DNA of 64,000 nt, taken from positions 1-64,000 of the forward strand of contig CALWKS010000001.1 in NCBI GenBank assembly GCA_944381325.1, written 5' to 3'. This DNA comes from an uncultured Christensenellaceae bacterium (GTDB lineage Bacteria; Bacillota; Clostridia; Christensenellales; UBA3700). The position numbers and the translations under genes are program-made. Below are positions 1 to 64,000 of this stretch, piece after piece (position 1 is the first letter of the stretch; the number at the start of each line of letters is the position of its first letter). The notes beneath the pieces were generated by a model. That model was given only the letters and a program-made list of their open reading frames with translations, was not told where the DNA came from and searched no databases.

Positions 1-30
1 GCGTATAACCTCGATAGTTTTGTTTGTCAT
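1..30 (-). CDS. 5' end of an unidentified gene leaving the window
   Basis: Only ten codons are visible, reading MTNKTIEVIR from an ATG whose complement is at 28-30. A strong Shine-Dalgarno, AAAGGAGG, ends five bases before the ATG, which makes this a convincing start. No function can be assigned. A short dyad (69-85) lies upstream and may be its operator. The gene points away from the sigma-like gene at 543-1163 and is separated from it by repeats. Confidence 0.6.
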   Translation of the reverse strand, partial: MTNKTIEVIR

Positions 31-68
31 ATTATCCTCCTTTGTTTTCTTCACTTTAACATTCAAAC

Positions 69-85
69 CGGACACCTAATGTCCG
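69..85. promoter_or_regulatory. Short perfect dyad upstream of the left-edge gene
   Basis: CGGACA and TGTCCG flank a five-base loop (CCTAA). No T-run follows the dyad on either strand, so a protein-binding operator for the left-edge gene is more likely than a terminator. The role is inferred. Confidence 0.35.
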
Positions 86-99
86 CTTTGCAAAAAAGT

Positions 100-395
100 C
101 CCTCACTTATTAGCCACGAGAATGGCAAAAGTCCACGGTTTTTTGCAAAAATTTATTTGCAAATATTCTAAGAAGAGCTTTCATGTGAAAAACCCCTCTA
201 CTTATAAGCCACGAAAACGACGAAAAGGGACCCCCTTTCGCGTAAATTTTCCAAAATTTTTTACCCCCTCACTTATTAGCCACGAAAACAGCAAATGTAA
301 ACGGTTTTTTTGCAAAATTTTATTATTCATATTTGAAATCCTCATTGAGAGTAATCCCTCTGCTTAAAAGGCACAAAAAACGTAAAAGTCAAGTC
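100..395. repeat. Four degenerate direct repeats in non-coding DNA
   Basis: Copies start near 100, 194, 265 and 356 and share a core like CTTATTAGCCACGAAAA preceded by CCCTC. Copies one and three are the best pair, agreeing at most positions over about 55 bases including a downstream ACGGTTTTTTTGCAAAA-like tail. Copies two and four are strongly decayed. Spacings are irregular (about 94, 71 and 91 bases), so this is not a CRISPR array. Short reading frames through the copies look like chance. Together with the next repeat feature this accounts for most of the gene-free stretch 31-542. Confidence 0.7.
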
Positions 396-414
396 GTGTT
401 CCAAAATTTGTTTA

Positions 415-488
415 CTTGTATAAATCAAGCACACGCCTTACTGCCATTTTTCGTCCGCACTTGTACAAGACAAGCACACGTCTTATCG
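415..488. repeat. Tandem pair of CAAGCACACG elements
   Basis: Two copies of a roughly 28-base unit begin at 415 and 460, 45 bases apart. Each has CTTGTA near its start, then CAAGCACACG, then CTTA. The same CAAGCACACG core recurs in inverted pairing at 1534-1594 on the other side of the sigma-like gene, so related elements flank that gene. Function is unknown. Confidence 0.6.
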
Positions 489-510
489 TCAAACGACATT
501 TTTGAGCATG

Positions 511-538
511 AAAAAACGGAGCTATTTTCGCTCCGTTT
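511..538 (-). terminator. Intrinsic terminator of the sigma-like gene
   Basis: Nine-base arms (AAACGGAGC at 514-522 and GCTCCGTTT at 530-538) enclose a seven-base loop. On the minus strand the stem runs into a T-run. It lies directly after the TGA of the minus-strand gene at 543. Confidence 0.85.
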
Positions 539-542
539 CGGT

Positions 543-1163
543 TCAATTCAATTCTTCGTAAACCTTTCGGCATTTCTGTTGTATTCGATCTCGTCTTCTC
601 CATACGTTAGAGCGGTCTATTTTTAACGTATCCGCTATGTCAACAAAACGCATACCTGCTATATAGCAATCCAGAGTCTGTCTTTCGCCTTTGGTAAGTT
701 TCATACTGCGTATGATCTTAGCGCATTTCTTGAAAGATTCTTCCGGATCGTCTGCGAAGAATTCCTGTTCGTAGAAATCTTTCTTTATATCTATTCCGCG
801 GGTGTTTCTATTAAAAAGCCATCTCTTGTAAATTTCATGGCTTACGATCTTGCTGCATGCAGCGTATACGGTTACGGTTTTACCCGTTTTCGGATCTGAA
901 CATAAGTCGATAACGCGCTTTCCGTAATGTTCGCACAGAAAGCAAATTGCAGATTGAGCAAGGTCGTATCCGTCTGTAATTATGTAACCGGGCACGTTCT
1001 TGTAGTTGATGTCCCTGACAAGCCCTACGTAAAGGCTTCTCGGCGCTTTTATAAGCACCAGTCTTTGTACGGTTTTTAAGGCTATTAGCTCACCGATATT
1101 CATTACGTTATCAGAGGAGATGACCTCATCCAATACATCGTAACAGTTTCTTTTTGTTTCCAT
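543..1163 (-). CDS. Sigma-70-like / helix-turn-helix regulator of the accessory region
   Basis: This is a 206-residue protein when started at the ATG at 1163, which has a GGAGGT seven bases upstream; an in-frame ATG 54 bases earlier lacks such a site. The C-terminal third looks like sigma region 4: LTKGERQTLDCYIAGMRF, then a helix-turn-helix through IADTLKIDRSNVWRRR. The middle (around AACSKIVSHEIYKRW) could be a reduced region 2. Such stand-alone sigma-like proteins are common on clostridial mobile elements. No anti-sigma or recombinase gene is adjacent. It has its own terminator (511-538) and is flanked by repeats. Whether it binds RNA polymerase or is a plain DNA-binding regulator cannot be told from sequence. 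Confidence 0.6.
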   Translation of the reverse strand: METKRNCYDVLDEVISSDNVMNIGELIALKTVQRLVLIKAPRSLYVGLVRDINYKNVPGYIITDGYDLAQSAICFLCEHYGKRVIDLCSDPKTGKTVTVYAACSKIVSHEIYKRWLFNRNTRGIDIKKDFYEQEFFADDPEESFKKCAKIIRSMKLTKGERQTLDCYIAGMRFVDIADTLKIDRSNVWRRRDRIQQKCRKVYEELN

Positions 1164-1187
1164 TTTCTTTACCTCCGAAAAATATAT

Positions 1188-1205
1188 TTGCCTTTCGGCA
1201 GGCAA
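1188..1205. promoter_or_regulatory. Dyad upstream of the sigma-like gene
   Basis: TTGCCT and AGGCAA flank a six-base centre 24 bases before the start codon. The position suits an operator or a leader hairpin for the 543-1163 gene. Its role is inferred from position only. Confidence 0.3.
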
Positions 1206-1713
1206 GGGAAGGAGCATAAGACGGGAAATGTTACGTTGTTAAAATGTCAAAAGCAAAAGTCAACGGAAAAAGGAAAATCCGAAAACAGGATTTTACGACC
1301 GTTTACTTTTGAGAGGATTATGCGACAATGCCAAACGAAAAGGCAAATTCGGAGGAAAAGAAAAGTCGTAAGACAAATTGCAAATTATTTGCCGATAAGC
1401 AATTCGGAATAAGGTAAGCAATGAAACGGAAAATAAGCGAGAGGGCGAGAAGCGGAGAAATGCCCAAAGCGGTTCAGCGGGCATCTCCGCTCGCCTTCGC
1501 TTTTCCGTTTTGCGACCCTCCGAATCTGAGCGCGCGTGTGCTTGTCGCGACGGCGCGAAGCGCCGGCGCTCTCGTATAAAAGACAAGCACACGCACGGGT
1601 TGCAAACAATAAATTTTCATGTTTTTTTGACAGAAAAATTGCTTTAAGAAGTCAACGGTTTTATCAATAAAATTGCCTTCAGTTTTTGCTCTCTGACGAT
1701 TGATTTTCTTGTG
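1206..1713. other. Gene-free stretch with several dyads
   Basis: No supported coding sequence is present; short frames on both strands lack ribosome-binding sites. Visible structure includes a hairpin of AAAATCC and GGATTTT at 1274-1294, the long inverted repeat at 1534-1594, and two GTCAACGG motifs (near 1259 and 1651) that resemble the ACGGTTTT tails of the repeats at 100-395. The stretch ends at the promoter of the AbrB-Fic operon. Confidence 0.55.
1534..1594. repeat. Nested inverted repeat with CAAGCACACG arms
   Basis: Perfect 13-base arms (GCGTGTGCTTGTC at 1534-1546 and GACAAGCACACGC at 1582-1594) enclose an inner hairpin of GGCGC and GCGCC around a GAA loop at 1552-1564. The outer arms contain the CAAGCACACG core also found at 427 and 471. 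No T-run follows on either strand, so it is not an ordinary terminator. A recombination or protein-binding site, or a structured RNA, is possible. Confidence 0.65.
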
Positions 1714-1742
1714 TTGACTAAAGAGCGAAAAACGGATATAAT
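1714..1742 (+). promoter_or_regulatory. Sigma-A-type promoter of the AbrB-Fic operon
   Basis: TTGACT at 1714-1719 and TATAAT at 1737-1742 are 17 bases apart, nearly the full consensus. The start codon of the antitoxin is 36 bases downstream. The antitoxin's own AbrB domain could autoregulate here. Confidence 0.85.
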
Positions 1743-1777
1743 AAGTAAGGAAAGTAAGGAATTTTTAGGAGACAGTT

Positions 1778-2083
1778 ATGGAAATTGCAAAAATGACGTC
1801 GAAAGGACAGTTGACTATACCTAAGGACGTGCGTACAGCTCTCGGATTGAATACGGGGGATAAGGTTCTGTTTATTGAAAAAGACGGTGCATTTTTTATT
1901 GTCAAAGATACGCCCAAAGCGGATATGAGGGTGAATATAGACGGTGTTTCGGCTTCGCTTGCAATGGAAGATATAGAAACGACAGACGAAATGCTGGATT
2001 ATGCAGAAAAGCGTTTGAGAAACGCAACTTCTTACGCAAGCAAGATCGCCGAGATCACGAAGAGGTATGCGTATGGAAAATAA
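1778..2083 (+). CDS. Antitoxin: AbrB/MazE DNA-binding domain with VbhA-like tail
   Basis: This 101-residue protein has two parts. Residues 1-45 form an AbrB/SpoVT swapped-hairpin DNA-binding domain with the typical MTSKGQLTIPKDVRTALGL start. Residues 55-101 resemble a VbhA-type antitoxin of Fic toxins. In that family a helix with the motif (S/T)xxxE(G/N) inserts its glutamate into the Fic active site; here S60-L-A-M-E64 is followed by D rather than G or N. The start has AGGAGA nearby. The toxin gene overlaps its 3' end by 11 bases, so translation is probably coupled. The likely role is to neutralise the Fic protein and repress the operon. The tail assignment comes from reading the motif and downstream helix pattern, not from a search. 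Confidence 0.75.
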   Translation: MEIAKMTSKGQLTIPKDVRTALGLNTGDKVLFIEKDGAFFIVKDTPKADMRVNIDGVSASLAMEDIETTDEMLDYAEKRLRNATSYASKIAEITKRYAYGK

Positions 2084-2693
2084 GAAGGACAATTTTTTCG
2101 ATAAATACGAGCTGTACGCTTTCGGTAATTCAATATATTGCTACGAGGGGAGTACTGTCTTGAAGAATAAACTCAACATAACGGATCAGGAAGAGTTTTT
2201 CAAAGCAGAAAGCGAACTCGCATTTGCCGGACTTCTCGAACTTCAGATAAATCCGATAAAAGGCAATTTTGACAAAAAGCATCTGTACGCGATACACAAA
2301 TTTTTGTTTGATCCGATATACGACTTCGCAGGACAGACGAGAAGAGAGGATATATCCAAAGGCAACACGAAGTTTTGCGTGTGGGAATACATAGACGACC
2401 AGCTCGACGAGTTGTTTGTCAAAATCAAACAAAGGCAAAAGGACTTCAGGCTGAAGAGCGAGCTCGCGGATTTTCTCGCATACGTTCTTGCAGAACTCAA
2501 CATAATCCATCCTTTCAGAGAAGGCAACGGCAGAGCGATCAGGGAGTTCGTCAGAGAATACGCGCTTTCTTTCGGCTTTGATATAGATTGGAGCAAGGTC
2601 GACAAAACCCAGCTTATGGACGCTATGATAGAAAGCGTATTTGACTCAAAGTCGCTCAAAGCATGTTTGCTTATCTGCCTTGAAAGGAAATAA
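2073..2693 (+). CDS. fic: Fic-family toxin (AMP-transferase type)
   Basis: Fic proteins transfer AMP or another phosphate-linked group onto target proteins; Fic toxins of this type often hit type II topoisomerases. The 206-residue product carries the full catalytic motif HPFREGNGR near residues 143-151, followed by AIREF, and the upstream substrate-binding region DFAGQTRREDISKGNTKF. The N-terminal layout (YCYEGSTVLKNKLNI) is typical of the short 'cell filamentation protein' group. Start 2073 is preferred to the ATG at 2067 because AGAGG then sits seven bases upstream. No inhibitory motif is obvious inside the toxin, in keeping with control by the preceding protein. All key residues appear intact. 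Confidence 0.85.
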   Translation: MENKKDNFFDKYELYAFGNSIYCYEGSTVLKNKLNITDQEEFFKAESELAFAGLLELQINPIKGNFDKKHLYAIHKFLFDPIYDFAGQTRREDISKGNTKFCVWEYIDDQLDELFVKIKQRQKDFRLKSELADFLAYVLAELNIIHPFREGNGRAIREFVREYALSFGFDIDWSKVDKTQLMDAMIESVFDSKSLKACLLICLERK

Positions 2694-2841
2694 TAATTTA
2701 GTGTATTAAATTTGTTTCAAAAACCCTTGTTCATAGCAAGACGTCATAACAAAGGCCTTTTCCCAACAGAAAATGCAATACGAAAATAGCAAGCATGCTG
2801 TAATGTCAGATGATTTTAAGCATGGTTGAACTATCGAAATA

Positions 2842-2870
2842 TTGACTTGAGATTTGAAAGATGATAAAAT
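2842..2870 (+). promoter_or_regulatory. Promoter of the DISARM-like operon
   Basis: TTGACT at 2842-2847 and TAAAAT at 2865-2870 are 17 bases apart, 33 bases before the first gene. The 210-base gap between fic and the nuclease gene otherwise holds only short palindromes (for example AAAGGCCTTT near 2754). No other promoter is evident inside the six-gene operon. Confidence 0.7.
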
Positions 2871-2903
2871 TATAACAAATCCATATATTTATTTTAAACC
2901 GAT

Positions 2904-3314
2904 ATGAAGAAAACGCAAGAGCAGATTCATAAGAATATGCAAAATGTACGGAATAAGGATTCCGTAATAGAAATCAAGTTGCGATCTTTGTTATGGAAGA
3001 AAGGATATAGGTATCGCAAGAATGTAAAATCTATTTATGGACATCCGGATATTGCGTTTATAGGCAAAAAAATAGCAATATTTTGTGATAGTGAATTTTG
3101 GCATGGATACGATTGGGAAAATCGTAAAAACGATTTTAAGACACATCGCGAATTTTGGATTCCGAAAATCGAAAGAAATATGGCTCGAGATAGAGAGGTA
3201 AATGCAAAACTTCAATCCGAAGGGTGGATAGTATTGAGATTTTGGGGGCAGGAAATAAATCAGGATACTGAAGGTTGTATAGCGAAGATAGAAGAATTTT
3301 TGATTAACGAATGA
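2904..3314 (+). CDS. Vsr-fold endonuclease without the zinc site
   Basis: Vsr nucleases nick next to T:G mismatches made when 5-methylcytosine deaminates. The 136-residue length and overall pattern match: E23 in SVIEIKLRSLL, catalytic-type D49 in HPDIAF, the FW pair in DSEFWHG (65-66), H67, and the helix HREFWIPKIERNMARD. The positions that hold zinc in E. coli Vsr (C66, H71, C73, C117) correspond to E64, Y69, W71 and G115, so no zinc cluster can form. It opens an operon that ends with a C5-cytosine methyltransferase, which fits repair of methylation damage, but a direct anti-phage nuclease role is equally possible. The start codon lacks a clear Shine-Dalgarno. The stop is nine bases before the next gene. 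Confidence 0.8.
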   Translation: MKKTQEQIHKNMQNVRNKDSVIEIKLRSLLWKKGYRYRKNVKSIYGHPDIAFIGKKIAIFCDSEFWHGYDWENRKNDFKTHREFWIPKIERNMARDREVNAKLQSEGWIVLRFWGQEINQDTEGCIAKIEEFLINE

Positions 3315-3323
3315 GGGGGAAAG

Positions 3324-5960
3324 ATGGGAAAGCTTATTTCGGCTTTATTGGATGATTTTCAAAAACAGCATCCATTGTACTGTGAAATTGAATTTGAAGG
3401 GGAAAACGGTTCACCGGAATTTTTACATCCGATATTTACTTTTACGCAATATATCATAAACCAATTTCTTGTAAGAGGAGAAAATAGAATTGCAATAGTT
3501 CTTCCTGATAATGAGACGAGCATAATTCCTATGGTAATCATGCATTGTTTCGATTGCATTCTAAACGAGGAAGGTTATTCGGAGAATTTACTGGATGATT
3601 TAAAGAAGGGCGATCGTCTTAGAATAAATAACGCAGTTGTTGAGTTTTATGGTTTTGATTCAAAGAGTAAAACTATAGAAATAAAAACAGATAAATCCGG
3701 GAGAATTAAAGAGATACCTGTAACTGCTCCCGTGTTATATAATGCTATTCTCAATGCCGAAAAAACGAAAGCGGAGCTTACATCTTTTGACCGTTGGAAA
3801 GATGCGAGGAAAGCTATTTTGAACGACTGTTCCGAAGCAGATTTGTTGACGAATATAAAAAGTAAACGTACGCTTTTGAATCAGACAATTATTTTTATGA
3901 CACCGAAAAATGATTTGAGGGAATTATTTGAAGATGTGAAAGTCGGCGGAGTCGCTATAGAGGATATATTGTCATTCGGAAAAATAAATCTGAATAAAGA
4001 GCAAAAGTACGAGCTTTATAATGGAGGTAAATTGGCAGGTATTCCGGCAATTACCGCGACGTCCGATATGGAGGATACAGCAGATGCGGTAAAGAAGGTT
4101 TTTCCTGGTAAAATTAATTGCATTTTCGTATCTCCCGAAAAATCCGGGGAAGTTGCAGAAGATTCGTATAATTTAAAAAAGTGCCTTAAGGAAAATATTC
4201 CAATGGTGGTTTTCCTACATGAAAAAGATTTGGAAAATTATAAATTGCTCAAAGGCTATGATTTTAAAATATGGCATTGGAAACCTTCAACAATAAAAAG
4301 CGAAGCATTTATGACCGACTCCGAGGACAAGAAAGAAGTTTTGTTCGGAACTTTGTCCCGTAAAATAAATTGCGCTTCTTTTGCCGAAATCAAGACGATA
4401 GCCATTGAAGCAGAAGAGTTAAAAGATTGCGGAGAAAAAATTTTTGCCGTATCAAGCAAATGTATCGAATATGCCGCAATTGTCAAAAAGACAATAGGCA
4501 TATTATGGAAGATTTACAAGGATTACGAAAGAGTCTGTTATATTGATGAGGAAACAATAAAAGAAATTATCGACAAAATTACGGAAGTAGAAAATACATG
4601 GGCAGAATTGTCGAATACATATGAAGGACAACAGATAGTCGAAGATGTCTCCGACATTATTTCGTCGGAATTTGCATTCATAAAAGCATCGAATAATCGT
4701 AAGCAAGATCAAATAGTAAAACGGTTGGAAGATTGTGAGGGACGTTCCGTAGTGATAATGCCAGACGGCTATCCGCATATGTCGGCAGTTAAAAAGTTTG
4801 TTGCACAAGTTTCAAAAGGAAAATCAAATGCACTAACATTATCCGAATTTCAAACGAATCAGAGCAAATGTTTTGAAACATACAATATGCTTTTGGTTCC
4901 TTGGTTTGATAAAGATTGTTATACCGAAATAAAACAATTGTATTGCTATGATACTTTATTGTTTATATTATATGATTTTGAAGATAAAAGGCGAAGGAGA
5001 TTGATACGAGAAAACGATGCCATTGTACCGCATAAGCAAATTAAAGCCGTGGCAGAAGAATTAAATATAGTCGATAACGATTATAGCGAACAATCCATAG
5101 ATGATGTTACGAATGAGTATGTCGCCGATGAGAATGGGAGAAATGAAGAAGTTGAGAAAGAATTCTCTGTAGAAAGAATAGATTTCAGATCGACGGTCAG
5201 ACGGAATATTTTTTCGGGAACGTTTAAATCTACAAGTGCAAAAAGAGACTCGAACTCGTTGGAAGAAAGTGTATTGGTACTTTTCGATAATGACAGATAT
5301 GTATATTTTTATCCTAAGCATAAGGTTATTACGGTAACGAGAATAGTAAATCGAGTGGAAGATGTTGCATATGTCAAAGAGGCAAGATATCTTAAAACGG
5401 GCGATGTAATAGCAGTAAGTTCGGGAGACAAGGATATTGTCAGAGAAATAGCCGATAAAATGATGAAAGCGGAAGGAAAGGAAGGAATGCGCGATATTGC
5501 GTTAAAGTGGCATGATATATTGGCAGAAGTTGCCAAAGGTCATTCCGTAAGAGAAATTGCCGAAATATTAAATAACTATGATGCGGATTGCAGTGAACAG
5601 CAATGTAGAATATGGTTAATCGGAGAAACCGTTATGCCGAGAGGGGTGAACGTATTATATGCAATTGGAAAAGCGGCGAGAGCTATCCCGGGGAAGGAAG
5701 AAGTTGCAGACCGGTTTCTTTCGGAAATCGAAAATATATATAGATGCGGCAGCGAAATCCACGGTTACCATCAAAGCGCCGGTCGGGAAATGAGACGAAG
5801 GTTGGCTCAAAAGGCTGAAGAGATAAGAAAATGTGTGGCAAACGGAATGGAAGGGAGTGTAGAAGGTATAGGGGAAATAAAACTTTATAAAGTGGAAGAT
5901 ATAGATTTAGAAAAATATTATATCGAGTGGAACAAACTGAACAAAATCGAGGAAGAGTGA
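3324..5960 (+). CDS. drmE: DrmE-like protein of class 2 DISARM
   Basis: This 878-residue protein has no obvious enzymatic motif. Its size, its place before drmA-drmB-drmMII and its general pattern match DrmE, the class 2 DISARM protein of unknown activity. Features seen are an N-terminal hydrophobic segment (RIAIVLPDNETSIIPMVIMH), a region near residues 730-770 that could be helix-turn-helix (HSVREIAEILNNYDADC), and a C-terminal stretch IGEIKLYKVEDID. GAGGGGG precedes the start. Only one base separates it from the next gene. Base composition is AT-rich like the rest of the operon. The name is a family guess supported by context; a profile search would settle it. Confidence 0.7.
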   Translation: MGKLISALLDDFQKQHPLYCEIEFEGENGSPEFLHPIFTFTQYIINQFLVRGENRIAIVLPDNETSIIPMVIMHCFDCILNEEGYSENLLDDLKKGDRLRINNAVVEFYGFDSKSKTIEIKTDKSGRIKEIPVTAPVLYNAILNAEKTKAELTSFDRWKDARKAILNDCSEADLLTNIKSKRTLLNQTIIFMTPKNDLRELFEDVKVGGVAIEDILSFGKINLNKEQKYELYNGGKLAGIPAITATSDMEDTADAVKKVFPGKINCIFVSPEKSGEVAEDSYNLKKCLKENIPMVVFLHEKDLENYKLLKGYDFKIWHWKPSTIKSEAFMTDSEDKKEVLFGTLSRKINCASFAEIKTIAIEAEELKDCGEKIFAVSSKCIEYAAIVKKTIGILWKIYKDYERVCYIDEETIKEIIDKITEVENTWAELSNTYEGQQIVEDVSDIISSEFAFIKASNNRKQDQIVKRLEDCEGRSVVIMPDGYPHMSAVKKFVAQVSKGKSNALTLSEFQTNQSKCFETYNMLLVPWFDKDCYTEIKQLYCYDTLLFILYDFEDKRRRRLIRENDAIVPHKQIKAVAEELNIVDNDYSEQSIDDVTNEYVADENGRNEEVEKEFSVERIDFRSTVRRNIFSGTFKSTSAKRDSNSLEESVLVLFDNDRYVYFYPKHKVITVTRIVNRVEDVAYVKEARYLKTGDVIAVSSGDKDIVREIADKMMKAEGKEGMRDIALKWHDILAEVAKGHSVREIAEILNNYDADCSEQQCRIWLIGETVMPRGVNVLYAIGKAARAIPGKEEVADRFLSEIENIYRCGSEIHGYHQSAGREMRRRLAQKAEEIRKCVANGMEGSVEGIGEIKLYKVEDIDLEKYYIEWNKLNKIEEE

Positions 5961-5961
5961 T

Positions 5962-7644
5962 ATGGCAAAAATGTATCCGGAAAAATTTCCGAAAGATAAT
6001 CCCAGTTCTGGGGAGAAGAAAGTGTTTGAACATTTTAAGTCGCAAGCTCCCGATAATTGGATAGTGTTGCATTCTTTGAGATTACCGGAACATCCAAAAG
6101 TCGTTTACGGAGAGGCGGATTTTGTTGTTATAGCTCCCGGAATAGGGGTTATTGTTTTGGAAGTTAAGTCCGGCGGGGTAGGGTTTGACGGAACTTATTG
6201 GGTTTATAAAGACAGACACGGTAAGGAAACCAAGAAAACACGCGGACCTTTCAGCCAGGCAAAAGAAGGAATGTTTAAAGTCGTAGACATGATTTCAGAG
6301 AGATTGGGATCGAGTTTTGACAGAAAACATATTTTGTACGGATACGGGGTCATTTTTACGGATGAAGAGAATTTCCCAAAAGAAGCCATTGTTGAAGATG
6401 AGCCTTGGAGACTGTATGAGAAAAGCGATGGCGACAATTATAGTGAATTTACGGTGAAGCTTGCCGAAAATTTTATAAACGAATTGAAAATATTGAGAAA
6501 AACGGTTCCCGACAAGTTGACAGAATCCGACGCTGAAAGGATACGTTGCTGTTTGCGTCCCGAAATTGATTGCATACTGCCTTTGAAGAGTTTTCTTGAA
6601 GAAAGTGAAGATGATATTATTCGTCTTACGAATGAGCAATACGCATGTTTGGATGATATCCGAGAAAACAAGCGTGTTGTTATTCAAGGTGGGGCAGGTA
6701 CAGGTAAAACATTGATAGCCATACAAGCCGCAAAAGAAGCTTCAAATGAGGGGGTGAAAACGGCATTGTTTTGTTATAATCGAAATTTGGCTACACATCT
6801 AAAAAACAATTTGTCCGATTCTGACGTAGAAGTTTTCACGTTGCATACTTTTATGTGTAAAACAGCAGGGGTGCATGTGACCGATGCGGATAAAGATTTC
6901 TTTGAAAATGAACTACCTGAAAAAGCTTGTGCTGTAATCGACAAGCCGCTATTCGACAAAATTGTTGTAGACGAATTTCAAGATATATGTTTGCCGAAAT
7001 ACTTAAAATTTTTTGACAAAATATTAAATAAAGGTCTTGAGAATGGGGAATTTGCGTTTTTCGGTGATTTTTCAGGGCAGGCAATATATAACAGGCATGT
7101 TACACTTGCAAATTTAGAGGCTTTTGTACATTATTATACAAAAAAATTTCTGACGATTAATTGCAGGAACACAAAATTTATAGGCAAAGAAGTTGTTTGC
7201 ATTTCAGGATACAATGATGGTAAATATCTGCTTAAGGTTGCAGGTGAACCGGTAGATTATATTGAATGGAGTAAAAGAGAGGAAGAAAAACAAAAGCTCA
7301 AAGATTTGTTGAAGGATTTAAAAAATAAAGGTATAACTGCGGAATCAATAATGATTTTGTCTCGGTTAAAGAGAGAAAAATCGGTAGTTGGGGAGTTGGA
7401 TCCTTATGGATATTACATTGAGGACTACGGAAATGCTGGAACAAATATTTTGGCATATTTTTCCACTATATATGCATTCAAAGGATTGGAAAGCAAAATA
7501 GTTATATTGGTGGACATAGAAAACTATGATGATGTAAAATTAATGTATACGGCGCTTAGCAGAGCACGAAGTAAATTATATGTGTTTGAAAGTCCGTTAG
7601 CCTATAAGCAGAGAACAGAGAAGTCGTTGAGGGGGATGAACTAA
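5962..7644 (+). CDS. NERD-nuclease / superfamily 1 helicase fusion
   Basis: The 560-residue protein joins two parts. Residues 10-75 are a NERD (nuclease-related) domain with E18 in SSGEKKVF, D53 in GEADFVVI and E67-V-K69 in LEVKSG, the D...ExK set of restriction-like nucleases. Residues about 235-550 are a UvrD/Rep-type helicase: Walker A GGAGTGKT (243-250), Walker B DEFQD (337-341), TINCRNT, and a motif VI region with TALSRARSKLY near 530-540. The first codon follows drmE by one base and the stop abuts the drmA start, so it is embedded in the operon. In canonical class 2 DISARM the accessory nuclease is the phospholipase-D protein DrmC, which is missing here; this enzyme may take its place (inference). 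Confidence 0.85.
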   Translation: MAKMYPEKFPKDNPSSGEKKVFEHFKSQAPDNWIVLHSLRLPEHPKVVYGEADFVVIAPGIGVIVLEVKSGGVGFDGTYWVYKDRHGKETKKTRGPFSQAKEGMFKVVDMISERLGSSFDRKHILYGYGVIFTDEENFPKEAIVEDEPWRLYEKSDGDNYSEFTVKLAENFINELKILRKTVPDKLTESDAERIRCCLRPEIDCILPLKSFLEESEDDIIRLTNEQYACLDDIRENKRVVIQGGAGTGKTLIAIQAAKEASNEGVKTALFCYNRNLATHLKNNLSDSDVEVFTLHTFMCKTAGVHVTDADKDFFENELPEKACAVIDKPLFDKIVVDEFQDICLPKYLKFFDKILNKGLENGEFAFFGDFSGQAIYNRHVTLANLEAFVHYYTKKFLTINCRNTKFIGKEVVCISGYNDGKYLLKVAGEPVDYIEWSKREEEKQKLKDLLKDLKNKGITAESIMILSRLKREKSVVGELDPYGYYIEDYGNAGTNILAYFSTIYAFKGLESKIVILVDIENYDDVKLMYTALSRARSKLYVFESPLAYKQRTEKSLRGMN

Positions 7645-10600
7645 ATGAAAGATAGTATAAAAGTTAGGGATGAATTTACGAGTACAGTTAAAAAATTGCT
7701 GTTCGGACCGAATCCGCTTGAATATTTTTGTCAGGATAACGGAGAAGAGAAATTGTTCAATGATCCTCCGCTCGAAGTTTATATTACCGGCATTTTGTTT
7801 CCTCAAAACGAAGAAAGGTTAAGAGGAATAAATTCGTTTCAATTGGAAGAAACGGGTTGCGAGGAAGATGCGGATATTGATGAACCGGAAGAATATGAAG
7901 AGCTACCCGATAAAAATGAAGCAGAAGATATCATTGATAGCGAAACTTCCAAGATAAATGCCAAATTTCAATCTGCTATGGGGGTAACTTTGTGTGTGAA
8001 AGAGAAAAGCGGACTGATCATAAGTATTTCCGCGGGGACATATCATCCGGAAAAGTCGAAATTCCCTTTAAGAGCCACGGTAGTGGATGGGGAAAGGAAG
8101 ATCGAAAAGTCGGATTATGAAAAGGATTGTTATTTTCGTAATCAACATGATTATCGACTTGTTGTGTCTGAAGCGGAAATGCCTACGGAAAGAAAAATCC
8201 ATAAAGTATTTCAAATCAAAGACAATGCCGGAAACAATGTGAAATTGCAGATTTCGGTTACATATAGAATGACGCTTGAGAACGGGCAGGGTAAGATATT
8301 TACCGTTACGCTTATTAATTCGAATTTTGATGAATATGCGGACCATTCTTTGAATTATAAAAAATGTTGGTTTCAGGTCGGTTTTTCCGTGGAAAGTTCG
8401 GAAAAATTTTTGCCTTTGCCGAGAAATTTCGATATGAGGTCGGAAGATGAAGATTATCGTCTCAACGCATTGTTATATAGAGATGTTCGTGATTATGCTA
8501 TAGGACACGGATGTGCCGCGACATGGAATGGAGAAAACCCAAAAGTCATTAATGCGGAATTTATGCCCGAATATGAGGTTAAACCGATCGTTCCAACGAG
8601 CTTGCCCGGCGTAAAGCTGGATATGAAGCTTTATTACAAAGACAGAGATGCGGCAATAGTTGACTTAAGTAAATTGGCAGAGGAATATTCCAAATGGATA
8701 GATAAAGAAACGAAGGAGGTTGCTACCATTCCGGAAGAGCATCGTGTAGTTGCAGACAGACAAATTAAGCTGTGCGGACAATGCTTGGATAGAATCAAGA
8801 AAGGAATAACCTTGTTACAAAAGGACGATCAAATTTGGCAGGCGTTTGCTTTTGCGAATAAAGCAATGTTGATGCAACAATTGCATTATAGGTTGCCCTT
8901 GGTGAAGTACAGCGATTATGATTCTCGAAATTTTCACGGCATTTTAGAAAAAAGTATAACCTTGCCGGATGTGGAAGATGAAAATACTTGGTTTGGAAAA
9001 GAAAAGTTTACTTACGGAAAGTGGAGACCATTTCAAATAGCCTTTCTTGTAATGAATCTGTGTTCGATGAGCGATTTGAATTCGGAAGAGAGAAAGATAG
9101 TGGATTTGATATGGTTCCCTACTGGTGGAGGTAAGACGGAAGCATATTTGGGTCTGACGGCTTTTTCGATTTTTCTGAGAAAACTAAGGAATAAGAAAGA
9201 CAGAGGAACATCGGTAATAATGAGGTATACGCTGCGTCTTTTGACTTCTCAACAATACGAGAGGGCAGCGTCGCTTATTTGTGCGATGGAGAAAATCAGG
9301 TCGGAGAATCAGGATATATTGGGGGAAGAAAGAATTACAATCGGGTTATGGGTAGGATTATCACTTACCCCCAATAATCAAAAGAAGGCTGCCGACAAGA
9401 TAAAAGCAATCATAGGACAAAAGAAAGAAGAAAACGCATCGATTATTTTAAAATGTCCATGGTGTGGGGCAAGTATGCAAACTTATATCGATAAATCCGA
9501 TAATGTACGTACGCCGGGATATGTTGCGGGAGATGATGAGGTGCATTTTCAATGTGATAATCCGAATTGCGATTTTCATGACGATGATTTTGAGTTGCCA
9601 TTGAGACTATATGATGACGACATTTACGCCAATCCTCCGACTTTGCTTTTCGGCACGGTTGATAAATTTGCGATGTTGCCGTTCAAACCGGAAGCAAAAA
9701 GCCTGTTTGGAGGGGATAATGACAATGCCGCACCGGATTTGATAATCCAAGACGAGTTGCATTTGATAACAGGTCCGCTCGGGTCGGCGGTCGGGATATA
9801 CGAAGTGTTGATTGAAGAGCTATGCAAAAGCAACGGCGCAAAACCCAAGATCATTGCTTCTACGGCTACGATAAGTCATGCTCGTCAACAATGCAATGCA
9901 TTATATGGTTGCGGTGAAGAAAACGTGTTCCAATTTCCTGTACAGGGAACATCTTATAGAGACAGCTTTTTTGCGCATGAAGAAGATTGCTCGGCAGAAG
10001 ATTCTTCTGCAACAGGCAGAAAATATATCGGTTTATACGGAGCGTCGGCGTCTACCTCAGCGTCGGCATCAATTGCGACTTTCGCTGCGCTTATGTATGC
10101 CGCGAAAGCCATCGATGTCGATAAAGAGGAGGACAGAGATCCATATTGGACTAATTTGGCGTATTTCGGAAGTATGCGAGAATTGGGACAGGCTGCGACA
10201 TGGTATATTACTGATATAAAAGAAAGGTTGGAAACGATTTATAAGTGGAGAATGGAAGCCTCTCTCGATCGCGCAAAGAGGAGATATATTTTTGGCAGCG
10301 GACAAGCGGAACTCACAAGTCGAGTGTCTAATGACGATATAACTAAAATTTTGAAGAAACTTGAAGAAAGTTATTCCGGTTGCGCGGAAACTCCGGATGA
10401 TGAAAATCCGGAGAAGAGGGAACATCCTCTCGATATTTGTCTTGCAACGAATATGATATCCGTCGGTGTCGATGTGTCCAGACTCGGATTAATGACCGTT
10501 ACCGGTCAACCGAAATCCATATCCGAGTATATTCAAGCCACAAGCCGTGTCGGAAGAGATGCAAAACATGCTCCTGGTGTTGTTTACGTGATATATAACA

Positions 10601-11106
10601 CTTCAAAATCAAGAGACAAGTCATATTATGAAAAGTTTCAAAGTCAACACGAAAAACTTTATTATAATGTTGAACCGACATCGGTAACGCCTTTCTCCGA
10701 ACCGATGAGAGAAAGAGCGTTGCCTGCTATTTTGACAGCTATTCATAGATTGATATATTCTTCTGCAGATAAAAGGGCAAAAGCGGATTATATACCGAGT
10801 GATGCTGAGGTAAAAGCAATCGTTGAGATGTTTACAGCAAGAGTTTCCGGCATCGATCCGGATGAAAAAGAGGATACAAAACGTCAATTGATTAATTGTT
10901 GTAAGCTATGGAAACATTGGATGCCAACAATATATAATTACAGCTATAATGGCGTTTTTAAAGAAACACCTCCGTTGCTTGTTCAGGCTGGTACAATAAG
11001 ACCGGATTTATGGAAAGGAAAAGGCTGGGATGCACCAACTTCAATGAGAAATGTGGACGGAACATGTGGGCTGGACACCACAAAGACTATAGTAAAACAA
11101 GATTAA
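7645..11106 (+). CDS. drmA: DrmA, DISARM SF2 helicase
   Basis: DrmA is the helicase core of DISARM and works with DrmB on incoming phage DNA. The 1153-residue product shows Walker A PTGGGKTE (492-499), Walker B DELH (703-706), and the second RecA domain with ATNMISVGVDV (934-944) and motif VI QATSRVGR (964-971). A four-cysteine zinc ribbon (C604, C607, C637, C642) is inserted between the two halves, as in the DrmA/MrfA group. An acidic N-terminal extension (residues 60-95) precedes the helicase. It starts directly at the stop of the NERD-helicase. Everything needed for ATPase activity appears intact. Confidence 0.9.
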   Translation: MKDSIKVRDEFTSTVKKLLFGPNPLEYFCQDNGEEKLFNDPPLEVYITGILFPQNEERLRGINSFQLEETGCEEDADIDEPEEYEELPDKNEAEDIIDSETSKINAKFQSAMGVTLCVKEKSGLIISISAGTYHPEKSKFPLRATVVDGERKIEKSDYEKDCYFRNQHDYRLVVSEAEMPTERKIHKVFQIKDNAGNNVKLQISVTYRMTLENGQGKIFTVTLINSNFDEYADHSLNYKKCWFQVGFSVESSEKFLPLPRNFDMRSEDEDYRLNALLYRDVRDYAIGHGCAATWNGENPKVINAEFMPEYEVKPIVPTSLPGVKLDMKLYYKDRDAAIVDLSKLAEEYSKWIDKETKEVATIPEEHRVVADRQIKLCGQCLDRIKKGITLLQKDDQIWQAFAFANKAMLMQQLHYRLPLVKYSDYDSRNFHGILEKSITLPDVEDENTWFGKEKFTYGKWRPFQIAFLVMNLCSMSDLNSEERKIVDLIWFPTGGGKTEAYLGLTAFSIFLRKLRNKKDRGTSVIMRYTLRLLTSQQYERAASLICAMEKIRSENQDILGEERITIGLWVGLSLTPNNQKKAADKIKAIIGQKKEENASIILKCPWCGASMQTYIDKSDNVRTPGYVAGDDEVHFQCDNPNCDFHDDDFELPLRLYDDDIYANPPTLLFGTVDKFAMLPFKPEAKSLFGGDNDNAAPDLIIQDELHLITGPLGSAVGIYEVLIEELCKSNGAKPKIIASTATISHARQQCNALYGCGEENVFQFPVQGTSYRDSFFAHEEDCSAEDSSATGRKYIGLYGASASTSASASIATFAALMYAAKAIDVDKEEDRDPYWTNLAYFGSMRELGQAATWYITDIKERLETIYKWRMEASLDRAKRRYIFGSGQAELTSRVSNDDITKILKKLEESYSGCAETPDDENPEKREHPLDICLATNMISVGVDVSRLGLMTVTGQPKSISEYIQATSRVGRDAKHAPGVVYVIYNTSKSRDKSYYEKFQSQHEKLYYNVEPTSVTPFSEPMRERALPAILTAIHRLIYSSADKRAKADYIPSDAEVKAIVEMFTARVSGIDPDEKEDTKRQLINCCKLWKHWMPTIYNYSYNGVFKETPPLLVQAGTIRPDLWKGKGWDAPTSMRNVDGTCGLDTTKTIVKQD

Positions 11107-11117
11107 GGAGTAGAGAA

Positions 11118-12977
11118 ATGGCGACAAATAAATATCCTATCAGAAAAAGTGCTTTAATATCGCCTTGGGGTGTGGGCGCAATCGTGCCTGTTCCGAATAA
11201 CGAAACATTTATGGTCGCAGGATTGGATTTTTGGTTTGATAATAAAAATCCGCTTGATCCTCAAGGAAAGTATTTAAGTTATGAAATAATAGATGAGCGT
11301 TTGTCGGAAAGACTTGCGGGGAAAAGATTTGTGCAGCCGCCGGAGTTTTTAACCAAAGACCAAGATGGAGAACATGCTGAAATAAGAATCCCGGCAGTAA
11401 GGTTTCCTCGTTTGTATTATTGTCCCGTTTGCGGAAACATTGAAGAGTTGGGGCCAATGTCTGATTTGCGTTGCCCCGGAGATAATCGGAAAGGGAAACC
11501 CGAAGGAACATATTGCTCCAAAAAGAAAGCTGCGAGGGGTAAAACACCGTTAATGGTTCCCGAAAGATTTGTCGCAATTTGCGAAAACGGGCATATAGAA
11601 GATTTTCCGATTGCCGAATGGGTACATAGAAAATCCGGAAAAGAATATGATCCATCAACTTGTAAAATGTATAGAAGCACCGGTAGAAATTCAGCATCTC
11701 TTACCGGTATAAGATACACTTGTACTTGCGGTGCAAGCGCAACAATGAGGGGAGCGTTCGATTGGGATGAGGTAAAGCAGGAAAGCGCATTGAGTAAGAT
11801 CGGATACAAATGCAATGGAAAAATGCCTTGGCTTGGTATTGATGGTTCGGAATGCGACAGACCTTTAAGAGTTGTTCAAAGAGGTGCGTCCAATGTTTGG
11901 TTTCCGGATATCATCAGTTCAATTTATATACCAGAACCTGAAATTAACGGTGAGACAAGAGAGTGCATAGAAAAAGTGGTCAAAAGAGTCGAATCGCAAA
12001 GAAAAAACGGTGAAATCGATGAAGAAATGATAAGATCACATGTGGTAAGTTTGGCTGATTGGGATGATAATATTGATAAGGAGTTGGCTTTTAAAACGAT
12101 AATCCATAAATTAAAAGGAGGAGAGGAAACTTCAGAAAAAGATGAAGACGATTATCGCAAAGCGGAGTATGACGTTTTGATCCGTGATTATGAAAAGGAA
12201 GGAAGCGAACTGCATGTCAGAAATTATGATTCAAGTGAATATAACGGATTATGGTTTCTTAAAAGCATATCCTTGATAAGTAAATTAAGAGAAACCAGGG
12301 TGTTGACAGGTTTTAGAAGAATGTCTCCGCAGGCCACGCAGGCACCGATATCCGATTCAAACAATAGTTGGTTGCCTGCGATAAAAAACGAAGGCGAAGG
12401 CATAATGTTTTGTTTCGACATTGAAAAATTAAAAAAATGGGCAGCAAGAGATGATGTAAAGAGACGTGTCGATAAAATCAGACAGAATGTCCAATACAGC
12501 GTCGGACGATGTGATGAAATCAGTCCTTCTTTTGTGTTGATACATACTTTTGCGCATTGTCTTATTACTGAATTGTCTAACGAAAGCGGCTATTCTACGG
12601 CTTCTATTAGGGAACGCATATATTGTCCTAAATTTTGTAATGAAGATGCGCCTGAAATGGCGGGAGTGCTTATCTATACGGCATCGGGTGATTCCGAAGG
12701 TTCTTTGGGAGGCTTGGTAAGGCAGGGAAAGGCAGGGCGTATCGAAGAAATAATAAGACATGCACTGCATGAAGCGGAATGGTGTTCTGCTGATCCGGTA
12801 TGTATTCAAAGTAACGGTCAGGGCATCGATGGTGCTAATTTGGCGGCATGCCATAATTGCACGCTCTTGCCTGAAACATCGTGTGAAAATCGCAACACTT
12901 TCTTGGACAGAGGATTGTTGGTAGGCGTTCTTGACGATAAAAGCATTGGATTTTTTAATAATGAAGAAAATAATTAA
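11118..12977 (+). CDS. drmB: DrmB, DUF1998 zinc protein of DISARM
   Basis: DrmB carries the DUF1998 domain and pairs with DrmA in a complex that senses and acts on unmodified DNA. The 619-residue protein begins MATNKYPIRKSALISPWG, with AAGGAG eight bases upstream of the ATG; a longer frame starting at 11010 would overlap drmA heavily and has no such site. Zinc-type motifs include CPVC (102-105), CENGH, and CTCGAS. The DUF1998 C-terminus is clear: IYTASGDSEGSLGGLVRQGK, and CHNC (578-581) followed by the cysteine at about 588. Its last 17 bases overlap the methyltransferase gene. Confidence 0.9.
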   Translation: MATNKYPIRKSALISPWGVGAIVPVPNNETFMVAGLDFWFDNKNPLDPQGKYLSYEIIDERLSERLAGKRFVQPPEFLTKDQDGEHAEIRIPAVRFPRLYYCPVCGNIEELGPMSDLRCPGDNRKGKPEGTYCSKKKAARGKTPLMVPERFVAICENGHIEDFPIAEWVHRKSGKEYDPSTCKMYRSTGRNSASLTGIRYTCTCGASATMRGAFDWDEVKQESALSKIGYKCNGKMPWLGIDGSECDRPLRVVQRGASNVWFPDIISSIYIPEPEINGETRECIEKVVKRVESQRKNGEIDEEMIRSHVVSLADWDDNIDKELAFKTIIHKLKGGEETSEKDEDDYRKAEYDVLIRDYEKEGSELHVRNYDSSEYNGLWFLKSISLISKLRETRVLTGFRRMSPQATQAPISDSNNSWLPAIKNEGEGIMFCFDIEKLKKWAARDDVKRRVDKIRQNVQYSVGRCDEISPSFVLIHTFAHCLITELSNESGYSTASIRERIYCPKFCNEDAPEMAGVLIYTASGDSEGSLGGLVRQGKAGRIEEIIRHALHEAEWCSADPVCIQSNGQGIDGANLAACHNCTLLPETSCENRNTFLDRGLLVGVLDDKSIGFFNNEENN

Positions 12978-14097
12978 AGCAATTGATTTGTTCTCCGGTT
13001 GCGGAGGAGTATCGATCGGGTTGACGCAGGCAGGTTTTGATGTTGCTTGCGCAGTTGAAATCGATAAAGCTGCCGTTAAAGCATACAAAGGATATCATTC
13101 GTTAAGCAATGTTAATGTTATCAATGATGATATATGTAAAATAAGCGGAAAGGACATATTAAAAAAAGCAAGGATAAAAAAAGATGATCTTTATTTACTT
13201 GCGGGGTGTCCGCCTTGTCAAAAGTTCTCAATGCAAAACAGAATTCATAATCGAGATGAAAAAAATATTGGCGAAGTAAAAAAATTGTTGATGCAGTTTA
13301 AACGCATAATAAAAGAAATATATCCGCCGTTTGTTCTTATGGAGAATGTGCAGGGGATAAAGTCTTCTTTCGGAGGGAAAATATTAAATGAATTCATTTG
13401 TGATTTAACTGATAAAAATGCTCCCGATGATGAAAGATATTATATCGTTTCAGGTGTGGTAAATGCGGCAAATTACGGAGTGCCGCAATTACGGAAACGA
13501 TTTGTGTTACATGGGGTTAGATGTGATGTGTTAAAAAGAATGGAAAGTTTGAATTTGACTTTAACATTACCCGTACCAACGCATAATAAAGATGGCACAG
13601 ATGGTAAACAAAAATGGATTACTGTCAGAGAGACTTTTGAAGGACTGCCGCCCATACATGAAGGGGAAAGGTATAGCGATGAAATCATAAAGAATCATTA
13701 CTGTGCGCATTTATCAGATAAAAATTTGGAAAGGATAAGGATAATTCGTCAAAACGGAGGCAGTCGAACTTCTTTGCCTGAAAATATGGTTTTGGAATGT
13801 CATAAAAAATATTCGGGGCATACGGATGTGTATGGTATTATGGATCCTGATGCTCCTGCACCGACAATGACCGGAGGATGTTTGAGCTATTCTAAAGGAA
13901 GGTTTGGCCATCCGTTTGAAGATAGAGCAATATCCGTGAGAGAAGCGGCAAGAATCCAAACTTTTCCCGACGACTATGTTTTCGGAGAGAGCCTTACGAA
14001 AGCTGCTTTGGAAATAGGAAACGCCGTACCTGTTAAATTGGTAAACGCAAGCGGAAAAGTTTTTATCGACATTATAAAAGAGTTGAGAAAAAATTAA
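12961..14097 (+). CDS. drmMII: DrmMII, C5-cytosine DNA methyltransferase
   Basis: It transfers a methyl group from S-adenosylmethionine to cytosine and would mark host DNA as self. The 378-residue protein contains the ordered C5-methyltransferase motifs: FSGCGGVSIG (I), GCPPCQKFS with catalytic C86 (IV), MENVQG (VI), LRKRFVLHG (VIII), then a target-recognition region and EIGNAVPV (X). The ATG at 12961 overlaps drmB by 17 bases; an earlier in-frame start at 12931 would add ten residues before the conserved IKAIDLF. The recognition sequence cannot be read off. A 16-base-pair terminator follows. Confidence 0.92.
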   Translation: MKKIIKAIDLFSGCGGVSIGLTQAGFDVACAVEIDKAAVKAYKGYHSLSNVNVINDDICKISGKDILKKARIKKDDLYLLAGCPPCQKFSMQNRIHNRDEKNIGEVKKLLMQFKRIIKEIYPPFVLMENVQGIKSSFGGKILNEFICDLTDKNAPDDERYYIVSGVVNAANYGVPQLRKRFVLHGVRCDVLKRMESLNLTLTLPVPTHNKDGTDGKQKWITVRETFEGLPPIHEGERYSDEIIKNHYCAHLSDKNLERIRIIRQNGGSRTSLPENMVLECHKKYSGHTDVYGIMDPDAPAPTMTGGCLSYSKGRFGHPFEDRAISVREAARIQTFPDDYVFGESLTKAALEIGNAVPVKLVNASGKVFIDIIKELRKN

Positions 14098-14120
14098 ATT
14101 GTGCACAGAAATAATTACCA

Positions 14121-14161
14121 AAAAGAATACAAACCTATTTGTTTAAGGTTTGTATTCTTTT
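14121..14161 (+). terminator. Terminator of the DISARM-like operon
   Basis: Perfect 16-base arms (AAAAGAATACAAACCT at 14121-14136 and its complement at 14146-14161) enclose a nine-base loop and end in TTTT. The symmetrical A/T ends mean it could act in both directions. Confidence 0.8.
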
Positions 14162-14178
14162 CGGATTAGTTACGCAAT

Positions 14179-14274
14179 CCTTCTTATTCCGCCACTAAAG
14201 CTCTGTATGATAACGATGTCGAATTTTTGAGCAATTTATACGCCTTGACTTATGAGAAATCCGTGCTACGATAG
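14179..14274 (+). pseudogene. Possible short coding remnant
   Basis: The gap between the operon terminator and the HEPN gene (14162-14371) contains an open stretch of about 31 codons with plausible protein composition (it includes DNDVEFLSNLYALTYEKSV) that ends in TAG but has no start codon or ribosome site. It could be the tail of a deleted gene. A chance frame is not excluded. Confidence 0.2.
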
Positions 14275-14371
14275 CCTCTCTATAACGGCAAAAAATTGGG
14301 AAGAGGTATTTCATGGATTGCAATTATATGTTATACTATTTTTAATATAAGAAATAACGGAGGGGGGATTT

Positions 14372-15499
14372 ATGGACGATAAAATTTTCAATTTAATAAT
14401 AAAGCAATCAGAGCAGTGTCGCACGCCGGAGATTTTGAAAGCTATAAAAGAACAAGAAAGGTTGTCAAACATAGTGCATGAGAAAAAGTTTGAATTTGAT
14501 AAATATAGAGATCGCTCTATTTCGTTGTTGCAAGTTGGGACAAGAAAATTAAAGGAAAAATATCCTGACTTATTTAAAGATATGCCGAAAGAAGATATAA
14601 AATTAGATATAGTACAAGGAGCACTTGATTTTGCAATTAATAATTCCAAAAAGTATTCGGAAATTTTAGACAAGATGAAAGAAATTTCGGAGCTTAATGA
14701 AAATAATAAAATTCAGCCATTGCTGACAAAATCATTTTATGAATATATAGTTGCCTTTTCAAATTTGGAATCGAAATTTAAAGAAGACAGGGAAAGGTTG
14801 TTTTCTTCAGAATACAAAGATAAAATGGCATCATATGCCGATGAGGGGTTGTTATTGTATCATTTAGAATCACCAGATTTGCCTATATTGGATAAAGATA
14901 TCCAAATGAAGGATATAATTGATTATTTTCTTTTTGAGGATTGTATGGGCTTGAGAATCGTGTTTTCCGCGTTGCTAAATATTGACAATCCTGGAGTTTC
15001 AATGCAACGAAAGCAAGAAGATATAAGAATAACGATAGAGCTTATAAATAACGGGTATTTCAGAAGTGCGACAAGGAATCTATTTTCTTTATTAGACAGT
15101 GAGCATAAAAAGGCTGCAAATGCATATGAGGGTATAGCTAAGAGAAAAAACTTGTTCAAAAACGGTTTACAGCGTTCTCAAAAAATAGATGTGTTAATTG
15201 ACAGTATTGACGATCCTTGGATGGAAACTGCGTGGAAAAAAATTAATAATTACTATAAAAAAGTTGTAGCAACAGTTCCTGTTGATGGGGTGATTCATCG
15301 AAACTCAATTGTCCACGGAGATTATGAAAGTGATTTGATAGATGTAAAGGAGTCTTCGGCAATAAAACTTTCACTATTATATCTTAATTTGCGTTTAATT
15401 TCTGACTATCTATGTAATAAGGCGGAAATATTTGAAGAGCTTTTGCTATATTTGCCTTCGATAATTCTCTTTTTAAAAGGGGAGGGAACAAATAGTTAA
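14372..15499 (+). CDS. Large helical protein with C-terminal HEPN-type RX4H motif
   Basis: The family of this 375-residue protein is not recognised. It is predominantly helical and charged. Near the C-terminus it carries R310-N-S-I-V-H315-G, the Rx4H signature of HEPN ribonucleases found in abortive-infection and toxin systems. The start is fixed by a GGAGGGGGG box seven bases upstream. It stands alone: a terminator precedes it, its own TATACT box lies near 14332, and no nucleotidyltransferase partner (the usual HEPN antitoxin) is adjacent. Being next to a DISARM-like operon in an AT-rich island supports a defence role, probably cutting RNA on infection, but this is inference. Confidence 0.55.
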   Translation: MDDKIFNLIIKQSEQCRTPEILKAIKEQERLSNIVHEKKFEFDKYRDRSISLLQVGTRKLKEKYPDLFKDMPKEDIKLDIVQGALDFAINNSKKYSEILDKMKEISELNENNKIQPLLTKSFYEYIVAFSNLESKFKEDRERLFSSEYKDKMASYADEGLLLYHLESPDLPILDKDIQMKDIIDYFLFEDCMGLRIVFSALLNIDNPGVSMQRKQEDIRITIELINNGYFRSATRNLFSLLDSEHKKAANAYEGIAKRKNLFKNGLQRSQKIDVLIDSIDDPWMETAWKKINNYYKKVVATVPVDGVIHRNSIVHGDYESDLIDVKESSAIKLSLLYLNLRLISDYLCNKAEIFEELLLYLPSIILFLKGEGTNS

Positions 15500-15589
15500 G
15501 TTGGCAATAACGAAAACAGATATGCTGGTTATTAAAATGAATTACAGGTTAAATTAAATTTTATCCCAAACCAATCTTTTGCAAAGAAA

Positions 15590-15621
15590 AATACGAACCT
15601 TGAATTTATAGGGTTCGTATT
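15590..15621 (-). terminator. Terminator of the tRNA operon
   Basis: Ten-base arms (AATACGAACC and GGTTCGTATT) enclose a 12-base loop. On the minus strand the stem is followed by a T-rich run, placing the end of the tRNA transcript just beyond tRNA-Lys. It may also stop transcription from the HEPN gene on the plus strand. Confidence 0.75.
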
Positions 15622-15630
15622 ATTCATGCT

Positions 15631-15707
15631 TGGTGCACCTTCAGAGACTCGAACTCTGGACCCACTGATTAAGAGTCAGTTGCTCTACCAACTGAGCTAA
15701 AGGTGCA
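15631..15707 (-). tRNA. tRNA-Lys (anticodon CTT)
   Basis: A complete cloverleaf is visible with a seven-pair acceptor stem (TGCACCT with AGGTGCA), anticodon stem ACTGA/TCAGT, loop CTCTTAA giving anticodon CTT, T-loop TTCGAGT, and an encoded CCA end. It is the last tRNA of the cluster, and its 3' end faces the accessory island, the usual position for an integration site. Confidence 0.95.
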
Positions 15708-15743
15708 TATTCTGGAAAGCGGTTGCCCGCATTATTGTTATGT

Positions 15744-15818
<75 letters not shown>

Positions 15819-15833
15819 ATATTTTTGTTTTGA

Positions 15834-15917
15834 TGGTGCGGATGAAGAGACTCGAACTCCCACGTCGTAAACACCAGATCCTAAGTCTGGCGCGTCTGCC
15901 AATTCCGCCACATCCGC
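15834..15917 (-). tRNA. tRNA-Leu (anticodon TAG)
   Basis: This class II tRNA is 84 bases long with an extended variable arm. The anticodon stem CCAGA/TCTGG encloses loop CTTAGGA, giving anticodon TAG for CUN codons. CCA is encoded. Confidence 0.95.
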
Positions 15918-15932
15918 TCAGTTATTTCAGAG

Positions 15933-16008
15933 TGGTGACCCATCCGAGAATCGAACTCGGGACACCATGATTAAAAGTCATGTGCTCTACCGACTGAGCT
16001 AATGGGTC
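15933..16008 (-). tRNA. tRNA-Lys (anticodon TTT)
   Basis: The acceptor stem GACCCAT pairs with ATGGGTC, and the anticodon loop CTTTTAA gives TTT for AAA and AAG. CCA is encoded. It is the second lysine isoacceptor in the cluster. Confidence 0.95.
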
Positions 16009-16094
16009 AAAACCTTAGTTATTTTAACGCATCTGCCGAAAAATTGCAACTGTTTTTGCGTATATTTTCAACTTTTGCGACCCGTTATCAAGTT

Positions 16095-16170
16095 TGGCAG
16101 GGGTGGAAGGATTTGAACCCTCAAGTGCTGGAGTCAGAGTCCAGTGCCTTAACCATTTGGCGACACCCCT
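16095..16170 (-). tRNA. tRNA-Gln (anticodon CTG)
   Basis: The acceptor stem AGGGGTG pairs with CACCCCT, and the anticodon loop CTCTGAC gives CTG. CCA is encoded. It is a near-relative of the adjacent tRNA-Gln(TTG), suggesting local duplication. Confidence 0.95.
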
Positions 16171-16193
16171 ACGTGTCCATATTTTTTTACCCT

Positions 16194-16268
16194 TGGCAGG
16201 GGTAGCAGGATTTGAACCTACGAATATCAGAGTCAAAGTCTGATGCCTTACCGCTTGGCGATACCCCT
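16194..16268 (-). tRNA. tRNA-Gln (anticodon TTG)
   Basis: The acceptor stem AGGGGTA pairs with TACCCCT, and the anticodon loop CTTTGAC gives TTG for CAA. CCA is encoded. Confidence 0.95.
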
Positions 16269-16275
16269 GTGTTAA

Positions 16276-16353
16276 TGGGGTGAGTAGAGGGAGTCGAACC
16301 CTCGGCCTCAAGAGCCACAATCTTGCGCTCTAGCCAACTGAGCTATACCCACC
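16276..16353 (-). tRNA. tRNA-His (anticodon GTG)
   Basis: The anticodon loop TTGTGGC gives GTG. An additional 5' G (G-1) faces C73, the identity element of histidine tRNA, and is encoded in the DNA. CCA is encoded. The acceptor stem includes one G-U pair. Confidence 0.95.
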
Positions 16354-16359
16354 ACACAT

Positions 16360-16436
16360 TGGCGAGCCTGAAGGGATTTGAACCCCCGACACACGGCTTA
16401 GAAGGCCGTTGCTCTATCCAACTGAGCTACAGGCTC
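16360..16436 (-). tRNA. tRNA-Arg (anticodon TCT)
   Basis: The acceptor stem GAGCCTG pairs with CAGGCTC, and the anticodon loop CTTCTAA gives TCT for AGA and AGG codons. CCA is encoded. Confidence 0.95.
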
Positions 16437-16453
16437 ATGCAGAGTTACCGCAT

Positions 16454-16527
16454 TGGAGCGGGTGATGGGAATCGAACCCACACGACCAGCTTGGAAGGCT
16501 GGGATTCTACCATTGAACTACACCCGC
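16454..16527 (-). tRNA. tRNA-Gly (anticodon TCC)
   Basis: The acceptor stem GCGGGTG pairs with CACCCGC, and the anticodon loop CTTCCAA gives TCC for GGA and GGG. CCA is encoded. It is the first tRNA after the cluster promoter. Confidence 0.95.
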
Positions 16528-16555
16528 GTGGGCGGGATCTCCGTAATGCTTAGAA

Positions 16556-16585
16556 ATTCTATCATACGCCCGCCGTCGTTGTCAA
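16556..16585 (-). promoter_or_regulatory. Promoter of the nine-tRNA operon
   Basis: On the minus strand TTGACA (16580-16585) and TAGAAT (16556-16561) are 18 bases apart, about 30 bases before the first tRNA. The short spacing of all nine tRNAs suggests one transcript ending at 15590. Confidence 0.75.
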
Positions 16586-16613
16586 CAATATAGACTTATT
16601 TTGTTGTAAAAAT

Positions 16614-18443
16614 TTATTGCGCGTTTTCTTTTTTCATCTTTCCGATGAGTTTCATGCGCTGTTCTTTGCTGAGAATGGTTTTTCTCAGGCGGATATTCTG
16701 AGGGGTAACCTCGACGAGTTCGTCGTCCGCGATAAATTCAAGACACTGTTCAAGGCTCATTACGCGCGGAGAGACCAGCTTGAGCGCATCTTCGCTTCCG
16801 CTTGCACGGTTGTTGGTGAGCTGCTTCTTTTTGCACACGTTTACGACGAGGTCGTCTTCTCTCGAGTTTTCGCCCACGACCATGCCGGCATAAACGGGAA
16901 CGCCCGGCTTAAGGAACAGAGTAGAGCGTTCCTGAGCGTTGAAGAGTCCGTATGTTGTGGTAACGCCGTCTTCGAATGCAATTACAGATCCGCGGCTTCT
17001 TTCCTGAATGTCGCCCTTATAAGGCTCGTAGCCTTTGAATACGCTTGTTATAACGCCGAAGCCGCGCGTGTCGGTCAGCATTTCGCTGCGGTATCCGATA
17101 AGGCAGCGAGAAGGTATCGAGAATTCGAGTTTGATGCCTCCGCGGTCGTCGGGGAGCATTTCGACCAGTTCGCCTTTGCGCGCGCCCAGTTTGTTTATAA
17201 CGGTACCTGCGAAGGCTTCAGGGACTTCGACGACAACGGTTTCGATAGGCTCGCACTTTTCGCCGTTTATTTCCTTATATATTACTTTGGGGCGGGATAC
17301 CTGGAATTCGTATCCTTCGCGGCGCATGTTTTCTATGAGTATGGACAGATGCAATTCGCCTCTTCCGTATACTTTAAAACAATCGGGGCTGTCGGTTTCT
17401 TCAACGCGCATACTGACGTTGGTCTGAACTTCTCTGAAGAGTCTTGCGCGGAGATGGCGGCTTGTAACAAATTTGCCTTCTTTGCCTGCGAAAGGCGAGT
17501 TGTTGACCATGAACATCATGGAGAGAGTGGGCTCGTCTATTGCGACGAAGGGGAGCGGATCGGGCATATCGACGTCGCAGACGGTTTCTCCTATGTTGAG
17601 CTTTTCTACACCGCTGATGGCGATGATGTCGCCCACGCTTGCGCGGTCGCTCTCAACACGTTTCAAGCCTTCGAATTGATACATCTTTGCAATTTTTTCG
17701 TGCGATACAGTGCCGTCCGTATGGCAGATAGCGGCAAGCTGACCGCCTCTCATAGTGCCGCGGACGATTCTGCCTATGCCTATTCTGCCGACGTATTCGT
17801 CATAATCTATGTTGCAGATGATAGCCTGAAGTCCGTCGGTGTCGTCGCCTTGGGGAGCGGGGATCTCTGATAATATAGTATCGAGAAGAGGCTTCATGTC
17901 AGTACCCGTTTCGCCGGGGGTGAGGGTAGCCCAGCCTTGTTTGCCCGATGCGTAAACCGTTTTGAAATCCAGCTGATCGTCGTTTGCGCCCAGCTCGAAG
18001 AACAAATCGATTACCTGGTTAGCTATCTTGTCGAAATCACAACCTCTGTCCACCTTGTTTACGACGACAATAGGCTTTTTGTTGAGTCCGAGAGCCTTTT
18101 TGAGGACGTAACGGGTCTGAGGCATACAGCCTTCTACCGCGTCTACGAGAAGGATTACTCCGTCTACCATAGACAGGATGCGTTCAACCTCTCCGCCGAA
18201 ATCTGCGTGTCCCGGGGTGTCGATAATGTTGATTTTTGTGCCCTTGTAATGCACAGCGGTATTTTTTGCGAGAATGGTGATGCCGCGCTCTCTTTCGAGA
18301 TCGTTGTTGTCCATAACTCTGTCTGCAACCGCTTCGTTGGCGCGGAAAACGCCGTTTTGTTTCAGAAGCTGGTCGACCATAGTGGTTTTGCCGTGGTCGA
18401 CGTGAGCGATAATTGCAATGTTTCTTACGTCTGTTCTAATCAT
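16614..18443 (-). CDS. typA: Ribosome-associated GTPase TypA/BipA
   Basis: TypA is a translational GTPase related to EF-G that aids ribosome assembly and stress growth. The 609-residue protein begins [23 protein letters not shown], including the P-loop AHVDHGKT, then [12 protein letters not shown] (switch region), [12 protein letters not shown] and NKVD. Domains II, III, V and the TypA-specific C-terminus ending near residue 600 are all present. The ATG at 18443 is chosen over a longer frame because conservation starts there and AAGAAGG lies upstream. It is the last gene of a four-gene operon. A 417-codon open frame on the opposite strand is a shadow. Confidence 0.97.
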
Positions 18444-18454
18444 AAAAACCTTCT

Positions 18455-18922
18455 TTATATGTCTGTGAGCGTTACGAGTTTCGCGGCAAATCTGCCTTGA
18501 TGCGCGCTCATGTAACAATAATTACCCTGATAACCTATACTGCCGGGATTGATAAGCGTTACGTTGCTGTCCTTTACGATGACGGGGCAGTGCGTATGCC
18601 CGAAAATAGCCACGTCAGCGCTTTTTTCCATCGCGGCGTAAGCAAGGTTGAGATACCCTGACTTCACGCCGTAGTCGTGCCCGTGTGTGAGAAAGAATTT
18701 TACGCCGTCTATCTCGACTAATTCTTCGCGTCTGCCGCTTCTGAAATCGCAGTTGCCGAAAACGTAATGCAACTTTGAGCGGTAAGCGCCTGAGAGGAAT
18801 TGTATATCGCTGCCGCCGTCTCCGAGAAAAAATATATAGTCGGCTTCGTCGAGGACGGTAAGGAATTTTTCCGTCTTGGGGAGTCTGCCGTGAGAATCGG
18901 AAATGGCGACAATATTGCTCAT
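18455..18922 (-). CDS. YfcE/MJ0936-type metallophosphoesterase
   Basis: The 155-residue calcineurin-like phosphoesterase has the expected motif series: ISDSHG (metal D and H), GDGGSD, GNCD, THGHDYG and GHTH. The family hydrolyses phosphodiesters in vitro; the natural substrate is generally unknown. It overlaps rdgB by four bases (ATGA) and is 11 bases from typA. rdgB and this phosphoesterase are commonly paired in Clostridia. Confidence 0.9.
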   Translation of the reverse strand: MSNIVAISDSHGRLPKTEKFLTVLDEADYIFFLGDGGSDIQFLSGAYRSKLHYVFGNCDFRSGRREELVEIDGVKFFLTHGHDYGVKSGYLNLAYAAMEKSADVAIFGHTHCPVIVKDSNVTLINPGSIGYQGNYCYMSAHQGRFAAKLVTLTDI

Positions 18923-19512
18923 AACTTTTCTCTTAAAGCGGCGAGGGCACGCGCTCTGTGGCTTACGGTGTTTTTTTCTTCCATACTTGCTTCTGCAAAA
19001 GTTTTGCCTATCTCTTCGCAGTAGAAGAGGGGATCGTATCCGAAGCCGCCGTTGCCGCGGTATTCGTCAAGCACTTCGCCGTAAACTCTGCCTTCTCCGG
19101 AGATTTTTCTGCCGTCTGGCAGAACTGCCGCAACTACGCTTGCGAAATAAGCGCGGCGGTCTCTCGGGAATATGCTTTCTCTTTCATGCAGATTTTTTAG
19201 AAGAAGACGGTTGTTTTTGCCGTCGTCGCAAGGCTCACCCGCATAGCGTGCGGAATAAACGCCGGGAGCTCCTCCGAGAGCTTCTACGCAAAGTCCGCTG
19301 TCGTCTGCGAGAACGGCGTATTTTCCGTCCAGCATATCGAATATGGTCTGAGCTTTTATAAATGCGTTTTCTTCAAAAGTCGTGCCCGTTTCTTCTATGT
19401 CGGTACGGATATTCACTTCCTGAAGAGAGCAGACGTGCTCGAACTTATCTTTGAGCAGCGCGCGTATTTCATCGAGTTTGTGCGAATTGTTGCTGGCAAG
19501 TACAGCTATCAT
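18919..19512 (-). CDS. rdgB: XTP/dITP pyrophosphatase (HAM1/RdgB)
   Basis: It removes non-canonical purine nucleotides such as dITP and XTP from the nucleotide pool. The 197-residue protein begins MIAVLASNNSHKLDEI and contains TGTTFEENAFIKA, ADDSGLCVEALGGAPGVYSA and GFGYDPLF, the family signatures. The C-terminal MEEKNTVSHRARAL is also typical. It overlaps both neighbours by four bases, implying coupled translation. Confidence 0.95.
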   Translation of the reverse strand: MIAVLASNNSHKLDEIRALLKDKFEHVCSLQEVNIRTDIEETGTTFEENAFIKAQTIFDMLDGKYAVLADDSGLCVEALGGAPGVYSARYAGEPCDDGKNNRLLLKNLHERESIFPRDRRAYFASVVAAVLPDGRKISGEGRVYGEVLDEYRGNGGFGYDPLFYCEEIGKTFAEASMEEKNTVSHRARALAALREKL

Positions 19513-20003
19513 TTTTCTTCTTCTCCCAATACTTCTATAACCGCCTGAGAAGCGTGTTTTTTTATGTTTTTTGCTATTTCTTCAAAATATCTTTCGTTTA
19601 CGTTTACACGTACGAAGCGCGCCTGAATGCCCGACATTTCGTCTTTTACAACGCCGTTTTTATCGACCTTGTAATATACGAGAAAAATACGGTTATCCTT
19701 ACTGTAGCGGACGAGACACACGTCTTTGTAAGGAATGCCTGTGCAGGAGACGCCAAGAAAGCAGTACAGCTTTTTCTCGCCGAATATATAGCAGGACGCG
19801 AACGTAACGGACGCCATACAGACTTCTGCAAAAGCCATAATGCAGATCGCAAATATGTCGAGAGGGCGGTTGGTAGAGGTAAGATTCCCCACTTGCGCAA
19901 GCCTCAGACTGTTGACTGTAATGCAGGTTAGTGCTATAATCGTAACGATTGCAAAGAGCACGTAAATAAGCGCTTTTTGCTTGAAAGAGTAACGCTTTTT
20001 CAT
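19509..20003 (-). CDS. Small two-helix membrane protein, unknown function
   Basis: The 164-residue product (ATG at 20003) has two predicted membrane segments (about residues 10-30 and 50-75), followed by a soluble C-terminal domain of alternating strands that could resemble a bacterial PH-like domain. No family is recognised with confidence. It heads the rdgB-typA operon. A longer frame from 20039 would begin upstream of the best promoter. The ATG at 20003 lacks a Shine-Dalgarno and lies at the predicted transcription start, so it may be leaderless. Confidence 0.6.
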   Translation of the reverse strand: MKKRYSFKQKALIYVLFAIVTIIALTCITVNSLRLAQVGNLTSTNRPLDIFAICIMAFAEVCMASVTFASCYIFGEKKLYCFLGVSCTGIPYKDVCLVRYSKDNRIFLVYYKVDKNGVVKDEMSGIQARFVRVNVNERYFEEIAKNIKKHASQAVIEVLGEEEK

Positions 20004-20010
20004 AACGGAT

Positions 20011-20039
20011 ATTATATACAAAAAATATAAATAAGACAA
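20011..20039 (-). promoter_or_regulatory. Promoter of the typA operon
   Basis: On the minus strand TTGTCT (20034-20039) and TATAAT (20011-20016) are 17 bases apart. The expected transcription start is about 20004, one base before the proposed ATG. Confidence 0.65.
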
Positions 20040-20056
20040 GGGATTTATAGCAGTTT

Positions 20057-21031
20057 ATGCATTTTGAAAAAATTAAAGAGAGCGACAAAGCCCGTATAGA
20101 CGAAGTGCTTGCAAAGAGCGATTCTACGGGCAGCGAGTATTCTATGCTTTATCTCAGCGGCTGGGACTTTTTCGATTTTGACAGCATGACGATAGCCTTC
20201 GAGCAAGGGTATGTATTCATACGTTTCAGACCACATCTTCAGGCTGAAGACGAGGAATCCGACAGCCACGGCTGGATTTTCCTGCCGCCGCTTGCGCCCA
20301 AGGGCGAATTCGCAAAAGCGGTTGAACTTCTCAGGGAATACTGCGAGCAGTCGGGAGAAGAATTCTATATGTCTTCGTGCAGAAAGGAAGACGCGGAACT
20401 TCTGGATAAAAACGTTTACGAAATAGCGGACAAAACCGATTACCGCAACTATGCCGAATACCTCTACAACCCGCAGGATCTGATAGAACTGAAGGGTAAA
20501 AAATATCATTCGAAGCGCAACTTTATATCACGTTTTACCAACACGTATCAAGGAAAATACGTTTTCAGAACATATACTGAAAACGACCTCGAAGGTGTCT
20601 GCGCGCTGTTCAGCGAATGGATAAAAAGCAAGAGCTTCGACGACTATCACGACAGTATGGAAAGGCAGGAAAAAAGAGTCGTCAAACTTGCTCTCGAATA
20701 CTCTCTTGAGTACGACGATTTCTTTGCCGACGTTATGGAAGTCGACGGCAGAATAGTGGGCTTCGAAACGGGAGAACTTACCGCGTCAAACGTAGGGATA
20801 GTTCACCTGGAAAAAGGAAATATAGAGTATGACGGCATTTACCCGTCGCTGTGCCAGATGTTTGCGGCAAAGCATTTTTCGGGTGCAAGGTATATCAACA
20901 GACAGGAAGACATGGGGCTTGAAGGACTGAGGAAGTCTAAAGAAAGCTATCATCCGTGCGGATTTGTTGAAAAGAGAATAGTAAGGCTTGTCGGAGCGAA
21001 CGAAAGAGAAAGACAAGAACAGAATAAATAA
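20057..21031 (+). CDS. DUF2156 (GNAT-fold) protein
   Basis: The 324-residue protein matches DUF2156, a GNAT-related family that includes the lysyltransferase domain of MprF and many uncharacterised clostridial proteins. Seen here are an N-terminal half with YLSGWDFFDF and a C-terminal acyltransferase-like core with LKGKKYHSKRNFISRF and YINRQEDMGLEGLRKSKESY, the latter typical of the family. No membrane segment is present, so it is the soluble form. Aminoacyl transfer to lipid or peptide is possible but unproven. The start has no strong ribosome site. It runs divergently from the typA operon. Confidence 0.8.
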   Translation: MHFEKIKESDKARIDEVLAKSDSTGSEYSMLYLSGWDFFDFDSMTIAFEQGYVFIRFRPHLQAEDEESDSHGWIFLPPLAPKGEFAKAVELLREYCEQSGEEFYMSSCRKEDAELLDKNVYEIADKTDYRNYAEYLYNPQDLIELKGKKYHSKRNFISRFTNTYQGKYVFRTYTENDLEGVCALFSEWIKSKSFDDYHDSMERQEKRVVKLALEYSLEYDDFFADVMEVDGRIVGFETGELTASNVGIVHLEKGNIEYDGIYPSLCQMFAAKHFSGARYINRQEDMGLEGLRKSKESYHPCGFVEKRIVRLVGANERERQEQNK

Positions 21032-21066
21032 AGTTATAAACGGGCGCGTGCAAAGGTCGAAAAAAA

Positions 21067-21095
21067 TTGATTTTTGCGCGCGCTTGTAGTATTAT
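21067..21095 (+). promoter_or_regulatory. Promoter of the hydratase operon with GCGCGC spacer
   Basis: TTGATT (21067-21072) and TATTAT (21090-21095) are 17 bases apart. The spacer TTTGCGCGCGCTTGTAG differs at only one position from that of the glyA promoter at 57501-57529. Confidence 0.7.
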
Positions 21096-21126
21096 AGACT
21101 CAACGATTTTATAAAAGAGGTCAAAA

Positions 21127-23391
21127 ATGATTAAAACCTATTCAAAAGGAATGTACTACGTAGACGGCAAGTTTATCGACGAAAATCAGCTCAAGGCTTA
21201 CAATTTCAGCGAAGACGCGCTTGCCGACGCTTATAAAGGCACGATGGCTTATTCCATTCTCAGCGCGCATAACACCGCGGGAGAAACGAAAAAAGGCGAT
21301 CTGCTCAGACTGCGTTTCGACGCGCTCGCTTCTCACGATATAACCTACGTCGGAATAATCCAGACTGCAAAGGCAAGCGGACTCAAAGAGTTCCCCATTC
21401 CTTACGTTCTGACCAACTGCCACAACTCGCTCTGCGCGGTAGGCGGCACGATAAACGAGGACGACCATGTTTTCGGTCTTTCTGCGGCTAAAAAATACGG
21501 CGGTATTTTTGTGCCTCCTCATCAGGCGGTTATCCATACTTATATGAGAGAGTGCATGAGCGGATGCGGCAAGATGATCCTGGGCAGTGACTCTCACACA
21601 CGTTACGGTGCGCTGGGTACAATGGCTGTTGGCGAGGGCGGACCCGAACTCGTAAAACAGCTTCTTTGCCGTACTTACGACATAAAGTATCCCGACGTTG
21701 TCGCAATCAACCTCAAGGGCAAGCCGCGCCGCGGCGTAGGTCCGCAGGATATCGCGCTTGCGATAATAGGAGAGGTGTTTGCAAGCGGCTTTGTAAAGAA
21801 TAAGGTCATGGAATTCGTCGGCGAAGGCGTAAAGTCTCTTCCCGTTGAATACAGAAACGGCATTGACGTTATGACGACGGAGACGACCTGCCTTTCAAGT
21901 ATATGGCGCACGGACGACGAAGAAATCAAGAATTATTATGCCGTCAGAGGCAGACTGAACGATTACAAAGAGATCAAGCCCGCGCCGCTCGCTTATTACG
22001 ACGCGGTGGTAGAAGTCGATCTGTCAAAGGCCGAGCCCAAGATAGCGCTTCCTTTCCACCCCAGCAACGTTTATAACCTCAAGGACGTTATCGAAAATCC
22101 TTACGACATTCTTTCAGAGGCTGAAAAGAAGGGCAACGAACTTCTCGGAAGCAAGAACGTAAAATTCAGACTTACCGACAAGATCAAGGACGGCAAGGTA
22201 ATTGTTCAGCAGGGTATCATTGCAGGCTGTGCAGGCGGTACTTACGACAATATTTACGAGGCAAGCAGCATTCTTGCCGACGCTTCGACGGGCAACGACG
22301 CGTTCACGCTCAGCATATATCCGTCTTCAACTCCCGTGTTCTACGACCTTCTGAAGAAAGGTGCGATAGAAAAACTCGTCGATGCAGGCGTAAACGTAAA
22401 GACGGCGTTCTGCGGACCTTGTTTCGGTGCTGGCGACGTGCCCAACAACAATGCGCTCAGCATAAGACACACCACGAGAAACTTCGAGTCCAGAGAGGGA
22501 AGCAAGCCGGGTAACAACCAGATAGCTTCAGTAGCTCTCATGGACGCGAGAAGCATTGCCGCTACCGCGAAGAACGGCGGCGTGCTGACTGCGGCAACTG
22601 ATATAGATTATGACGACAGCATTCCGTCATTCGATTACGACAGCCGCATTTACGAGAGAAGAATTTACAACGGCTGGGGCAAGGCTCAGCCTGAAAACGA
22701 ATTGCATTACGGACCCAACATCAAAGACTGGCCGCCCGTTATCGCACTTACAGACAACATTCTGATAAAACTTGCGGCGGTCATCAACGATCCCGTTACC
22801 ACTACAGACGAACTCATTCCTTCAGGCGAGACCTCGAGCTACAGAAGCAATCCGCTCAAACTTGCCGAGTTTGCTTTGTCGAGAAAAGTGCCTGAATACG
22901 TAGGCAGAGCAAAGGCGATAGCTTCTCAGCAGAAAGAACTCGAAGGCGGAAAGCTTCCCGAAGAATATGCAAAGGCGCTTGAAAGCGCGGGCGTAACGCT
23001 TAAAGGAAGCGTATCGATAGGCAGCGGCGTTTACGCTGTAAAGCCTGGCGACGGAAGCGCGAGAGAACAGGCGGCAAGCTGTCAGAGAGTTCTCGGCGGA
23101 AGCTGCAATATCGCAAAAGAATATGCTACAAAGAGATACCGCAGCAACCTTATCAACTGGGGTATGATACCTTTCCTCAGCGAAGAGAAATATTCTGACG
23201 GAGAGATAATCATAGTTCAGGGAGTTAAGGAAGCGATCGAAAAAGGCGAGACTACTTTTGCCTCAAAAGCAGTTGCTGACGGCAAAGTAAGGGATATTAC
23301 TCTGAGAATAGATCCTCTAACCGCAGACGAGCGCGACATCATCGCAGACGGCTGTCTGATGAACTATTACAAGAACAGAAACAATGGATAA
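21127..23391 (+). CDS. Aconitase-family hydratase (YbhJ-like)
   Basis: This 754-residue protein has the aconitase architecture: a large Fe-S domain and a C-terminal swivel domain. The cluster ligands are present as C368 ([10 protein letters not shown]) and C429/C432 (CGPCFGAGD). [19 protein letters not shown] and NWGMIPF are family motifs. Length and overall pattern fit the YbhJ-like 'hydratase' group better than AcnA (about 890) or LeuC (about 470). The exact substrate is unknown. AGAGG precedes the start by seven bases. The stop overlaps the next gene by eight bases. The downstream genes serve folate and cofactor metabolism, giving no clear clue. Confidence 0.85.
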
Positions 23392-23920
23392 AAAGTCGCT
23401 CAGAAAGAGCGTTTCGGCGCGGATAAAGGCTATGACCGCGGACGAAAAAAAGGCTGAAAGCGATAAGGTCGCTGCAAAAGTTTTGAATCTCGGTTTAAAA
23501 GGCAGGAAGATATTCATATACAACGCTTTGCCCGACGAGGTCGAAACAAAAGATCTTATTGCGGCTCTTGCAGCCGACAACGATATCTATCTGCCTGTGG
23601 TTGACGGAGAAGATATGCTGCTGGCAAGATACGGCGAAGAACTGAGCGAAGGAGCTTACGGCATTTACGAGCCTGACGGCAAAAGATATTTTGCAGAAGA
23701 AATTGCTCCCGACGTATGCATAACCCCTTTGCGCGCGTTTGACGCAAAGCTGAACAGACTTGGCAGAGGAAAGGGCTATTACGACAGATTCTTTGCGGCG
23801 GCAGAATGTAAGAAGATCGCAATCGCTTTCGACTGCCAGAAGGCTGATGAAATACCTACCGACGCACACGATATAAAAATGGACGCGGTGATAACTGCAT
23901 CGGAGACTTATCTTAAATGA
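23384..23920 (+). CDS. 5-formyltetrahydrofolate cyclo-ligase
   Basis: The enzyme uses ATP to convert 5-formyl-THF to 5,10-methenyl-THF. The 178-residue protein shows [12 protein letters not shown] at the start, YLPVV, and the family signature [14 protein letters not shown] near residues 124-137. It overlaps the hydratase gene by eight bases and the next gene by four (ATGA), so the three are one operon. Confidence 0.93.
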
Positions 23921-24948
23921 GAATAATAACGGGAAAATACAGGGGCAGAAAGATAATTCCGCCTGAGGGCAGCGACGAGATAAGACCCACTTCGGATATG
24001 GCGAGGGAGGGTATATTCAACGTTCTGCAAGGTTACGTCGACGGATGCAGATTTATCGATCTTTTTGCAGGAAGCGGAGCTATGGGCATAGAAGCGCTCA
24101 GCCGCGGAGCTGAAGAGGTGCTGTTCTGCGATACGGGCAGACAGAGTATGCAGCTTCTGAAAAAGAATCTTCAGGGGATAAGCGATAAATATTCAGTCAC
24201 TTCGCGCGATTTCCGCGACGCTCTGAGATCAGCAAAAGGCAAATGGGATTATATTTTCTGCGATCCGCCGTATAAATGCGACTATATCGGCGACGTTGCC
24301 GCGATAGTTGCTGAAAGAGAACTGCTCACAGAAGACGGACTTATAATATATGAGCACGACAACGACTTCAAGCCTTCTGTTCCTAAAGGATTCAACTGTG
24401 AAAAATCGAGAAAATACGGCAGGGCAACCGTTGAGTTTTACAGCCGTAAAAAGAGCGTCTGCGCTGTAACCGGCAGCTTCGATCCGTTCACAAAAGGACA
24501 CAGATTCGTTGTCGAAAAAGCTCTCGAACAGTTCGACAAAGCGGTCGTGGTTGTCGCGGTCAATCCTGACAAGAAAAGGCTTTTCTCTCTTGACGAAAGC
24601 ATAGAGATAGCAAAATCTTCTCTTGCGGACCTGGGAGACAAAGTCGAAGTGGACGTATGTTACGGTATGGTTGCGGATTACTGCAACGGTCGAGGCATAA
24701 AGGCGATAGTGAGAGGATACAGGAACGCGCGCGACTTCGAATACGAAAAAGAGATGAGCGATTACAACTTTCAAAGGGGCGGCGTGGTTACCCTTCTTGT
24801 GGAAGCGGAGGGAGAAACTCGCAATATAAGCGCTACGAGGATACGCGAAACTCTTATAAACAACGCGCCCGAATACGACGATCTGTGCGAAAGCGCCGTC
24901 GTCGAGGTGAAAGACATTATGAAAAACAAAACCAATGAGGAGAAATAA
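23917..24948 (+). CDS. RsmD-CoaD fusion protein
   Basis: This single 343-codon frame joins two enzymes normally encoded by adjacent genes. Residues 1 to about 178 are RsmD, the 16S rRNA m2G966 methyltransferase: ITGKYRGRKI, DLFAGSGAMGIEALSRGA (48-65) and DPPY (116-119). Residues about 181-340 are phosphopantetheine adenylyltransferase (CoaD): TGSFDPFTKGH (185-195), RGYRNARDFEYE, and ISATRIRE in place of the usual ISSS-type motif. Both active sites look intact. No stop codon or internal start with a ribosome site is visible at the junction. It starts four bases inside the cycloligase gene. Confidence 0.88.
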   Translation: MRIITGKYRGRKIIPPEGSDEIRPTSDMAREGIFNVLQGYVDGCRFIDLFAGSGAMGIEALSRGAEEVLFCDTGRQSMQLLKKNLQGISDKYSVTSRDFRDALRSAKGKWDYIFCDPPYKCDYIGDVAAIVAERELLTEDGLIIYEHDNDFKPSVPKGFNCEKSRKYGRATVEFYSRKKSVCAVTGSFDPFTKGHRFVVEKALEQFDKAVVVVAVNPDKKRLFSLDESIEIAKSSLADLGDKVEVDVCYGMVADYCNGRGIKAIVRGYRNARDFEYEKEMSDYNFQRGGVVTLLVEAEGETRNISATRIRETLINNAPEYDDLCESAVVEVKDIMKNKTNEEK

Positions 24949-24950
24949 CT

Positions 24951-25421
24951 ATGGATCTGGAGATTGAAAGACTGCTTGACAAGCTGGAAGAGGAGATACG
25001 CATAGGAAAGAAATCCATGTTTTCAGGAGGCAAGACCAGTATCGACGATATAAAATGTCTGTCCATAATAGGGCAGATAAGAAGCGCGCTTCCGACCGCG
25101 ATAACTGAGGCGAGAGTCGTTCTGCAGGACAGCAACAATATTATAGAGCAGGCAAACCTTCGCGCCAACGATATCGTTACGAAGGCTCAGCGCGATGCCA
25201 ACGCTATGCTTTCTGAAAACAACATAATCGCGCAGGCTCAGCACGAAGCCGACCGCATCGTAGGTATGGCGCGTCAGGAAGCGGACGCTATCAGAAACGA
25301 AAGTTTCGCAAGTATATACGATTTGTTCAATAATACAGAAAGAGAGCTCAGACACTCTTTAGAGTTGCTTATAAGCAGTAAAAACGAGCTGTCCAACGCG
25401 ATGAACAGCCGCAGACGCTAA
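24951..25421 (+). CDS. Coiled-coil protein with ATPase-subunit-like helix
   Basis: The 156-residue protein is almost entirely helical with alanine- and charge-rich heptads (RANDIVTKAQRDANAML, then AQHEADRIVGMARQEADAI), like V-type ATPase G/E subunits or DivIVA-type proteins. Comparable proteins follow coaD in other Clostridia and are sometimes annotated as ATPase. No catalytic motif is present. It starts two bases after the fusion gene, and its stop overlaps the convergent ylbJ stop by four bases. Confidence 0.65.
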   Translation: MDLEIERLLDKLEEEIRIGKKSMFSGGKTSIDDIKCLSIIGQIRSALPTAITEARVVLQDSNNIIEQANLRANDIVTKAQRDANAMLSENNIIAQAQHEADRIVGMARQEADAIRNESFASIYDLFNNTERELRHSLELLISSKNELSNAMNSRRR

Positions 25422-26422
25422 AGAGCAAGAGAGACTAGAAGCGCAAGCGCGAAGGATATGACCGCCTGCGTGGTTTTGGTTGCAAGATAATATAGAGGAC
25501 GGATCTTGCAGTTGCTGAGAAAAGTCAGCGATTGCAGGCTTACCGATAATCCGCCGAAGGAGAGCAGTCCCGCCACTACAGGCAGGGCTGTTTTTATTTG
25601 CGCTCCGCTTTCTGCGATACTCTGACAGCCGCGAGTTATCTCTATGAGACCGAGCACTGTTCCGTGCGCCATTTCTGGATTCCAGCCGACGGCGGAATAA
25701 AGCGCAGAAAGAGGTTCTGACAGAGCGCCGACAGCGCCGATATCGGTAAGCACGTCTGCGATCATACTGAAAATCGCTATATATCCGCCTACGATAAAAA
25801 GGCTGGTAAGCGCGCTTGTCATAGACTTTCCGAGCAGGTCGTCGAAGTCAGGCGGAGTGCGCACGAGTTCAGCGTAATCCTTTGCTTTTTTCTTGCTTAT
25901 CCTGAAAATAAATCCGTTTAAAAGCGAGGCGACGAAGTGTATAGCCATAAGCAGGTAGCCGAATGCCGCGCTGTCGAACATCACCGTTCCCACAGTGCCG
26001 ACGATAAAAAGAGGACCTGACGTTGACGTGAAAGAGCTTATCGCTTTTGCCTGTCTGCGGTCGATTATGCCTGCTCCGTACAGATCGCTGAGAAGTCTGC
26101 TTCCGACAGGATATCCGCTTATCGCGCTCATAAAAAAGACGTAACCGCCCACAGACGGGCAGTTGTAAAGTTTAGCGATAGGCTTTTTTAGCGCGTCGCC
26201 CAGGATCTGAGCAGTGCCGACAGAAGTAAGGATACGCGTGAAAAAGAAGAAAGGAAAGAGCGCGGGCGCGACGCTTGTGGCAAAAAGCAGCATGCCGTTG
26301 TAAACGCTGGCAATGTAGCGCTTGGGGTCTGCAACAAGACAGATCACGAAAAAACCTACCAGAACGGCTACGGTTGTCGCCATGCGGCGCTTGCGTTTGT
26401 CGAGAGCTTTAGTGAAGTCCAT
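25418..26422 (-). CDS. ylbJ: Sporulation membrane protein YlbJ-like
   Basis: YlbJ is a polytopic membrane protein of the nucleoside-recognition (Gate) family needed for spore cortex formation in Bacillus. The 334-residue product has about eight membrane segments. It carries family-type motifs such as LFPFFFFTRIL, SAISGYPVGSRLLSDLY and FTSTSGPLFIVGTVG. It is next to tmcAL (ylbM) as ylbJ and ylbM are in Bacillus. Its stop overlaps that of the convergent upstream neighbour. A terminator-like hairpin lies between tmcAL and its start, so it probably has separate control. Confidence 0.8.
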   Translation of the reverse strand: MDFTKALDKRKRRMATTVAVLVGFFVICLVADPKRYIASVYNGMLLFATSVAPALFPFFFFTRILTSVGTAQILGDALKKPIAKLYNCPSVGGYVFFMSAISGYPVGSRLLSDLYGAGIIDRRQAKAISSFTSTSGPLFIVGTVGTVMFDSAAFGYLLMAIHFVASLLNGFIFRISKKKAKDYAELVRTPPDFDDLLGKSMTSALTSLFIVGGYIAIFSMIADVLTDIGAVGALSEPLSALYSAVGWNPEMAHGTVLGLIEITRGCQSIAESGAQIKTALPVVAGLLSFGGLSVSLQSLTFLSNCKIRPLYYLATKTTQAVISFALALLVSLAL

Positions 26423-26445
26423 ATCAGAATTTATGCGCGCGTGAG

Positions 26446-26477
26446 AGAAAAAAGAACGCAGGCGATCTGCTTGCGTT
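26446..26477 (-). terminator. Intrinsic terminator between tmcAL and ylbJ
   Basis: On the minus strand a nine-pair stem (outer AACGCA/TGCGTT, five-base loop) is followed by a T-run. It could end the tmcAL transcript. A TATAAT box (26489-26494 on the minus strand) lies upstream of it, so it may instead attenuate ylbJ transcription. Confidence 0.75.
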
Positions 26478-26555
26478 TATTGATATGTATTATAGGATTT
26501 AATATAATCAGCTTGATCGGATAACTAAGCAAAAGAGAATAGTTGAGAAAACCGT

Positions 26556-27668
26556 TTAAGACCTTTCTACAAAAACTGTTTTGTCTTCAAAAGGATATCT
26601 GGCAGCAGAAAAAAGTTTGTCTATGCGGGACGTAAAGGCAAAATCTTCTGCAAAAGGCGTGCGTGTGCGCCTCGATACCGCGACAGGGACTGACAGAAGG
26701 GAGAATACGTCCTCTTTGCCTTTTGCCACGGCAAGCGCGTTTACGAAGTTTACCGGTTTTTCAGTCAGATCTTTATGAGTAAAATAATTGTCGGCTGCGG
26801 CGTTGAGCGCTAAGCGTTTCACCCTTGCGCGCGTATAGCGTTTTGAGCAGGCTAAAGAGCAGAATTCTTCAAAAGAAGACGCTTTTTCAGCGGCGTCACA
26901 AAGTCTGTTGATGAGTCCCTCGGAGTCGTCGTAAATGCCTGTCTTTTTCTGAGCCGTCAAAGAATATTTAAGAATGGCAAAGAGCTTTTCGTCGTCAAGC
27001 GCGTGTTTTTCAACGTCCTCAAGTACGAAAGAGGGAAGAAGAGAAGCTTTTATTTTTCCGCCCGATTTAGCCGTTTCGCGCAGAGAAGACGACGTGGGGT
27101 AGCCGTCGGGCGCGCTGTTTGAAGGGGTGTTTTCACGTTTTATTGTGTATGCTGAAATTTTCCTGCCCGTGTCTGTTATCGCTCTCAGATATTCTATTCC
27201 AAGAGTGTTGTTGGGACTGTTTTCAAAAACTTTTTCTCCCGTGGCGGAAGCTATCGCCTGAGGGTATCCGATGCCTTGAGACAACGCTTGTTTTATCTTT
27301 GCGTTTATTTCTGCATCGTCGCATAACGTCGCAAGTCTCTCGAGTGTATTTATATCTCCGCATTCGCTGCCGAATATAAGAGTTGCGTCTTTTACGAGAT
27401 TTGCGATTTTTACTCCGCCGAGCGCAAACTGCTTTGCCGCTGAAATGGTATATTCCGCAGGAAGCTCCACTACGAGATCCGCGCCTGCGAGCACGGCGTG
27501 TTTTGCCCTGGTGTATTTGTCAAGGCAGGCGAGTTCTCCGCGCTGAACGGCGCTGCCGCTCATAACGCATACAACGTTTTCGGCGCCTGCATCGCGCGCG
27601 CTGTCGAGAAGGCGTTTGTGCCCGATATGAAGGGGATTGAATTCGCAGATTATGACCGCGTTTTTCAT
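26556..27668 (-). CDS. tmcAL: tRNA(Met) cytidine acetate ligase TmcAL
   Basis: TmcAL acetylates the wobble cytidine of elongator tRNA-Met using acetate and ATP. The 370-residue protein begins MKNAVIICEFNPLHIGHKRLL, the nucleotidyltransferase HIGH-type motif of the family, and continues with VCVMSGSAVQRGELACLDKY and GADLVVELP. The ATG at 27668 has GGAGAGAG upstream; a longer frame to 27731 lacks conservation and would cross the promoter. Its acetate substrate links it loosely to the divergent pta-ackA genes. Its promoter overlaps that of pta. Confidence 0.93.
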   Translation of the reverse strand: MKNAVIICEFNPLHIGHKRLLDSARDAGAENVVCVMSGSAVQRGELACLDKYTRAKHAVLAGADLVVELPAEYTISAAKQFALGGVKIANLVKDATLIFGSECGDINTLERLATLCDDAEINAKIKQALSQGIGYPQAIASATGEKVFENSPNNTLGIEYLRAITDTGRKISAYTIKRENTPSNSAPDGYPTSSSLRETAKSGGKIKASLLPSFVLEDVEKHALDDEKLFAILKYSLTAQKKTGIYDDSEGLINRLCDAAEKASSFEEFCSLACSKRYTRARVKRLALNAAADNYFTHKDLTEKPVNFVNALAVAKGKEDVFSLLSVPVAVSRRTRTPFAEDFAFTSRIDKLFSAARYPFEDKTVFVERS

Positions 27669-27699
27669 AAAAAATCTCTCTCCGACCGCTGTATTTGCC

Positions 27700-27728
27700 T
27701 TTACAAAACAATTTTGCGGTAGTATAAT
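27700..27728 (+). promoter_or_regulatory. pta promoter
   Basis: TTTACA (27700-27705) and TATAAT (27723-27728) are 17 bases apart. The -10 box shares bases with the -10 box of the opposing tmcAL promoter. Confidence 0.7.
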
Positions 27729-27749
27729 CAATTTGTAAATATATTGTAA
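27721..27749 (-). promoter_or_regulatory. tmcAL promoter
   Basis: On the minus strand TTACAA (27744-27749) and TATACT (27721-27726) are 17 bases apart. It occupies almost the same DNA as the pta promoter, so the two should compete for polymerase. Confidence 0.6.
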
Positions 27750-27791
27750 TATATTTTAGCGAAAATATAAAGTGTTTCGGAGGTTTTTCAA

Positions 27792-28787
27792 GTGAACAAA
27801 CTCATTTCTGCAATAATCGATAAGGCAAAGGGTCTTAAAAAGACGATAGTTCTTGCTGAGGGCGAAGAGCCCCGCACCGTAAGGGCGGCTGAAATCATTT
27901 CAAAGAACGGCATTGCCAACATAATCCTTCTCGGAGACAAGGACAAGCTGGCTCAGATGTATCCTGACGTCGACCTTTCTCTCGTCAAGGTAGTCAATCC
28001 CCTGACAGCCGATATTGAGGACTTCGCAAACGAGTTTTACGAGCTTCGCAAAGCTAAGGGCATGACCATTGAAGAAGCGCGCGTTCAGATGAGAAAGAAC
28101 CTCAACTTCGGCGCTATGATGACCAGAAAGGGACTGGCTGACGGTATGGTAGCGGGCGCTATCAACTCTACCGGCAACGTTCTGCGTTCAGGTCTTACCA
28201 TCGTAAAGACCAAGCCCGGCATCAAGACTGTTTCAAGCTGTTTCATCATGTGCTTCGAAGGCACTCCTTACACCGCTCAGGACGTTATGGTATTCGGCGA
28301 CTGCGCAGTAAATATCGACCCGACGGCAGAACAGCTTGCTGATATCGCTATATCTTCAGTAGGCTCTGCAAAAGCTCTTGCAGGCATAGCTGAGCCCAAG
28401 GTCGCAATGCTTTCATTCTCCACAAAGGGCAGTGCAAAGCACGAGAACGTCGAAAAGGTAGTAAACGCGGTTTCTATCGTAAAGGAAAAAGCTCCCGAGA
28501 TCAGCGTTGACGGCGAGCTTCAGCTTGACGCGGCTATCGTTCCTGCAGTTGCAATGCTCAAAGCTCCCGGTAGCGACGTTGCAGGCAAGGCGAACGTTCT
28601 TATTTTCCCCGACTTGCAGTCAGGCAATATCGGCTACAAACTCACTCAGAGATTCAGCGGGGCAGACGCTATCGGACCTATCTGCCAGGGCTTTGCAAAA
28701 CCTGTCAACGACCTGTCCAGAGGTTGTTCTTCAGACGATATCGTAGCAGTCGTAGCTATCACCGCCGTTCAGGCGTCTCAGAACTAA
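27792..28787 (+). CDS. pta: Phosphate acetyltransferase
   Basis: Pta interconverts acetyl-CoA and acetyl phosphate. The 331-residue protein has the short single-domain form of Firmicutes, with [32 protein letters not shown] and [15 protein letters not shown]. It starts with GTG; CGGAGG lies ten bases upstream. ackA follows after ten bases with GGAGGGG between, so the two form an operon for ATP-yielding acetate formation. Confidence 0.96.
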
Positions 28788-28797
28788 GGAGGGGTAT

Positions 28798-30006
28798 ATG
28801 AAAGTACTCGTAGTAAACGCGGGCAGTTCTTCACTAAAATATCAGGTTATCGAGATGAATACCGAGACCTTGCTGTGCAAGGGCGGTATCGAACGTATCG
28901 GCATTGAAGGATCCAACCTTACTCAGGAATCGGGCGGCAAGAAATACAACGTTGAAAAGCCGCTTGCCAATCATACCGAAGGTTTCGACCTGCTCATCAA
29001 GTGTCTTACCGACAAATCCGTCGGCGGCGTGCTTGACGACATTTCCGAGATCCAGGCAATAGGACACAGAGTTCTCCATACGGGTACCGATTTCGACGAT
29101 TCTGTCCTCATCACTCCCGAAGCGCTCAAGACTCTTGAAAAGAACGCTTTCCTCGGACCTTTGCACATGCCTGCAAACATCGCGTGCGTGAAATCCTGCA
29201 TGCAGGTGCTTCCCGGCGTGCCCAACGTTGCGGTATTCGATACGGCTTTCCATACGACAATGCCTGCTTATGCGTATATGTACGCTATTCCTTACGAGGA
29301 TTACGAGCAGTTCAAGATAAGAAGATACGGCTTTCACGGCACGTCTCACAAGTTCGTCTCTCAGACCGCTAAAAAGTGGCTTGAAGACAACGGCTACGCA
29401 AGCGGAAAAATCGTAACCTGCCACCTCGGCAACGGCTCTTCGATCACCGCTGTAAAGGACGGCAAGTGTGTGGATACGTCTATGGGTATGACTCCTCTCG
29501 AAGGCGTTCCTATGGGCACGAGAAGCGGCGACATCGACGCATCGGTAGTCGAGTTCCTCTGCAACTTCAAGAAGATGACGGTGGGCGAAGTTATTACTTA
29601 CCTCAACAAGAAGAGCGGTTTCCTCGGCGTAAGCGGCGTCAGCAGCGACTCCAGAAATATGCTTGAAGAAGCGCACAAGGGCAACAAGCGCGCACGTCTT
29701 GCGGCAGATATGTTTATGTATAAGGTAAAGAAATATATAGGCTCTTATGCTGCGGCTATGGGCGGTCTCGACTGTATCGTATTTACCGGCGGCATAGGCG
29801 AGAACAGCGACGAGATGAGAGCGGGAATTACCGAAGGTCTCGAGTTCCTCGGCGTAGAGGTTGACAAGGACGAAAACCTCAAGAGAGAAAAGCCTCCCGT
29901 AAGAGACATCAGCAAGAAATCTTCAAAGGTAAGAGTGCTTATCGTACCCACCAACGAAGAGCTTATGATAGCGAGAGATACAAAGCGCATAGTAACGGGC
30001 AAATAA
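28798..30006 (+). CDS. ackA: Acetate kinase
   Basis: AckA converts acetyl phosphate and ADP to acetate and ATP. The 402-residue protein opens with MKVLVVNAGSSSLKYQ and contains GHRVLHTG, FDTAFH, YGFHGTSH, HLGNGSSITAV and FTGGIGENS, a complete acetokinase signature set. It is the second gene of the pta operon. No terminator is obvious before the rpmF promoter. Confidence 0.98.
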   Translation: MKVLVVNAGSSSLKYQVIEMNTETLLCKGGIERIGIEGSNLTQESGGKKYNVEKPLANHTEGFDLLIKCLTDKSVGGVLDDISEIQAIGHRVLHTGTDFDDSVLITPEALKTLEKNAFLGPLHMPANIACVKSCMQVLPGVPNVAVFDTAFHTTMPAYAYMYAIPYEDYEQFKIRRYGFHGTSHKFVSQTAKKWLEDNGYASGKIVTCHLGNGSSITAVKDGKCVDTSMGMTPLEGVPMGTRSGDIDASVVEFLCNFKKMTVGEVITYLNKKSGFLGVSGVSSDSRNMLEEAHKGNKRARLAADMFMYKVKKYIGSYAAAMGGLDCIVFTGGIGENSDEMRAGITEGLEFLGVEVDKDENLKREKPPVRDISKKSSKVRVLIVPTNEELMIARDTKRIVTGK

Positions 30007-30043
30007 ATTTTGCAATTGCGCGCAAGAATTTTGCAAAAAAAGT

Positions 30044-30072
30044 TTGACAAAACAAAAAGCAAAATATATAAT
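30044..30072 (+). promoter_or_regulatory. rpmF promoter
   Basis: TTGACA (30044-30049) and TATAAT (30067-30072) are 17 bases apart, a full-consensus promoter as expected for a ribosomal protein gene. Confidence 0.88.
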
Positions 30073-30115
30073 AGTTAAGCAATCACGTTAAAGAATTAAA
30101 TGGAGGTGTGCGAAA

Positions 30116-30307
30116 ATGGCAGTACCTAAGGGAAAAACGTCAAAGGCAAGAAAGCATTCCAGATCCGCAAACTGGAAGATAGAAGCGCCGACTATGGTCG
30201 AGTGCCCGCATTGCCACGAGCTTAAGCAGAGCCACGTAGCTTGCGATAACTGCGGCTATTACGGCGGCAAAGAAATCGTTGCTCCGAAGCAGAAGAGCGC
30301 GAAGTAA
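30116..30307 (+). CDS. rpmF: Ribosomal protein bL32
   Basis: The 63-residue protein has the MAVPKGKTSKARKHSRSAN start of L32 and a zinc-binding CPHC...CDNC pair. GGAGGTG precedes the ATG. The usual upstream neighbour yceD (DUF177) is absent; rpmF has its own promoter and terminator, then plsX follows as in many bacteria. Confidence 0.97.
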   Translation: MAVPKGKTSKARKHSRSANWKIEAPTMVECPHCHELKQSHVACDNCGYYGGKEIVAPKQKSAK

Positions 30308-30330
30308 TCAGTATTTTATACGCAGATTTA

Positions 30331-30360
30331 CGGGACGGATTTTTATCCGTTCCGTTTTTT
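30331..30360 (+). terminator. rpmF terminator
   Basis: GGGACGGAT pairs with ATCCGTTCC (one G-U pair) around a four-base loop and is followed by a long T-run. Confidence 0.9.
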
Positions 30361-30369
30361 TATTTTGTG

Positions 30370-30399
30370 TTGCAAAAATAGTTGATTATATTATATAAT
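30370..30399 (+). promoter_or_regulatory. Probable plsX promoter
   Basis: TTGCAA (30370-30375) and TATAAT (30394-30399) are 18 bases apart. A leader of about 55 bases with a GC-rich stretch and a GGAGG site leads to plsX. Confidence 0.55.
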
Positions 30400-30460
30400 A
30401 AATATAGTCCGTATAATTCCGCGCGCACGCGGACAGGGTAAACCCGGGACCGGAGGTATT

Positions 30461-31462
30461 ATGAAAGTATTGGTTGATTGCCACGGAGCAGACGCAGGAG
30501 TTCAGGTAGCCGTAGACGGCGCGCTTTCTGCGATCGCAGAGAGAAATTCTCTCAGCGTAGTTCTTTGCGGCAGACGTGCAGATATAGAAAAGTGCCTTGA
30601 AGGCAAAACTTACGACAAGAGCAGACTCAGCGTTATCGAAGCGGGAGAACCGATAACCAACGACGATTCACCTGCGCTTGCGATAAGAAGAAAGAAAGAC
30701 AGCTCCATGGTTCTCGGACTGCGCGCGCTTGCGGCAGGCGAAGCGGACGCTATGGTCAGCGCAGGCAATACGGGCTCGCTTCTCGTAGGCACGCAGGTGA
30801 TAGTTAAGCTGATAGAAGGCGTTACGCGTGCGACTCTCGCTTCAGTCGTATCCACCGTGAACGGCTCTCACACCATAATCGCAGACAGCGGCGCAAACGT
30901 GGATTGCAGACCGGACATGCTTGAAGAATTCGCAATCATGGGCGACGTTTATATGAGAAACATCTTCGGTGTAGAAAGACCGAAGATAGGACTTCTCAGC
31001 AACGGAGCGGAAGAGGAAAAAGGACCTTCTGCGGTAAAAGAAGCGCACGCTTTGCTCAAAGACGGCAATCTGAATTTCGTCGGCAACGTGGAAGCGCGCG
31101 ACGTGCTTACCGGAGTCGTGGACGTTCTGGTAACGGACGGCTTTGCGGGCAACGTTGCGATAAAGGCTTGCGAAGGCATGGGCAAGGCTATGTTCTCCCT
31201 TATAAAAGAAGGGATAATGCAGGGCGGACTCAAAGCGAAAATCGGATATCTTCTTCTCAAGAACGTATTCAGAGGAGTTAAAAAACGCGTTTCCGCAGAC
31301 GAAGTCGGCGGCGGCGTTTTCCTCGGCGCAAACAAGATAGTGATCAAAACTCACGGCTCGTCAAGCGCGGTCAGCTTTGAAAAGAGCATACTCAACGCGG
31401 ACGCGCTTGCTGAAAAGAACGTGGTCGGACAGATCGCGGAAGGACTGAAAAACAGAGCATAA
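30461..31462 (+). CDS. plsX: Phosphate acyltransferase PlsX
   Basis: PlsX makes acyl phosphate from acyl-ACP for phospholipid synthesis. The 333-residue protein has MKVLVDCHGADAG (usually MGGD at this place; here HGAD), GNTGSLLVG, DSGANVDCRP, NVEARD and VTDGFAGNVAIKACEG. Its TAA shares one base with the ATG of rnc, so they are coupled. The fab genes and acpP that often separate plsX and rnc are missing. Confidence 0.96.
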   Translation: MKVLVDCHGADAGVQVAVDGALSAIAERNSLSVVLCGRRADIEKCLEGKTYDKSRLSVIEAGEPITNDDSPALAIRRKKDSSMVLGLRALAAGEADAMVSAGNTGSLLVGTQVIVKLIEGVTRATLASVVSTVNGSHTIIADSGANVDCRPDMLEEFAIMGDVYMRNIFGVERPKIGLLSNGAEEEKGPSAVKEAHALLKDGNLNFVGNVEARDVLTGVVDVLVTDGFAGNVAIKACEGMGKAMFSLIKEGIMQGGLKAKIGYLLLKNVFRGVKKRVSADEVGGGVFLGANKIVIKTHGSSSAVSFEKSILNADALAEKNVVGQIAEGLKNRA

Positions 31463-32121
31463 TGAGCGCATTAAAAGGTTTACAGCAGGCAATAGGATAT
31501 TTTTTTAAAGACGAAAGTTTTCTCGTTACGGCGGTTACGCATCCCACTTACGCCAACGAGCACAGGACAGAAAGCTATCAGAGGCTTGAATACCTGGGGG
31601 ACGCCATACTCGATTTCGTCGTGGCGGAGGATCTGTTCTTCCGTTTTTCAAATGCGGACGAAGGCGTTCTGACAAAGAAGAGGATCGCCGCGGTTTCAGC
31701 AACTCCGCTTGAGAAAAAGGCGAGAGAACTCGGCTTTGAAAAATATCTGAAGATAGCCCCCCACGTGAATATTGACAACGTTCTCGGCGACGTTTTCGAA
31801 GCCGTTATCGCGGCGATTTATCTCGACGGAGGCATAGAGCCTGCAAAAAAATTTATACTGCGCTTTCTTGAAGAATTTCTTGACGTAAAGGCAAGCGTCA
31901 GGGATTACAAGTCGAGACTCAACGAGGCACTGCCTCAGGCAAAAATTTCTTACAGAGAAATAAGCCGTTCAGGTCCTCCTCACGACCCCGTTTTTGAGAT
32001 AGAACTCGAGATAGACGGACAAAGCGTTGCCACTGCTTCTGCGGGTAGCAAGAAAAAGGCGGAACAGAAGTGCGCGGCAATAGCTCTCAAGGCGATAGAA
32101 AAGGACAAAAACCGCCGTTAA
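31462..32121 (+). CDS. rnc: Ribonuclease III
   Basis: RNase III cuts double-stranded RNA, including rRNA precursors. The 219-residue protein carries RLEYLGDAILD, the catalytic signature, and GDVFEAVIAAIYLDGG, then a C-terminal double-stranded RNA-binding domain (SRLNEALPQ...; AGSKKKAEQKCAAIAL). It is coupled to plsX. smc follows behind its own promoter. Confidence 0.95.
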   Translation: MSALKGLQQAIGYFFKDESFLVTAVTHPTYANEHRTESYQRLEYLGDAILDFVVAEDLFFRFSNADEGVLTKKRIAAVSATPLEKKARELGFEKYLKIAPHVNIDNVLGDVFEAVIAAIYLDGGIEPAKKFILRFLEEFLDVKASVRDYKSRLNEALPQAKISYREISRSGPPHDPVFEIELEIDGQSVATASAGSKKKAEQKCAAIALKAIEKDKNRR

Positions 32122-32161
32122 ACGCCAAAATCCGCGCAAAATAAGCGCGTAAGGATAAAGG

Positions 32162-32191
32162 TTGCAAAACGCGCGTCATGCGTGTTATAAT
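32162..32191 (+). promoter_or_regulatory. smc promoter
   Basis: TTGCAA (32162-32167) and TATAAT (32186-32191) are 18 bases apart, 43 bases before the smc start. The spacer again includes GCGCG. Confidence 0.7.
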
Positions 32192-32234
32192 ATCAGGGTA
32201 TTCAATTTGACGGACATTTCCGTCGGGAAGGTAT

Positions 32235-35200
32235 ATGAATCTAAAGAAGATAGAATTTTTCGGTTTCAAATCGTTTGCGGACAAGCTGGGCGCGGAATTC
32301 GACGACGGCGTTACCGCTATCGTCGGACCTAACGGTTGCGGTAAAAGCAACGTCGTTGACGCGATAAGATGGGTGCTTGGTGAACAGGCTCCCAAGGCTT
32401 TGCGTGCAAGCAAGATGACCGATATCATATTCGGCGGTACTGAGAAGAGAAAGTCTTTGTCCTATTGCGAAGTTTCGCTTTATATGGACAACTCGAAGAA
32501 CATTTTTCCAAAAAGTCCTTTTGAAGAAGTTATCATTTCACGTAAGCTGTACAGAAGCGGACAGAGCGAATATCTGCTCAACCGCGAGACTGTCAGGCTT
32601 GCCGACATTCTCGATCTTATCAGAGATACGGGTCTCGGCAAGGACGGTTACAGCATAGTCGGGCAGGGTAAGATAGACGAGATAATGAATACCAAGCCTG
32701 AGAACAGGCGCAGCATTTTCGAAGACGCGGCAGGTATTCTTACATATAAAAAGCGCAAGCAGGAGACGGAAAATAAACTTGCGCGTGCCAACGACAATAT
32801 AGAAAAGCTCAAGCTTATCATGGACGGTTACGAGCGTCAGCTCGGACCTCTCGAAAAGCAGAGCAACGACGCGAAGAAATACCTCAATCTGCGTGACAGA
32901 CTGAGAGAACTCGAAGTCAGCGATTATCTGTACCGCGTGGACAATTCAGAGAGTCAGAAGCGCAAGATACAGGATAAGATAGACGCTTTCGACATTCAGA
33001 TAAAAAACCGCGAAGACGACGTAAAACGCGCGGACGAAGAATATACTGACGCAATGGTGCGCATAGGCACTATCGATCAGCAGATAGGCAAGCTGCACGA
33101 CGAGCAGACCCGTCTTGCCGTCGCGGCAGAAAGCCTGCGCGGTAAGGGCAACACTCTCAGCGAGAGAATAAGCAACCTTATCGAGATAAGAAAACAGGCA
33201 GAGCAGAGACAGGTAGAGCTTGAAAAACAGCTTGAGGATAAGAGCGCAGAACTTGCAGACCTCGTCAACCATCTGGGAATGTACTCAGAGGAAAAAGAGG
33301 ACTTGGAGCGCGAAATTTCCGCTACCGATAAAAAATACCTTGCTCTTACCGACGAGATCGTAGGAAGAGAACGCGATATCGAAAACACAAACCGCGCCCT
33401 TCTCGAAGCGATGGAGAGCATTGCTGAGATCAAGGCGGACAAAGGTAAGCTGAGCGCAGAAAGAGAATCCGCTCTGCAGCGTATAGGAGAACTCAACGAC
33501 GAATGCGCGGCTCTCAAGCTCATGATAGAGAGAGAGGAAGAGAACAAGCGCAAACTTGAAGAAAACGTCGCAAAACTCGAAAAGCAGAAGAATAAACTTG
33601 CAAAGAACAAGAACGACGTTGCCGCAGAAGTCAGCGATCTCCGTGCGAGAATAGACGATAAGAGGCTCACGCAGGAAGAACTTGCGGGAAGCCTGAGCGC
33701 TCTCGAGACAAAGCATAAAATTCTTTCCAACAACGATACGAAGGTATCTGCTAAATTGTTGCTGAGGGCGATTGAAGGCAATCCTCAGTATCAGAGCAGA
33801 GTCGAAGGCATGATCGCCTCGATGATAAAAGTGCCGAGAGAATACGAGCTTGCTATTGACTTGGCTCTCGGCGCGGCGGCTCACAACGTGGTCGTACGCG
33901 ATGAAGAAGACGCAAAAGTTCTCATCAGACTTCTGAGAGACAGAGACCTCGGAAGAGTTACCTTCCTTCCTATGACCAGCTACGGCGGAAAGGGACTTGA
34001 AACTTATCAGAAAGCTATTCTGCACGAAAGGGGCTGTATCGGCGTCGCCAACGAGCTTATTTCGTATGCGCCCAAGTACGAAAAGACAATGCTTGGGCTT
34101 CTGGGCAAGACAGTCATTTTCGACAATATAGACAACGCTGTCGCCGCGGCGCGCCGCAACGCGTACAGCGTAAGGATCGTTACGCTTGACGGCGAAGTGC
34201 TGAATACGAGCGGTTCTATTTCAGGCGGTTCGAACAAAAAGACCAGCGTGCTCACGCAGGAGCGAGAGATAAAAGCTACCGAAGAAGAGATAAAGCTCAA
34301 GCGTAAAGAATATACCGCGCTTCAGCAGGAAATCCTTCAGGACAGAGAATATCTTGCAGAATTGCAGGCACAGCTCGAAGAATACGAAGAAGACGTCAAG
34401 AACGCAGAAGTCGCTTACGCTACCGAGTTTGAAAGACTTGACCGTATCGCGAACAAGATAGAGACCGCACTCGAAGATCTGGACAACAAGTCCAAGATGC
34501 TCGAGATCCTCAACGGCAAGCTGGAATTCATTGAGTCCAACCTTCTCAATATAGACAAGAGCGTTACCGACATATCGGGCACGAAGGGCAACCGCGACGA
34601 AGCCGACAGAACGAAGGCTGAGTTCGAGGAGAAAAAGCGCTTGAGAGACAAGTATTCTCAAGACCTTTCGGATATGCGCGTACGTCTTGCCGAGGTCAGC
34701 TCCGCAGTCGTAAAGGTCAACGAAAACATTGTCCGCGTAAAGCACGAATGCGAAGAACTCAACGAGGAGATAAACGACTGCAAGGCGAGAATAAAAGAAC
34801 TCAATTCGCGTATCGGCTTTGCAGAAAGCAACCGTGCGGACGCGGTGGTAAGCGAAGAGGACAAGAAGAAATACGAAGAAGCGACGAAAAAGATAGAAGA
34901 ATTCAACGCTCTCAAAGTTACGCTCAACGAGCGTATCGCTTATCTTAACGAACTCAAGGACGCTCAGTCCAAAGAGATAATGGCGCTCAACGAATCCAAG
35001 GTAAGACAGGAAGCGGCGCTTGAAAAGATTGACGATATGATGGTCGCTTCGAGAAACCATATCGAAGAAGAATACGGTCTTGCAGACGACGAGATGCTCC
35101 GCTACAGACTTGAAGACTTCGACCCGAGCGTGTCTGCGGGCGAGATAACCAAGCTCAAGCGTGAAAAGACCGCTCTCGGCACGGTCAACCTTGACGCTAT

Positions 35201-35810
35201 CGAGATGTTCAAGGAGATCGGCGCGGAATATTCTGTCAAGAAGGTTGAATACGACGACCTTATCAAGGCAAAAGAAGACTTTGAAAAGATCATTGCCGAC
35301 CTTGCAAAGCAGATGGAAGAGCAGTTCAATACAGAATTTGCAAAAATCAACGAGAACTTCCAGAAGATATTCGTAGAACTTTTCGGCGGCGGCAGCGGCA
35401 AGCTGGTCATCGAAGATCCGCCCGAGGGTGTGGATAAGCTGGAAGCTGGCATTGAAATATACGTTCAGCCTCCGGGCAAGAAGCTCACCAGCATGACGCT
35501 GATGAGCGGCGGCGAGAAAGCTCTGACCGCTATAGCGATACTGTTCGCTATCCTCAGACTGCGCCCGATGCCTTTCGTCGTACTAGACGAGATCGAAGCG
35601 GCGCTGGACGAATCCAACGTTGAGATATTCGCAAAATACCTCAAGAGATTCTCAGACAATACTCAGTTTATCGTCGTAACTCACCGTAAGCCGACAATGG
35701 AACTTGCGGACAGACTTTACGGCGTTACGATGCAGGAGAAGGGCGTATCCACGATCGTTACCGTATCTCTTGCAGAAGCTATTAAGCACAGCAGTAAGGA
35801 CAACGCATAA
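32235..35810 (+). CDS. smc: Chromosome segregation ATPase SMC
   Basis: SMC dimers with ScpAB organise and segregate the chromosome. The 1191-residue protein has Walker A GPNGCGKSN (31-39), long coiled coils (about 170-500 and 680-1030), a central hinge (about 510-650, with GGSNKK at its end), the ABC signature MSGGEKALT (1090 onward) and Walker B FVVLDEIEAALDE. The length is standard. ftsY follows after 14 bases, as in many Firmicutes. Confidence 0.98.
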   Translation: MNLKKIEFFGFKSFADKLGAEFDDGVTAIVGPNGCGKSNVVDAIRWVLGEQAPKALRASKMTDIIFGGTEKRKSLSYCEVSLYMDNSKNIFPKSPFEEVIISRKLYRSGQSEYLLNRETVRLADILDLIRDTGLGKDGYSIVGQGKIDEIMNTKPENRRSIFEDAAGILTYKKRKQETENKLARANDNIEKLKLIMDGYERQLGPLEKQSNDAKKYLNLRDRLRELEVSDYLYRVDNSESQKRKIQDKIDAFDIQIKNREDDVKRADEEYTDAMVRIGTIDQQIGKLHDEQTRLAVAAESLRGKGNTLSERISNLIEIRKQAEQRQVELEKQLEDKSAELADLVNHLGMYSEEKEDLEREISATDKKYLALTDEIVGRERDIENTNRALLEAMESIAEIKADKGKLSAERESALQRIGELNDECAALKLMIEREEENKRKLEENVAKLEKQKNKLAKNKNDVAAEVSDLRARIDDKRLTQEELAGSLSALETKHKILSNNDTKVSAKLLLRAIEGNPQYQSRVEGMIASMIKVPREYELAIDLALGAAAHNVVVRDEEDAKVLIRLLRDRDLGRVTFLPMTSYGGKGLETYQKAILHERGCIGVANELISYAPKYEKTMLGLLGKTVIFDNIDNAVAAARRNAYSVRIVTLDGEVLNTSGSISGGSNKKTSVLTQEREIKATEEEIKLKRKEYTALQQEILQDREYLAELQAQLEEYEEDVKNAEVAYATEFERLDRIANKIETALEDLDNKSKMLEILNGKLEFIESNLLNIDKSVTDISGTKGNRDEADRTKAEFEEKKRLRDKYSQDLSDMRVRLAEVSSAVVKVNENIVRVKHECEELNEEINDCKARIKELNSRIGFAESNRADAVVSEEDKKKYEEATKKIEEFNALKVTLNERIAYLNELKDAQSKEIMALNESKVRQEAALEKIDDMMVASRNHIEEEYGLADDEMLRYRLEDFDPSVSAGEITKLKREKTALGTVNLDAIEMFKEIGAEYSVKKVEYDDLIKAKEDFEKIIADLAKQMEEQFNTEFAKINENFQKIFVELFGGGSGKLVIEDPPEGVDKLEAGIEIYVQPPGKKLTSMTLMSGGEKALTAIAILFAILRLRPMPFVVLDEIEAALDESNVEIFAKYLKRFSDNTQFIVVTHRKPTMELADRLYGVTMQEKGVSTIVTVSLAEAIKHSSKDNA

Positions 35811-35824
35811 AAAACGGAGGAAAT

Positions 35825-36718
35825 ATGGGCTTTTTCGAAAAACTCAAGGCGGCTCTCCGCCGTACGAAAGAAGCGTTTGCTAAAAAGATGTACGAGCTCT
35901 TCTCAGGAAGAGAACTCAACGACGAATTTTACGAAGAACTGGAAGACGCTCTGATAAGCGCGGACGTAGGTTTTACGGCTACAGAGCAGATAATAGACGA
36001 ATTCAAAGACGAATGTTTCAAGCGCAAGATAAAGTCGCCTGCAGAAGCAAAGGAGCTTCTCAAGCAGATAATGACTGACGCGATAAATTATGAGATAGAG
36101 CCTTATTCTTATCCTCTCGTTATCCTCGTTGCAGGCGTAAACGGCGTGGGCAAGACTACGGCAATAGGCAAGCTTGCGAAATACTTCAAAAACAAGAAGA
36201 AATCTGTCATACTGGCTGCGGCGGACACCTTCAGAGCTGCGGCGGCAGAACAGCTTGAAGTATGGGCTGACCGCGCAGGCGTAAGAATCATACGTCACGA
36301 AGAGGGCAGCGACCCTGCGGCAGTCGTTTACGATGCCCTCGCTTCCGCAAAAGCTAAAGGCACTGACGTAGTGCTTATAGATACCGCAGGCAGATTGCAG
36401 AACAAGAAGAATCTGATGAACGAACTTGCCAAGATAAACAAGGTCGTCGGCAGAGAATATCCTGAATGCGATTACCGCACATATATCGTCATTGACGCAA
36501 CTACCGGGCAGAACGCGCTTCAGCAGGTGGAAGCTTTCGACGAGATAATAGATATGGACGGCATAATCCTGAACAAGCTTGACGGCACGGCAAAGGGCGG
36601 CGTGGTATTCGCCATATCTGCAGAAAGAGAACTGCCCGTCGTTTACGTAGGCGTAGGCGAAGGTATCGACGATATCGAAGAATTCGACGCAGAAGCGTTC
36701 ATCGACGCTCTGTTCTGA
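35825..36718 (+). CDS. ftsY: SRP receptor FtsY
   Basis: FtsY is the membrane-associated receptor GTPase that docks SRP-bound ribosomes. The 297-residue protein is a compact NG form without the long acidic A domain. It shows GVNGVGKTTAIGKLA (about 104), DTFRAAAAEQL, DTAGRLQNK and LNKLDGTAKGG. A CGGAGGAA site precedes the ATG. It is downstream of smc and upstream of the ylxM-ffh promoter. Confidence 0.97.
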   Translation: MGFFEKLKAALRRTKEAFAKKMYELFSGRELNDEFYEELEDALISADVGFTATEQIIDEFKDECFKRKIKSPAEAKELLKQIMTDAINYEIEPYSYPLVILVAGVNGVGKTTAIGKLAKYFKNKKKSVILAAADTFRAAAAEQLEVWADRAGVRIIRHEEGSDPAAVVYDALASAKAKGTDVVLIDTAGRLQNKKNLMNELAKINKVVGREYPECDYRTYIVIDATTGQNALQQVEAFDEIIDMDGIILNKLDGTAKGGVVFAISAERELPVVYVGVGEGIDDIEEFDAEAFIDALF

Positions 36719-36739
36719 TAAACATTTTGCAAAATTCGT

Positions 36740-36768
36740 TTGACAAACCTTTTTTGCAGTGATAATAT
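36740..36768 (+). promoter_or_regulatory. Promoter of the ylxM-ffh-ribosome cluster
   Basis: TTGACA (36740-36745) and TAATAT (36763-36768) are 17 bases apart, followed by a leader of about 40 bases. Confidence 0.7.
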
Positions 36769-36813
36769 GTAAAGGCAAAATACTTTAACAAGTAAAAATA
36801 CTTTACAGCTAAA

Positions 36814-37140
36814 ATGGATAAGAAAGACAAACTGTACATCGCTCTGTACAACGATTATTACGGCTCATTGCTGACAGAGTACCAGAGCGATCTGATATCC
36901 CGGTATTACGATATGGATATGTCGCTTGCAGAAATCGCAGACGACCTCAACATATCGCCGCAGGCTGTCAGGGACGCGCTTGTAAGAGCGCAGAAAACCC
37001 TTGAAGACTACGAAAACAAGCTCGGGATAGCCCGCAAAACCGCGCAGATGGTCTCTTTGCTGGAGCACGCAAAGTCGTGTGATTTAAGCGAAGAGAAAGA
37101 CAAAGACATTGACGCGGCTTTGGATATTTTGAAGCGATAG
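36814..37140 (+). CDS. ylxM: YlxM, helix-turn-helix SRP-associated protein
   Basis: The 108-residue protein has the YlxM/UPF0122 pattern: YYGSLLTEYQSDLISRYYD, then a sigma-region-4-like helix-turn-helix SLAEIADDLNISPQAVRDAL. In Firmicutes it sits before ffh and can stimulate SRP GTPase activity. ffh starts eight bases after its stop. Confidence 0.92.
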   Translation: MDKKDKLYIALYNDYYGSLLTEYQSDLISRYYDMDMSLAEIADDLNISPQAVRDALVRAQKTLEDYENKLGIARKTAQMVSLLEHAKSCDLSEEKDKDIDAALDILKR

Positions 37141-37148
37141 GAGAATTT

Positions 37149-38477
37149 ATGGGAGCATTCAGCGGACTCAGCGAAAGACTTTCGCACATTTTCAGCAAGT
37201 TAAAGGATAAAGGCAGGCTGACTGAGCTTGAGGTAAAGCAGGCGATGAGAGAAATCCGCATCGCGCTTCTAGAAGCGGACGTCAACTATCTCGTAGTTAA
37301 GAATTTTATATCGAGAGTGTCTGAAAAAGCTGTCGGAGAGGGAATTCTGAAAGGTCTCAACCCCACTCAGCAGGTAATAAAAATAGTCAATGACGAACTT
37401 ATCGCCACGATGGGCGGTTCGTTCAGCAAGATAGAGATATCGCCCAAGCCGCCCACAATAATCCTTATGTGCGGACTTCAGGGCAGCGGTAAGACGACAA
37501 TGTGCGGCAAGCTGGCGGTCATGCTCAGAAAGCAGGGCAAGAACCCCCTTCTGGTCGCGTGCGATATATACCGTCCCGCGGCGATAAAGCAGTTGCAGGT
37601 CGTAGGAAAGAACGCCAACGTTCCCGTGTTCGAAATGGGGCAGGTGGACGTAAAGAAGATCGCCAAAGAAGCGCTTAAGCAGGCGGCTTCCAACAACAAC
37701 GACGTCGTTATCGTTGATACCGCGGGCAGACTGCATATCGACGAGCAGCTGATGGATGAGATAAAAGGGCTCAAAGAGCTTCTCAATCCCACAGAGATCC
37801 TTCTTGTCGTAGACGCTATGACAGGTCAGGACGCAGTCAACGTATCGCAGAAATTCAACGAGGTAATGGACGTTACCGGCGTTGTGCTGACAAAGCTGGA
37901 CTGCGACACGAGAGGCGGCGCGGCGCTGTCGATAAGAGAAGTTACAGGCAAGCCCATCAAGCTTTGCGGTGTAGGCGAAAAGCTGTCTGACATAGAGGTT
38001 TTCCATCCTGAAAGAATGGCTTCGAGAATACTCGGTATGGGCGACGTGCTCACACTTATCGAAAAGGCTCAGAACGCTTATTCTGAAGAAGAAGCCAAAG
38101 AGATGCAGCGCAAGATGCGCGAGCGTTCTTTCACCCTCGAGGACTTCCTCGTCCAGTTTGAGAAAATGAAGGATATGGGCGACCTCAGACAGATAGTTTC
38201 AATGGTTCCCGGTCTCGCCGGCAAGCTGGGCGGAGACGTGGAGATAGACGAGGGCAAGATAGACAAAATGAAATCTATCATATACTCGATGACTCCTGCG
38301 GAGAGACAGAACCCCGACATGATCAAGTCGTCGCACAAAAAGCGCATAGCTGCAGGAAGCGGTACGACGATACAGGACGTCAACTCTCTGCTCAAACAGT
38401 TCTATCAGACTAAAGAGATGATGGGACGCATGGCAAATATGGGCAAGCGCGGCTTCGGCGGCAGATTCCCGTTTTAA
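37149..38477 (+). CDS. ffh: Signal recognition particle protein Ffh
   Basis: Ffh binds signal peptides and the 4.5S RNA. The 442-residue protein has N and G domains (GLQGSGKTTMCGKLA, DIYRPAAIKQL, DTAGRLHID, TKLDCDTRGGAALS) and a methionine-rich M domain that ends in GFGGRFPF. The usual TKLDGDTRGG reads TKLDCDTRGG here. GGAG precedes the ATG. Confidence 0.98.
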   Translation: MGAFSGLSERLSHIFSKLKDKGRLTELEVKQAMREIRIALLEADVNYLVVKNFISRVSEKAVGEGILKGLNPTQQVIKIVNDELIATMGGSFSKIEISPKPPTIILMCGLQGSGKTTMCGKLAVMLRKQGKNPLLVACDIYRPAAIKQLQVVGKNANVPVFEMGQVDVKKIAKEALKQAASNNNDVVIVDTAGRLHIDEQLMDEIKGLKELLNPTEILLVVDAMTGQDAVNVSQKFNEVMDVTGVVLTKLDCDTRGGAALSIREVTGKPIKLCGVGEKLSDIEVFHPERMASRILGMGDVLTLIEKAQNAYSEEEAKEMQRKMRERSFTLEDFLVQFEKMKDMGDLRQIVSMVPGLAGKLGGDVEIDEGKIDKMKSIIYSMTPAERQNPDMIKSSHKKRIAAGSGTTIQDVNSLLKQFYQTKEMMGRMANMGKRGFGGRFPF

Positions 38478-38537
38478 AGACAATAAATAAAAAACAATAT
38501 ACAATTTTACAGCCGCAAGGCAAAAAGGAGAAATAAT

Positions 38538-38777
38538 ATGGCAGTTAAACTCAGACTTACCAGAATGGGCGCAAAGAAAGCACCGTTTTACCGTATCGTA
38601 GCTATTGACGAGAGAAAGGCAAGAGACGGACAGTACCTCGAAAACGTAGGCACTTACAATCCCGCTACCGAAGAAATCAACATCAAGAGCGACCGCGCGC
38701 TTTACTGGCTCGGCGTAGGCGCACAGCCCACCGAAACCGTAAGAGCTTTGCTCAAGAAGCAGGAAATCATTAAGTAA
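38538..38777 (+). CDS. rpsP: Ribosomal protein bS16
   Basis: The 79-residue protein begins [20 protein letters not shown] and includes [19 protein letters not shown], clear S16 sequence. AAAAAGGAGAAA precedes the start. It is followed by khpA, rimM and trmD, the conserved order of this cluster. Confidence 0.98.
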
Positions 38778-38785
38778 GGCGAAGT

Positions 38786-39019
38786 ATGGAAGAACTGGTC
38801 AGATATATTGTCAGCGAACTGGTTGACAACAAGGACGCATTTACCGTCGAAAGCTCTGAGCAGGACGGTATCACCGTTATCAACATTATCGCAGACAAGG
38901 ACGAAATCGGTAAAATAATCGGCAAGCAGGGTCGCATCGCAAAGTCTATCCGCACGCTCGTTAAAGCTGCGGCAGGCAACAATGCGAAGAAGATCTCTGT
39001 CGAGATAATCGAGAGATAA
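38786..39019 (+). CDS. khpA: KH-domain RNA-binding protein KhpA
   Basis: The 77-residue protein is a single KH domain with the GKIIGKQGRIAKSIRTLV loop. KhpA, often with KhpB, binds RNA and influences cell division and envelope functions in Firmicutes. It starts eight bases after rpsP, and its last base is the first base of the rimM ATG. Confidence 0.95.
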   Translation: MEELVRYIVSELVDNKDAFTVESSEQDGITVINIIADKDEIGKIIGKQGRIAKSIRTLVKAAAGNNAKKISVEIIER

Positions 39020-39528
39020 TGACTCAAGACAAGATTACGGTAGGAGAGGTCGCAAGACCTCACGGGGTCGGAGGAACGGTAAAAGTCAATCCTCTGACCG
39101 ACGACGTGCGTCGTTTTGAAAAACTGAAGAGCGTGTTCGTCGACGGCAAAGAATATGCCGTCGTGCGCGTTTCGGTTTCACAAAACGGCGTTTTTTTGAC
39201 TTTGGACGGAGTTTCGGACAGAAACGCCGCAGAAGCTTTCAGAGGTAAAAGTCTGCAGGTGAAGCGTGAAAACGCAAGCGTTGCGAAAGGCAGAGTGCTC
39301 ATCGTCGACGTGCTCGGTTGCAGCGTATGCTTCGAGGACGGAGAAGTCGCAGGCGAGGTCGTAGACGTGCTTCAGCACGGCGCGGCAGACGTGTGGGTGC
39401 TGAAAAAGGGCAAAAAGCAGATACTTTTCCCTGCGCTCAAACGCGTTTTCGTCAGTGAGGATTACGAGGAGAAAAAGATTGTCGTTTCGCGCAAAGCGTT
39501 CGGCGAAGTAGCGGTATATGAAGATTAA
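39019..39528 (+). CDS. rimM: 16S rRNA processing protein RimM
   Basis: RimM assists maturation of the 30S head. The 169-residue protein starts with ITVGEVARPHGVGGTVKVNP and has a C-terminal PRC-barrel segment (VWVLKKGKKQILFPALKRVF). It overlaps khpA by one base and trmD by eleven. Confidence 0.95.
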   Translation: MTQDKITVGEVARPHGVGGTVKVNPLTDDVRRFEKLKSVFVDGKEYAVVRVSVSQNGVFLTLDGVSDRNAAEAFRGKSLQVKRENASVAKGRVLIVDVLGCSVCFEDGEVAGEVVDVLQHGAADVWVLKKGKKQILFPALKRVFVSEDYEEKKIVVSRKAFGEVAVYED

Positions 39529-40258
39529 AGTGGCGACCCTGTTTCCTGAAATGTTCGACTGCATGCACGTCGGCATAATAGGAAAGGCGATAGAAAAAGG
39601 GCTGTTAGAGCTCGACTGCGTCAATATCAGGGAGTATTCAAAGGATAAACACGCAAAGACGGACGATTATCCGTTCGGCGGAGGTGCGGGCATGGTCATG
39701 ACCGTCCAGCCTTTGCACGACTGCGTGAATTCTATAGATCCCGCTCACGAATACAGGCGCATTTATCTGTCTCCGAGGGGAGAGACTCTGAGTCAGAAAA
39801 AAGTCATTGAACTCAGTCGCACTGATAAACTTCTTTTCGTATGCGGCAGTTACGAGGGCGTTGACGAAAGATTCATTCAGCTTGACATAGACGAAGAGCT
39901 TTCAATAGGCGATTATGTACTTACGGGCGGAGAACTGCCTTGTATGGTTACGGTAAACGCAATTGCGAGATACGTTGACGGCGTGCTGGGAAGCGAACAG
40001 TCTGTTGAAGAAGAGAGCTTCAGCAACGGGCTGCTGGAATATCCTCAGTATACGCGCCCTGCGGTTTTCGAGGGGCTTGAAGTGCCTGAAGTTCTGCTTT
40101 CGGGCAATCACGCCAACGTGGATAAATGGAGAAGACAACGTCAGATCGAGATCACTAAAGAACGCAGACCCGATCTGTACGAACTTATAAGACCTCAGCT
40201 TGAAAAAGAAGAGGCTGAAAAACGTAAAAAGAAAAAGGGAGGAAAGAAAGATGACTAA
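39518..40258 (+). CDS. trmD: tRNA (guanine-N1-)-methyltransferase TrmD
   Basis: TrmD methylates G37 of tRNAs reading CUN, CCN and CGG codons. The 246-residue protein has MKIKVATLFPEMF, YPFGGGAGMVM, VCGSYEGVDERF and SIGDYVLTGGELP of the trefoil-knot active site. It ends in a lysine-rich tail (KRKKKKGGKKDD), which doubles as the ribosome-binding region of the next gene. Confidence 0.98.
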   Translation: MKIKVATLFPEMFDCMHVGIIGKAIEKGLLELDCVNIREYSKDKHAKTDDYPFGGGAGMVMTVQPLHDCVNSIDPAHEYRRIYLSPRGETLSQKKVIELSRTDKLLFVCGSYEGVDERFIQLDIDEELSIGDYVLTGGELPCMVTVNAIARYVDGVLGSEQSVEEESFSNGLLEYPQYTRPAVFEGLEVPEVLLSGNHANVDKWRRQRQIEITKERRPDLYELIRPQLEKEEAEKRKKKKGGKKDD

Positions 40259-40541
40259 ACCGCTTATCGATGTGTTGCTCGACCCGGACAATTCGGGAGA
40301 CCTTACTTTTTTTGACAAAGAAGGCAAGGCAGTTGAAATGGCTCAGATCGCAGTTATTCCTTACAACGGCGACATATACGCGATACTTGCGCCCAAAGAA
40401 CTGCTTGCTGACGACGATCCCAACGTGGCAATGGTCTACAAGGTTGTCGGCGACGACATTCAGCTTGTAGAGGACGACGAAACGGCGGATATCGTCTTCG
40501 ACCTCTATGACGCTTTGTACGAAGAACAGACAAAGCATTGA
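40251..40541 (+). CDS. DUF1292 (YrzB-like) protein
   Basis: This 96-residue acidic protein resembles DUF1292: DLTFFDKEGKAVEMAQIAVI followed by YAILAPKELL and a C-terminal aspartate-rich part. Function is unknown. The ATG at 40251 has GGGAGGAAAG upstream and overlaps trmD by eight bases; a frame opening at 40200 is inside trmD and is not supported. A terminator follows. Confidence 0.8.
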   Translation: MTKPLIDVLLDPDNSGDLTFFDKEGKAVEMAQIAVIPYNGDIYAILAPKELLADDDPNVAMVYKVVGDDIQLVEDDETADIVFDLYDALYEEQTKH

Positions 40542-40548
40542 TTATCAG

Positions 40549-40589
40549 GCTGAAAAGGCGTGAATAACGCTTTTTTTGCCTTTTTCAGC
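40549..40589 (+). terminator. Terminator after the trmD cluster
   Basis: A short inner hairpin (GCGT/ACGC) is followed by seven Ts. It is nested within longer arms GCTGAAAAGGC and GCCTTTTTCAGC. Confidence 0.75.
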
Positions 40590-40620
40590 ATAAAATTTGT
40601 AACTTATATCAAGGATTGAC

Positions 40621-41469
40621 ATGAGAATTCAGTGGTTTCCCGGTCATATGACCAAAGCCTTCAGAATGATGCAGGAGCAGCTTGCGCAGGTGGATTGCAT
40701 AATCTACGTGCTGGACAGCCGCGCCGTTTTTTCTTGTCTCAATCCCAAGTTTGACGCGCTTACGGGCAAAAAGCCCGTGCTTTACGTGCTCAACAAATGC
40801 GATCTCGTAGAGAGAGCGGACGTTGAAAAGTGGCTGAGATATTTTGAAGAAAGAGGAGAAAAGTGCGTTGCCGCCGATTCTCTGAACGGTAAACAGCGTG
40901 ACAATATCGTCAGTATTTTAAAACAGCTCAATGCCGCAGTGATAGAGAAATACAGACTCAAAGGCGCGAACAAGAGCGTGCGCGCAATGGTCGTGGGCGT
41001 CCCCAATACGGGTAAATCCACCTTTATCAACAATCTTTGCGGAGCGAGAAAGACGGTTACGGGCAACAAGGCGGGCGTTACGCGCGGAAAGCAGTGGGTT
41101 TCGCTCGGCGGAGGGGTAGAACTTCTGGACACTCCGGGAAGTCTTCCGCCTGCGTTCGAAGACGAAAAACGCGCTTTGAACCTTGCATTTATCGGCAGCG
41201 TTAAAGACGACGTGCTGGATATCGAAGAGCTTGCCGCAGAGATGATATCTTACTTTTCAAAGAACCATACAGACGCTTTTCTCAAGCGTTATTCGATTGA
41301 AGAGATACCTCACGATATCGAGGAAAGATTTTTAGTCGTGGCAAAATCGAGAGGATTCATGCTGTCTGGCGGAAGAGTGGATTATACGCGCACCGCAAGG
41401 GCTGTCATTGACGATTTCCGCAAGCAGAGATTCGGTAAAATAATGCTCGATTTACCGGAGGAATTATGA
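40621..41469 (+). CDS. rbgA: Ribosome biogenesis GTPase RbgA (YlqF)
   Basis: RbgA is needed for late 50S assembly in Firmicutes. The 282-residue protein is a circularly permuted GTPase: NKCD (G4) comes first, then VVGVPNTGKSTFIN (G1) and DTPGSLPP (G3). MRIQWFPGHMTKAFRMM is the typical start. Its end overlaps rnhB by four bases. Confidence 0.97.
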   Translation: MRIQWFPGHMTKAFRMMQEQLAQVDCIIYVLDSRAVFSCLNPKFDALTGKKPVLYVLNKCDLVERADVEKWLRYFEERGEKCVAADSLNGKQRDNIVSILKQLNAAVIEKYRLKGANKSVRAMVVGVPNTGKSTFINNLCGARKTVTGNKAGVTRGKQWVSLGGGVELLDTPGSLPPAFEDEKRALNLAFIGSVKDDVLDIEELAAEMISYFSKNHTDAFLKRYSIEEIPHDIEERFLVVAKSRGFMLSGGRVDYTRTARAVIDDFRKQRFGKIMLDLPEEL

Positions 41470-42080
41470 AAAAAGCAGTTGAAATGCTTGAGTTTGAAAG
41501 AGAATATACCTCAAAAGGTTACGGCGCTATCTGCGGTATGGACGAAGTGGGAAGAGGACCTCTGGCAGGTCCCGTCGTCGTATGCGCACTCGTAATGCCT
41601 CTTGAAGAAGACAAGCTCATCGACGGAATAGACGACAGCAAAAAGCTCAGCGAAAAGAGAAGAGAAGCGCTTTACGATAAAATTTTAGAGGTTGCGAAAG
41701 CCGTTTCAGTCGTTCGCGTAGAGCCTGAGGAGATAGACGAAATAAACATTCTCAACGCAACGAAAAAGGCGATGAGAAAGGCAGTTGACGATATAAAAGA
41801 CAAGGCGGACATAGCTTTCGTGGACGCGGTAAAACTCGATCTTCCCATTCCCGAAGTGGCTATTATCAAAGGCGATGCCAAGAGCTATAACATCGCGGCG
41901 GCTTCTATAGTCGCAAAGGTGTACAGGGACAGGCTTATGTACGAATACGCAAAAGAATATCCTCAGTACGACTTTGCTTCGAACAAAGGCTACGGCACAG
42001 CAAAACATATCGCCGCGCTCAGAGAATACGGCGCTACGCCCATTCACAGACGCAGTTTTATAAAGAATTTCGTTCAATGA
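41466..42080 (+). CDS. rnhB: Ribonuclease HII
   Basis: RNase HII removes ribonucleotides from DNA. The 204-residue protein carries GMDEVGRGPLAGPVV (catalytic D and E), DDSKKLS and VDAVKLDLP, with KGDAKSYNIAAASIVAKVYRD in the second half. GGAGG lies seven bases upstream. It overlaps rbgA and yraN by four bases each. Confidence 0.97.
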   Translation: MKKAVEMLEFEREYTSKGYGAICGMDEVGRGPLAGPVVVCALVMPLEEDKLIDGIDDSKKLSEKRREALYDKILEVAKAVSVVRVEPEEIDEINILNATKKAMRKAVDDIKDKADIAFVDAVKLDLPIPEVAIIKGDAKSYNIAAASIVAKVYRDRLMYEYAKEYPQYDFASNKGYGTAKHIAALREYGATPIHRRSFIKNFVQ

Positions 42081-42436
42081 ATACCAGAAAGACTGCAATC
42101 GAAGGAGAAAACGCCGCGTGCGAATACCTGAAAAAACAGGGATATAAGATAGTCGAGCGCAATTATTCATGCCCGGCAGGGGAAATAGACGTTATCGCAA
42201 AGGACAGAGACGCCGTTGTTTTTATTGAAGTAAAGACGAGAAACGGCACTGATTTCGGACAGCCCGAAGAGAGCGTTACGGTTCAGAAAAGAAGAAAGAT
42301 ATTATTGACCGCGCGCTATTGGATGAGCGCGCACGCGAGAGAATTGAAAGGCGGTTGCCGCTTTGACGTGATAGCCGTATTGAGAGGAGAGATCAGGCAT
42401 ATAAAGAACGCTTTCGACGGAGCGGGCAGGGCGTGA
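42077..42436 (+). CDS. yraN: YraN / UPF0102 nuclease-fold protein
   Basis: The 119-residue protein has the restriction-like fold of UPF0102: GENAACEYLKKQGYKIVERN, PAGEIDVIAKDRDAVVFIEVKTR with the D...ExK set. The role is probably DNA processing but is not established. rbgA-rnhB-yraN form one operon. Confidence 0.92.
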   Translation: MNTRKTAIEGENAACEYLKKQGYKIVERNYSCPAGEIDVIAKDRDAVVFIEVKTRNGTDFGQPEESVTVQKRRKILLTARYWMSAHARELKGGCRFDVIAVLRGEIRHIKNAFDGAGRA

Positions 42437-42544
42437 AAATCCAACTTGAAAAAGGCACAATTAATAAAAACGGCTGATTTTCAGATAAAAAAGCGAGAAA
42501 GTCAATATCTGATATAAAATTTAATAAAAAGAGCATAAAAATGC

Positions 42545-42573
42545 TTGCCAAAGGCGTATTTAAATGATAAACT
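42545..42573 (+). promoter_or_regulatory. Probable rplS promoter and leader
   Basis: TTGCCA (42545-42550) and TAAACT (42568-42573) are 17 bases apart. About 75 bases of leader with short dyads lead to rplS, room for an autoregulatory structure, though none is clearly recognised. The rest of the 219-base gap after yraN is AT-rich without a clear terminator. Confidence 0.45.
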
Positions 42574-42655
42574 ATTATAGCAAAAAAGACTTCGGGCGTT
42601 CCTCCGCACAAAAAAATCTTCAGACGCGAACGCTTGGTTATGGAGGTTAAGTCAA

Positions 42656-43000
42656 ATGAATATCGTAGACATAATTGAAAAAGAAGCAATGAAGACCAAT
42701 CTTCCTGAGCTCAGCATCGGTGACACCGTTAAAGTATGGGTTAAGGTCGTTGAAGGTAACAGAGAAAGATTGCAGGCGTTCGAAGGCATCATCATCGCGT
42801 TCAAGAACGGCAGCGTAAGAGAAACTTTCACCGTAAGACGTCTTTCTTTCGGCGTAGGCGTTGAGAGAACTTTCCCCCTTCATTCTCCCAAGATCGACCA
42901 TATCGACATCGTTCGTCACGGTAAGGTCAGAAGAGCAAAGCTGTACTACCTGCGCGACCGCGTCGGCAAGGCTGCAAGACTCAAAGAGGTCATCAGATAA
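42656..43000 (+). CDS. rplS: Ribosomal protein bL19
   Basis: The 114-residue protein has [39 protein letters not shown] and [19 protein letters not shown], diagnostic of L19. A GGAGG site precedes the ATG. It lies after rbgA-rnhB-yraN rather than directly after trmD and has a separate promoter and terminator. Confidence 0.98.
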
Positions 43001-43015
43001 GTTTGACTACGTTTA

Positions 43016-43044
43016 CCGCTCTGCATTCGCAGGGCGGTTTTTTT
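43016..43044 (+). terminator. rplS terminator
   Basis: CCGCTCTGC pairs with GCAGGGCGG (one T-G pair) around a four-base loop, then seven Ts. Confidence 0.9.
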
Positions 43045-43149
43045 ATGCCAGAAAACCGTGCGATCGTACAAATATCCGCCGCTTTGTCTGACGGGCGGAG
43101 AAAAGCCGCTTATATATATAATAAAATTAATAAAAAATTTTAATAATAC

Positions 43150-43178
43150 TTGTCAAACTCAAGATTATCCTTTATTAT
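43150..43178 (+). promoter_or_regulatory. Promoter of the lipoprotein-GT-C gene
   Basis: TTGTCA (43150-43155) and TATTAT (43173-43178) are 17 bases apart in an AT-rich stretch. A GGGAGAGG ribosome site follows. Confidence 0.6.
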
Positions 43179-43211
43179 TATACTTGACTATCCATAATCG
43201 GGAGAGGAAAA

Positions 43212-45362
43212 ATGAAAACAAAAATTTTGATTGTCGCTTTGCTTATTGCGATGCTCGCGGTGTTCATGGTCGCGTGCAACAATCCCGCAGACTACAGCGA
43301 AGTGGTTTCAAACGGCTCTTTTGAGAGCGTTTCCGACGGCAGCGTTCAGAACTGGACCAAGTCCAACGGCAGCTCTATCACTTTCAAGACTGACAACGAT
43401 AAACAGTCTGACCAGTACGACCCCAACCTCGGCACGCGTTACGCGTATATCGAGAAGGGAAGTTCTTCGGCTGCTTACGACTATCTGTTCCAGAAAGTCA
43501 GGCTCGAAAAGAATCAGCTTTACCGTCTCAGCGTTTATGCCAACGTCAGCGCTATTCAGTCGGCTAGTTCTTCAGGCTTTTACGTCGGTTTTGCAGAAGA
43601 TCTCAATTACAGCGGAATAAGCGTTAAGAAGACCGGCGACGGTTATCAGACTTACGAAGTTTATTTCCGCAGTACCGCAAGCGGTGAGTTCACTCTGACC
43701 GCAGGTCTCGGCAATACGAAGGGCACTTCTTACGGCACCGTTTCTTTTGACAACGTATCGCTTATGCCCGTCGACTCTGTTCCGTCCGATTACGAAGGCG
43801 AAGTCGGCGTTCTCAGAACAAGCGCGGACTACACGCTGTCCAACGGCGGTTCTACGACTTTCGTAGTGCTGGGCACGATCCTTACGCTTGCGCTCGCATA
43901 TGCGGCGTTTATGCTGATAAGAAAGTTCACGAAGCCTGAAACAGATTTCAATCCCGAAGGCGGAAAGCCCGTCATGTCCAATAAAGGATTCCTGCTTTTC
44001 GTAGGCGCTATCGTCGTCGGATTTATTATCAGATTCGTCATTCTGCTGTGCTGTTACGGCATGGGCAGCGTGGTCGACGATCTTGCCGCTGCGGCTCTCA
44101 GTTATGCTGATAACGGTATCGCTAGCGCATTTACGAGCACCACGACTTCCAATTATCCCGCTGGTACGGTTTACCTGCTGTGGGGACTTGGCAAGATTGC
44201 AAGACTTATGGGCGTAGAAAGCGGCTCTATGGGTATGTCGATGCTCATGAGAATACCCACAGTCATCGCAGACCTCATTATCTGCTATACAGTCGCTTCA
44301 TTCGCGTTTACCGAAAGAGAAGACGAAAAGAGCGCCGTTGTATTCGGTTGGCTTTACGCTATCATACCGCTGTTCTTCACATTCGGCGCTATGTACGGCA
44401 GTTACGAGACGATAGCGATCCTCTTCCTCGTGCTCACCGTCATCTCTATGCTTGACAAGAACTACGTCGCGTGCGGCATCTTCTACGTGTTCTCGCTGTT
44501 CTTCAGCTACTACGCGCTGCTCGCACTGCCGGTGATCCTCGTGTTCGAGATAGTAACGCTCATAAGAGAAATAGACGTTACTTCGAAGGGCGGCGAAGTC
44601 TCAGAAATCAAGGCGGCAAAAAACAATATAATCACTATCGTTGCGACAATGGTGGGAGGCTTTATCCTTTACTACCTCGCAACGCTCCCGATGTGCCTTT
44701 CCAATATCAAGCAGGGCAACGTCTTCTATTGCTTCAAACAGATTTACGCGTTCTTCAAAACAAGCGCGTTCCTGACTGAAGATACGTTCAACTTGTACGG
44801 CATTTTCGGCGCGGCTAACTCGACTGCGCGCAATACGGCGCTCGAGGTTTGCAACTGGCTGTTCGTCATAGGTCTCGGCGTTGCTACTGCGGTCGCTTAT
44901 TACAGAAGTAAAGACCGCTCAGACCTGGTTCTCATGGCAGCCGCTACGTTTGCGCTTTATTCAGCGATCGGCGCTCAGGCAACCGTAGTAACAATGCCCG
45001 TTGCGGCAGTTCTGCTTCTCGTATATCTCGCTATGGTGCCCGACAGAAGAGTTTTCGCAATATTCGGCGGAATCACCGCTCTGTCTTTCCTCAACATAGC
45101 TGAGCTCATTTCAAGAAGCGGCTTCCTGGGCGATTATACAGAAGCAAGTTATCTCGCGTTCTATTCCAAGAGCCCTGTTATGATAATCTTCAGCATAGTT
45201 GCGGTAGCGCTTGCGCTGTGGCTTGCATACGTGGTCGTGGATATCTGCTTCTACGGCAGGGTAGACGAAGCGAAATCCATTTACGGCAAGATGAGCGACG
45301 AGATCAAAGATACGTTCACTTTCCGTTCTCTGAGAGAGCGCTTCGCAAGAAAAAAGAAATAA
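43212..45362 (+). CDS. Lipoprotein-like CBM domain fused to polytopic GT-C-type membrane protein
   Basis: The 716-residue protein has three parts. Residues 1-24 are a lipoprotein-type signal ending in MVAC. Residues about 30-190 form a jelly-roll carbohydrate-binding-like domain (NGSFESVSDGSVQNW at the start, YGTVSFDNVSLMP at the end). From about 215 on there are ten or more membrane segments in the style of GT-C mannosyltransferases (Gpi18/dolichyl-phosphate type), with the acidic GSVVDDLAAAALSYADNG after the second segment. This suggests an extracytoplasmic sugar transferase with its own glycan sensor. The enzymatic role and the acceptor are inferred. Its neighbours (rplS, comM) give no hint. 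Confidence 0.6.
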   Translation: MKTKILIVALLIAMLAVFMVACNNPADYSEVVSNGSFESVSDGSVQNWTKSNGSSITFKTDNDKQSDQYDPNLGTRYAYIEKGSSSAAYDYLFQKVRLEKNQLYRLSVYANVSAIQSASSSGFYVGFAEDLNYSGISVKKTGDGYQTYEVYFRSTASGEFTLTAGLGNTKGTSYGTVSFDNVSLMPVDSVPSDYEGEVGVLRTSADYTLSNGGSTTFVVLGTILTLALAYAAFMLIRKFTKPETDFNPEGGKPVMSNKGFLLFVGAIVVGFIIRFVILLCCYGMGSVVDDLAAAALSYADNGIASAFTSTTTSNYPAGTVYLLWGLGKIARLMGVESGSMGMSMLMRIPTVIADLIICYTVASFAFTEREDEKSAVVFGWLYAIIPLFFTFGAMYGSYETIAILFLVLTVISMLDKNYVACGIFYVFSLFFSYYALLALPVILVFEIVTLIREIDVTSKGGEVSEIKAAKNNIITIVATMVGGFILYYLATLPMCLSNIKQGNVFYCFKQIYAFFKTSAFLTEDTFNLYGIFGAANSTARNTALEVCNWLFVIGLGVATAVAYYRSKDRSDLVLMAAATFALYSAIGAQATVVTMPVAAVLLLVYLAMVPDRRVFAIFGGITALSFLNIAELISRSGFLGDYTEASYLAFYSKSPVMIIFSIVAVALALWLAYVVVDICFYGRVDEAKSIYGKMSDEIKDTFTFRSLRERFARKKK

Positions 45363-45399
45363 TAAAGCAAAACATTTAGCATAAGAAAAGGGGGGGGTT

Positions 45400-46932
45400 A
45401 TGCTGGCAAAGGTTGCAAGTTATGCGCTGAGCGGTCTCGAAGGTTTCGACGTCACCGTAGAGGTGGACGTAAACGCAGGACTTCCTGCGTACGAGGTCGT
45501 AGGACTTGCCGATACGGCAGTCAAGGAATCGCGCGAAAGAGTGAGGGCGGCGATAAAGAATTCGCTTCTCGATTATCCGATAAAAAAGATCACGGTAAAC
45601 CTCGCTCCTGCAGACAGCAAGAAAGAAGGAAGCCTTTACGACCTTCCGATAGCGATCGGCATACTTGCGGCGACAGAACAGCTCCCCGCACATTCTTACA
45701 AGCCTTACGTGATCGTAGGAGAACTTTCTCTCGACGGCTCGCTGAGGCACATAAAAGGGCTTATGCCTATACTACTGTCCGCGATGCAGAGCGGCTACAC
45801 GCGTTTCATCGTTCCTGAAGCAAATGCGAAAGAAGCATCTTTCGTGTCGGGGATCGAGGTTTACGCTTTCACGACTCTTAAAGAAACGGCAGATTTCCTG
45901 AGCGGACAGAAAGAGGCGTCTCCCGTGCCCGTGCGTACATTCAGCGCACAGCAGGCTGAAAACAAATACAACGTCGATTTCAGCGAAGTAAAAGGTCAGG
46001 TCTTTGCAAGGCGCGCGATGGAGATCGCCGTTGCGGGCGGACACAATATCCTGATGATAGGTCCTCCCGGCGCAGGAAAGACGCTTATGGCTAAATGCGT
46101 GCCGACGATCATGCCCGACATGACTTTCGACGAGGCGGTAGAGGTTACGAAAATTCATTCCGTTGCAGGAATACTCGACGCAGGCAAGGGAATAGTTACG
46201 GCAAGACCTTTCCGCACTCCTCACCACACGGTAACAGTGCCCGCGCTTATGGGCGGCGGCGCAAAAGCTAAGCCCGGAGAGGTAAGCCTTGCGCACAACG
46301 GGGTACTTTTCCTGGACGAAATGCCTGAATACCAGCGTCAGACGCTTGAGAGTCTTAGACAACCGCTCGAAGACGGCGTGGTTACGGTATCAAGGGCGAA
46401 ACAGTCTTACGATTATCCTGCCAGGTTTATGCTGGTGGCAAGCATGAATCCATGCCCCTGCGGAAATTACGGCAGCAAGACCCAGCAGTGCAGATGCACG
46501 GCTCAGGAGATAAGAAGGTACGTATCGAGACTTTCAGGACCTCTTCTCGACAGAATAGACCTTCAGGTCGAGGTGGACGGAATAAGTTATGAAGAACTCA
46601 GATTCGCTCCTCCGTCAGAAGACAGCGCGACTATAAAAGCGCGTGTCGAAAAGGCGAGAGCTGTCCAGAGAGAAAGATACAAGGGAAGCGGCGTTCATAC
46701 GAATTCGCAGATGACCAACGCGCAGATGAAGAAATATTGCCAGCTGTCCCCTCAGTGCGAAAGAATACTCGAGGCGGCGTTCAGAAAGCTGAATATGACG
46801 GCGCGTGCAAGCACCAGAGTGCTCAAGGTCGCAAGGACTATCGCAGACCTCGAAGGCAGCGAGGATATTCAGATAAACCATATCACTGAAGCCGTGCAAT
46901 ACCGTTCTCTGGACAGAAAATACTGGGAATAA
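45400..46932 (+). CDS. comM: ComM / YifB Mg-chelatase-like AAA ATPase
   Basis: ComM-family helicases promote branch migration during natural transformation. The 510-residue protein has an N-terminal Lon-like domain (GLPAYEVVGLADTAVKESRERV), Walker A GPPGAGKTLMAK, LFLDEMPEY, and a C-terminal Mg_chelatase_C region (RASTRVLKVARTIADLEG). A GGGGGGGG stretch serves as the ribosome site. dprA follows, an association that fits DNA uptake or recombination. Confidence 0.95.
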   Translation: MLAKVASYALSGLEGFDVTVEVDVNAGLPAYEVVGLADTAVKESRERVRAAIKNSLLDYPIKKITVNLAPADSKKEGSLYDLPIAIGILAATEQLPAHSYKPYVIVGELSLDGSLRHIKGLMPILLSAMQSGYTRFIVPEANAKEASFVSGIEVYAFTTLKETADFLSGQKEASPVPVRTFSAQQAENKYNVDFSEVKGQVFARRAMEIAVAGGHNILMIGPPGAGKTLMAKCVPTIMPDMTFDEAVEVTKIHSVAGILDAGKGIVTARPFRTPHHTVTVPALMGGGAKAKPGEVSLAHNGVLFLDEMPEYQRQTLESLRQPLEDGVVTVSRAKQSYDYPARFMLVASMNPCPCGNYGSKTQQCRCTAQEIRRYVSRLSGPLLDRIDLQVEVDGISYEELRFAPPSEDSATIKARVEKARAVQRERYKGSGVHTNSQMTNAQMKKYCQLSPQCERILEAAFRKLNMTARASTRVLKVARTIADLEGSEDIQINHITEAVQYRSLDRKYWE

Positions 46933-46986
46933 AAGCATAAGGACGTTAAAGTCCTGAATAAAGAATAATACCTGAAAGGGAGATAT

Positions 46987-48009
46987 ATGTTTTACAGCGA
47001 CGACGACAAAGCTTTGATAATGCTGTCCTGCGAGACCTCATATTCAAAGAGACAAGATGCGGTGGAGAGAGTGAACAGCCCGAGAGAGCTGTACAGAGAC
47101 TATTCTCACGCAGACGTTATCATCGAAGACATGAAAAGAAAGGGCATCGTCGCAATCACCGTCAATTCAGAATATTATCCTTCTCAGCTCAAAGAGATAT
47201 ACGATCCGCCTCAGGTGCTGTATTGCAAAGGGGATATATCCCTTCTGAAAGACGGCGTTGAAAGACTGGCTGTCGTGGGTACGCGCAACGTTACCCGTTA
47301 CGGCAAGGACGTTACGAAAGAATTCGCAAGCGCGTTCGCAAAAGCAGGGATCTGCATTGTAAGCGGTATGGCGAGAGGCGTTGACAGCGCGGCGCACAGG
47401 ACTGCGCTCGAAGAAGACGGCAAGACAATAGCCGTGCTCGGATGCGGAGTCGACGTGATTTATCCGCCCGAGAACAGAGAACTCTATGAAGAGATAGTCA
47501 GAAAAGGACTGGCAATAAGCGAATATCCGCCGTCAACTCAGCCGCACGCTTTCAGATTTCCTGAAAGAAACAGGATAATAAGCGGACTGAGCAAAGGCGT
47601 TCTGGTTACCGAAGCAGGCGCGGGAAGCGGCTCGATGATAACCGCGGACGCGGCTATAGAACAGGGCAGAGACCTTTACGTTGTGCCCGGCAGCATTTTC
47701 TCGAAGACAAGCAAGGGCTGCAACGATAAGATAAAAGAGTTGCAGGCAGCTGCGGTAACTTGTCCCGAAGACATCATAGGGGTAAGAGAAAATAAAGACA
47801 AAAAAGAAAATTTAGCCGTTCAGCTTACGCTTGAACAGGCAAGAATAATATCCTTTCTGGAAGATTGCGAAAGCGCTCATTTCAGCGAGCTTCTCGCCAA
47901 AAGCGGGCTCAGCGTCAACGAACTTACCGCGCTTTTGTCAGAAATGGAAATTTACGGGTTTATAAACAAGCTCAGCGGCAATTATTACGCTATTGTCGAA
48001 AAGCTGTAA
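46987..48009 (+). CDS. dprA: DNA processing protein DprA
   Basis: DprA loads RecA on incoming single-stranded DNA. The 340-residue protein has the Rossmann core with VGTRNVTRYGKDV, SGMARGVDSAAHRTAL, AVLGCGVDVIYPPENRELY and FPERNRIISGLSKG, plus a C-terminal winged-helix-like domain. AAAGGGAG precedes the ATG, and topA starts nine bases after the stop. Confidence 0.96.
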   Translation: MFYSDDDKALIMLSCETSYSKRQDAVERVNSPRELYRDYSHADVIIEDMKRKGIVAITVNSEYYPSQLKEIYDPPQVLYCKGDISLLKDGVERLAVVGTRNVTRYGKDVTKEFASAFAKAGICIVSGMARGVDSAAHRTALEEDGKTIAVLGCGVDVIYPPENRELYEEIVRKGLAISEYPPSTQPHAFRFPERNRIISGLSKGVLVTEAGAGSGSMITADAAIEQGRDLYVVPGSIFSKTSKGCNDKIKELQAAAVTCPEDIIGVRENKDKKENLAVQLTLEQARIISFLEDCESAHFSELLAKSGLSVNELTALLSEMEIYGFINKLSGNYYAIVEKL

Positions 48010-48018
48010 GGAGTTATA

Positions 48019-50142
48019 ATGAAACTTGTCATAGTAGAGTCGCCTTCAAAGGCCAAGACAATTACAAAATACCTCGGGCAGGGATACAGAGTCATCGCTT
48101 CGGGCGGACACGTCAGCGACCTTCCGCAGAAGAGCCTGGGTATCGACGTGAACAACAATTACAAGCCTGAATACGTCATCACGCCTTCAAAAGAGGAGAC
48201 GATAAGACGTATCAAGAGCGAACTGGCAAAGTGCGACAAAGTTTATCTCGCAACCGACCCGGACCGTGAAGGAGAAGCAATATCCTGGCATCTTGCCAAC
48301 GTGTGCGGCATCAAGGACGAGAACGTGCGTATCGTTTTCAACGAAATTTCAAAGAAGGCGGTAAACGCCGCTATCCAGAGCCCTCACGGGATAAATATGA
48401 ATCTCGTCAACGCTCAGCAGGCGCGCCGCGTACTGGACAGACTGGTAGGTTATGAACTTTCACCCGTCATATCGCGCAAGGTTAAAGGCGCGATGAGCGC
48501 GGGAAGAGTTCAGTCCGTAGCGCTCAAGATGATCGTTCAGAGAGAAAGAGAGATCAGAAACTTCAAGCCTGAAGAGTACTGGAATATATACGCATTCCTT
48601 CTCCAGGAAGGCAAAAACACCGTTTTCAAGTGCGAATTCGTAGACGTCGACGGCAAGAAATACGAAGCTAAGAACAAAGAAGCGGCAGAAAAAATCGTCA
48701 AGGCTTCAAAAGAAGGCGAGTGGAGCGTAGACAAGGTGAAGAGAGTCAATTCTCAGTCCAAGCCTCAGCCCCCGTTCACCACTTCGACTATGCAGCAGGA
48801 CGCTTCCGGCAAGCTGTCTCTGACGGCTCCTCAGGTAATGCAGCTTGCTCAGCAGCTTTACGAAGGCGTAGAGCTCGGCAGCGAAGGTCAGGTGGCTCTC
48901 GTAACTTATATCCGTACCGACAGCGTACGTATTTCCGACGACGCGCAGAGAGAAGCGCTTTCTTTTATAAAGAATACTTACGGCGACGATTATTGCCCCA
49001 AGCGCCCCAACGTTTACGTTACCAAGAAGGGCGCGCAGGACGCGCACGAAGCTATAAGACCCATTTCGCTTGAGCGTACTCCAGAATCCATAAAAGACAA
49101 AGTTCCGCGCAATATCTACAAGCTGTACAAGCTTATATACGACCGTTTCGTTGCGTCTCAGATGGCGAATGCCGTTTACGATACGCTCAACGTGCATATC
49201 AATTCTCTCAATCCCAACGGGCATACCTGCGGATACACTCTCAAAGGCAGAACGCTCATGTTCAAGGGTTACCTTGCCGCATATACTCCCGTTTCTGACA
49301 ATGAAGAGGAGAAGGACAGCAAGACGCTTCCCGATTTCAAGGAAGGTCAGCCGCTTAAGCTCAAAGAGATGCAGAGCGAGCAGAAATTCACCAAGCCGCC
49401 GCTCAGATATACGGATTCAACTCTTGTCAAAGCTATGGAAGAAAACGGCATAGGACGTCCTAGCACTTACGCGGCTACGATATCCGTGCTTGCCAAGAGA
49501 AAATACACAGATAAAGAAGGCAAATACATTCTGCCTACAGAGCTCGGTGAACTTGCGTGCGACTGTCTTTGCAAATACTTCCCGTATATAATGGACGTGA
49601 ACTTTACGTCAAATATGGAAAGCGACCTGGATAAGATAGAGGACGGCACAACTGAGTGGCAGTCTGTAATAGCTGATTTTTACCCCGGTTTCCACGAAAG
49701 GGTGCTCAAAGCGCGCGGAGACAACGCGGGCAAAGTCAAGCCAAAAGAGGAAGTCAGCGACGTGATCTGCGAAAAATGCGGCGCGCACATGGTGGTGAAA
49801 GAGGGCAGATACGGTAAATTCCTTGCTTGCCCCAACTACCCCAAGTGCAAGAATATCAAGTCTATAGAAGCGCCTGTTGCAAAGTGTCCCAAGTGCGGCG
49901 GAGACGTGTTCAAGAGAATATCCAAGAAGGGTAAGGCATATTTTGCGTGCAACAACTATCCCAAGTGTGATTTCTATTCATGGGATATCCCTGCGCCCGT
50001 GCTTTGCCCCGATTGCGGCAGTTATATGAAGATGTTCAAAGACAAGGCAGGCAATACAAAGTATGTCTGCGTAAACAAGGAGTGCAAGCATACAGAGGTG
50101 ATCCCTTGCGAGCCTCCCAAGGACGGCGGCGATGAGAATTGA
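48019..50142 (+). CDS. topA: DNA topoisomerase I
   Basis: Type IA topoisomerase relaxing negative supercoils. The 707-residue protein has the Toprim domain (IVESPSKAKTITKYLG; DPDREGEAISWH), the active-site tyrosine in VTYIRTDSVRIS, and three C-terminal four-cysteine zinc ribbons beginning CEKCGAH, CPKCGGD and CPDCGSY. It overlaps trmFO by 11 bases. Confidence 0.98.
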   Translation: MKLVIVESPSKAKTITKYLGQGYRVIASGGHVSDLPQKSLGIDVNNNYKPEYVITPSKEETIRRIKSELAKCDKVYLATDPDREGEAISWHLANVCGIKDENVRIVFNEISKKAVNAAIQSPHGINMNLVNAQQARRVLDRLVGYELSPVISRKVKGAMSAGRVQSVALKMIVQREREIRNFKPEEYWNIYAFLLQEGKNTVFKCEFVDVDGKKYEAKNKEAAEKIVKASKEGEWSVDKVKRVNSQSKPQPPFTTSTMQQDASGKLSLTAPQVMQLAQQLYEGVELGSEGQVALVTYIRTDSVRISDDAQREALSFIKNTYGDDYCPKRPNVYVTKKGAQDAHEAIRPISLERTPESIKDKVPRNIYKLYKLIYDRFVASQMANAVYDTLNVHINSLNPNGHTCGYTLKGRTLMFKGYLAAYTPVSDNEEEKDSKTLPDFKEGQPLKLKEMQSEQKFTKPPLRYTDSTLVKAMEENGIGRPSTYAATISVLAKRKYTDKEGKYILPTELGELACDCLCKYFPYIMDVNFTSNMESDLDKIEDGTTEWQSVIADFYPGFHERVLKARGDNAGKVKPKEEVSDVICEKCGAHMVVKEGRYGKFLACPNYPKCKNIKSIEAPVAKCPKCGGDVFKRISKKGKAYFACNNYPKCDFYSWDIPAPVLCPDCGSYMKMFKDKAGNTKYVCVNKECKHTEVIPCEPPKDGGDEN

Positions 50143-51436
50143 CGTCGTAGGAGGCGGACTGGCAGGCTGTGAAGCCGCATATCAGCTTTTAAAGCGCGGC
50201 GCAGACGTCGTGATGTGCGAGCTGAGAGGGGCAGGCAGTACGCCTTGTCATAAGACGGATAACTTGGCTGAACTCGTCTGCAGCAACAGCCTGAAAAGTG
50301 AAGCTGAGGATACGGCAAGCGGACTTCTGAAAGCAGAACTCGATCTTCTCGATTGTATGTTGCTTAAGTGCGCGCGCGAAAGCCGCGTGCCTGCGGGCGG
50401 AGCGCTTGCAGTGGACAGAGAGCTGTTTTCAAAAAAAGTCGAAGACACTCTTAGATCATTCGGCAATTTCAGACTGGAAAGAAAGGAGATAACTTCTCTC
50501 GATTTCAGTTATCCGACGATAATAGCCAGCGGACCGCTTACGTCGGACGCGCTTGCAAAGGCTATCGCTGAAAAGCTGGGCGCTGAATATCTGGGCTTTT
50601 ACGACGCGGTCGCGCCTATAGTCGACGCTGACAGCGTGGATATGAACAGCGCGTTCTTTGCCAGCAGATACGATAAGGGCGATCCCACCGATTACCTCAA
50701 CTGTCCGCTTGACAAAGAGGAATACGAAGCGTTCGTCAGAGAGCTTGTAAACGCGAAAGTCGCTACGCTTCACGAGTTTGACAAGCGTGAGATATTTGAA
50801 GCGTGCATGCCTGTAGAAGTAATGGCAAAGCGCGGAGAAGACACTTTGAGATACGGACCTATGCGCCCCGTGGGCATAAGAGACAGAGAAGGAAAAAGAC
50901 CTTATGCCGTCGTTCAGCTGAGAAAGGAAAACGAACAGGCTACTATGTACAACCTCGTGGGATTTCAGACAAATCTTACTTTCGGGGAACAAAAACGCGT
51001 GTTCGGCATGATACCCGCGCTTAAAAATGCCGAGTTTTTAAGATACGGCGTAATGCACCGCAATACCTTTATTAAAGCGCCTGAAATTCTCACTCCGGGA
51101 TTTCTGCTCAAAGAGGACGGCAATATAGCTTTTGCAGGGCAGATGACGGGCGTTGAAGGTTATGTCGAAAGCATTGCGAGCGGACTTATAGCCGCGCTCA
51201 ACATATACGCAAAGGCTAGCGGACAAGAGGAGATCCTTTTCCCTGCGACAACTATTTGCGGACAACTTCAGAGGCATATAAGCGCTAAGTCGGACGACTA
51301 CCAGCCTATGAACGCCAACTTCGGGCTGCTACCGCCGACAGGCGAAAAAATAAGAGATAAAAAAATGCGTAAAGTCGCGTATTACAAGCGCGGCGAACAG
51401 GACATGATGCGGTATCTGAATGACCGCACGATCTGA
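50132..51436 (+). CDS. trmFO: Methylenetetrahydrofolate-tRNA (uracil-5-)-methyltransferase TrmFO
   Basis: TrmFO makes m5U54 in tRNA using folate and FAD. The 434-residue protein starts with the FAD-binding [15 protein letters not shown] and contains [42 protein letters not shown] and [16 protein letters not shown], all family motifs. It overlaps topA. xerC, often next in Firmicutes, is absent and hslV follows. Confidence 0.97.
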
Positions 51437-51450
51437 AAGGAGGCAATAAT

Positions 51451-51990
51451 ATGAGTATAGAACTTAGAGGTACTACCATCTGCGCCGTACGTAAGGACGG
51501 CAAAATCGCCATTGCGGGCGACGGACAGGTTACTATGGGCGAAAGCGTTATTTTGAAAGGAACTGCAAAAAAAGTAAAGAGAATTTACGACGATAAAGTA
51601 GTTATCGGTTTTGCAGGCTCGGTATCCGACGCGTTCACGCTCAGCGAAAAATTTGAAAAAATGCTCCAGAAATATTCAGGCAATCTTATGAGGAGCGCCG
51701 TTGAACTGGCTGAACTGTGGCGCAACGACAAAGTGCCCAGAAAGCTGGAAGCAATGCTTATCGTAGCAGACAAAAACGAGCTTTATATAGTATCGGGCAG
51801 CGGCGACGTTATCGACCCTGACGGAGACGCCTGCGCTATCGGTTCAGGCGGCAATTACGCTTTAGCTGCGGCAAGAGCGCTTCTCAAAGAGACGGATCTT
51901 TCTGCAAAAGAGATAGCTTACAAGGCTCTTAAGATCGCAAGCGAACTGTGCGTCTTTACCAACGACAACATAATCGTAGAAGAGGTGTGA
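51451..51990 (+). CDS. hslV: ATP-dependent protease peptidase subunit HslV (ClpQ)
   Basis: HslV is the proteasome-like peptidase of the HslUV protease. The 179-residue protein has [20 protein letters not shown], with the nucleophile expected at the TT pair (T8/T9) after removal of a short propeptide, [14 protein letters not shown] and [14 protein letters not shown]. Many Firmicutes ClpQ proteins likewise carry a short N-terminal extension. AAAGGAGG precedes the ATG; hslU begins two bases after the last codon. Confidence 0.96.
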
Positions 51991-51991
51991 T

Positions 51992-53302
51992 ATGGAAAGA
52001 CTTACCCCAAAACAGATAGTAAAAGAACTGGACAGATATATCATCGGTCAGCACAACGCTAAAAAAGCGGTTGCGGTCGCTCTGAGAAACCGCTACCGCC
52101 GCAGTCAGCTTCCTCCCGAAATAAGAGAGGAGATCACGCCCAAGAACATTATCATGCAAGGACCTACGGGCGTTGGTAAGACTGAGATAGCAAGAAGACT
52201 AGCAAAACTTGTAAAAGCGCCTTTCGTAAAAGTCGAGGCTACCAAGTTCACCGAGGTGGGATATGTCGGAAGAGACGTAGAGTCTATGATAAGAGACCTG
52301 GCTGAAGTATCCGTGCGTCTGGTGCGCGACGAGATGATGAAAGAAGTCGAGATCAAGGCGAAAGCCAACGTATACGCTCAGCTTTTCAAGGTCGTATTCC
52401 CGCTCAGAAAGCCGCTTTACGCAGACAAGTCAGACGAAGAAATAAAAGAAATCGTAAAGAAAGAGCTTGAAAGCGGCGCGCTCAACAAGCTCACAATCGA
52501 GATAGAACTGCCTGAAGCCAACAAGCCTCAGCAGCTCATGCCGGGCGGCGTAGAGATAAACATAGGCGACATTATGGGCGGACTTCTTCCCAAGCGCAAG
52601 AAGCTTAAGAAAGTCAGCCTCGAACGCGCTTACGAAGCGCTTATGGAAGCTGAAGCGGACAGACTCATCGATCAGGACAACGTGAACGCAGAGGCTATCC
52701 GCCGCGCTGAAAACGAAGGCATAATCTTTATCGACGAGATGGACAAGATCGCGGGCAAGGGCAACAACAACGGACCCGACGTTTCGAGAGAAGGCGTGCA
52801 GAGAGACATTCTGCCTATAGTCGAAGGCTGTACCGTAAACACCAAGTACGGACAGATAAAAACCGACTATATACTGTTTATCGCGGCAGGCGCTTTCCAT
52901 ATATCTTCGGTATCCGATCTTATTCCCGAACTTCAGGGCAGATTCCCGATAAACGTTAAGCTGGACAGTCTTACCGAAGACGACTTTGTTGAAATTTTGA
53001 CCAAGACCGACAACGCTATAATGCGTCAGTACGAAGAGCTTCTCAAGGTCGACAAAGTGCTTCTCGAGTTTACCGACGAAGCCATAAGAGAGATCGCGTC
53101 AGTTGCCGCGGCTGAGAACGAAAACAGCGAAAATATCGGCGCAAGAAGACTGCATACGATCATGGAAAGTCTGCTTGACGACATATCTTACAACGCAGGC
53201 AACCTCGACAGCGAAGTTACCGTGAGAATAGACAAGAACTACGTTCTCGAACACTTGGACAAGACAATCAAGACGCTTAATTTGCGTAAATACGTGCTGT
53301 AA
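51992..53302 (+). CDS. hslU: HslU (ClpY) unfoldase ATPase
   Basis: HslU unfolds substrates and feeds them to HslV. The 436-residue AAA+ protein has LDRYIIGQHNAKKAVAVAL, Walker A GPTGVGKTEIARRLA, TKFTEVGYVGRDVESMIRDL, Walker B IIFIDEMDKIA and the conserved C-terminal NLRKYVL. The inserted I domain lies between about 110 and 240. codY, which often follows, is absent; hisS comes next. Confidence 0.98.
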   Translation: MERLTPKQIVKELDRYIIGQHNAKKAVAVALRNRYRRSQLPPEIREEITPKNIIMQGPTGVGKTEIARRLAKLVKAPFVKVEATKFTEVGYVGRDVESMIRDLAEVSVRLVRDEMMKEVEIKAKANVYAQLFKVVFPLRKPLYADKSDEEIKEIVKKELESGALNKLTIEIELPEANKPQQLMPGGVEINIGDIMGGLLPKRKKLKKVSLERAYEALMEAEADRLIDQDNVNAEAIRRAENEGIIFIDEMDKIAGKGNNNGPDVSREGVQRDILPIVEGCTVNTKYGQIKTDYILFIAAGAFHISSVSDLIPELQGRFPINVKLDSLTEDDFVEILTKTDNAIMRQYEELLKVDKVLLEFTDEAIREIASVAAAENENSENIGARRLHTIMESLLDDISYNAGNLDSEVTVRIDKNYVLEHLDKTIKTLNLRKYVL

Positions 53303-53316
53303 CAGGAGAAAACAGT

Positions 53317-54573
53317 ATGATAAACATACCCAAAGGCACAAAGGACGTTCTTCCTCAGGAAGCGTATAAATGGCATTACGTGGAAAACCTTGCGCGCAAG
53401 ACGGCTAAGGATTTCTGCGCAAGCGAGATCCGCACCCCTACTTTCGAGCATACAGAGCTTTTTCTGCGCGGAGTAGGCGACACTACGGATATAGTCAACA
53501 AAGAGATGTACACCTTCGAGGACAAGGGCGGCAGAAGCATAACCCTTAAGCCGGAAGGCACTGCGGGCGTAGCGCGCGCGTTTATTGAGAATTCGCTTTA
53601 CGCAGGCGCTCAGCCCACAAAGATGTACTATATCACTCCCGTATTCCGCTACGAGAGACCGCAGGCGGGCAGACTCAGAGAGCATCACCAGTTCGGCGTT
53701 GAATATTACGGCTGTGACAGCCCGTATGCAGACGTTGAGGTGATGATGATCGCAAAGACCTTCTTCGACCGTCTGGGGATAAAAAAACTGAAGCTCAATA
53801 TCAACAGCATAGGTTGCAGAGAGTGCCGCAAGAATTACAACGAGGCGCTCAAAGAATATCTGCGTTCCAAGCTGGACAAGATGTGCCCCACCTGCCGTGA
53901 AAGATTCGAAAAAAATCCGCTCAGAATTCTGGACTGCAAAGAGGAAGGATGCAAGGCGATAACTGCCGAAGCACCCGTTATTCTCGATTATCTGTGCGAC
54001 GACTGCCGCGCGCATCACGAGAGCGTATGCAGACAGCTTACTTTGCTCGGCATAGATTACGAGGTCAATCCGCACATTGTCAGAGGTCTCGACTACTATA
54101 CAAGAACGGTGTTTGAATTCATTTCTTCCGATATCGGCGCTCAAGGCACTGTAAGCGGCGGTGGAAGATATAACAACCTGATAGAGGACGTCGGCGGAAA
54201 GCCGTGTCCTGCCGTAGGCTTCGGTATGGGGCTTGAAAGACTTATCCTGACTATGGAAGCATTGGGACTGCCTTTCGGCGAAGCAAGCGTTCCCGACGTG
54301 TACGTCGCGCCTCTTTGCGACGAAGCAAAGGACGAAGCTATGCTTATATCGAATACGCTGAGAAGAGCGGGCATTTCATGCGATACAGATCTTCTCGGCA
54401 GAAGTTTCAAGGCTCAGCTCAAGTACGTCAATAAGACGGGCGCGCGCTTTATGATAGTTATCGGCACAGACGAAATGCAAAGCGGCGTTTATCAGGTGAA
54501 AAACCTGCTTTCGGGCAACAGCGAACAGGTCAGAAAAGAGGACCTGACGGCTTATCTTACCAATCTGAAATAA
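53317..54573 (+). CDS. hisS: Histidine-tRNA ligase
   Basis: Class II synthetase of 418 residues with PKGTKDVLPQEAYKW, motif 2 (YYITPVFRYERPQAGRLREHHQFG), the histidine-specific LDYYTRTVFEF and motif 3 (GFGMGLERLI). Two unusual CxxC-type pairs (CRECRKN, CPTCRE) lie in the inserted region near residues 165-195 and could bind zinc. The gene pairs with aspS as in many Firmicutes. No T-box leader is seen upstream. Confidence 0.97.
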   Translation: MINIPKGTKDVLPQEAYKWHYVENLARKTAKDFCASEIRTPTFEHTELFLRGVGDTTDIVNKEMYTFEDKGGRSITLKPEGTAGVARAFIENSLYAGAQPTKMYYITPVFRYERPQAGRLREHHQFGVEYYGCDSPYADVEVMMIAKTFFDRLGIKKLKLNINSIGCRECRKNYNEALKEYLRSKLDKMCPTCRERFEKNPLRILDCKEEGCKAITAEAPVILDYLCDDCRAHHESVCRQLTLLGIDYEVNPHIVRGLDYYTRTVFEFISSDIGAQGTVSGGGRYNNLIEDVGGKPCPAVGFGMGLERLILTMEALGLPFGEASVPDVYVAPLCDEAKDEAMLISNTLRRAGISCDTDLLGRSFKAQLKYVNKTGARFMIVIGTDEMQSGVYQVKNLLSGNSEQVRKEDLTAYLTNLK

Positions 54574-54610
54574 ACTTTTTAACAAAGAAAACATAACGGA
54601 GAAAAAGTAT

Positions 54611-56407
54611 ATGGTAGACTTTTTAAACGGAGCAAAACGCACTAAAATGTGCGGAGAATACAGAGCAAGCGATATCGGCAGCCGCGTTACGGTCATGGGA
54701 TTCGTTGCAAAATACCGCAATCTCGGCAACTTGATGTTCATCGACGTAAGAGACAGAACGGGTATCGTTCAGGTAGCGTTTGACGACAACGTGGACAAGG
54801 CGGTTTTTGAAAAAGCCGCTACCGTCAGAAACGAATTCGTCATCTGCGCAAGCGGCGTCGTCAGAAGCCGCGGCGGCAACGTCAATACAAATATGCCTAC
54901 GGGTGAAATCGAAGTTCTTGCAGATGAACTCAAGATTTTGTCAGAAGCGGAGACGACCCCGTTCGTAATTGCAGAAAACGCAAAGGTAGGCGAGACTCTC
55001 AGACTCAAGTACAGATATCTCGATCTGCGCCGTCCGTCTCTGCAGAACATACTCATCATGAGAGATAAGGTAACGAGACTGCTCAGAAATTATTTGTCAG
55101 ACAACGGCTTCCTTGAAATAGAGACTCCGTTCCTCGGCAAATCCACGCCCGAAGGCGCGCGCGACTATCTCGTACCCAGCCGTATACATCACGGCGAATT
55201 CTACGCGCTTCCTCAGTCTCCGCAGATATACAAACAGCTTCTTATGATATCCGGTATGGATAGATATTATCAGATAGCGCGCTGCTTCCGCGATGAAGAC
55301 CTCCGCGCAAACCGTCAGCCGGAATTCTCACAGGTAGACCTTGAAATGTCTTACGTAGAGAGAAGCGAGGACGTTATGGAGATCGCTGAAGGCGCGATCA
55401 AGAAAGTGTTTACGGAATGCTGTGGTCTCAAGTTTGACAAGCCGTTTCGCCGTATCCCTTACGACGAGGCTATGAGACGCTGGGGCAGCGATAAGCCCGA
55501 TACACGTTACGACCTCGAGATCCACGACCTCGCAGACGCGGTCAAGGGCAGCGGTTTCTCGGTATTTGAAAACGCGCTCGCGGCAGGCGGAAGCGTAAGA
55601 GGTATAAACGCTCAGGGACTCTGCAAGTCTATGACGAGAAAGGACGTGGACGCCTGCGCGGATTACGCTAAGAGTTGCGGCGCGAAGGGTCTTGCTTACG
55701 CTATGCTCAAAGAGGACGGCTCGGTTACTTCGTCCTTCTTCAAGTTTCTGAACGAAGAGCAGATAAAGGCTGTGTGCGAGGCGCTTGACGCTAAGGCAGG
55801 CGACGTTATTTTCGTCGTTGCAGACGCAAGTTATATGACGACAGTTACGACGCTCGGCTCTCTCAGATGCTACCTTGCAGAAAAATATTCTCTGTACGAC
55901 AAGAGCGTGTTCGACTTCCTGTGGGTAGTCGACTTCCCCCTTCTCGAGTATTCAGAAGAAGAAGGAAGATATGTTGCTGTGCACCATCCGTTTACTGCGG
56001 CTAAGCCCGAAGACGTTCCTCTTCTCGATACAGACCCCCTCAAAGTGCGCTCCAACGCTTACGATATCGTCATCAACGGTCAGGAAGCAGGCGGCGGCAG
56101 CATAAGAATACACGATCCCCGTATGCAGGAGAAGATATTCGGACTTCTCGGTCTTACGCAGGAAGAAATAGAGGCTAAATTCGGCTTCTTCGTTGAAGCT
56201 TTCAGATACGGCGCACCTCCGCACGGCGGTCTCGCATTCGGCCTCGACAGACTGGTAATGATAGTCTGCGGTACGGACAACATAAAAGACGTTATCGCGT
56301 TCCCCAAAGTACAGAACGCTTCCTGCCTTATGACAGGCGCTCCGTCAGGCGTTGATTCAAAACAGCTTGAAGAGCTTGCTATAATCTGCAAGCAGGACAA
56401 AGAGTGA
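54611..56407 (+). CDS. aspS: Aspartate-tRNA ligase
   Basis: Class II synthetase of 598 residues in the bacterial form with a GAD insertion domain. An OB-fold anticodon-binding domain comes first, then FLEIETPFLGKSTPEGARDYLVPSR, motif 2 (RCFRDEDLRANRQPEFSQVD) and motif 3 (GLAFGLDRLVMI). GGAG precedes the ATG. The stop overlaps the GTG of tcdA by four bases. Confidence 0.98.
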   Translation: MVDFLNGAKRTKMCGEYRASDIGSRVTVMGFVAKYRNLGNLMFIDVRDRTGIVQVAFDDNVDKAVFEKAATVRNEFVICASGVVRSRGGNVNTNMPTGEIEVLADELKILSEAETTPFVIAENAKVGETLRLKYRYLDLRRPSLQNILIMRDKVTRLLRNYLSDNGFLEIETPFLGKSTPEGARDYLVPSRIHHGEFYALPQSPQIYKQLLMISGMDRYYQIARCFRDEDLRANRQPEFSQVDLEMSYVERSEDVMEIAEGAIKKVFTECCGLKFDKPFRRIPYDEAMRRWGSDKPDTRYDLEIHDLADAVKGSGFSVFENALAAGGSVRGINAQGLCKSMTRKDVDACADYAKSCGAKGLAYAMLKEDGSVTSSFFKFLNEEQIKAVCEALDAKAGDVIFVVADASYMTTVTTLGSLRCYLAEKYSLYDKSVFDFLWVVDFPLLEYSEEEGRYVAVHHPFTAAKPEDVPLLDTDPLKVRSNAYDIVINGQEAGGGSIRIHDPRMQEKIFGLLGLTQEEIEAKFGFFVEAFRYGAPPHGGLAFGLDRLVMIVCGTDNIKDVIAFPKVQNASCLMTGAPSGVDSKQLEELAIICKQDKE

Positions 56408-57099
56408 AAGCCGTCGCAAAGTCGCGCACTGTAGCTCTTCTCGGAGAAGACGCGGTCAGAAAACTTGAAAACTCGCGCGTTGCAGTCGTAGGACTGGGCG
56501 GCGTGGGCGGACACGTGCTTGAAACCATTGCCAGAGCGGGTGTGGGAGAGTTTGTCCTCGTTGACGGAGACGTCGTTGACGAGAGCAATCTCAACCGTCA
56601 GATCATTGCAACGGTCAAGACTGTGGGACAAGCCAAGGCAAAGGTTGCAAAAGAGCGCGTGCTTGAGATAAATCCGCTTGCTGAAGTCGTTGAAGTTCAG
56701 GCAAGACTGACAGAAGGCAACGTAGAAAGCATTCTTTCGGGAGATATAGATTATATCGCAGATTGCATAGACAGCCTTCCCGATAAAGTGGCTCTCGTAT
56801 GCTTTGCCCAAAAGAAGGGAATACCGATAATAAGCGCATGCGGCGCAGGCAACAGAAGTCAGCTGTGCGACTTTGAAATCACAGACGTTTTCAAGACTCA
56901 GTACGATCCTTTGGCAAGAAAGCTTAGAGGTATGCTGAAAAACGCAGGGATAAAAAAACTTGACGTATGCTATACGCGCGCGCTTCCGCAAAAGACGGCG
57001 GGCGTTGCTAGCGTGGCTTATAATCCCGCGGCGTGCGGTATAAGGATGGGCGGATATATAGTCTTAAAACTTGCCGATACCGTACATACGAAAATCTGA
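56404..57099 (+). CDS. tcdA: tRNA threonylcarbamoyladenosine dehydratase TcdA
   Basis: TcdA (YgdL/CsdL) cyclises t6A37 to ct6A37 in tRNA. The 231-residue ThiF/E1-like protein has VVGLGGVGGHVLETIARAGVG (nucleotide-binding), DGDVVDESNLNRQI, DCIDSLPDKVALV and the C-terminal GVASVAYNPAACG. It starts with GTG inside the aspS stop (four-base overlap) and shares the hisS-aspS operon, all tRNA functions. Confidence 0.92.
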   Translation: MKAVAKSRTVALLGEDAVRKLENSRVAVVGLGGVGGHVLETIARAGVGEFVLVDGDVVDESNLNRQIIATVKTVGQAKAKVAKERVLEINPLAEVVEVQARLTEGNVESILSGDIDYIADCIDSLPDKVALVCFAQKKGIPIISACGAGNRSQLCDFEITDVFKTQYDPLARKLRGMLKNAGIKKLDVCYTRALPQKTAGVASVAYNPAACGIRMGGYIVLKLADTVHTKI

Positions 57100-57118
57100 A
57101 CTGAAAAGGAGTAAGAAA

Positions 57119-57433
57119 ATGAGTGAATTCGTTAAAGAAATAAGTTCTCAGGAACTCAAAGAAACGATAGCAAAAGAAGGAAAAGTTCTCGTTGACTTTT
57201 TCGCTACCTGGTGCGGTCCCTGCAAAATGCTTGCACCCGTTGTGGACAAGGTCGCGGCAAAAAAGACGGACGTGAAATTCGTAAAAGTCGACATCGATCA
57301 GAACGTTGATGCGGCGCAAGAATTCGGCGTGCAGGTCATTCCGACACTCGTGCTCATAGAAAACGGTGAGGTAAAGGCAAGGACTCAGGGCTTTATGCCT
57401 GAAGCGGCTCTTCAGCAATTCGTAGAGCAGTAA
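57119..57433 (+). CDS. trxA: Thioredoxin
   Basis: The 104-residue protein has VLVDFFATWCGPCKMLAPV, with the CGPC redox pair, the cis-proline segment GVQVIPTLVLIENGE, and standard length. The ATG at 57119 is preceded by AAAAGGAG; a longer frame from 57071 starts inside tcdA and adds no conserved sequence. A dyad of ten-base arms (57437-57446 and 57468-57477) follows the stop but lacks a T-run. Confidence 0.97.
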   Translation: MSEFVKEISSQELKETIAKEGKVLVDFFATWCGPCKMLAPVVDKVAAKKTDVKFVKVDIDQNVDAAQEFGVQVIPTLVLIENGEVKARTQGFMPEAALQQFVEQ

Positions 57434-57500
57434 ATGCGTTTTTAACTGCATAAACGTTCAAAATGGCGTTAAAAACGTGGCTTTAAAGCGCCGTTATTGT

Positions 57501-57529
57501 TTGCCTTTTGCGCGCGCGTGTAGTATAAT
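57501..57529 (+). promoter_or_regulatory. glyA promoter with GCGCGC spacer
   Basis: TTGCCT (57501-57506) and TATAAT (57524-57529) are 17 bases apart. The spacer TTTGCGCGCGCGTGTAG nearly equals that of the hydratase promoter at 21067. Confidence 0.75.
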
Positions 57530-57564
57530 CTGAATATAATTATTTTAAATACTAAGGAGTTATT

Positions 57565-58818
57565 ATGATAGACCTCAAGACAATCAAAGAGGCTGACGTC
57601 GAGCTTTACGAAGCCCTCGAAGCCGAACTCAAGAGACAACAAGGCAATATCGAGCTTATCGCAAGCGAGAATATCGTATCTCCCGCGGTACTTGCGGCGG
57701 CAGGAACTCACCTGACCAACAAGTATGCAGAAGGCTATCCGTCAAAGAGATATTACGGCGGTTGCGAATACGTCGACATCGCTGAGAAACTTGCTATCGA
57801 CAGAGCTAAAGAGCTGTTCGGCGCAGAACACGCAAACGTTCAGCCCCACTGCGGAGCAAGTGCAAACCTCGCGGTATTCTTCGCGCTTCTTCAGCCCGGC
57901 GATACCGTACTCAGCATGAGCCTTGCTCACGGCGGACACCTCAGCCACGGCAGCCCCGTCAACATCAGCGGTAAATATTTCAATATAGTTCCGTATTTCG
58001 TTGACGAAAAGACCTGCCTTATCGATTACGACGAGGTCGAAAGACTTGCAAAAGAGTGCAAACCCAAGCTGATTCTTGCAGGTGCAAGCGCATATCCCAG
58101 AATAATAGATTTCAAGAGATTCAGAGAGATCGCAGATTCTGTAGGCGCATATCTTATGGTAGATATGGCTCACATCGCAGGTCTCGTAGCTGCAGGTTGC
58201 CACCCCAGCCCCGTGCCTTACGCTCACGTCGTAACCACGACCACGCATAAGACGCTGAGAGGTCCGAGAGGCGGTCTTATTCTTTGCAAGGAAGAACTGG
58301 GCAAGCAGATAGACAAGGCAATCTTCCCCGGCACTCAGGGCGGTCCTCTGATGCACATCATCGCGGCTAAGGCAGTAGCTTTCAAAGAAGCTATGAGCGA
58401 TGAATTCAAGCAGTATCAGCAGCAGATCGTAAAGAACGCCAAGAAACTTGCCAACGAGCTTATCGAAAGAGGTATCAGCCTCGTTTCAGGCGGCACAGAC
58501 AATCACCTTATGCTTATCGACCTTACCAGCAAGGGCAAGACAGGCAAAGAGATCGAAGCTCTTCTCGACAAGGCTCATATCACTGCCAACAAGAACGCAA
58601 TCCCGTTCGACAAACAGACACCGTTCGTTACCAGCGGCGTAAGAGTGGGAACTCCCGCAGTTACGTCCAGAGGTATGAAGGAAGAAGATATGGTCGTTAT
58701 CGCTGAATGCATCGCAGACATCGTAGACAACGGTGAAGAAGCTGTTGCAAGATGCGCTGAAAAGGTTGCGGCTCTTTGCGAGAAATATCCTATCTACGCA
58801 AACGACGTCATCAGATAA
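57565..58818 (+). CDS. glyA: Serine hydroxymethyltransferase
   Basis: GlyA interconverts serine and glycine, charging tetrahydrofolate with one-carbon units. The 417-residue PLP enzyme has [29 protein letters not shown], and [14 protein letters not shown] with the PLP lysine. TAAGGAG precedes the ATG. It is a single-gene unit with its own promoter and terminator. Confidence 0.98.
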
Positions 58819-58841
58819 CTCTGAAATAAATGCAGATAAAA

Positions 58842-58867
58842 GACGGGCAGTCAGCCCGTCTTTTTTT
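58842..58867 (+). terminator. glyA terminator
   Basis: GACGGGC pairs perfectly with GCCCGTC around a five-base loop, then seven Ts. Confidence 0.93.
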
Positions 58868-58969
58868 GTGTGATCAACTGATTTTTACTACAAAACCGTT
58901 TATAGAATTTTATTTTTGTGCGGCGATAAAAAAGCGTATAAATTATTTTTTGCAATGCGTATCAAACGT

Positions 58970-59022
58970 TTGACAGAAGGCGACAATAATAGTAAGATAA
59001 TACCTAGGAAATTTATAGGGAT
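58970..59022 (+). promoter_or_regulatory. Promoter and candidate Rrf2 operator of the iron-sulfur operon
   Basis: TTGACA at 58970-58975 and TAAGAT at 58993-58998 are 17 bases apart. Just downstream, ATACCTA (59000-59006) and TAGGGAT (59016-59022) form a 23-base imperfect dyad, the size expected for an Rrf2-family dimer. Autorepression by the following gene is inferred. Confidence 0.5.
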
Positions 59023-59027
59023 TAAAA

Positions 59028-59426
59028 ATGAAACTGTCGTCAAAAGGAAGATACGGATTGAAAGCTATGTGCGAGCTTGCAAAGCATTACGGCGAAGGGG
59101 CGCTGTCTCTGCCGTTTATAGCAGAGGAGACCGCTCTCAGTGAAAAGTACTTAGAGCAGCTTTTGTCCGTGCTTAAAAAAGACAACCTCATCGATGCTAC
59201 GCGCGGCGCAAGCGGCGGATATTTTCTCACGAGAAGTCCTGAAGAGATAAGCGTAGGAGAGATATTGAGAAGCCTTGAAAACGGGCTTGAGATCGTTGAT
59301 TGTCTTTCAGGCGACTGTCAGAATAAATCCACCTGTCATACTTACGGGGTATGGACAAAACTGTACCGCGAAATCAACAAGTGTTTAGACGGTATCAGCT
59401 TGAAAGAGCTGGTAGAGGGAGAATAA
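59028..59426 (+). CDS. Rrf2-family regulator, IscR-like
   Basis: The 132-residue winged-helix protein starts MKLSSKGRYGLKAMCELAKH. It carries three cysteines (C92, C97, C103) in the place where IscR holds its [2Fe-2S] cluster (C92, C98, C104 in E. coli), so it probably senses Fe-S status and controls the following iscS-iscU genes. iscS starts one base after its stop. Confidence 0.88.
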   Translation: MKLSSKGRYGLKAMCELAKHYGEGALSLPFIAEETALSEKYLEQLLSVLKKDNLIDATRGASGGYFLTRSPEEISVGEILRSLENGLEIVDCLSGDCQNKSTCHTYGVWTKLYREINKCLDGISLKELVEGE

Positions 59427-59427
59427 A

Positions 59428-60621
59428 ATGGAACGCAGAATATATCTGGACAACTCGGCTACGACCCATACGGACGCAGAGGTATTGCAAAAGATGCTTC
59501 CGTATTTTTCAGAGGTCTACGGCAACGGTTCTTCTCAGCACTTTTTCGGCAGAGAAGCGCTTATGGCGATCGACGAAGCGCGAGAAAAAGTTGCGAAGGC
59601 TATCGGCGCAAGACCTGCTGAGATCTATTTTACGTCAGGCGGAACCGAGAGCGACAACTGGGCGATCAAGGGTGCGGCTCACGCACTGCGCGCAAAGGGC
59701 GATCATATAATCACGACTGCAATCGAGCATCCCGCGGTAATAAAGACCTGCGAGGCGCTTGAAAAAGAAGGATTCAGGGTAACTTATCTGCCTGTGTCCG
59801 AAGAAGGTTTTGTAACCGCTCAGCAGGTAGAAGAAGCCATCACGGATAAGACCATTCTTATTTCAGTCATGAGCGCCAACAACGAAGTGGGCACTATAGA
59901 GCCGATAAGAGAGATAGGCGCGGTTGCAAAAGCGCATAAAATACTTTTCCATACAGATGCGGTGCAGGCTGTGGGAAACGTGCCGATAGACGTTGTAAAA
60001 GACAATATCGATATGCTTTCAATGAGCGCGCACAAGTTTTACGGACCCAAGGGCATAGGTGCGCTTTATAAGCGCAACGGCGTTAAGATCGAGCGCTTTA
60101 TGGACGGCGGAGAGCAGGAAAGGAATATGCGTGCTTCTACGCTCAACACTCCCGGCATTGTAGGTATCGGCGCGGCTATAGAAAAGGCTGTCAGAGATAT
60201 GGATAAGAACAATGCGCATATCGCAAAGCTCAGAGATCATTTCGTAAAAGAAGTTCTTGAAAATATCGCAGACGTAAGATTCAACGGTTCAAAGGATATG
60301 TCAAGAAGACTTGCTTCCAACGCAAACTTTTCTTTTGAGTATATAGAGGGCGAGTCGATACTGATGAGCCTGGACCTGGCGGGTATTGCGGTATCCAGCG
60401 GCTCTGCCTGCTCGAGCGGTTCGCTTGAACCAAGTTATGTGCTTCTTTCGCTCGGCGTGCCGATAGAGCTTGCGCACGGTTCTATCCGTTTCAGCTTCGG
60501 CAAAGACAATACGATGGAAGAAGTGGACTACACGTTGAAAACATTATACGAGGTCGTGGCGAGACTCAGAGAAATGTCGCCGCTTTTCAAAAAATTCGAA
60601 GGAGAAGATAAAAATGTATAA
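59428..60621 (+). CDS. iscS: Cysteine desulfurase
   Basis: It takes sulfur from cysteine for Fe-S cluster assembly. The 397-residue PLP enzyme has YLDNSATTHTDAEV, FTSGGTESDNWAIKG, HTDAVQAVG, SAHKFYGPKGIGAL with the PLP lysine, and SGSACSSGSLEPSYVL with the catalytic cysteine loop. This is the IscS/NifS class I type. It overlaps iscU by eight bases. Confidence 0.96.
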   Translation: MERRIYLDNSATTHTDAEVLQKMLPYFSEVYGNGSSQHFFGREALMAIDEAREKVAKAIGARPAEIYFTSGGTESDNWAIKGAAHALRAKGDHIITTAIEHPAVIKTCEALEKEGFRVTYLPVSEEGFVTAQQVEEAITDKTILISVMSANNEVGTIEPIREIGAVAKAHKILFHTDAVQAVGNVPIDVVKDNIDMLSMSAHKFYGPKGIGALYKRNGVKIERFMDGGEQERNMRASTLNTPGIVGIGAAIEKAVRDMDKNNAHIAKLRDHFVKEVLENIADVRFNGSKDMSRRLASNANFSFEYIEGESILMSLDLAGIAVSSGSACSSGSLEPSYVLLSLGVPIELAHGSIRFSFGKDNTMEEVDYTLKTLYEVVARLREMSPLFKKFEGEDKNV

Positions 60622-60997
60622 TCAGAAAGTAATGAAAGAATTTGCAAATCCCCAGAACGTGGGTTATATAGAAGACAACGACGGCGCGGGAAAGGTCGGC
60701 AACGCAACCTGCGGCGATATAATGGAGATAACGATAAAAGTAAAAGACGACGTTATCACAGACGCAAAGTTCCGCACCTTCGGTTGCGCGGCGGCAGTCG
60801 CTACCAGCAGCGTGGCTACCAATATGGTCATCGGCATGACGGTGGACGAAGCTCTCAAACTTACCAACGCTAAGGTCGTTGAATATCTTGAAGGACTTCC
60901 TCCGCAAAAGATCCACTGCAGCGTTCTTGCAGAAGAAGCTATCAAGGCGGCAATTGAAGATTACCGCAGAAGACAAAGCGAAAAGGCGGGCAAATAA
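60614..60997 (+). CDS. iscU: Fe-S cluster scaffold IscU/NifU-N
   Basis: The 127-residue scaffold has the three conserved cysteines in GNATCGD, FGCAAAVA and KIHCSVLAEEAI. AAGGAGA precedes the ATG within iscS. It completes a minimal Rrf2-IscS-IscU operon typical of Clostridia. Confidence 0.96.
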   Translation: MYNQKVMKEFANPQNVGYIEDNDGAGKVGNATCGDIMEITIKVKDDVITDAKFRTFGCAAAVATSSVATNMVIGMTVDEALKLTNAKVVEYLEGLPPQKIHCSVLAEEAIKAAIEDYRRRQSEKAGK

Positions 60998-61022
60998 ACC
61001 CCTGAAATCTTTATATTGCAAA

Positions 61023-61057
61023 AATCCGTCCGCGGAATTCCGCAGGCGGATTTTTTT
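61023..61057 (+). terminator. iscU terminator
   Basis: A GC-rich interrupted stem with outer arms AATCCG and CGGATT is followed by seven Ts. A second inverted repeat (TCGGCGGA at 61076 and TCCGCCGA at 61119) follows before the small gene. Confidence 0.85.
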
Positions 61058-61134
61058 GGTGCCCGTGTAGGTTTTTCGGCGGATAAGCAGGTGAATAATG
61101 CAGCTTACGTTTTTGTTTTCCGCCGATATTTTTA

Positions 61135-61269
61135 CTAGTCAAGCATGCTGACGATCTTCTTTCTTATCGCTTTGCCTTTGGACTTGACTTCGCCGCTCGA
61201 TACCGCTTTTGCCGCGATGAGCGTTGTTGCCATACCTACGCCGAATCCCATAAGAGTAGACAGTTTCAT
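61135..61269 (-). CDS. 44-residue small protein, possibly membrane-associated
   Basis: The short gene starts with an ATG at 61269 behind an almost perfect ribosome site (GGGAGGTGAT) and ends in TAG at 61135. The product begins MKLSTLMGFGVGMATTLIAA, a glycine-rich hydrophobic helix, followed by a basic tail (KSKGKAIRKKIVSMLD). This layout fits a membrane-anchored or amphipathic small protein. No family is recognised. It lies between the convergent iscU terminator and the glycerophosphodiesterase terminator, so it should be transcribed on its own. Confidence 0.65.
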   Translation of the reverse strand: MKLSTLMGFGVGMATTLIAAKAVSSGEVKSKGKAIRKKIVSMLD

Positions 61270-61341
61270 ATGATCACCTCCCGCGTATAGTGTGTGTGCG
61301 AGGATTGCGATTATTCCGCAAGGCTCAGGAAAATTAAGGAT

Positions 61342-61370
61342 AAAAAAGTCCCTCCGCGATAAGCAGAGGG
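61342..61370 (-). terminator. Terminator of the glycerophosphodiesterase operon
   Basis: On the minus strand CCCTCTGC pairs with GCGGAGGG (one T-G pair) around a five-base loop and is followed by six Ts. Confidence 0.85.
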
Positions 61371-61407
61371 AAGTTCGTAAGACCAGTAAATGCTGAAGTG
61401 ATAAAAG

Positions 61408-62148
61408 TTATTCTATCGGCGGCATGGGGATGTAGCCGTCGTTTTTTGCGTTGCATTCGAAAATGAAATTGTCCGCCTTTTCTTTTGCGAGTTTCAGCTG
61501 GTCAGCCGTTCTAATAGTCCAGGTTACTATTGCGACAGAAGGGTCTTTTGCCTGTACTTTTGAATAGAAGCCGCTGTTTAAAGTTTTTACGCTTGCAGCG
61601 AGAAAAGCCGCTTTTTCGTGCGTTTTCATTCTGCGGCAGTATAGGCGCTGAATAGGATTGGGATCGTAGAGCTGACCTACAAGCAGGTCGGGGCGCTTGT
61701 TTTGCATAAACAGCACGGCGCGAGGGTCAAAAGATTCAAGGCAATATTCGCCTTGGTAATCTTTGAGAGCTTCAAGCACCGCCGTGCAGGTCTCAACGTA
61801 TTTTTTTGTAACCTTTACTTCGATAATGAGCTTTACCTTGCCGTCGACGAGTTTGAGCACGTCCCTGAAGAGGGGGATGCGCTCGTCCGTGCCGAAAAGT
61901 CTGTATTTGTCAAGATCTGCGTTCTTTATTTTTTCGGGGTGAAGCTTTACTCCGCAGGAGCGTTCGAGAGAAGGGTCGTGGTGAACGATAAGCGTTCCTT
62001 CGTCCGTAAGATATACGTCAAACTCTATGCCGTAGCCGTGACTGACTGCGTTTGCGAATGCCGCCATTGAGTTCTCGGGCAGTTTTTTGTTGTCGTGCAG
62101 TCCGCGGTGAGCGAAAGGTATTCCTTTAAAAAATTCTCTGTTTTTCAT
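61408..62148 (-). CDS. Glycerophosphodiester phosphodiesterase
   Basis: The enzyme hydrolyses glycerophosphodiesters to glycerol 3-phosphate and an alcohol. The 246-residue protein (ATG at 62148) has the GDPD pattern: PFAHRGLHDNKKLPENSMAAF, GIEFDVYLTDEGTLIVHHDP and KLIIEVK. The catalytic histidines and metal-binding E/D residues are all there. A longer frame to 62286 lies inside the upstream gene and is rejected. It starts two bases after the LUD gene stop. Confidence 0.93.
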   Translation of the reverse strand: MKNREFFKGIPFAHRGLHDNKKLPENSMAAFANAVSHGYGIEFDVYLTDEGTLIVHHDPSLERSCGVKLHPEKIKNADLDKYRLFGTDERIPLFRDVLKLVDGKVKLIIEVKVTKKYVETCTAVLEALKDYQGEYCLESFDPRAVLFMQNKRPDLLVGQLYDPNPIQRLYCRRMKTHEKAAFLAASVKTLNSGFYSKVQAKDPSVAIVTWTIRTADQLKLAKEKADNFIFECNAKNDGYIPMPPIE

Positions 62149-62150
62149 AA

Positions 62151-62759
62151 TCAATATCCTAATTCTTCGTCGATAAGCAGGACGTATACTTTGTCCTGAT
62201 AGCGCGTGGGATGGTGAACGATCGTAGTAACGTTGCACATGCACTCTTTGCCCGTGCAGTTGCCGCATTTGCCCGTTATCGCGCAAGGGGTGGATTTGCC
62301 GAGGCGCACTGCGTTGAGATGACAGGTATAGTTGCGTATTCTGTCGACAGCCGCGTCAAAGTCTTTTACTATTTTGTTTTTGCCCACGGCGTAAATTATG
62401 TTGGGCACGCCGAAAATGAGAGAAGAAACTCTGTTGGCAGAGCCGTCGGTATTCACGATTTCTCCGTTTTCGGTTATAGCGTTTGCAGAAGCGAGATACC
62501 ATTTTGCACTTGCGGCAAGCTGATAAACTCTGTTTTTGAGTTCTTCGGATACTGTCGAATGACTGTAAAGCGTAGTGCCGCGCTGAGTGAGAAGCTCAGG
62601 GATGTTGAGCTGATTGAGAGTAACGCTTCCGCCTGCGCCTACGGTGTCGTCGACGGGGATAAGTTCAAGGATCTTATCCGCGGCAGCTTTGCCGTCTGCG
62701 CATATTACGGGTATAAAACCGCGCGCAGCGAGTTTTTTTGACAAATCGGTAAGATTCAT
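62151..62759 (-). CDS. LUD-domain protein (DUF162)
   Basis: LUD proteins include the lactate-utilisation subunits LutB/LutC, but stand-alone forms of about 200 residues are common in Clostridia and unassigned. The 202-residue product has VGAGGSVTLNQLNI, the family's signature turn, and TENGEIVNTDGSANRVSSLIFG. A cysteine-rich stretch near residues 165-180 (GKCGNCTGKECMC) could hold metal. The ATG at 62759 has GAGGTG six bases upstream, better than an in-frame GTG at 62768. No lutA or lutB gene is adjacent. Confidence 0.88.
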   Translation of the reverse strand: MNLTDLSKKLAARGFIPVICADGKAAADKILELIPVDDTVGAGGSVTLNQLNIPELLTQRGTTLYSHSTVSEELKNRVYQLAASAKWYLASANAITENGEIVNTDGSANRVSSLIFGVPNIIYAVGKNKIVKDFDAAVDRIRNYTCHLNAVRLGKSTPCAITGKCGNCTGKECMCNVTTIVHHPTRYQDKVYVLLIDEELGY

Positions 62760-62803
62760 ATTATTCACCTCGTTTGTTTCTTATTATATTATATAAAATC
62801 CGT

Positions 62804-62832
62804 TTGCTAAAATCCAGTTATTTTTATATAAT
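62804..62832 (+). promoter_or_regulatory. Promoter of the aminotransferase gene
   Basis: TTGCTA (62804-62809) and TATAAT (62827-62832) are 17 bases apart, 37 bases before the ATG. The adjacent AT-rich stretch (62780-62800) probably holds the divergent LUD promoter. Confidence 0.7.
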
Positions 62833-62869
62833 AATTGTAACGGCGTGCTTTTACGCGCAAGAGGTTTTT

Positions 62870-64000
62870 ATGATTTCAGAAAAAATGCGTAATATGGTCA
62901 AAAACAGCTCGGCTATCCGCGCTATGTTTGAAGAGGGCAAAAAGCTCGCTTCGGTTTACGGCGCAGAAAACGTATACGATTTTTCACTCGGTAATCCAAA
63001 TCTTCCTGCTCCGGAAGAGGTCGCGGCGGCTTTGAAAAACGAGATAGACAATTGCGATCCTTTAGCTCTTCACGGCTATATGTCCAATGCGGGTTACGAA
63101 GACGTGAGACAGGCGGTCGCGGACAATCTGAACGCGCGCTTTGATACAAAATACGACGGCTCGTGTATTGTTATGAGCGTAGGTGCGGCAGGCGGTTTAA
63201 ACGTATTTTTAAAAGCGGTGCTAGATCCGGGAGATGAGGTCGTAGTAATAGCGCCGTTCTTCGGAGAGTACGCAAATTACGTTGCCAATTTTGACGGCAG
63301 ACTTGTTGTCGTAAAACCCAATCCGCCTACATTCCAGCCTGACATAAAGGCTTTTGCCGATGCACTGACATCAAGGACGAAAGCGGTCATAATAAATACG
63401 CCCAACAACCCTACGGGTGTCGTGTATTCTGAAAAAACTCTTACCGCGCTTGCGGACGAGATGAGGAAGGCTGAGAAGAAATTCGGCACAACGATATATC
63501 TGCTCTCGGACGAGCCTTACAGAGAACTGGTATACGGCGGCGTTACACAGCCTTATCCCGCGGTATTTTACAAAAACACGGTGAGCGGATATTCTTTCAG
63601 CAAGTCGTTGTCGCTTGCAGGCGAGAGAATAGGCTATCTTGCGGTAAATCCTGAGTGCGCCGATTTTCAAGACCTTGTCGGCGCTCTGGGTGTGGCTACG
63701 CGCGTGCTTGGATTCGTAAACGCTCCGTCTCTTATCCAGAGAGCGGTTGCTAAGTGTCTTGACTCAAGCGTTGATGTGGGTTATTATGAGAAAAACGGCG
63801 CGGCGCTTAAGAAAATAATGGATAAGTGCGGTTTTGAATACGTAGAGCCTGAAGGCGCGTTTTATCTGTTTGTGAAAGCGCCTGACGGAGATGACGCAAA
63901 GATGTGCGCCAAGGCGAAAGAATTCAGACTGCTGCTTGTTCCTGCAACAGGTTTCGGATGCAAAGGCTGGGTCAGAATAGCATACTGCGTATCGCCTGAA
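62870..64000 (+). CDS. Class I/II PLP aminotransferase, 3' end outside the window
   Basis: The frame starts at ATG 62870, behind AAGAGG, and runs open for 377 codons to the window edge. It shows YDFSLGNPNLPAPEEV, INTPNNPTGVVYSEKTL, LSDEPYRELVYGG, and SFSKSLSLAGERIGYLAV with the PLP lysine, then EGAFYLFVK and VRIAYCVS near the cut end. This is the fold I aspartate/aromatic aminotransferase group; pyridoxal-phosphate residues are intact. The amino-acid substrate cannot be told. Only a few tens of residues at most should be missing. Confidence 0.92.
   Translation, partial: MISEKMRNMVKNSSAIRAMFEEGKKLASVYGAENVYDFSLGNPNLPAPEEVAAALKNEIDNCDPLALHGYMSNAGYEDVRQAVADNLNARFDTKYDGSCIVMSVGAAGGLNVFLKAVLDPGDEVVVIAPFFGEYANYVANFDGRLVVVKPNPPTFQPDIKAFADALTSRTKAVIINTPNNPTGVVYSEKTLTALADEMRKAEKKFGTTIYLLSDEPYRELVYGGVTQPYPAVFYKNTVSGYSFSKSLSLAGERIGYLAVNPECADFQDLVGALGVATRVLGFVNAPSLIQRAVAKCLDSSVDVGYYEKNGAALKKIMDKCGFEYVEPEGAFYLFVKAPDGDDAKMCAKAKEFRLLLVPATGFGCKGWVRIAYCVSPE

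Follow-up and report, generated by a model that had tools for sequence, protein, structure and literature searches.

A candidate DISARM-like defense operon carrying a NERD nuclease-helicase gene between drmE and drmA

The window, a 64,000-nt stretch of contig CALWKS010000001.1 from an uncultured Christensenellaceae bacterium, contained six tightly spaced open reading frames on the forward strand at positions 2904-14097, the first five separated by 9, 1, 0, and 11 nt and the last two overlapping by 17 nt. Profile searches assigned them, in order, to a Vsr-family endonuclease (136 aa, 2904-3314), a DrmE-family protein (878 aa, 3324-5960), a fusion of a NERD nuclease with a UvrD/GajB-like SF1 helicase (560 aa, 5962-7644), the YprA-type SF2 helicase DrmA (1153 aa, 7645-11106), the DUF1998/MZB protein DrmB (11118-12977), and a C5-cytosine DNA methyltransferase (378 aa, 12961-14097), which bore out all six identities proposed in a preliminary description of this DNA. 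DrmB and the methyltransferase most likely start at the ATG codons at 11118 and 12961, minor corrections to the gene bounds. The single terminator placed after the operon was recovered as a strong intrinsic hairpin at 14120-14161 on the forward strand, with an AT-rich 16-bp stem and a T-rich tail (-21.5 kcal/mol, z = -7.0); it had escaped a simple scan because its loop spans 9 nt. The promoter claimed ahead of the operon corresponds to a TTGACT-17-TAAAAT site with a TG ahead of the -10 element (2842-2870, forward strand), but consensus matches were about equally frequent in shuffled sequence, so that the site is weak evidence.

The DrmA helicase and the DUF1998 protein DrmB are encoded by separate neighboring genes, as is characteristic of DISARM-like systems. 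DrmA matched the PADLOC DrmA model at 686.6 bits (E 9.8e-207), and DrmB scored 433.8 bits against NF038324 (cut-off 240), with the MZB domain PF09369 also above its cut-off. Against the DISARM_DrmAS equivalog NF038325, DrmA reached 879.6 bits, a near miss of the 950-bit cut-off, compared with 1219.6 bits for the DrmA of the canonical class 2 control locus L250 and a passing 1034 bits for that of L010, a relative with the same core gene order; its identity to class 2 DISARM DrmA was 33%. The methyltransferase, the sole C5-methyltransferase match in the whole genome, scored 191.1 bits against PF00145 (cut-off 22); DrmMII models matched it at 160 bits, and general type II methyltransferase models scored better.

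The 878-residue protein, described beforehand as DrmE, proved to be a member of the family (191.7 bits against DrmE_fam NF038316, cut-off 80), but it gave no match up to E 0.1 with the class 2 DISARM_DrmE equivalog NF038323 (cut-off 250 bits), against which the L250 DrmE scored 1004.6 bits. Profile comparison nevertheless found it homologous to class 2 DrmE (hhalign probability 99.3). An AlphaFold model was built with 27 relatives (pLDDT 79), and residues ~10-590 of this model resembled the two RecA-like domains of SF2 helicases (Foldseek E 8e-6); the best SF2 structural match had a Z of 13.3 with an rmsd of 6.2 over 345 residues, and SF2 helicases filled the VIA list. Walker A and DExD/H motifs were absent from the window protein and all 27 aligned relatives (28 sequences). 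The C-terminal domain (~645-830), with one beta part and another that is helix-turn-helix-like, was the most conserved portion of the protein (pLDDT 92.5). On its own it resembled HINT/intein beta folds (Z 7.7) and XRE-type helix-turn-helix domains (Z ~5) only weakly, with no Foldseek match under E 0.3, so that no family is claimed for the tail. From the modeled fold and the missing motifs, DrmE is newly predicted to be an SF2 helicase that is catalytically dead and ends in a helix-turn-helix-like tail. Near its N-terminus, one stretch weakly resembled in sequence the Mfd domain that binds RNA polymerase (E 7e-4).

The third gene product scored 45.2 bits against the NERD family PF08378 (cut-off 22.1), and its SF1 helicase domains (UvrD/AAA_19) were likewise above cut-off. 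In an alignment of 37 such NERD-helicases, whose columns averaged 35% identity, the NERD residues E18, E51, D53, E67, and K69 were invariant, as were the Walker A and DExQD motifs and further SF1 residues, which indicates that both the nuclease and the motor are under selection. The nearest PADLOC model was RTasNERD-Hel (155.9 bits), the C3a187 NERD+UvrD model gave 83.8 bits, and the SF1 half matched the GajB and UvrD sequences from solved structures.

As had been claimed, drmC is absent from the operon. No phospholipase-D gene was found in it or, with PF13091, anywhere in the genome (an assembly 92.8% complete), and PF00614 gave only a match of 12.8 bits, under the 21.9-bit cut-off. Scans with single DrmE or DrmA proteins found nothing, and an alignment query was needed to retrieve relatives. 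A DrmA profile scan then yielded 80 loci from genomes and a further 17 from viral contigs, and a sample anchored on DrmB alone and drawn from 1,388 genomes of four phyla provided 63 loci of at least 9 kb that were read for context. All loci were labeled with profiles built here and score thresholds, on mechanical gene calls, and are not independent of one another. Among these 63, the NERD-helicase was present in 22 and DrmC in 17, both never, and neither in 24 (Fisher p = 2e-4, in a test that ignores shared ancestry), in keeping with mutual exclusion of the two across genomes; 12 of the 22 NERD loci were without DrmE by profile. Phospholipase-D-like reading frames elsewhere in NERD loci all encoded 668-1052 aa and lay outside the cassette; the one scanned with Pfam was a phospholipase-D-helicase fusion.

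The anticipated conservation of gene order was also found: 34 of the 45 loci with both NERD-helicase and DrmE had the order DrmE-NERD-helicase-DrmA-DrmB, and seven had DrmE-DrmA-DrmB-NERD-helicase. Judged by record titles, these 45 loci span about ten phyla, among them Bacillota, Bacteroidota, Ignavibacteria, Pseudomonadota, Myxococcota, Acidobacteriota, Verrucomicrobiota, Actinomycetota, Fibrobacterota, and Dormibacterota. Within the genus, DrmE was found in only the window's genome out of 13 searched, a patchy distribution that fits a transferred defense system. DrmA was found on 85 plasmids; no DrmE was found on plasmids, and tblastn detected no relatives of DrmE or DrmA in phage records. 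Canonical class 2 drmE, which served as a control, occurred in 1 of 189 genomes of one Bacillota order.

In a DrmA tree of 156 rows, the window fell into a 58-row clade comprising 45 NERD loci and no DrmC locus, and the DrmC loci of class 1 and canonical class 2 formed a separate 31-row clade (23 DrmC, no NERD). A mixture-model tree of 42 rows agreed, and a topology constrained to place L250 with the window was rejected (AU p = 9e-66). Four members of the window's clade (L144, L146, L244, and L246) had DrmE-DrmA-DrmB with neither NERD-helicase nor DrmC, so that the NERD-helicase is not required throughout the clade. As to class, a C5-methyltransferase in the operon is shared with class 2, but drmC is absent, the DISARM_DrmE equivalog and the DrmAS cut-off were missed, and DrmA grouped elsewhere; neither the SNF2 helicase drmD nor the adenine methyltransferase drmMI of class 1 was found among the operon genes or the scanned flanking reading frames. 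Thus, of the preliminary assignment as class-2-like DISARM, the DISARM-like part stood and the class 2 part did not. Given the separate DrmA clades and the AU result, the operon appears from its sequences to represent a separate, unnamed DISARM-like class rather than class 2 that lost a gene.

These data bear directly on the reading that the operon is a class 2 DISARM with a recent loss of drmC, in which DrmAB translocation alone or a host phospholipase-D nuclease would suffice and the NERD-helicase and Vsr would be passengers. The gene order is that of L250 apart from the swap, and in DISARM DrmC did not co-purify, was dispensable in tested systems, and is often missing, and recruitment of a host phospholipase-D nuclease has been proposed (PMC9142583). 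Against this, the window's DrmA lies outside the class 1/2 clade, no phospholipase-D gene was found in the 92.8%-complete genome, and the position, active site, and co-variation of the NERD-helicase are conserved, which makes a recent loss highly improbable.

Co-variation was assessed over the 23 loci with the full set of six genes. Spearman correlations of distances with those of DrmA were 0.92 for DrmB, 0.81 for the NERD-helicase, 0.79 for DrmE, 0.50 for Vsr, and 0.27 for the methyltransferase; these values mark DrmA, DrmB, DrmE, and the NERD-helicase as the core and the methyltransferase and Vsr as exchangeable, the methyltransferase most so.

The Vsr protein passed TIGR00632 (139.9 bits, cut-off 97.85). 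Of the functional residues of the solved E. coli enzyme (1cw0), Glu25, Asp51, His69, and Asp97 were retained at the aligned positions, Thr63/His64 were replaced, and the Zn-ligand cysteines were missing. The preliminary description had both nucleases, the NERD-helicase and Vsr, replacing DrmC. For the NERD-helicase, exclusivity with drmC, fixed order, co-variation with DrmA, and an invariant nuclease site were borne out, but Vsr was ruled out as a substitute: it was present in 23 of the 45 NERD+DrmE loci, where its gene could precede or follow the others on either strand, as well as in 7 of 24 DrmC loci, and is therefore not tied to DrmC absence. Vsr genes are usual companions of cytosine methyltransferases (PMC12907096), and the most likely role of Vsr here would be the repair of T:G mismatches that arise from 5-methylcytosine deamination, although the correlation of Vsr with methyltransferase distances was weak (0.16).

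The exchangeability of the methyltransferase and Vsr, their placement on either side and strand in relatives, and the slight co-variation of the methyltransferase with DrmA would be expected if a defense island held two independent systems, a type II-like methyltransferase-Vsr pair and a DISARM-like core. However, a C5-methyltransferase lay close by in 40 of the 45 NERD+DrmE loci versus 9 of 24 DrmC loci, and all six genes in the window share one tight operon with one terminator; we regard two separate systems as improbable.

Our favored, probable interpretation is that the operon is complete and represents a separate candidate defense class, DISARM-like, with a core of DrmE, NERD-SF1 helicase, DrmA, and DrmB and an exchangeable methyltransferase and Vsr. 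In DISARM, DrmAB loads onto unmodified 5'-overhang DNA, and methylation lowers its ATPase activity (PMC9142583). By analogy, we infer that the DrmA-DrmB pair would engage the ends or single-stranded overhangs of foreign DNA and then translocate, and that DrmE, a predicted inactive SF2 helicase whose tail is helix-turn-helix-like, may bind DNA or scaffold the complex. The NERD-helicase, proposed here as the effector in DrmC's usual role, would then be recruited, its SF1 motor unwinding the DNA and its PD-(D/E)xK nuclease cutting it. The methyltransferase would reduce attack on host DNA, and Vsr may repair the mismatches that this methylation brings about. The methylation-based self recognition suggested previously is plausible, although the low correlation of the methyltransferase with DrmA weakens this step.

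The NERD-helicase could instead act abortively, attacking host DNA or RNA after DrmAB/DrmE sense infection and not breaking down phage DNA. In BREX PglW, NERD domains have been suggested to serve as a suicidal back-up nuclease (PMC12839542), and the nearest PADLOC model here is the NERD-helicase of a defense reverse-transcriptase system. The fusion to an SF1 helicase with intact motifs and the pairing with DrmAB suggest, however, a processive action at DNA ends. DISARM is regarded as non-abortive, and we consider an abortive effector unlikely.

A bolder extension of the favored interpretation, to which we give somewhat less than even credence, would be a third, phylum-spanning DISARM class in which a DrmE pseudo-helicase serves as scaffold and a NERD-SF1 helicase-nuclease replaces DrmC as effector, that is, a four-protein machine with three helicase folds that would unwind and shred unmethylated phage DNA, roughly like the motor-nuclease pairing of RecBCD/AddAB. 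The way in which DISARM eliminates phage DNA is not settled, since DrmC can be dispensed with and is frequently absent (PMC9142583). A widely distributed sister class with a helicase-nuclease of invariant active site inside drmE-drmA-drmB, never found beside drmC, makes this question testable by one active-site mutant, and a third class, if real, would assign a defined nuclease to DISARM-type immunity. The predicted dead-helicase DrmE with a DNA-binding-like tail would likewise provide a concrete hypothesis for the role of this DISARM subunit. No description of DrmE together with a NERD-helicase was found in the accessible literature, and a listing in supplementary tables is possible. The existence of NCBI models for DrmE_fam and DrmB_fam shows that homologs outside the DISARM equivalogs were already known to curators, and the accessible part of a preprint on YprA helicases refers to "many uncharacterized DISARM-like" classes in DrmA's clade, the present cassette not being described in that part.

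Compared with known systems, the operon shares the order of the DrmE-family, DrmA, DrmB, and C5-methyltransferase genes with class 2 DISARM (drmE-drmA-drmB-drmC-drmMII in L250) but is without DrmC and has the NERD-helicase between drmE and drmA. Class 1 DISARM (drmD, drmMI, drmA, drmB, and drmC, as on the Nostoc plasmid locus L247) likewise has separate DrmA and DrmB genes, whereas the window operon lacks DrmD, the adenine methyltransferase, and DrmC and has DrmE and the NERD-helicase. The architecture of a NERD nuclease joined to an SF1 helicase recurs in the NERD-helicase of reverse-transcriptase defense systems (PADLOC RTasNERD-Hel) and in C3a187 NERD+UvrD; unlike the reverse-transcriptase systems, the window operon has no reverse transcriptase, and the partners are DrmA, DrmB, and DrmE. 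The SF1 half is similar to Gabija GajB and UvrD, but the nuclease is a fused NERD domain and not a separate OLD-type GajA. TALON (PMC12458937) combines a YprA-type helicase and a NERD nuclease with TPR-CSD and TBP proteins and thus shares the YprA-type helicase and the NERD gene; its YprA protein is ARMADA-like and it carries TOTE-type genes, whereas the operon described here has split DISARM-type DrmA and DrmB and neither TPR-CSD nor TBP.

Among the DrmA/DrmB loci surveyed (L-numbers) from genomes, viral contigs, and plasmids, the cassette formed by DrmE, the NERD-domain SF1 helicase, DrmA, and DrmB was found on a predicted viral contig from IMG/VR (L094) and on the mobilizable plasmid pROB02 of Rhodococcus opacus (L245), so the class that it defines is mobile. 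In many loci with the NERD helicase, DrmE seems to be divided between two genes, of about 300-350 and 500-560 amino acids (L035, L036, L040, L045, L046, L048, L050, L055, L069, and L245). At positions 3568-5625 of L016, an AIPR/AbiR-like gene (MzaE model) lay directly 5' of the cassette, and ORFs of about the same length as this gene occupied the same place in L017, L049, and L094.

In the window, a gene for a Fic-domain protein (2067-2693) lies just 5' of the operon. An orphan ORF of 375 amino acids without a family (14372-15499) is followed by nine tRNA genes on the opposite strand (15631-16527), and together they may mark an island boundary.

DrmE-DrmA-DrmB loci with neither the NERD helicase nor the phospholipase-D nuclease DrmC were also observed (L144, L146, L047, the Nostoc plasmid L244, and the Priestia plasmid L246), possibly representing a minimal form or using host nucleases. 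L066 (3368-9993) and similar loci (L056, L070, L077-L080, L084, L086, L088, L089, and L217), most of them actinobacterial, encode a GajB-like UvrD helicase and a TmtA-like/SF2 protein of 1.5-1.85 kaa ahead of DrmA and DrmB, with DrmC absent, and apparently constitute a further, unnamed DISARM-like class. At L140, L103, L105, and L109, the DISARM operons include DrmC, and DrmA is preceded by a gene for a helicase/endonuclease of type III-restriction-like character (PADLOC REase_III, BPTD_3080-like); these operons contain the closest DrmA relatives of canonical class 2 DrmA.
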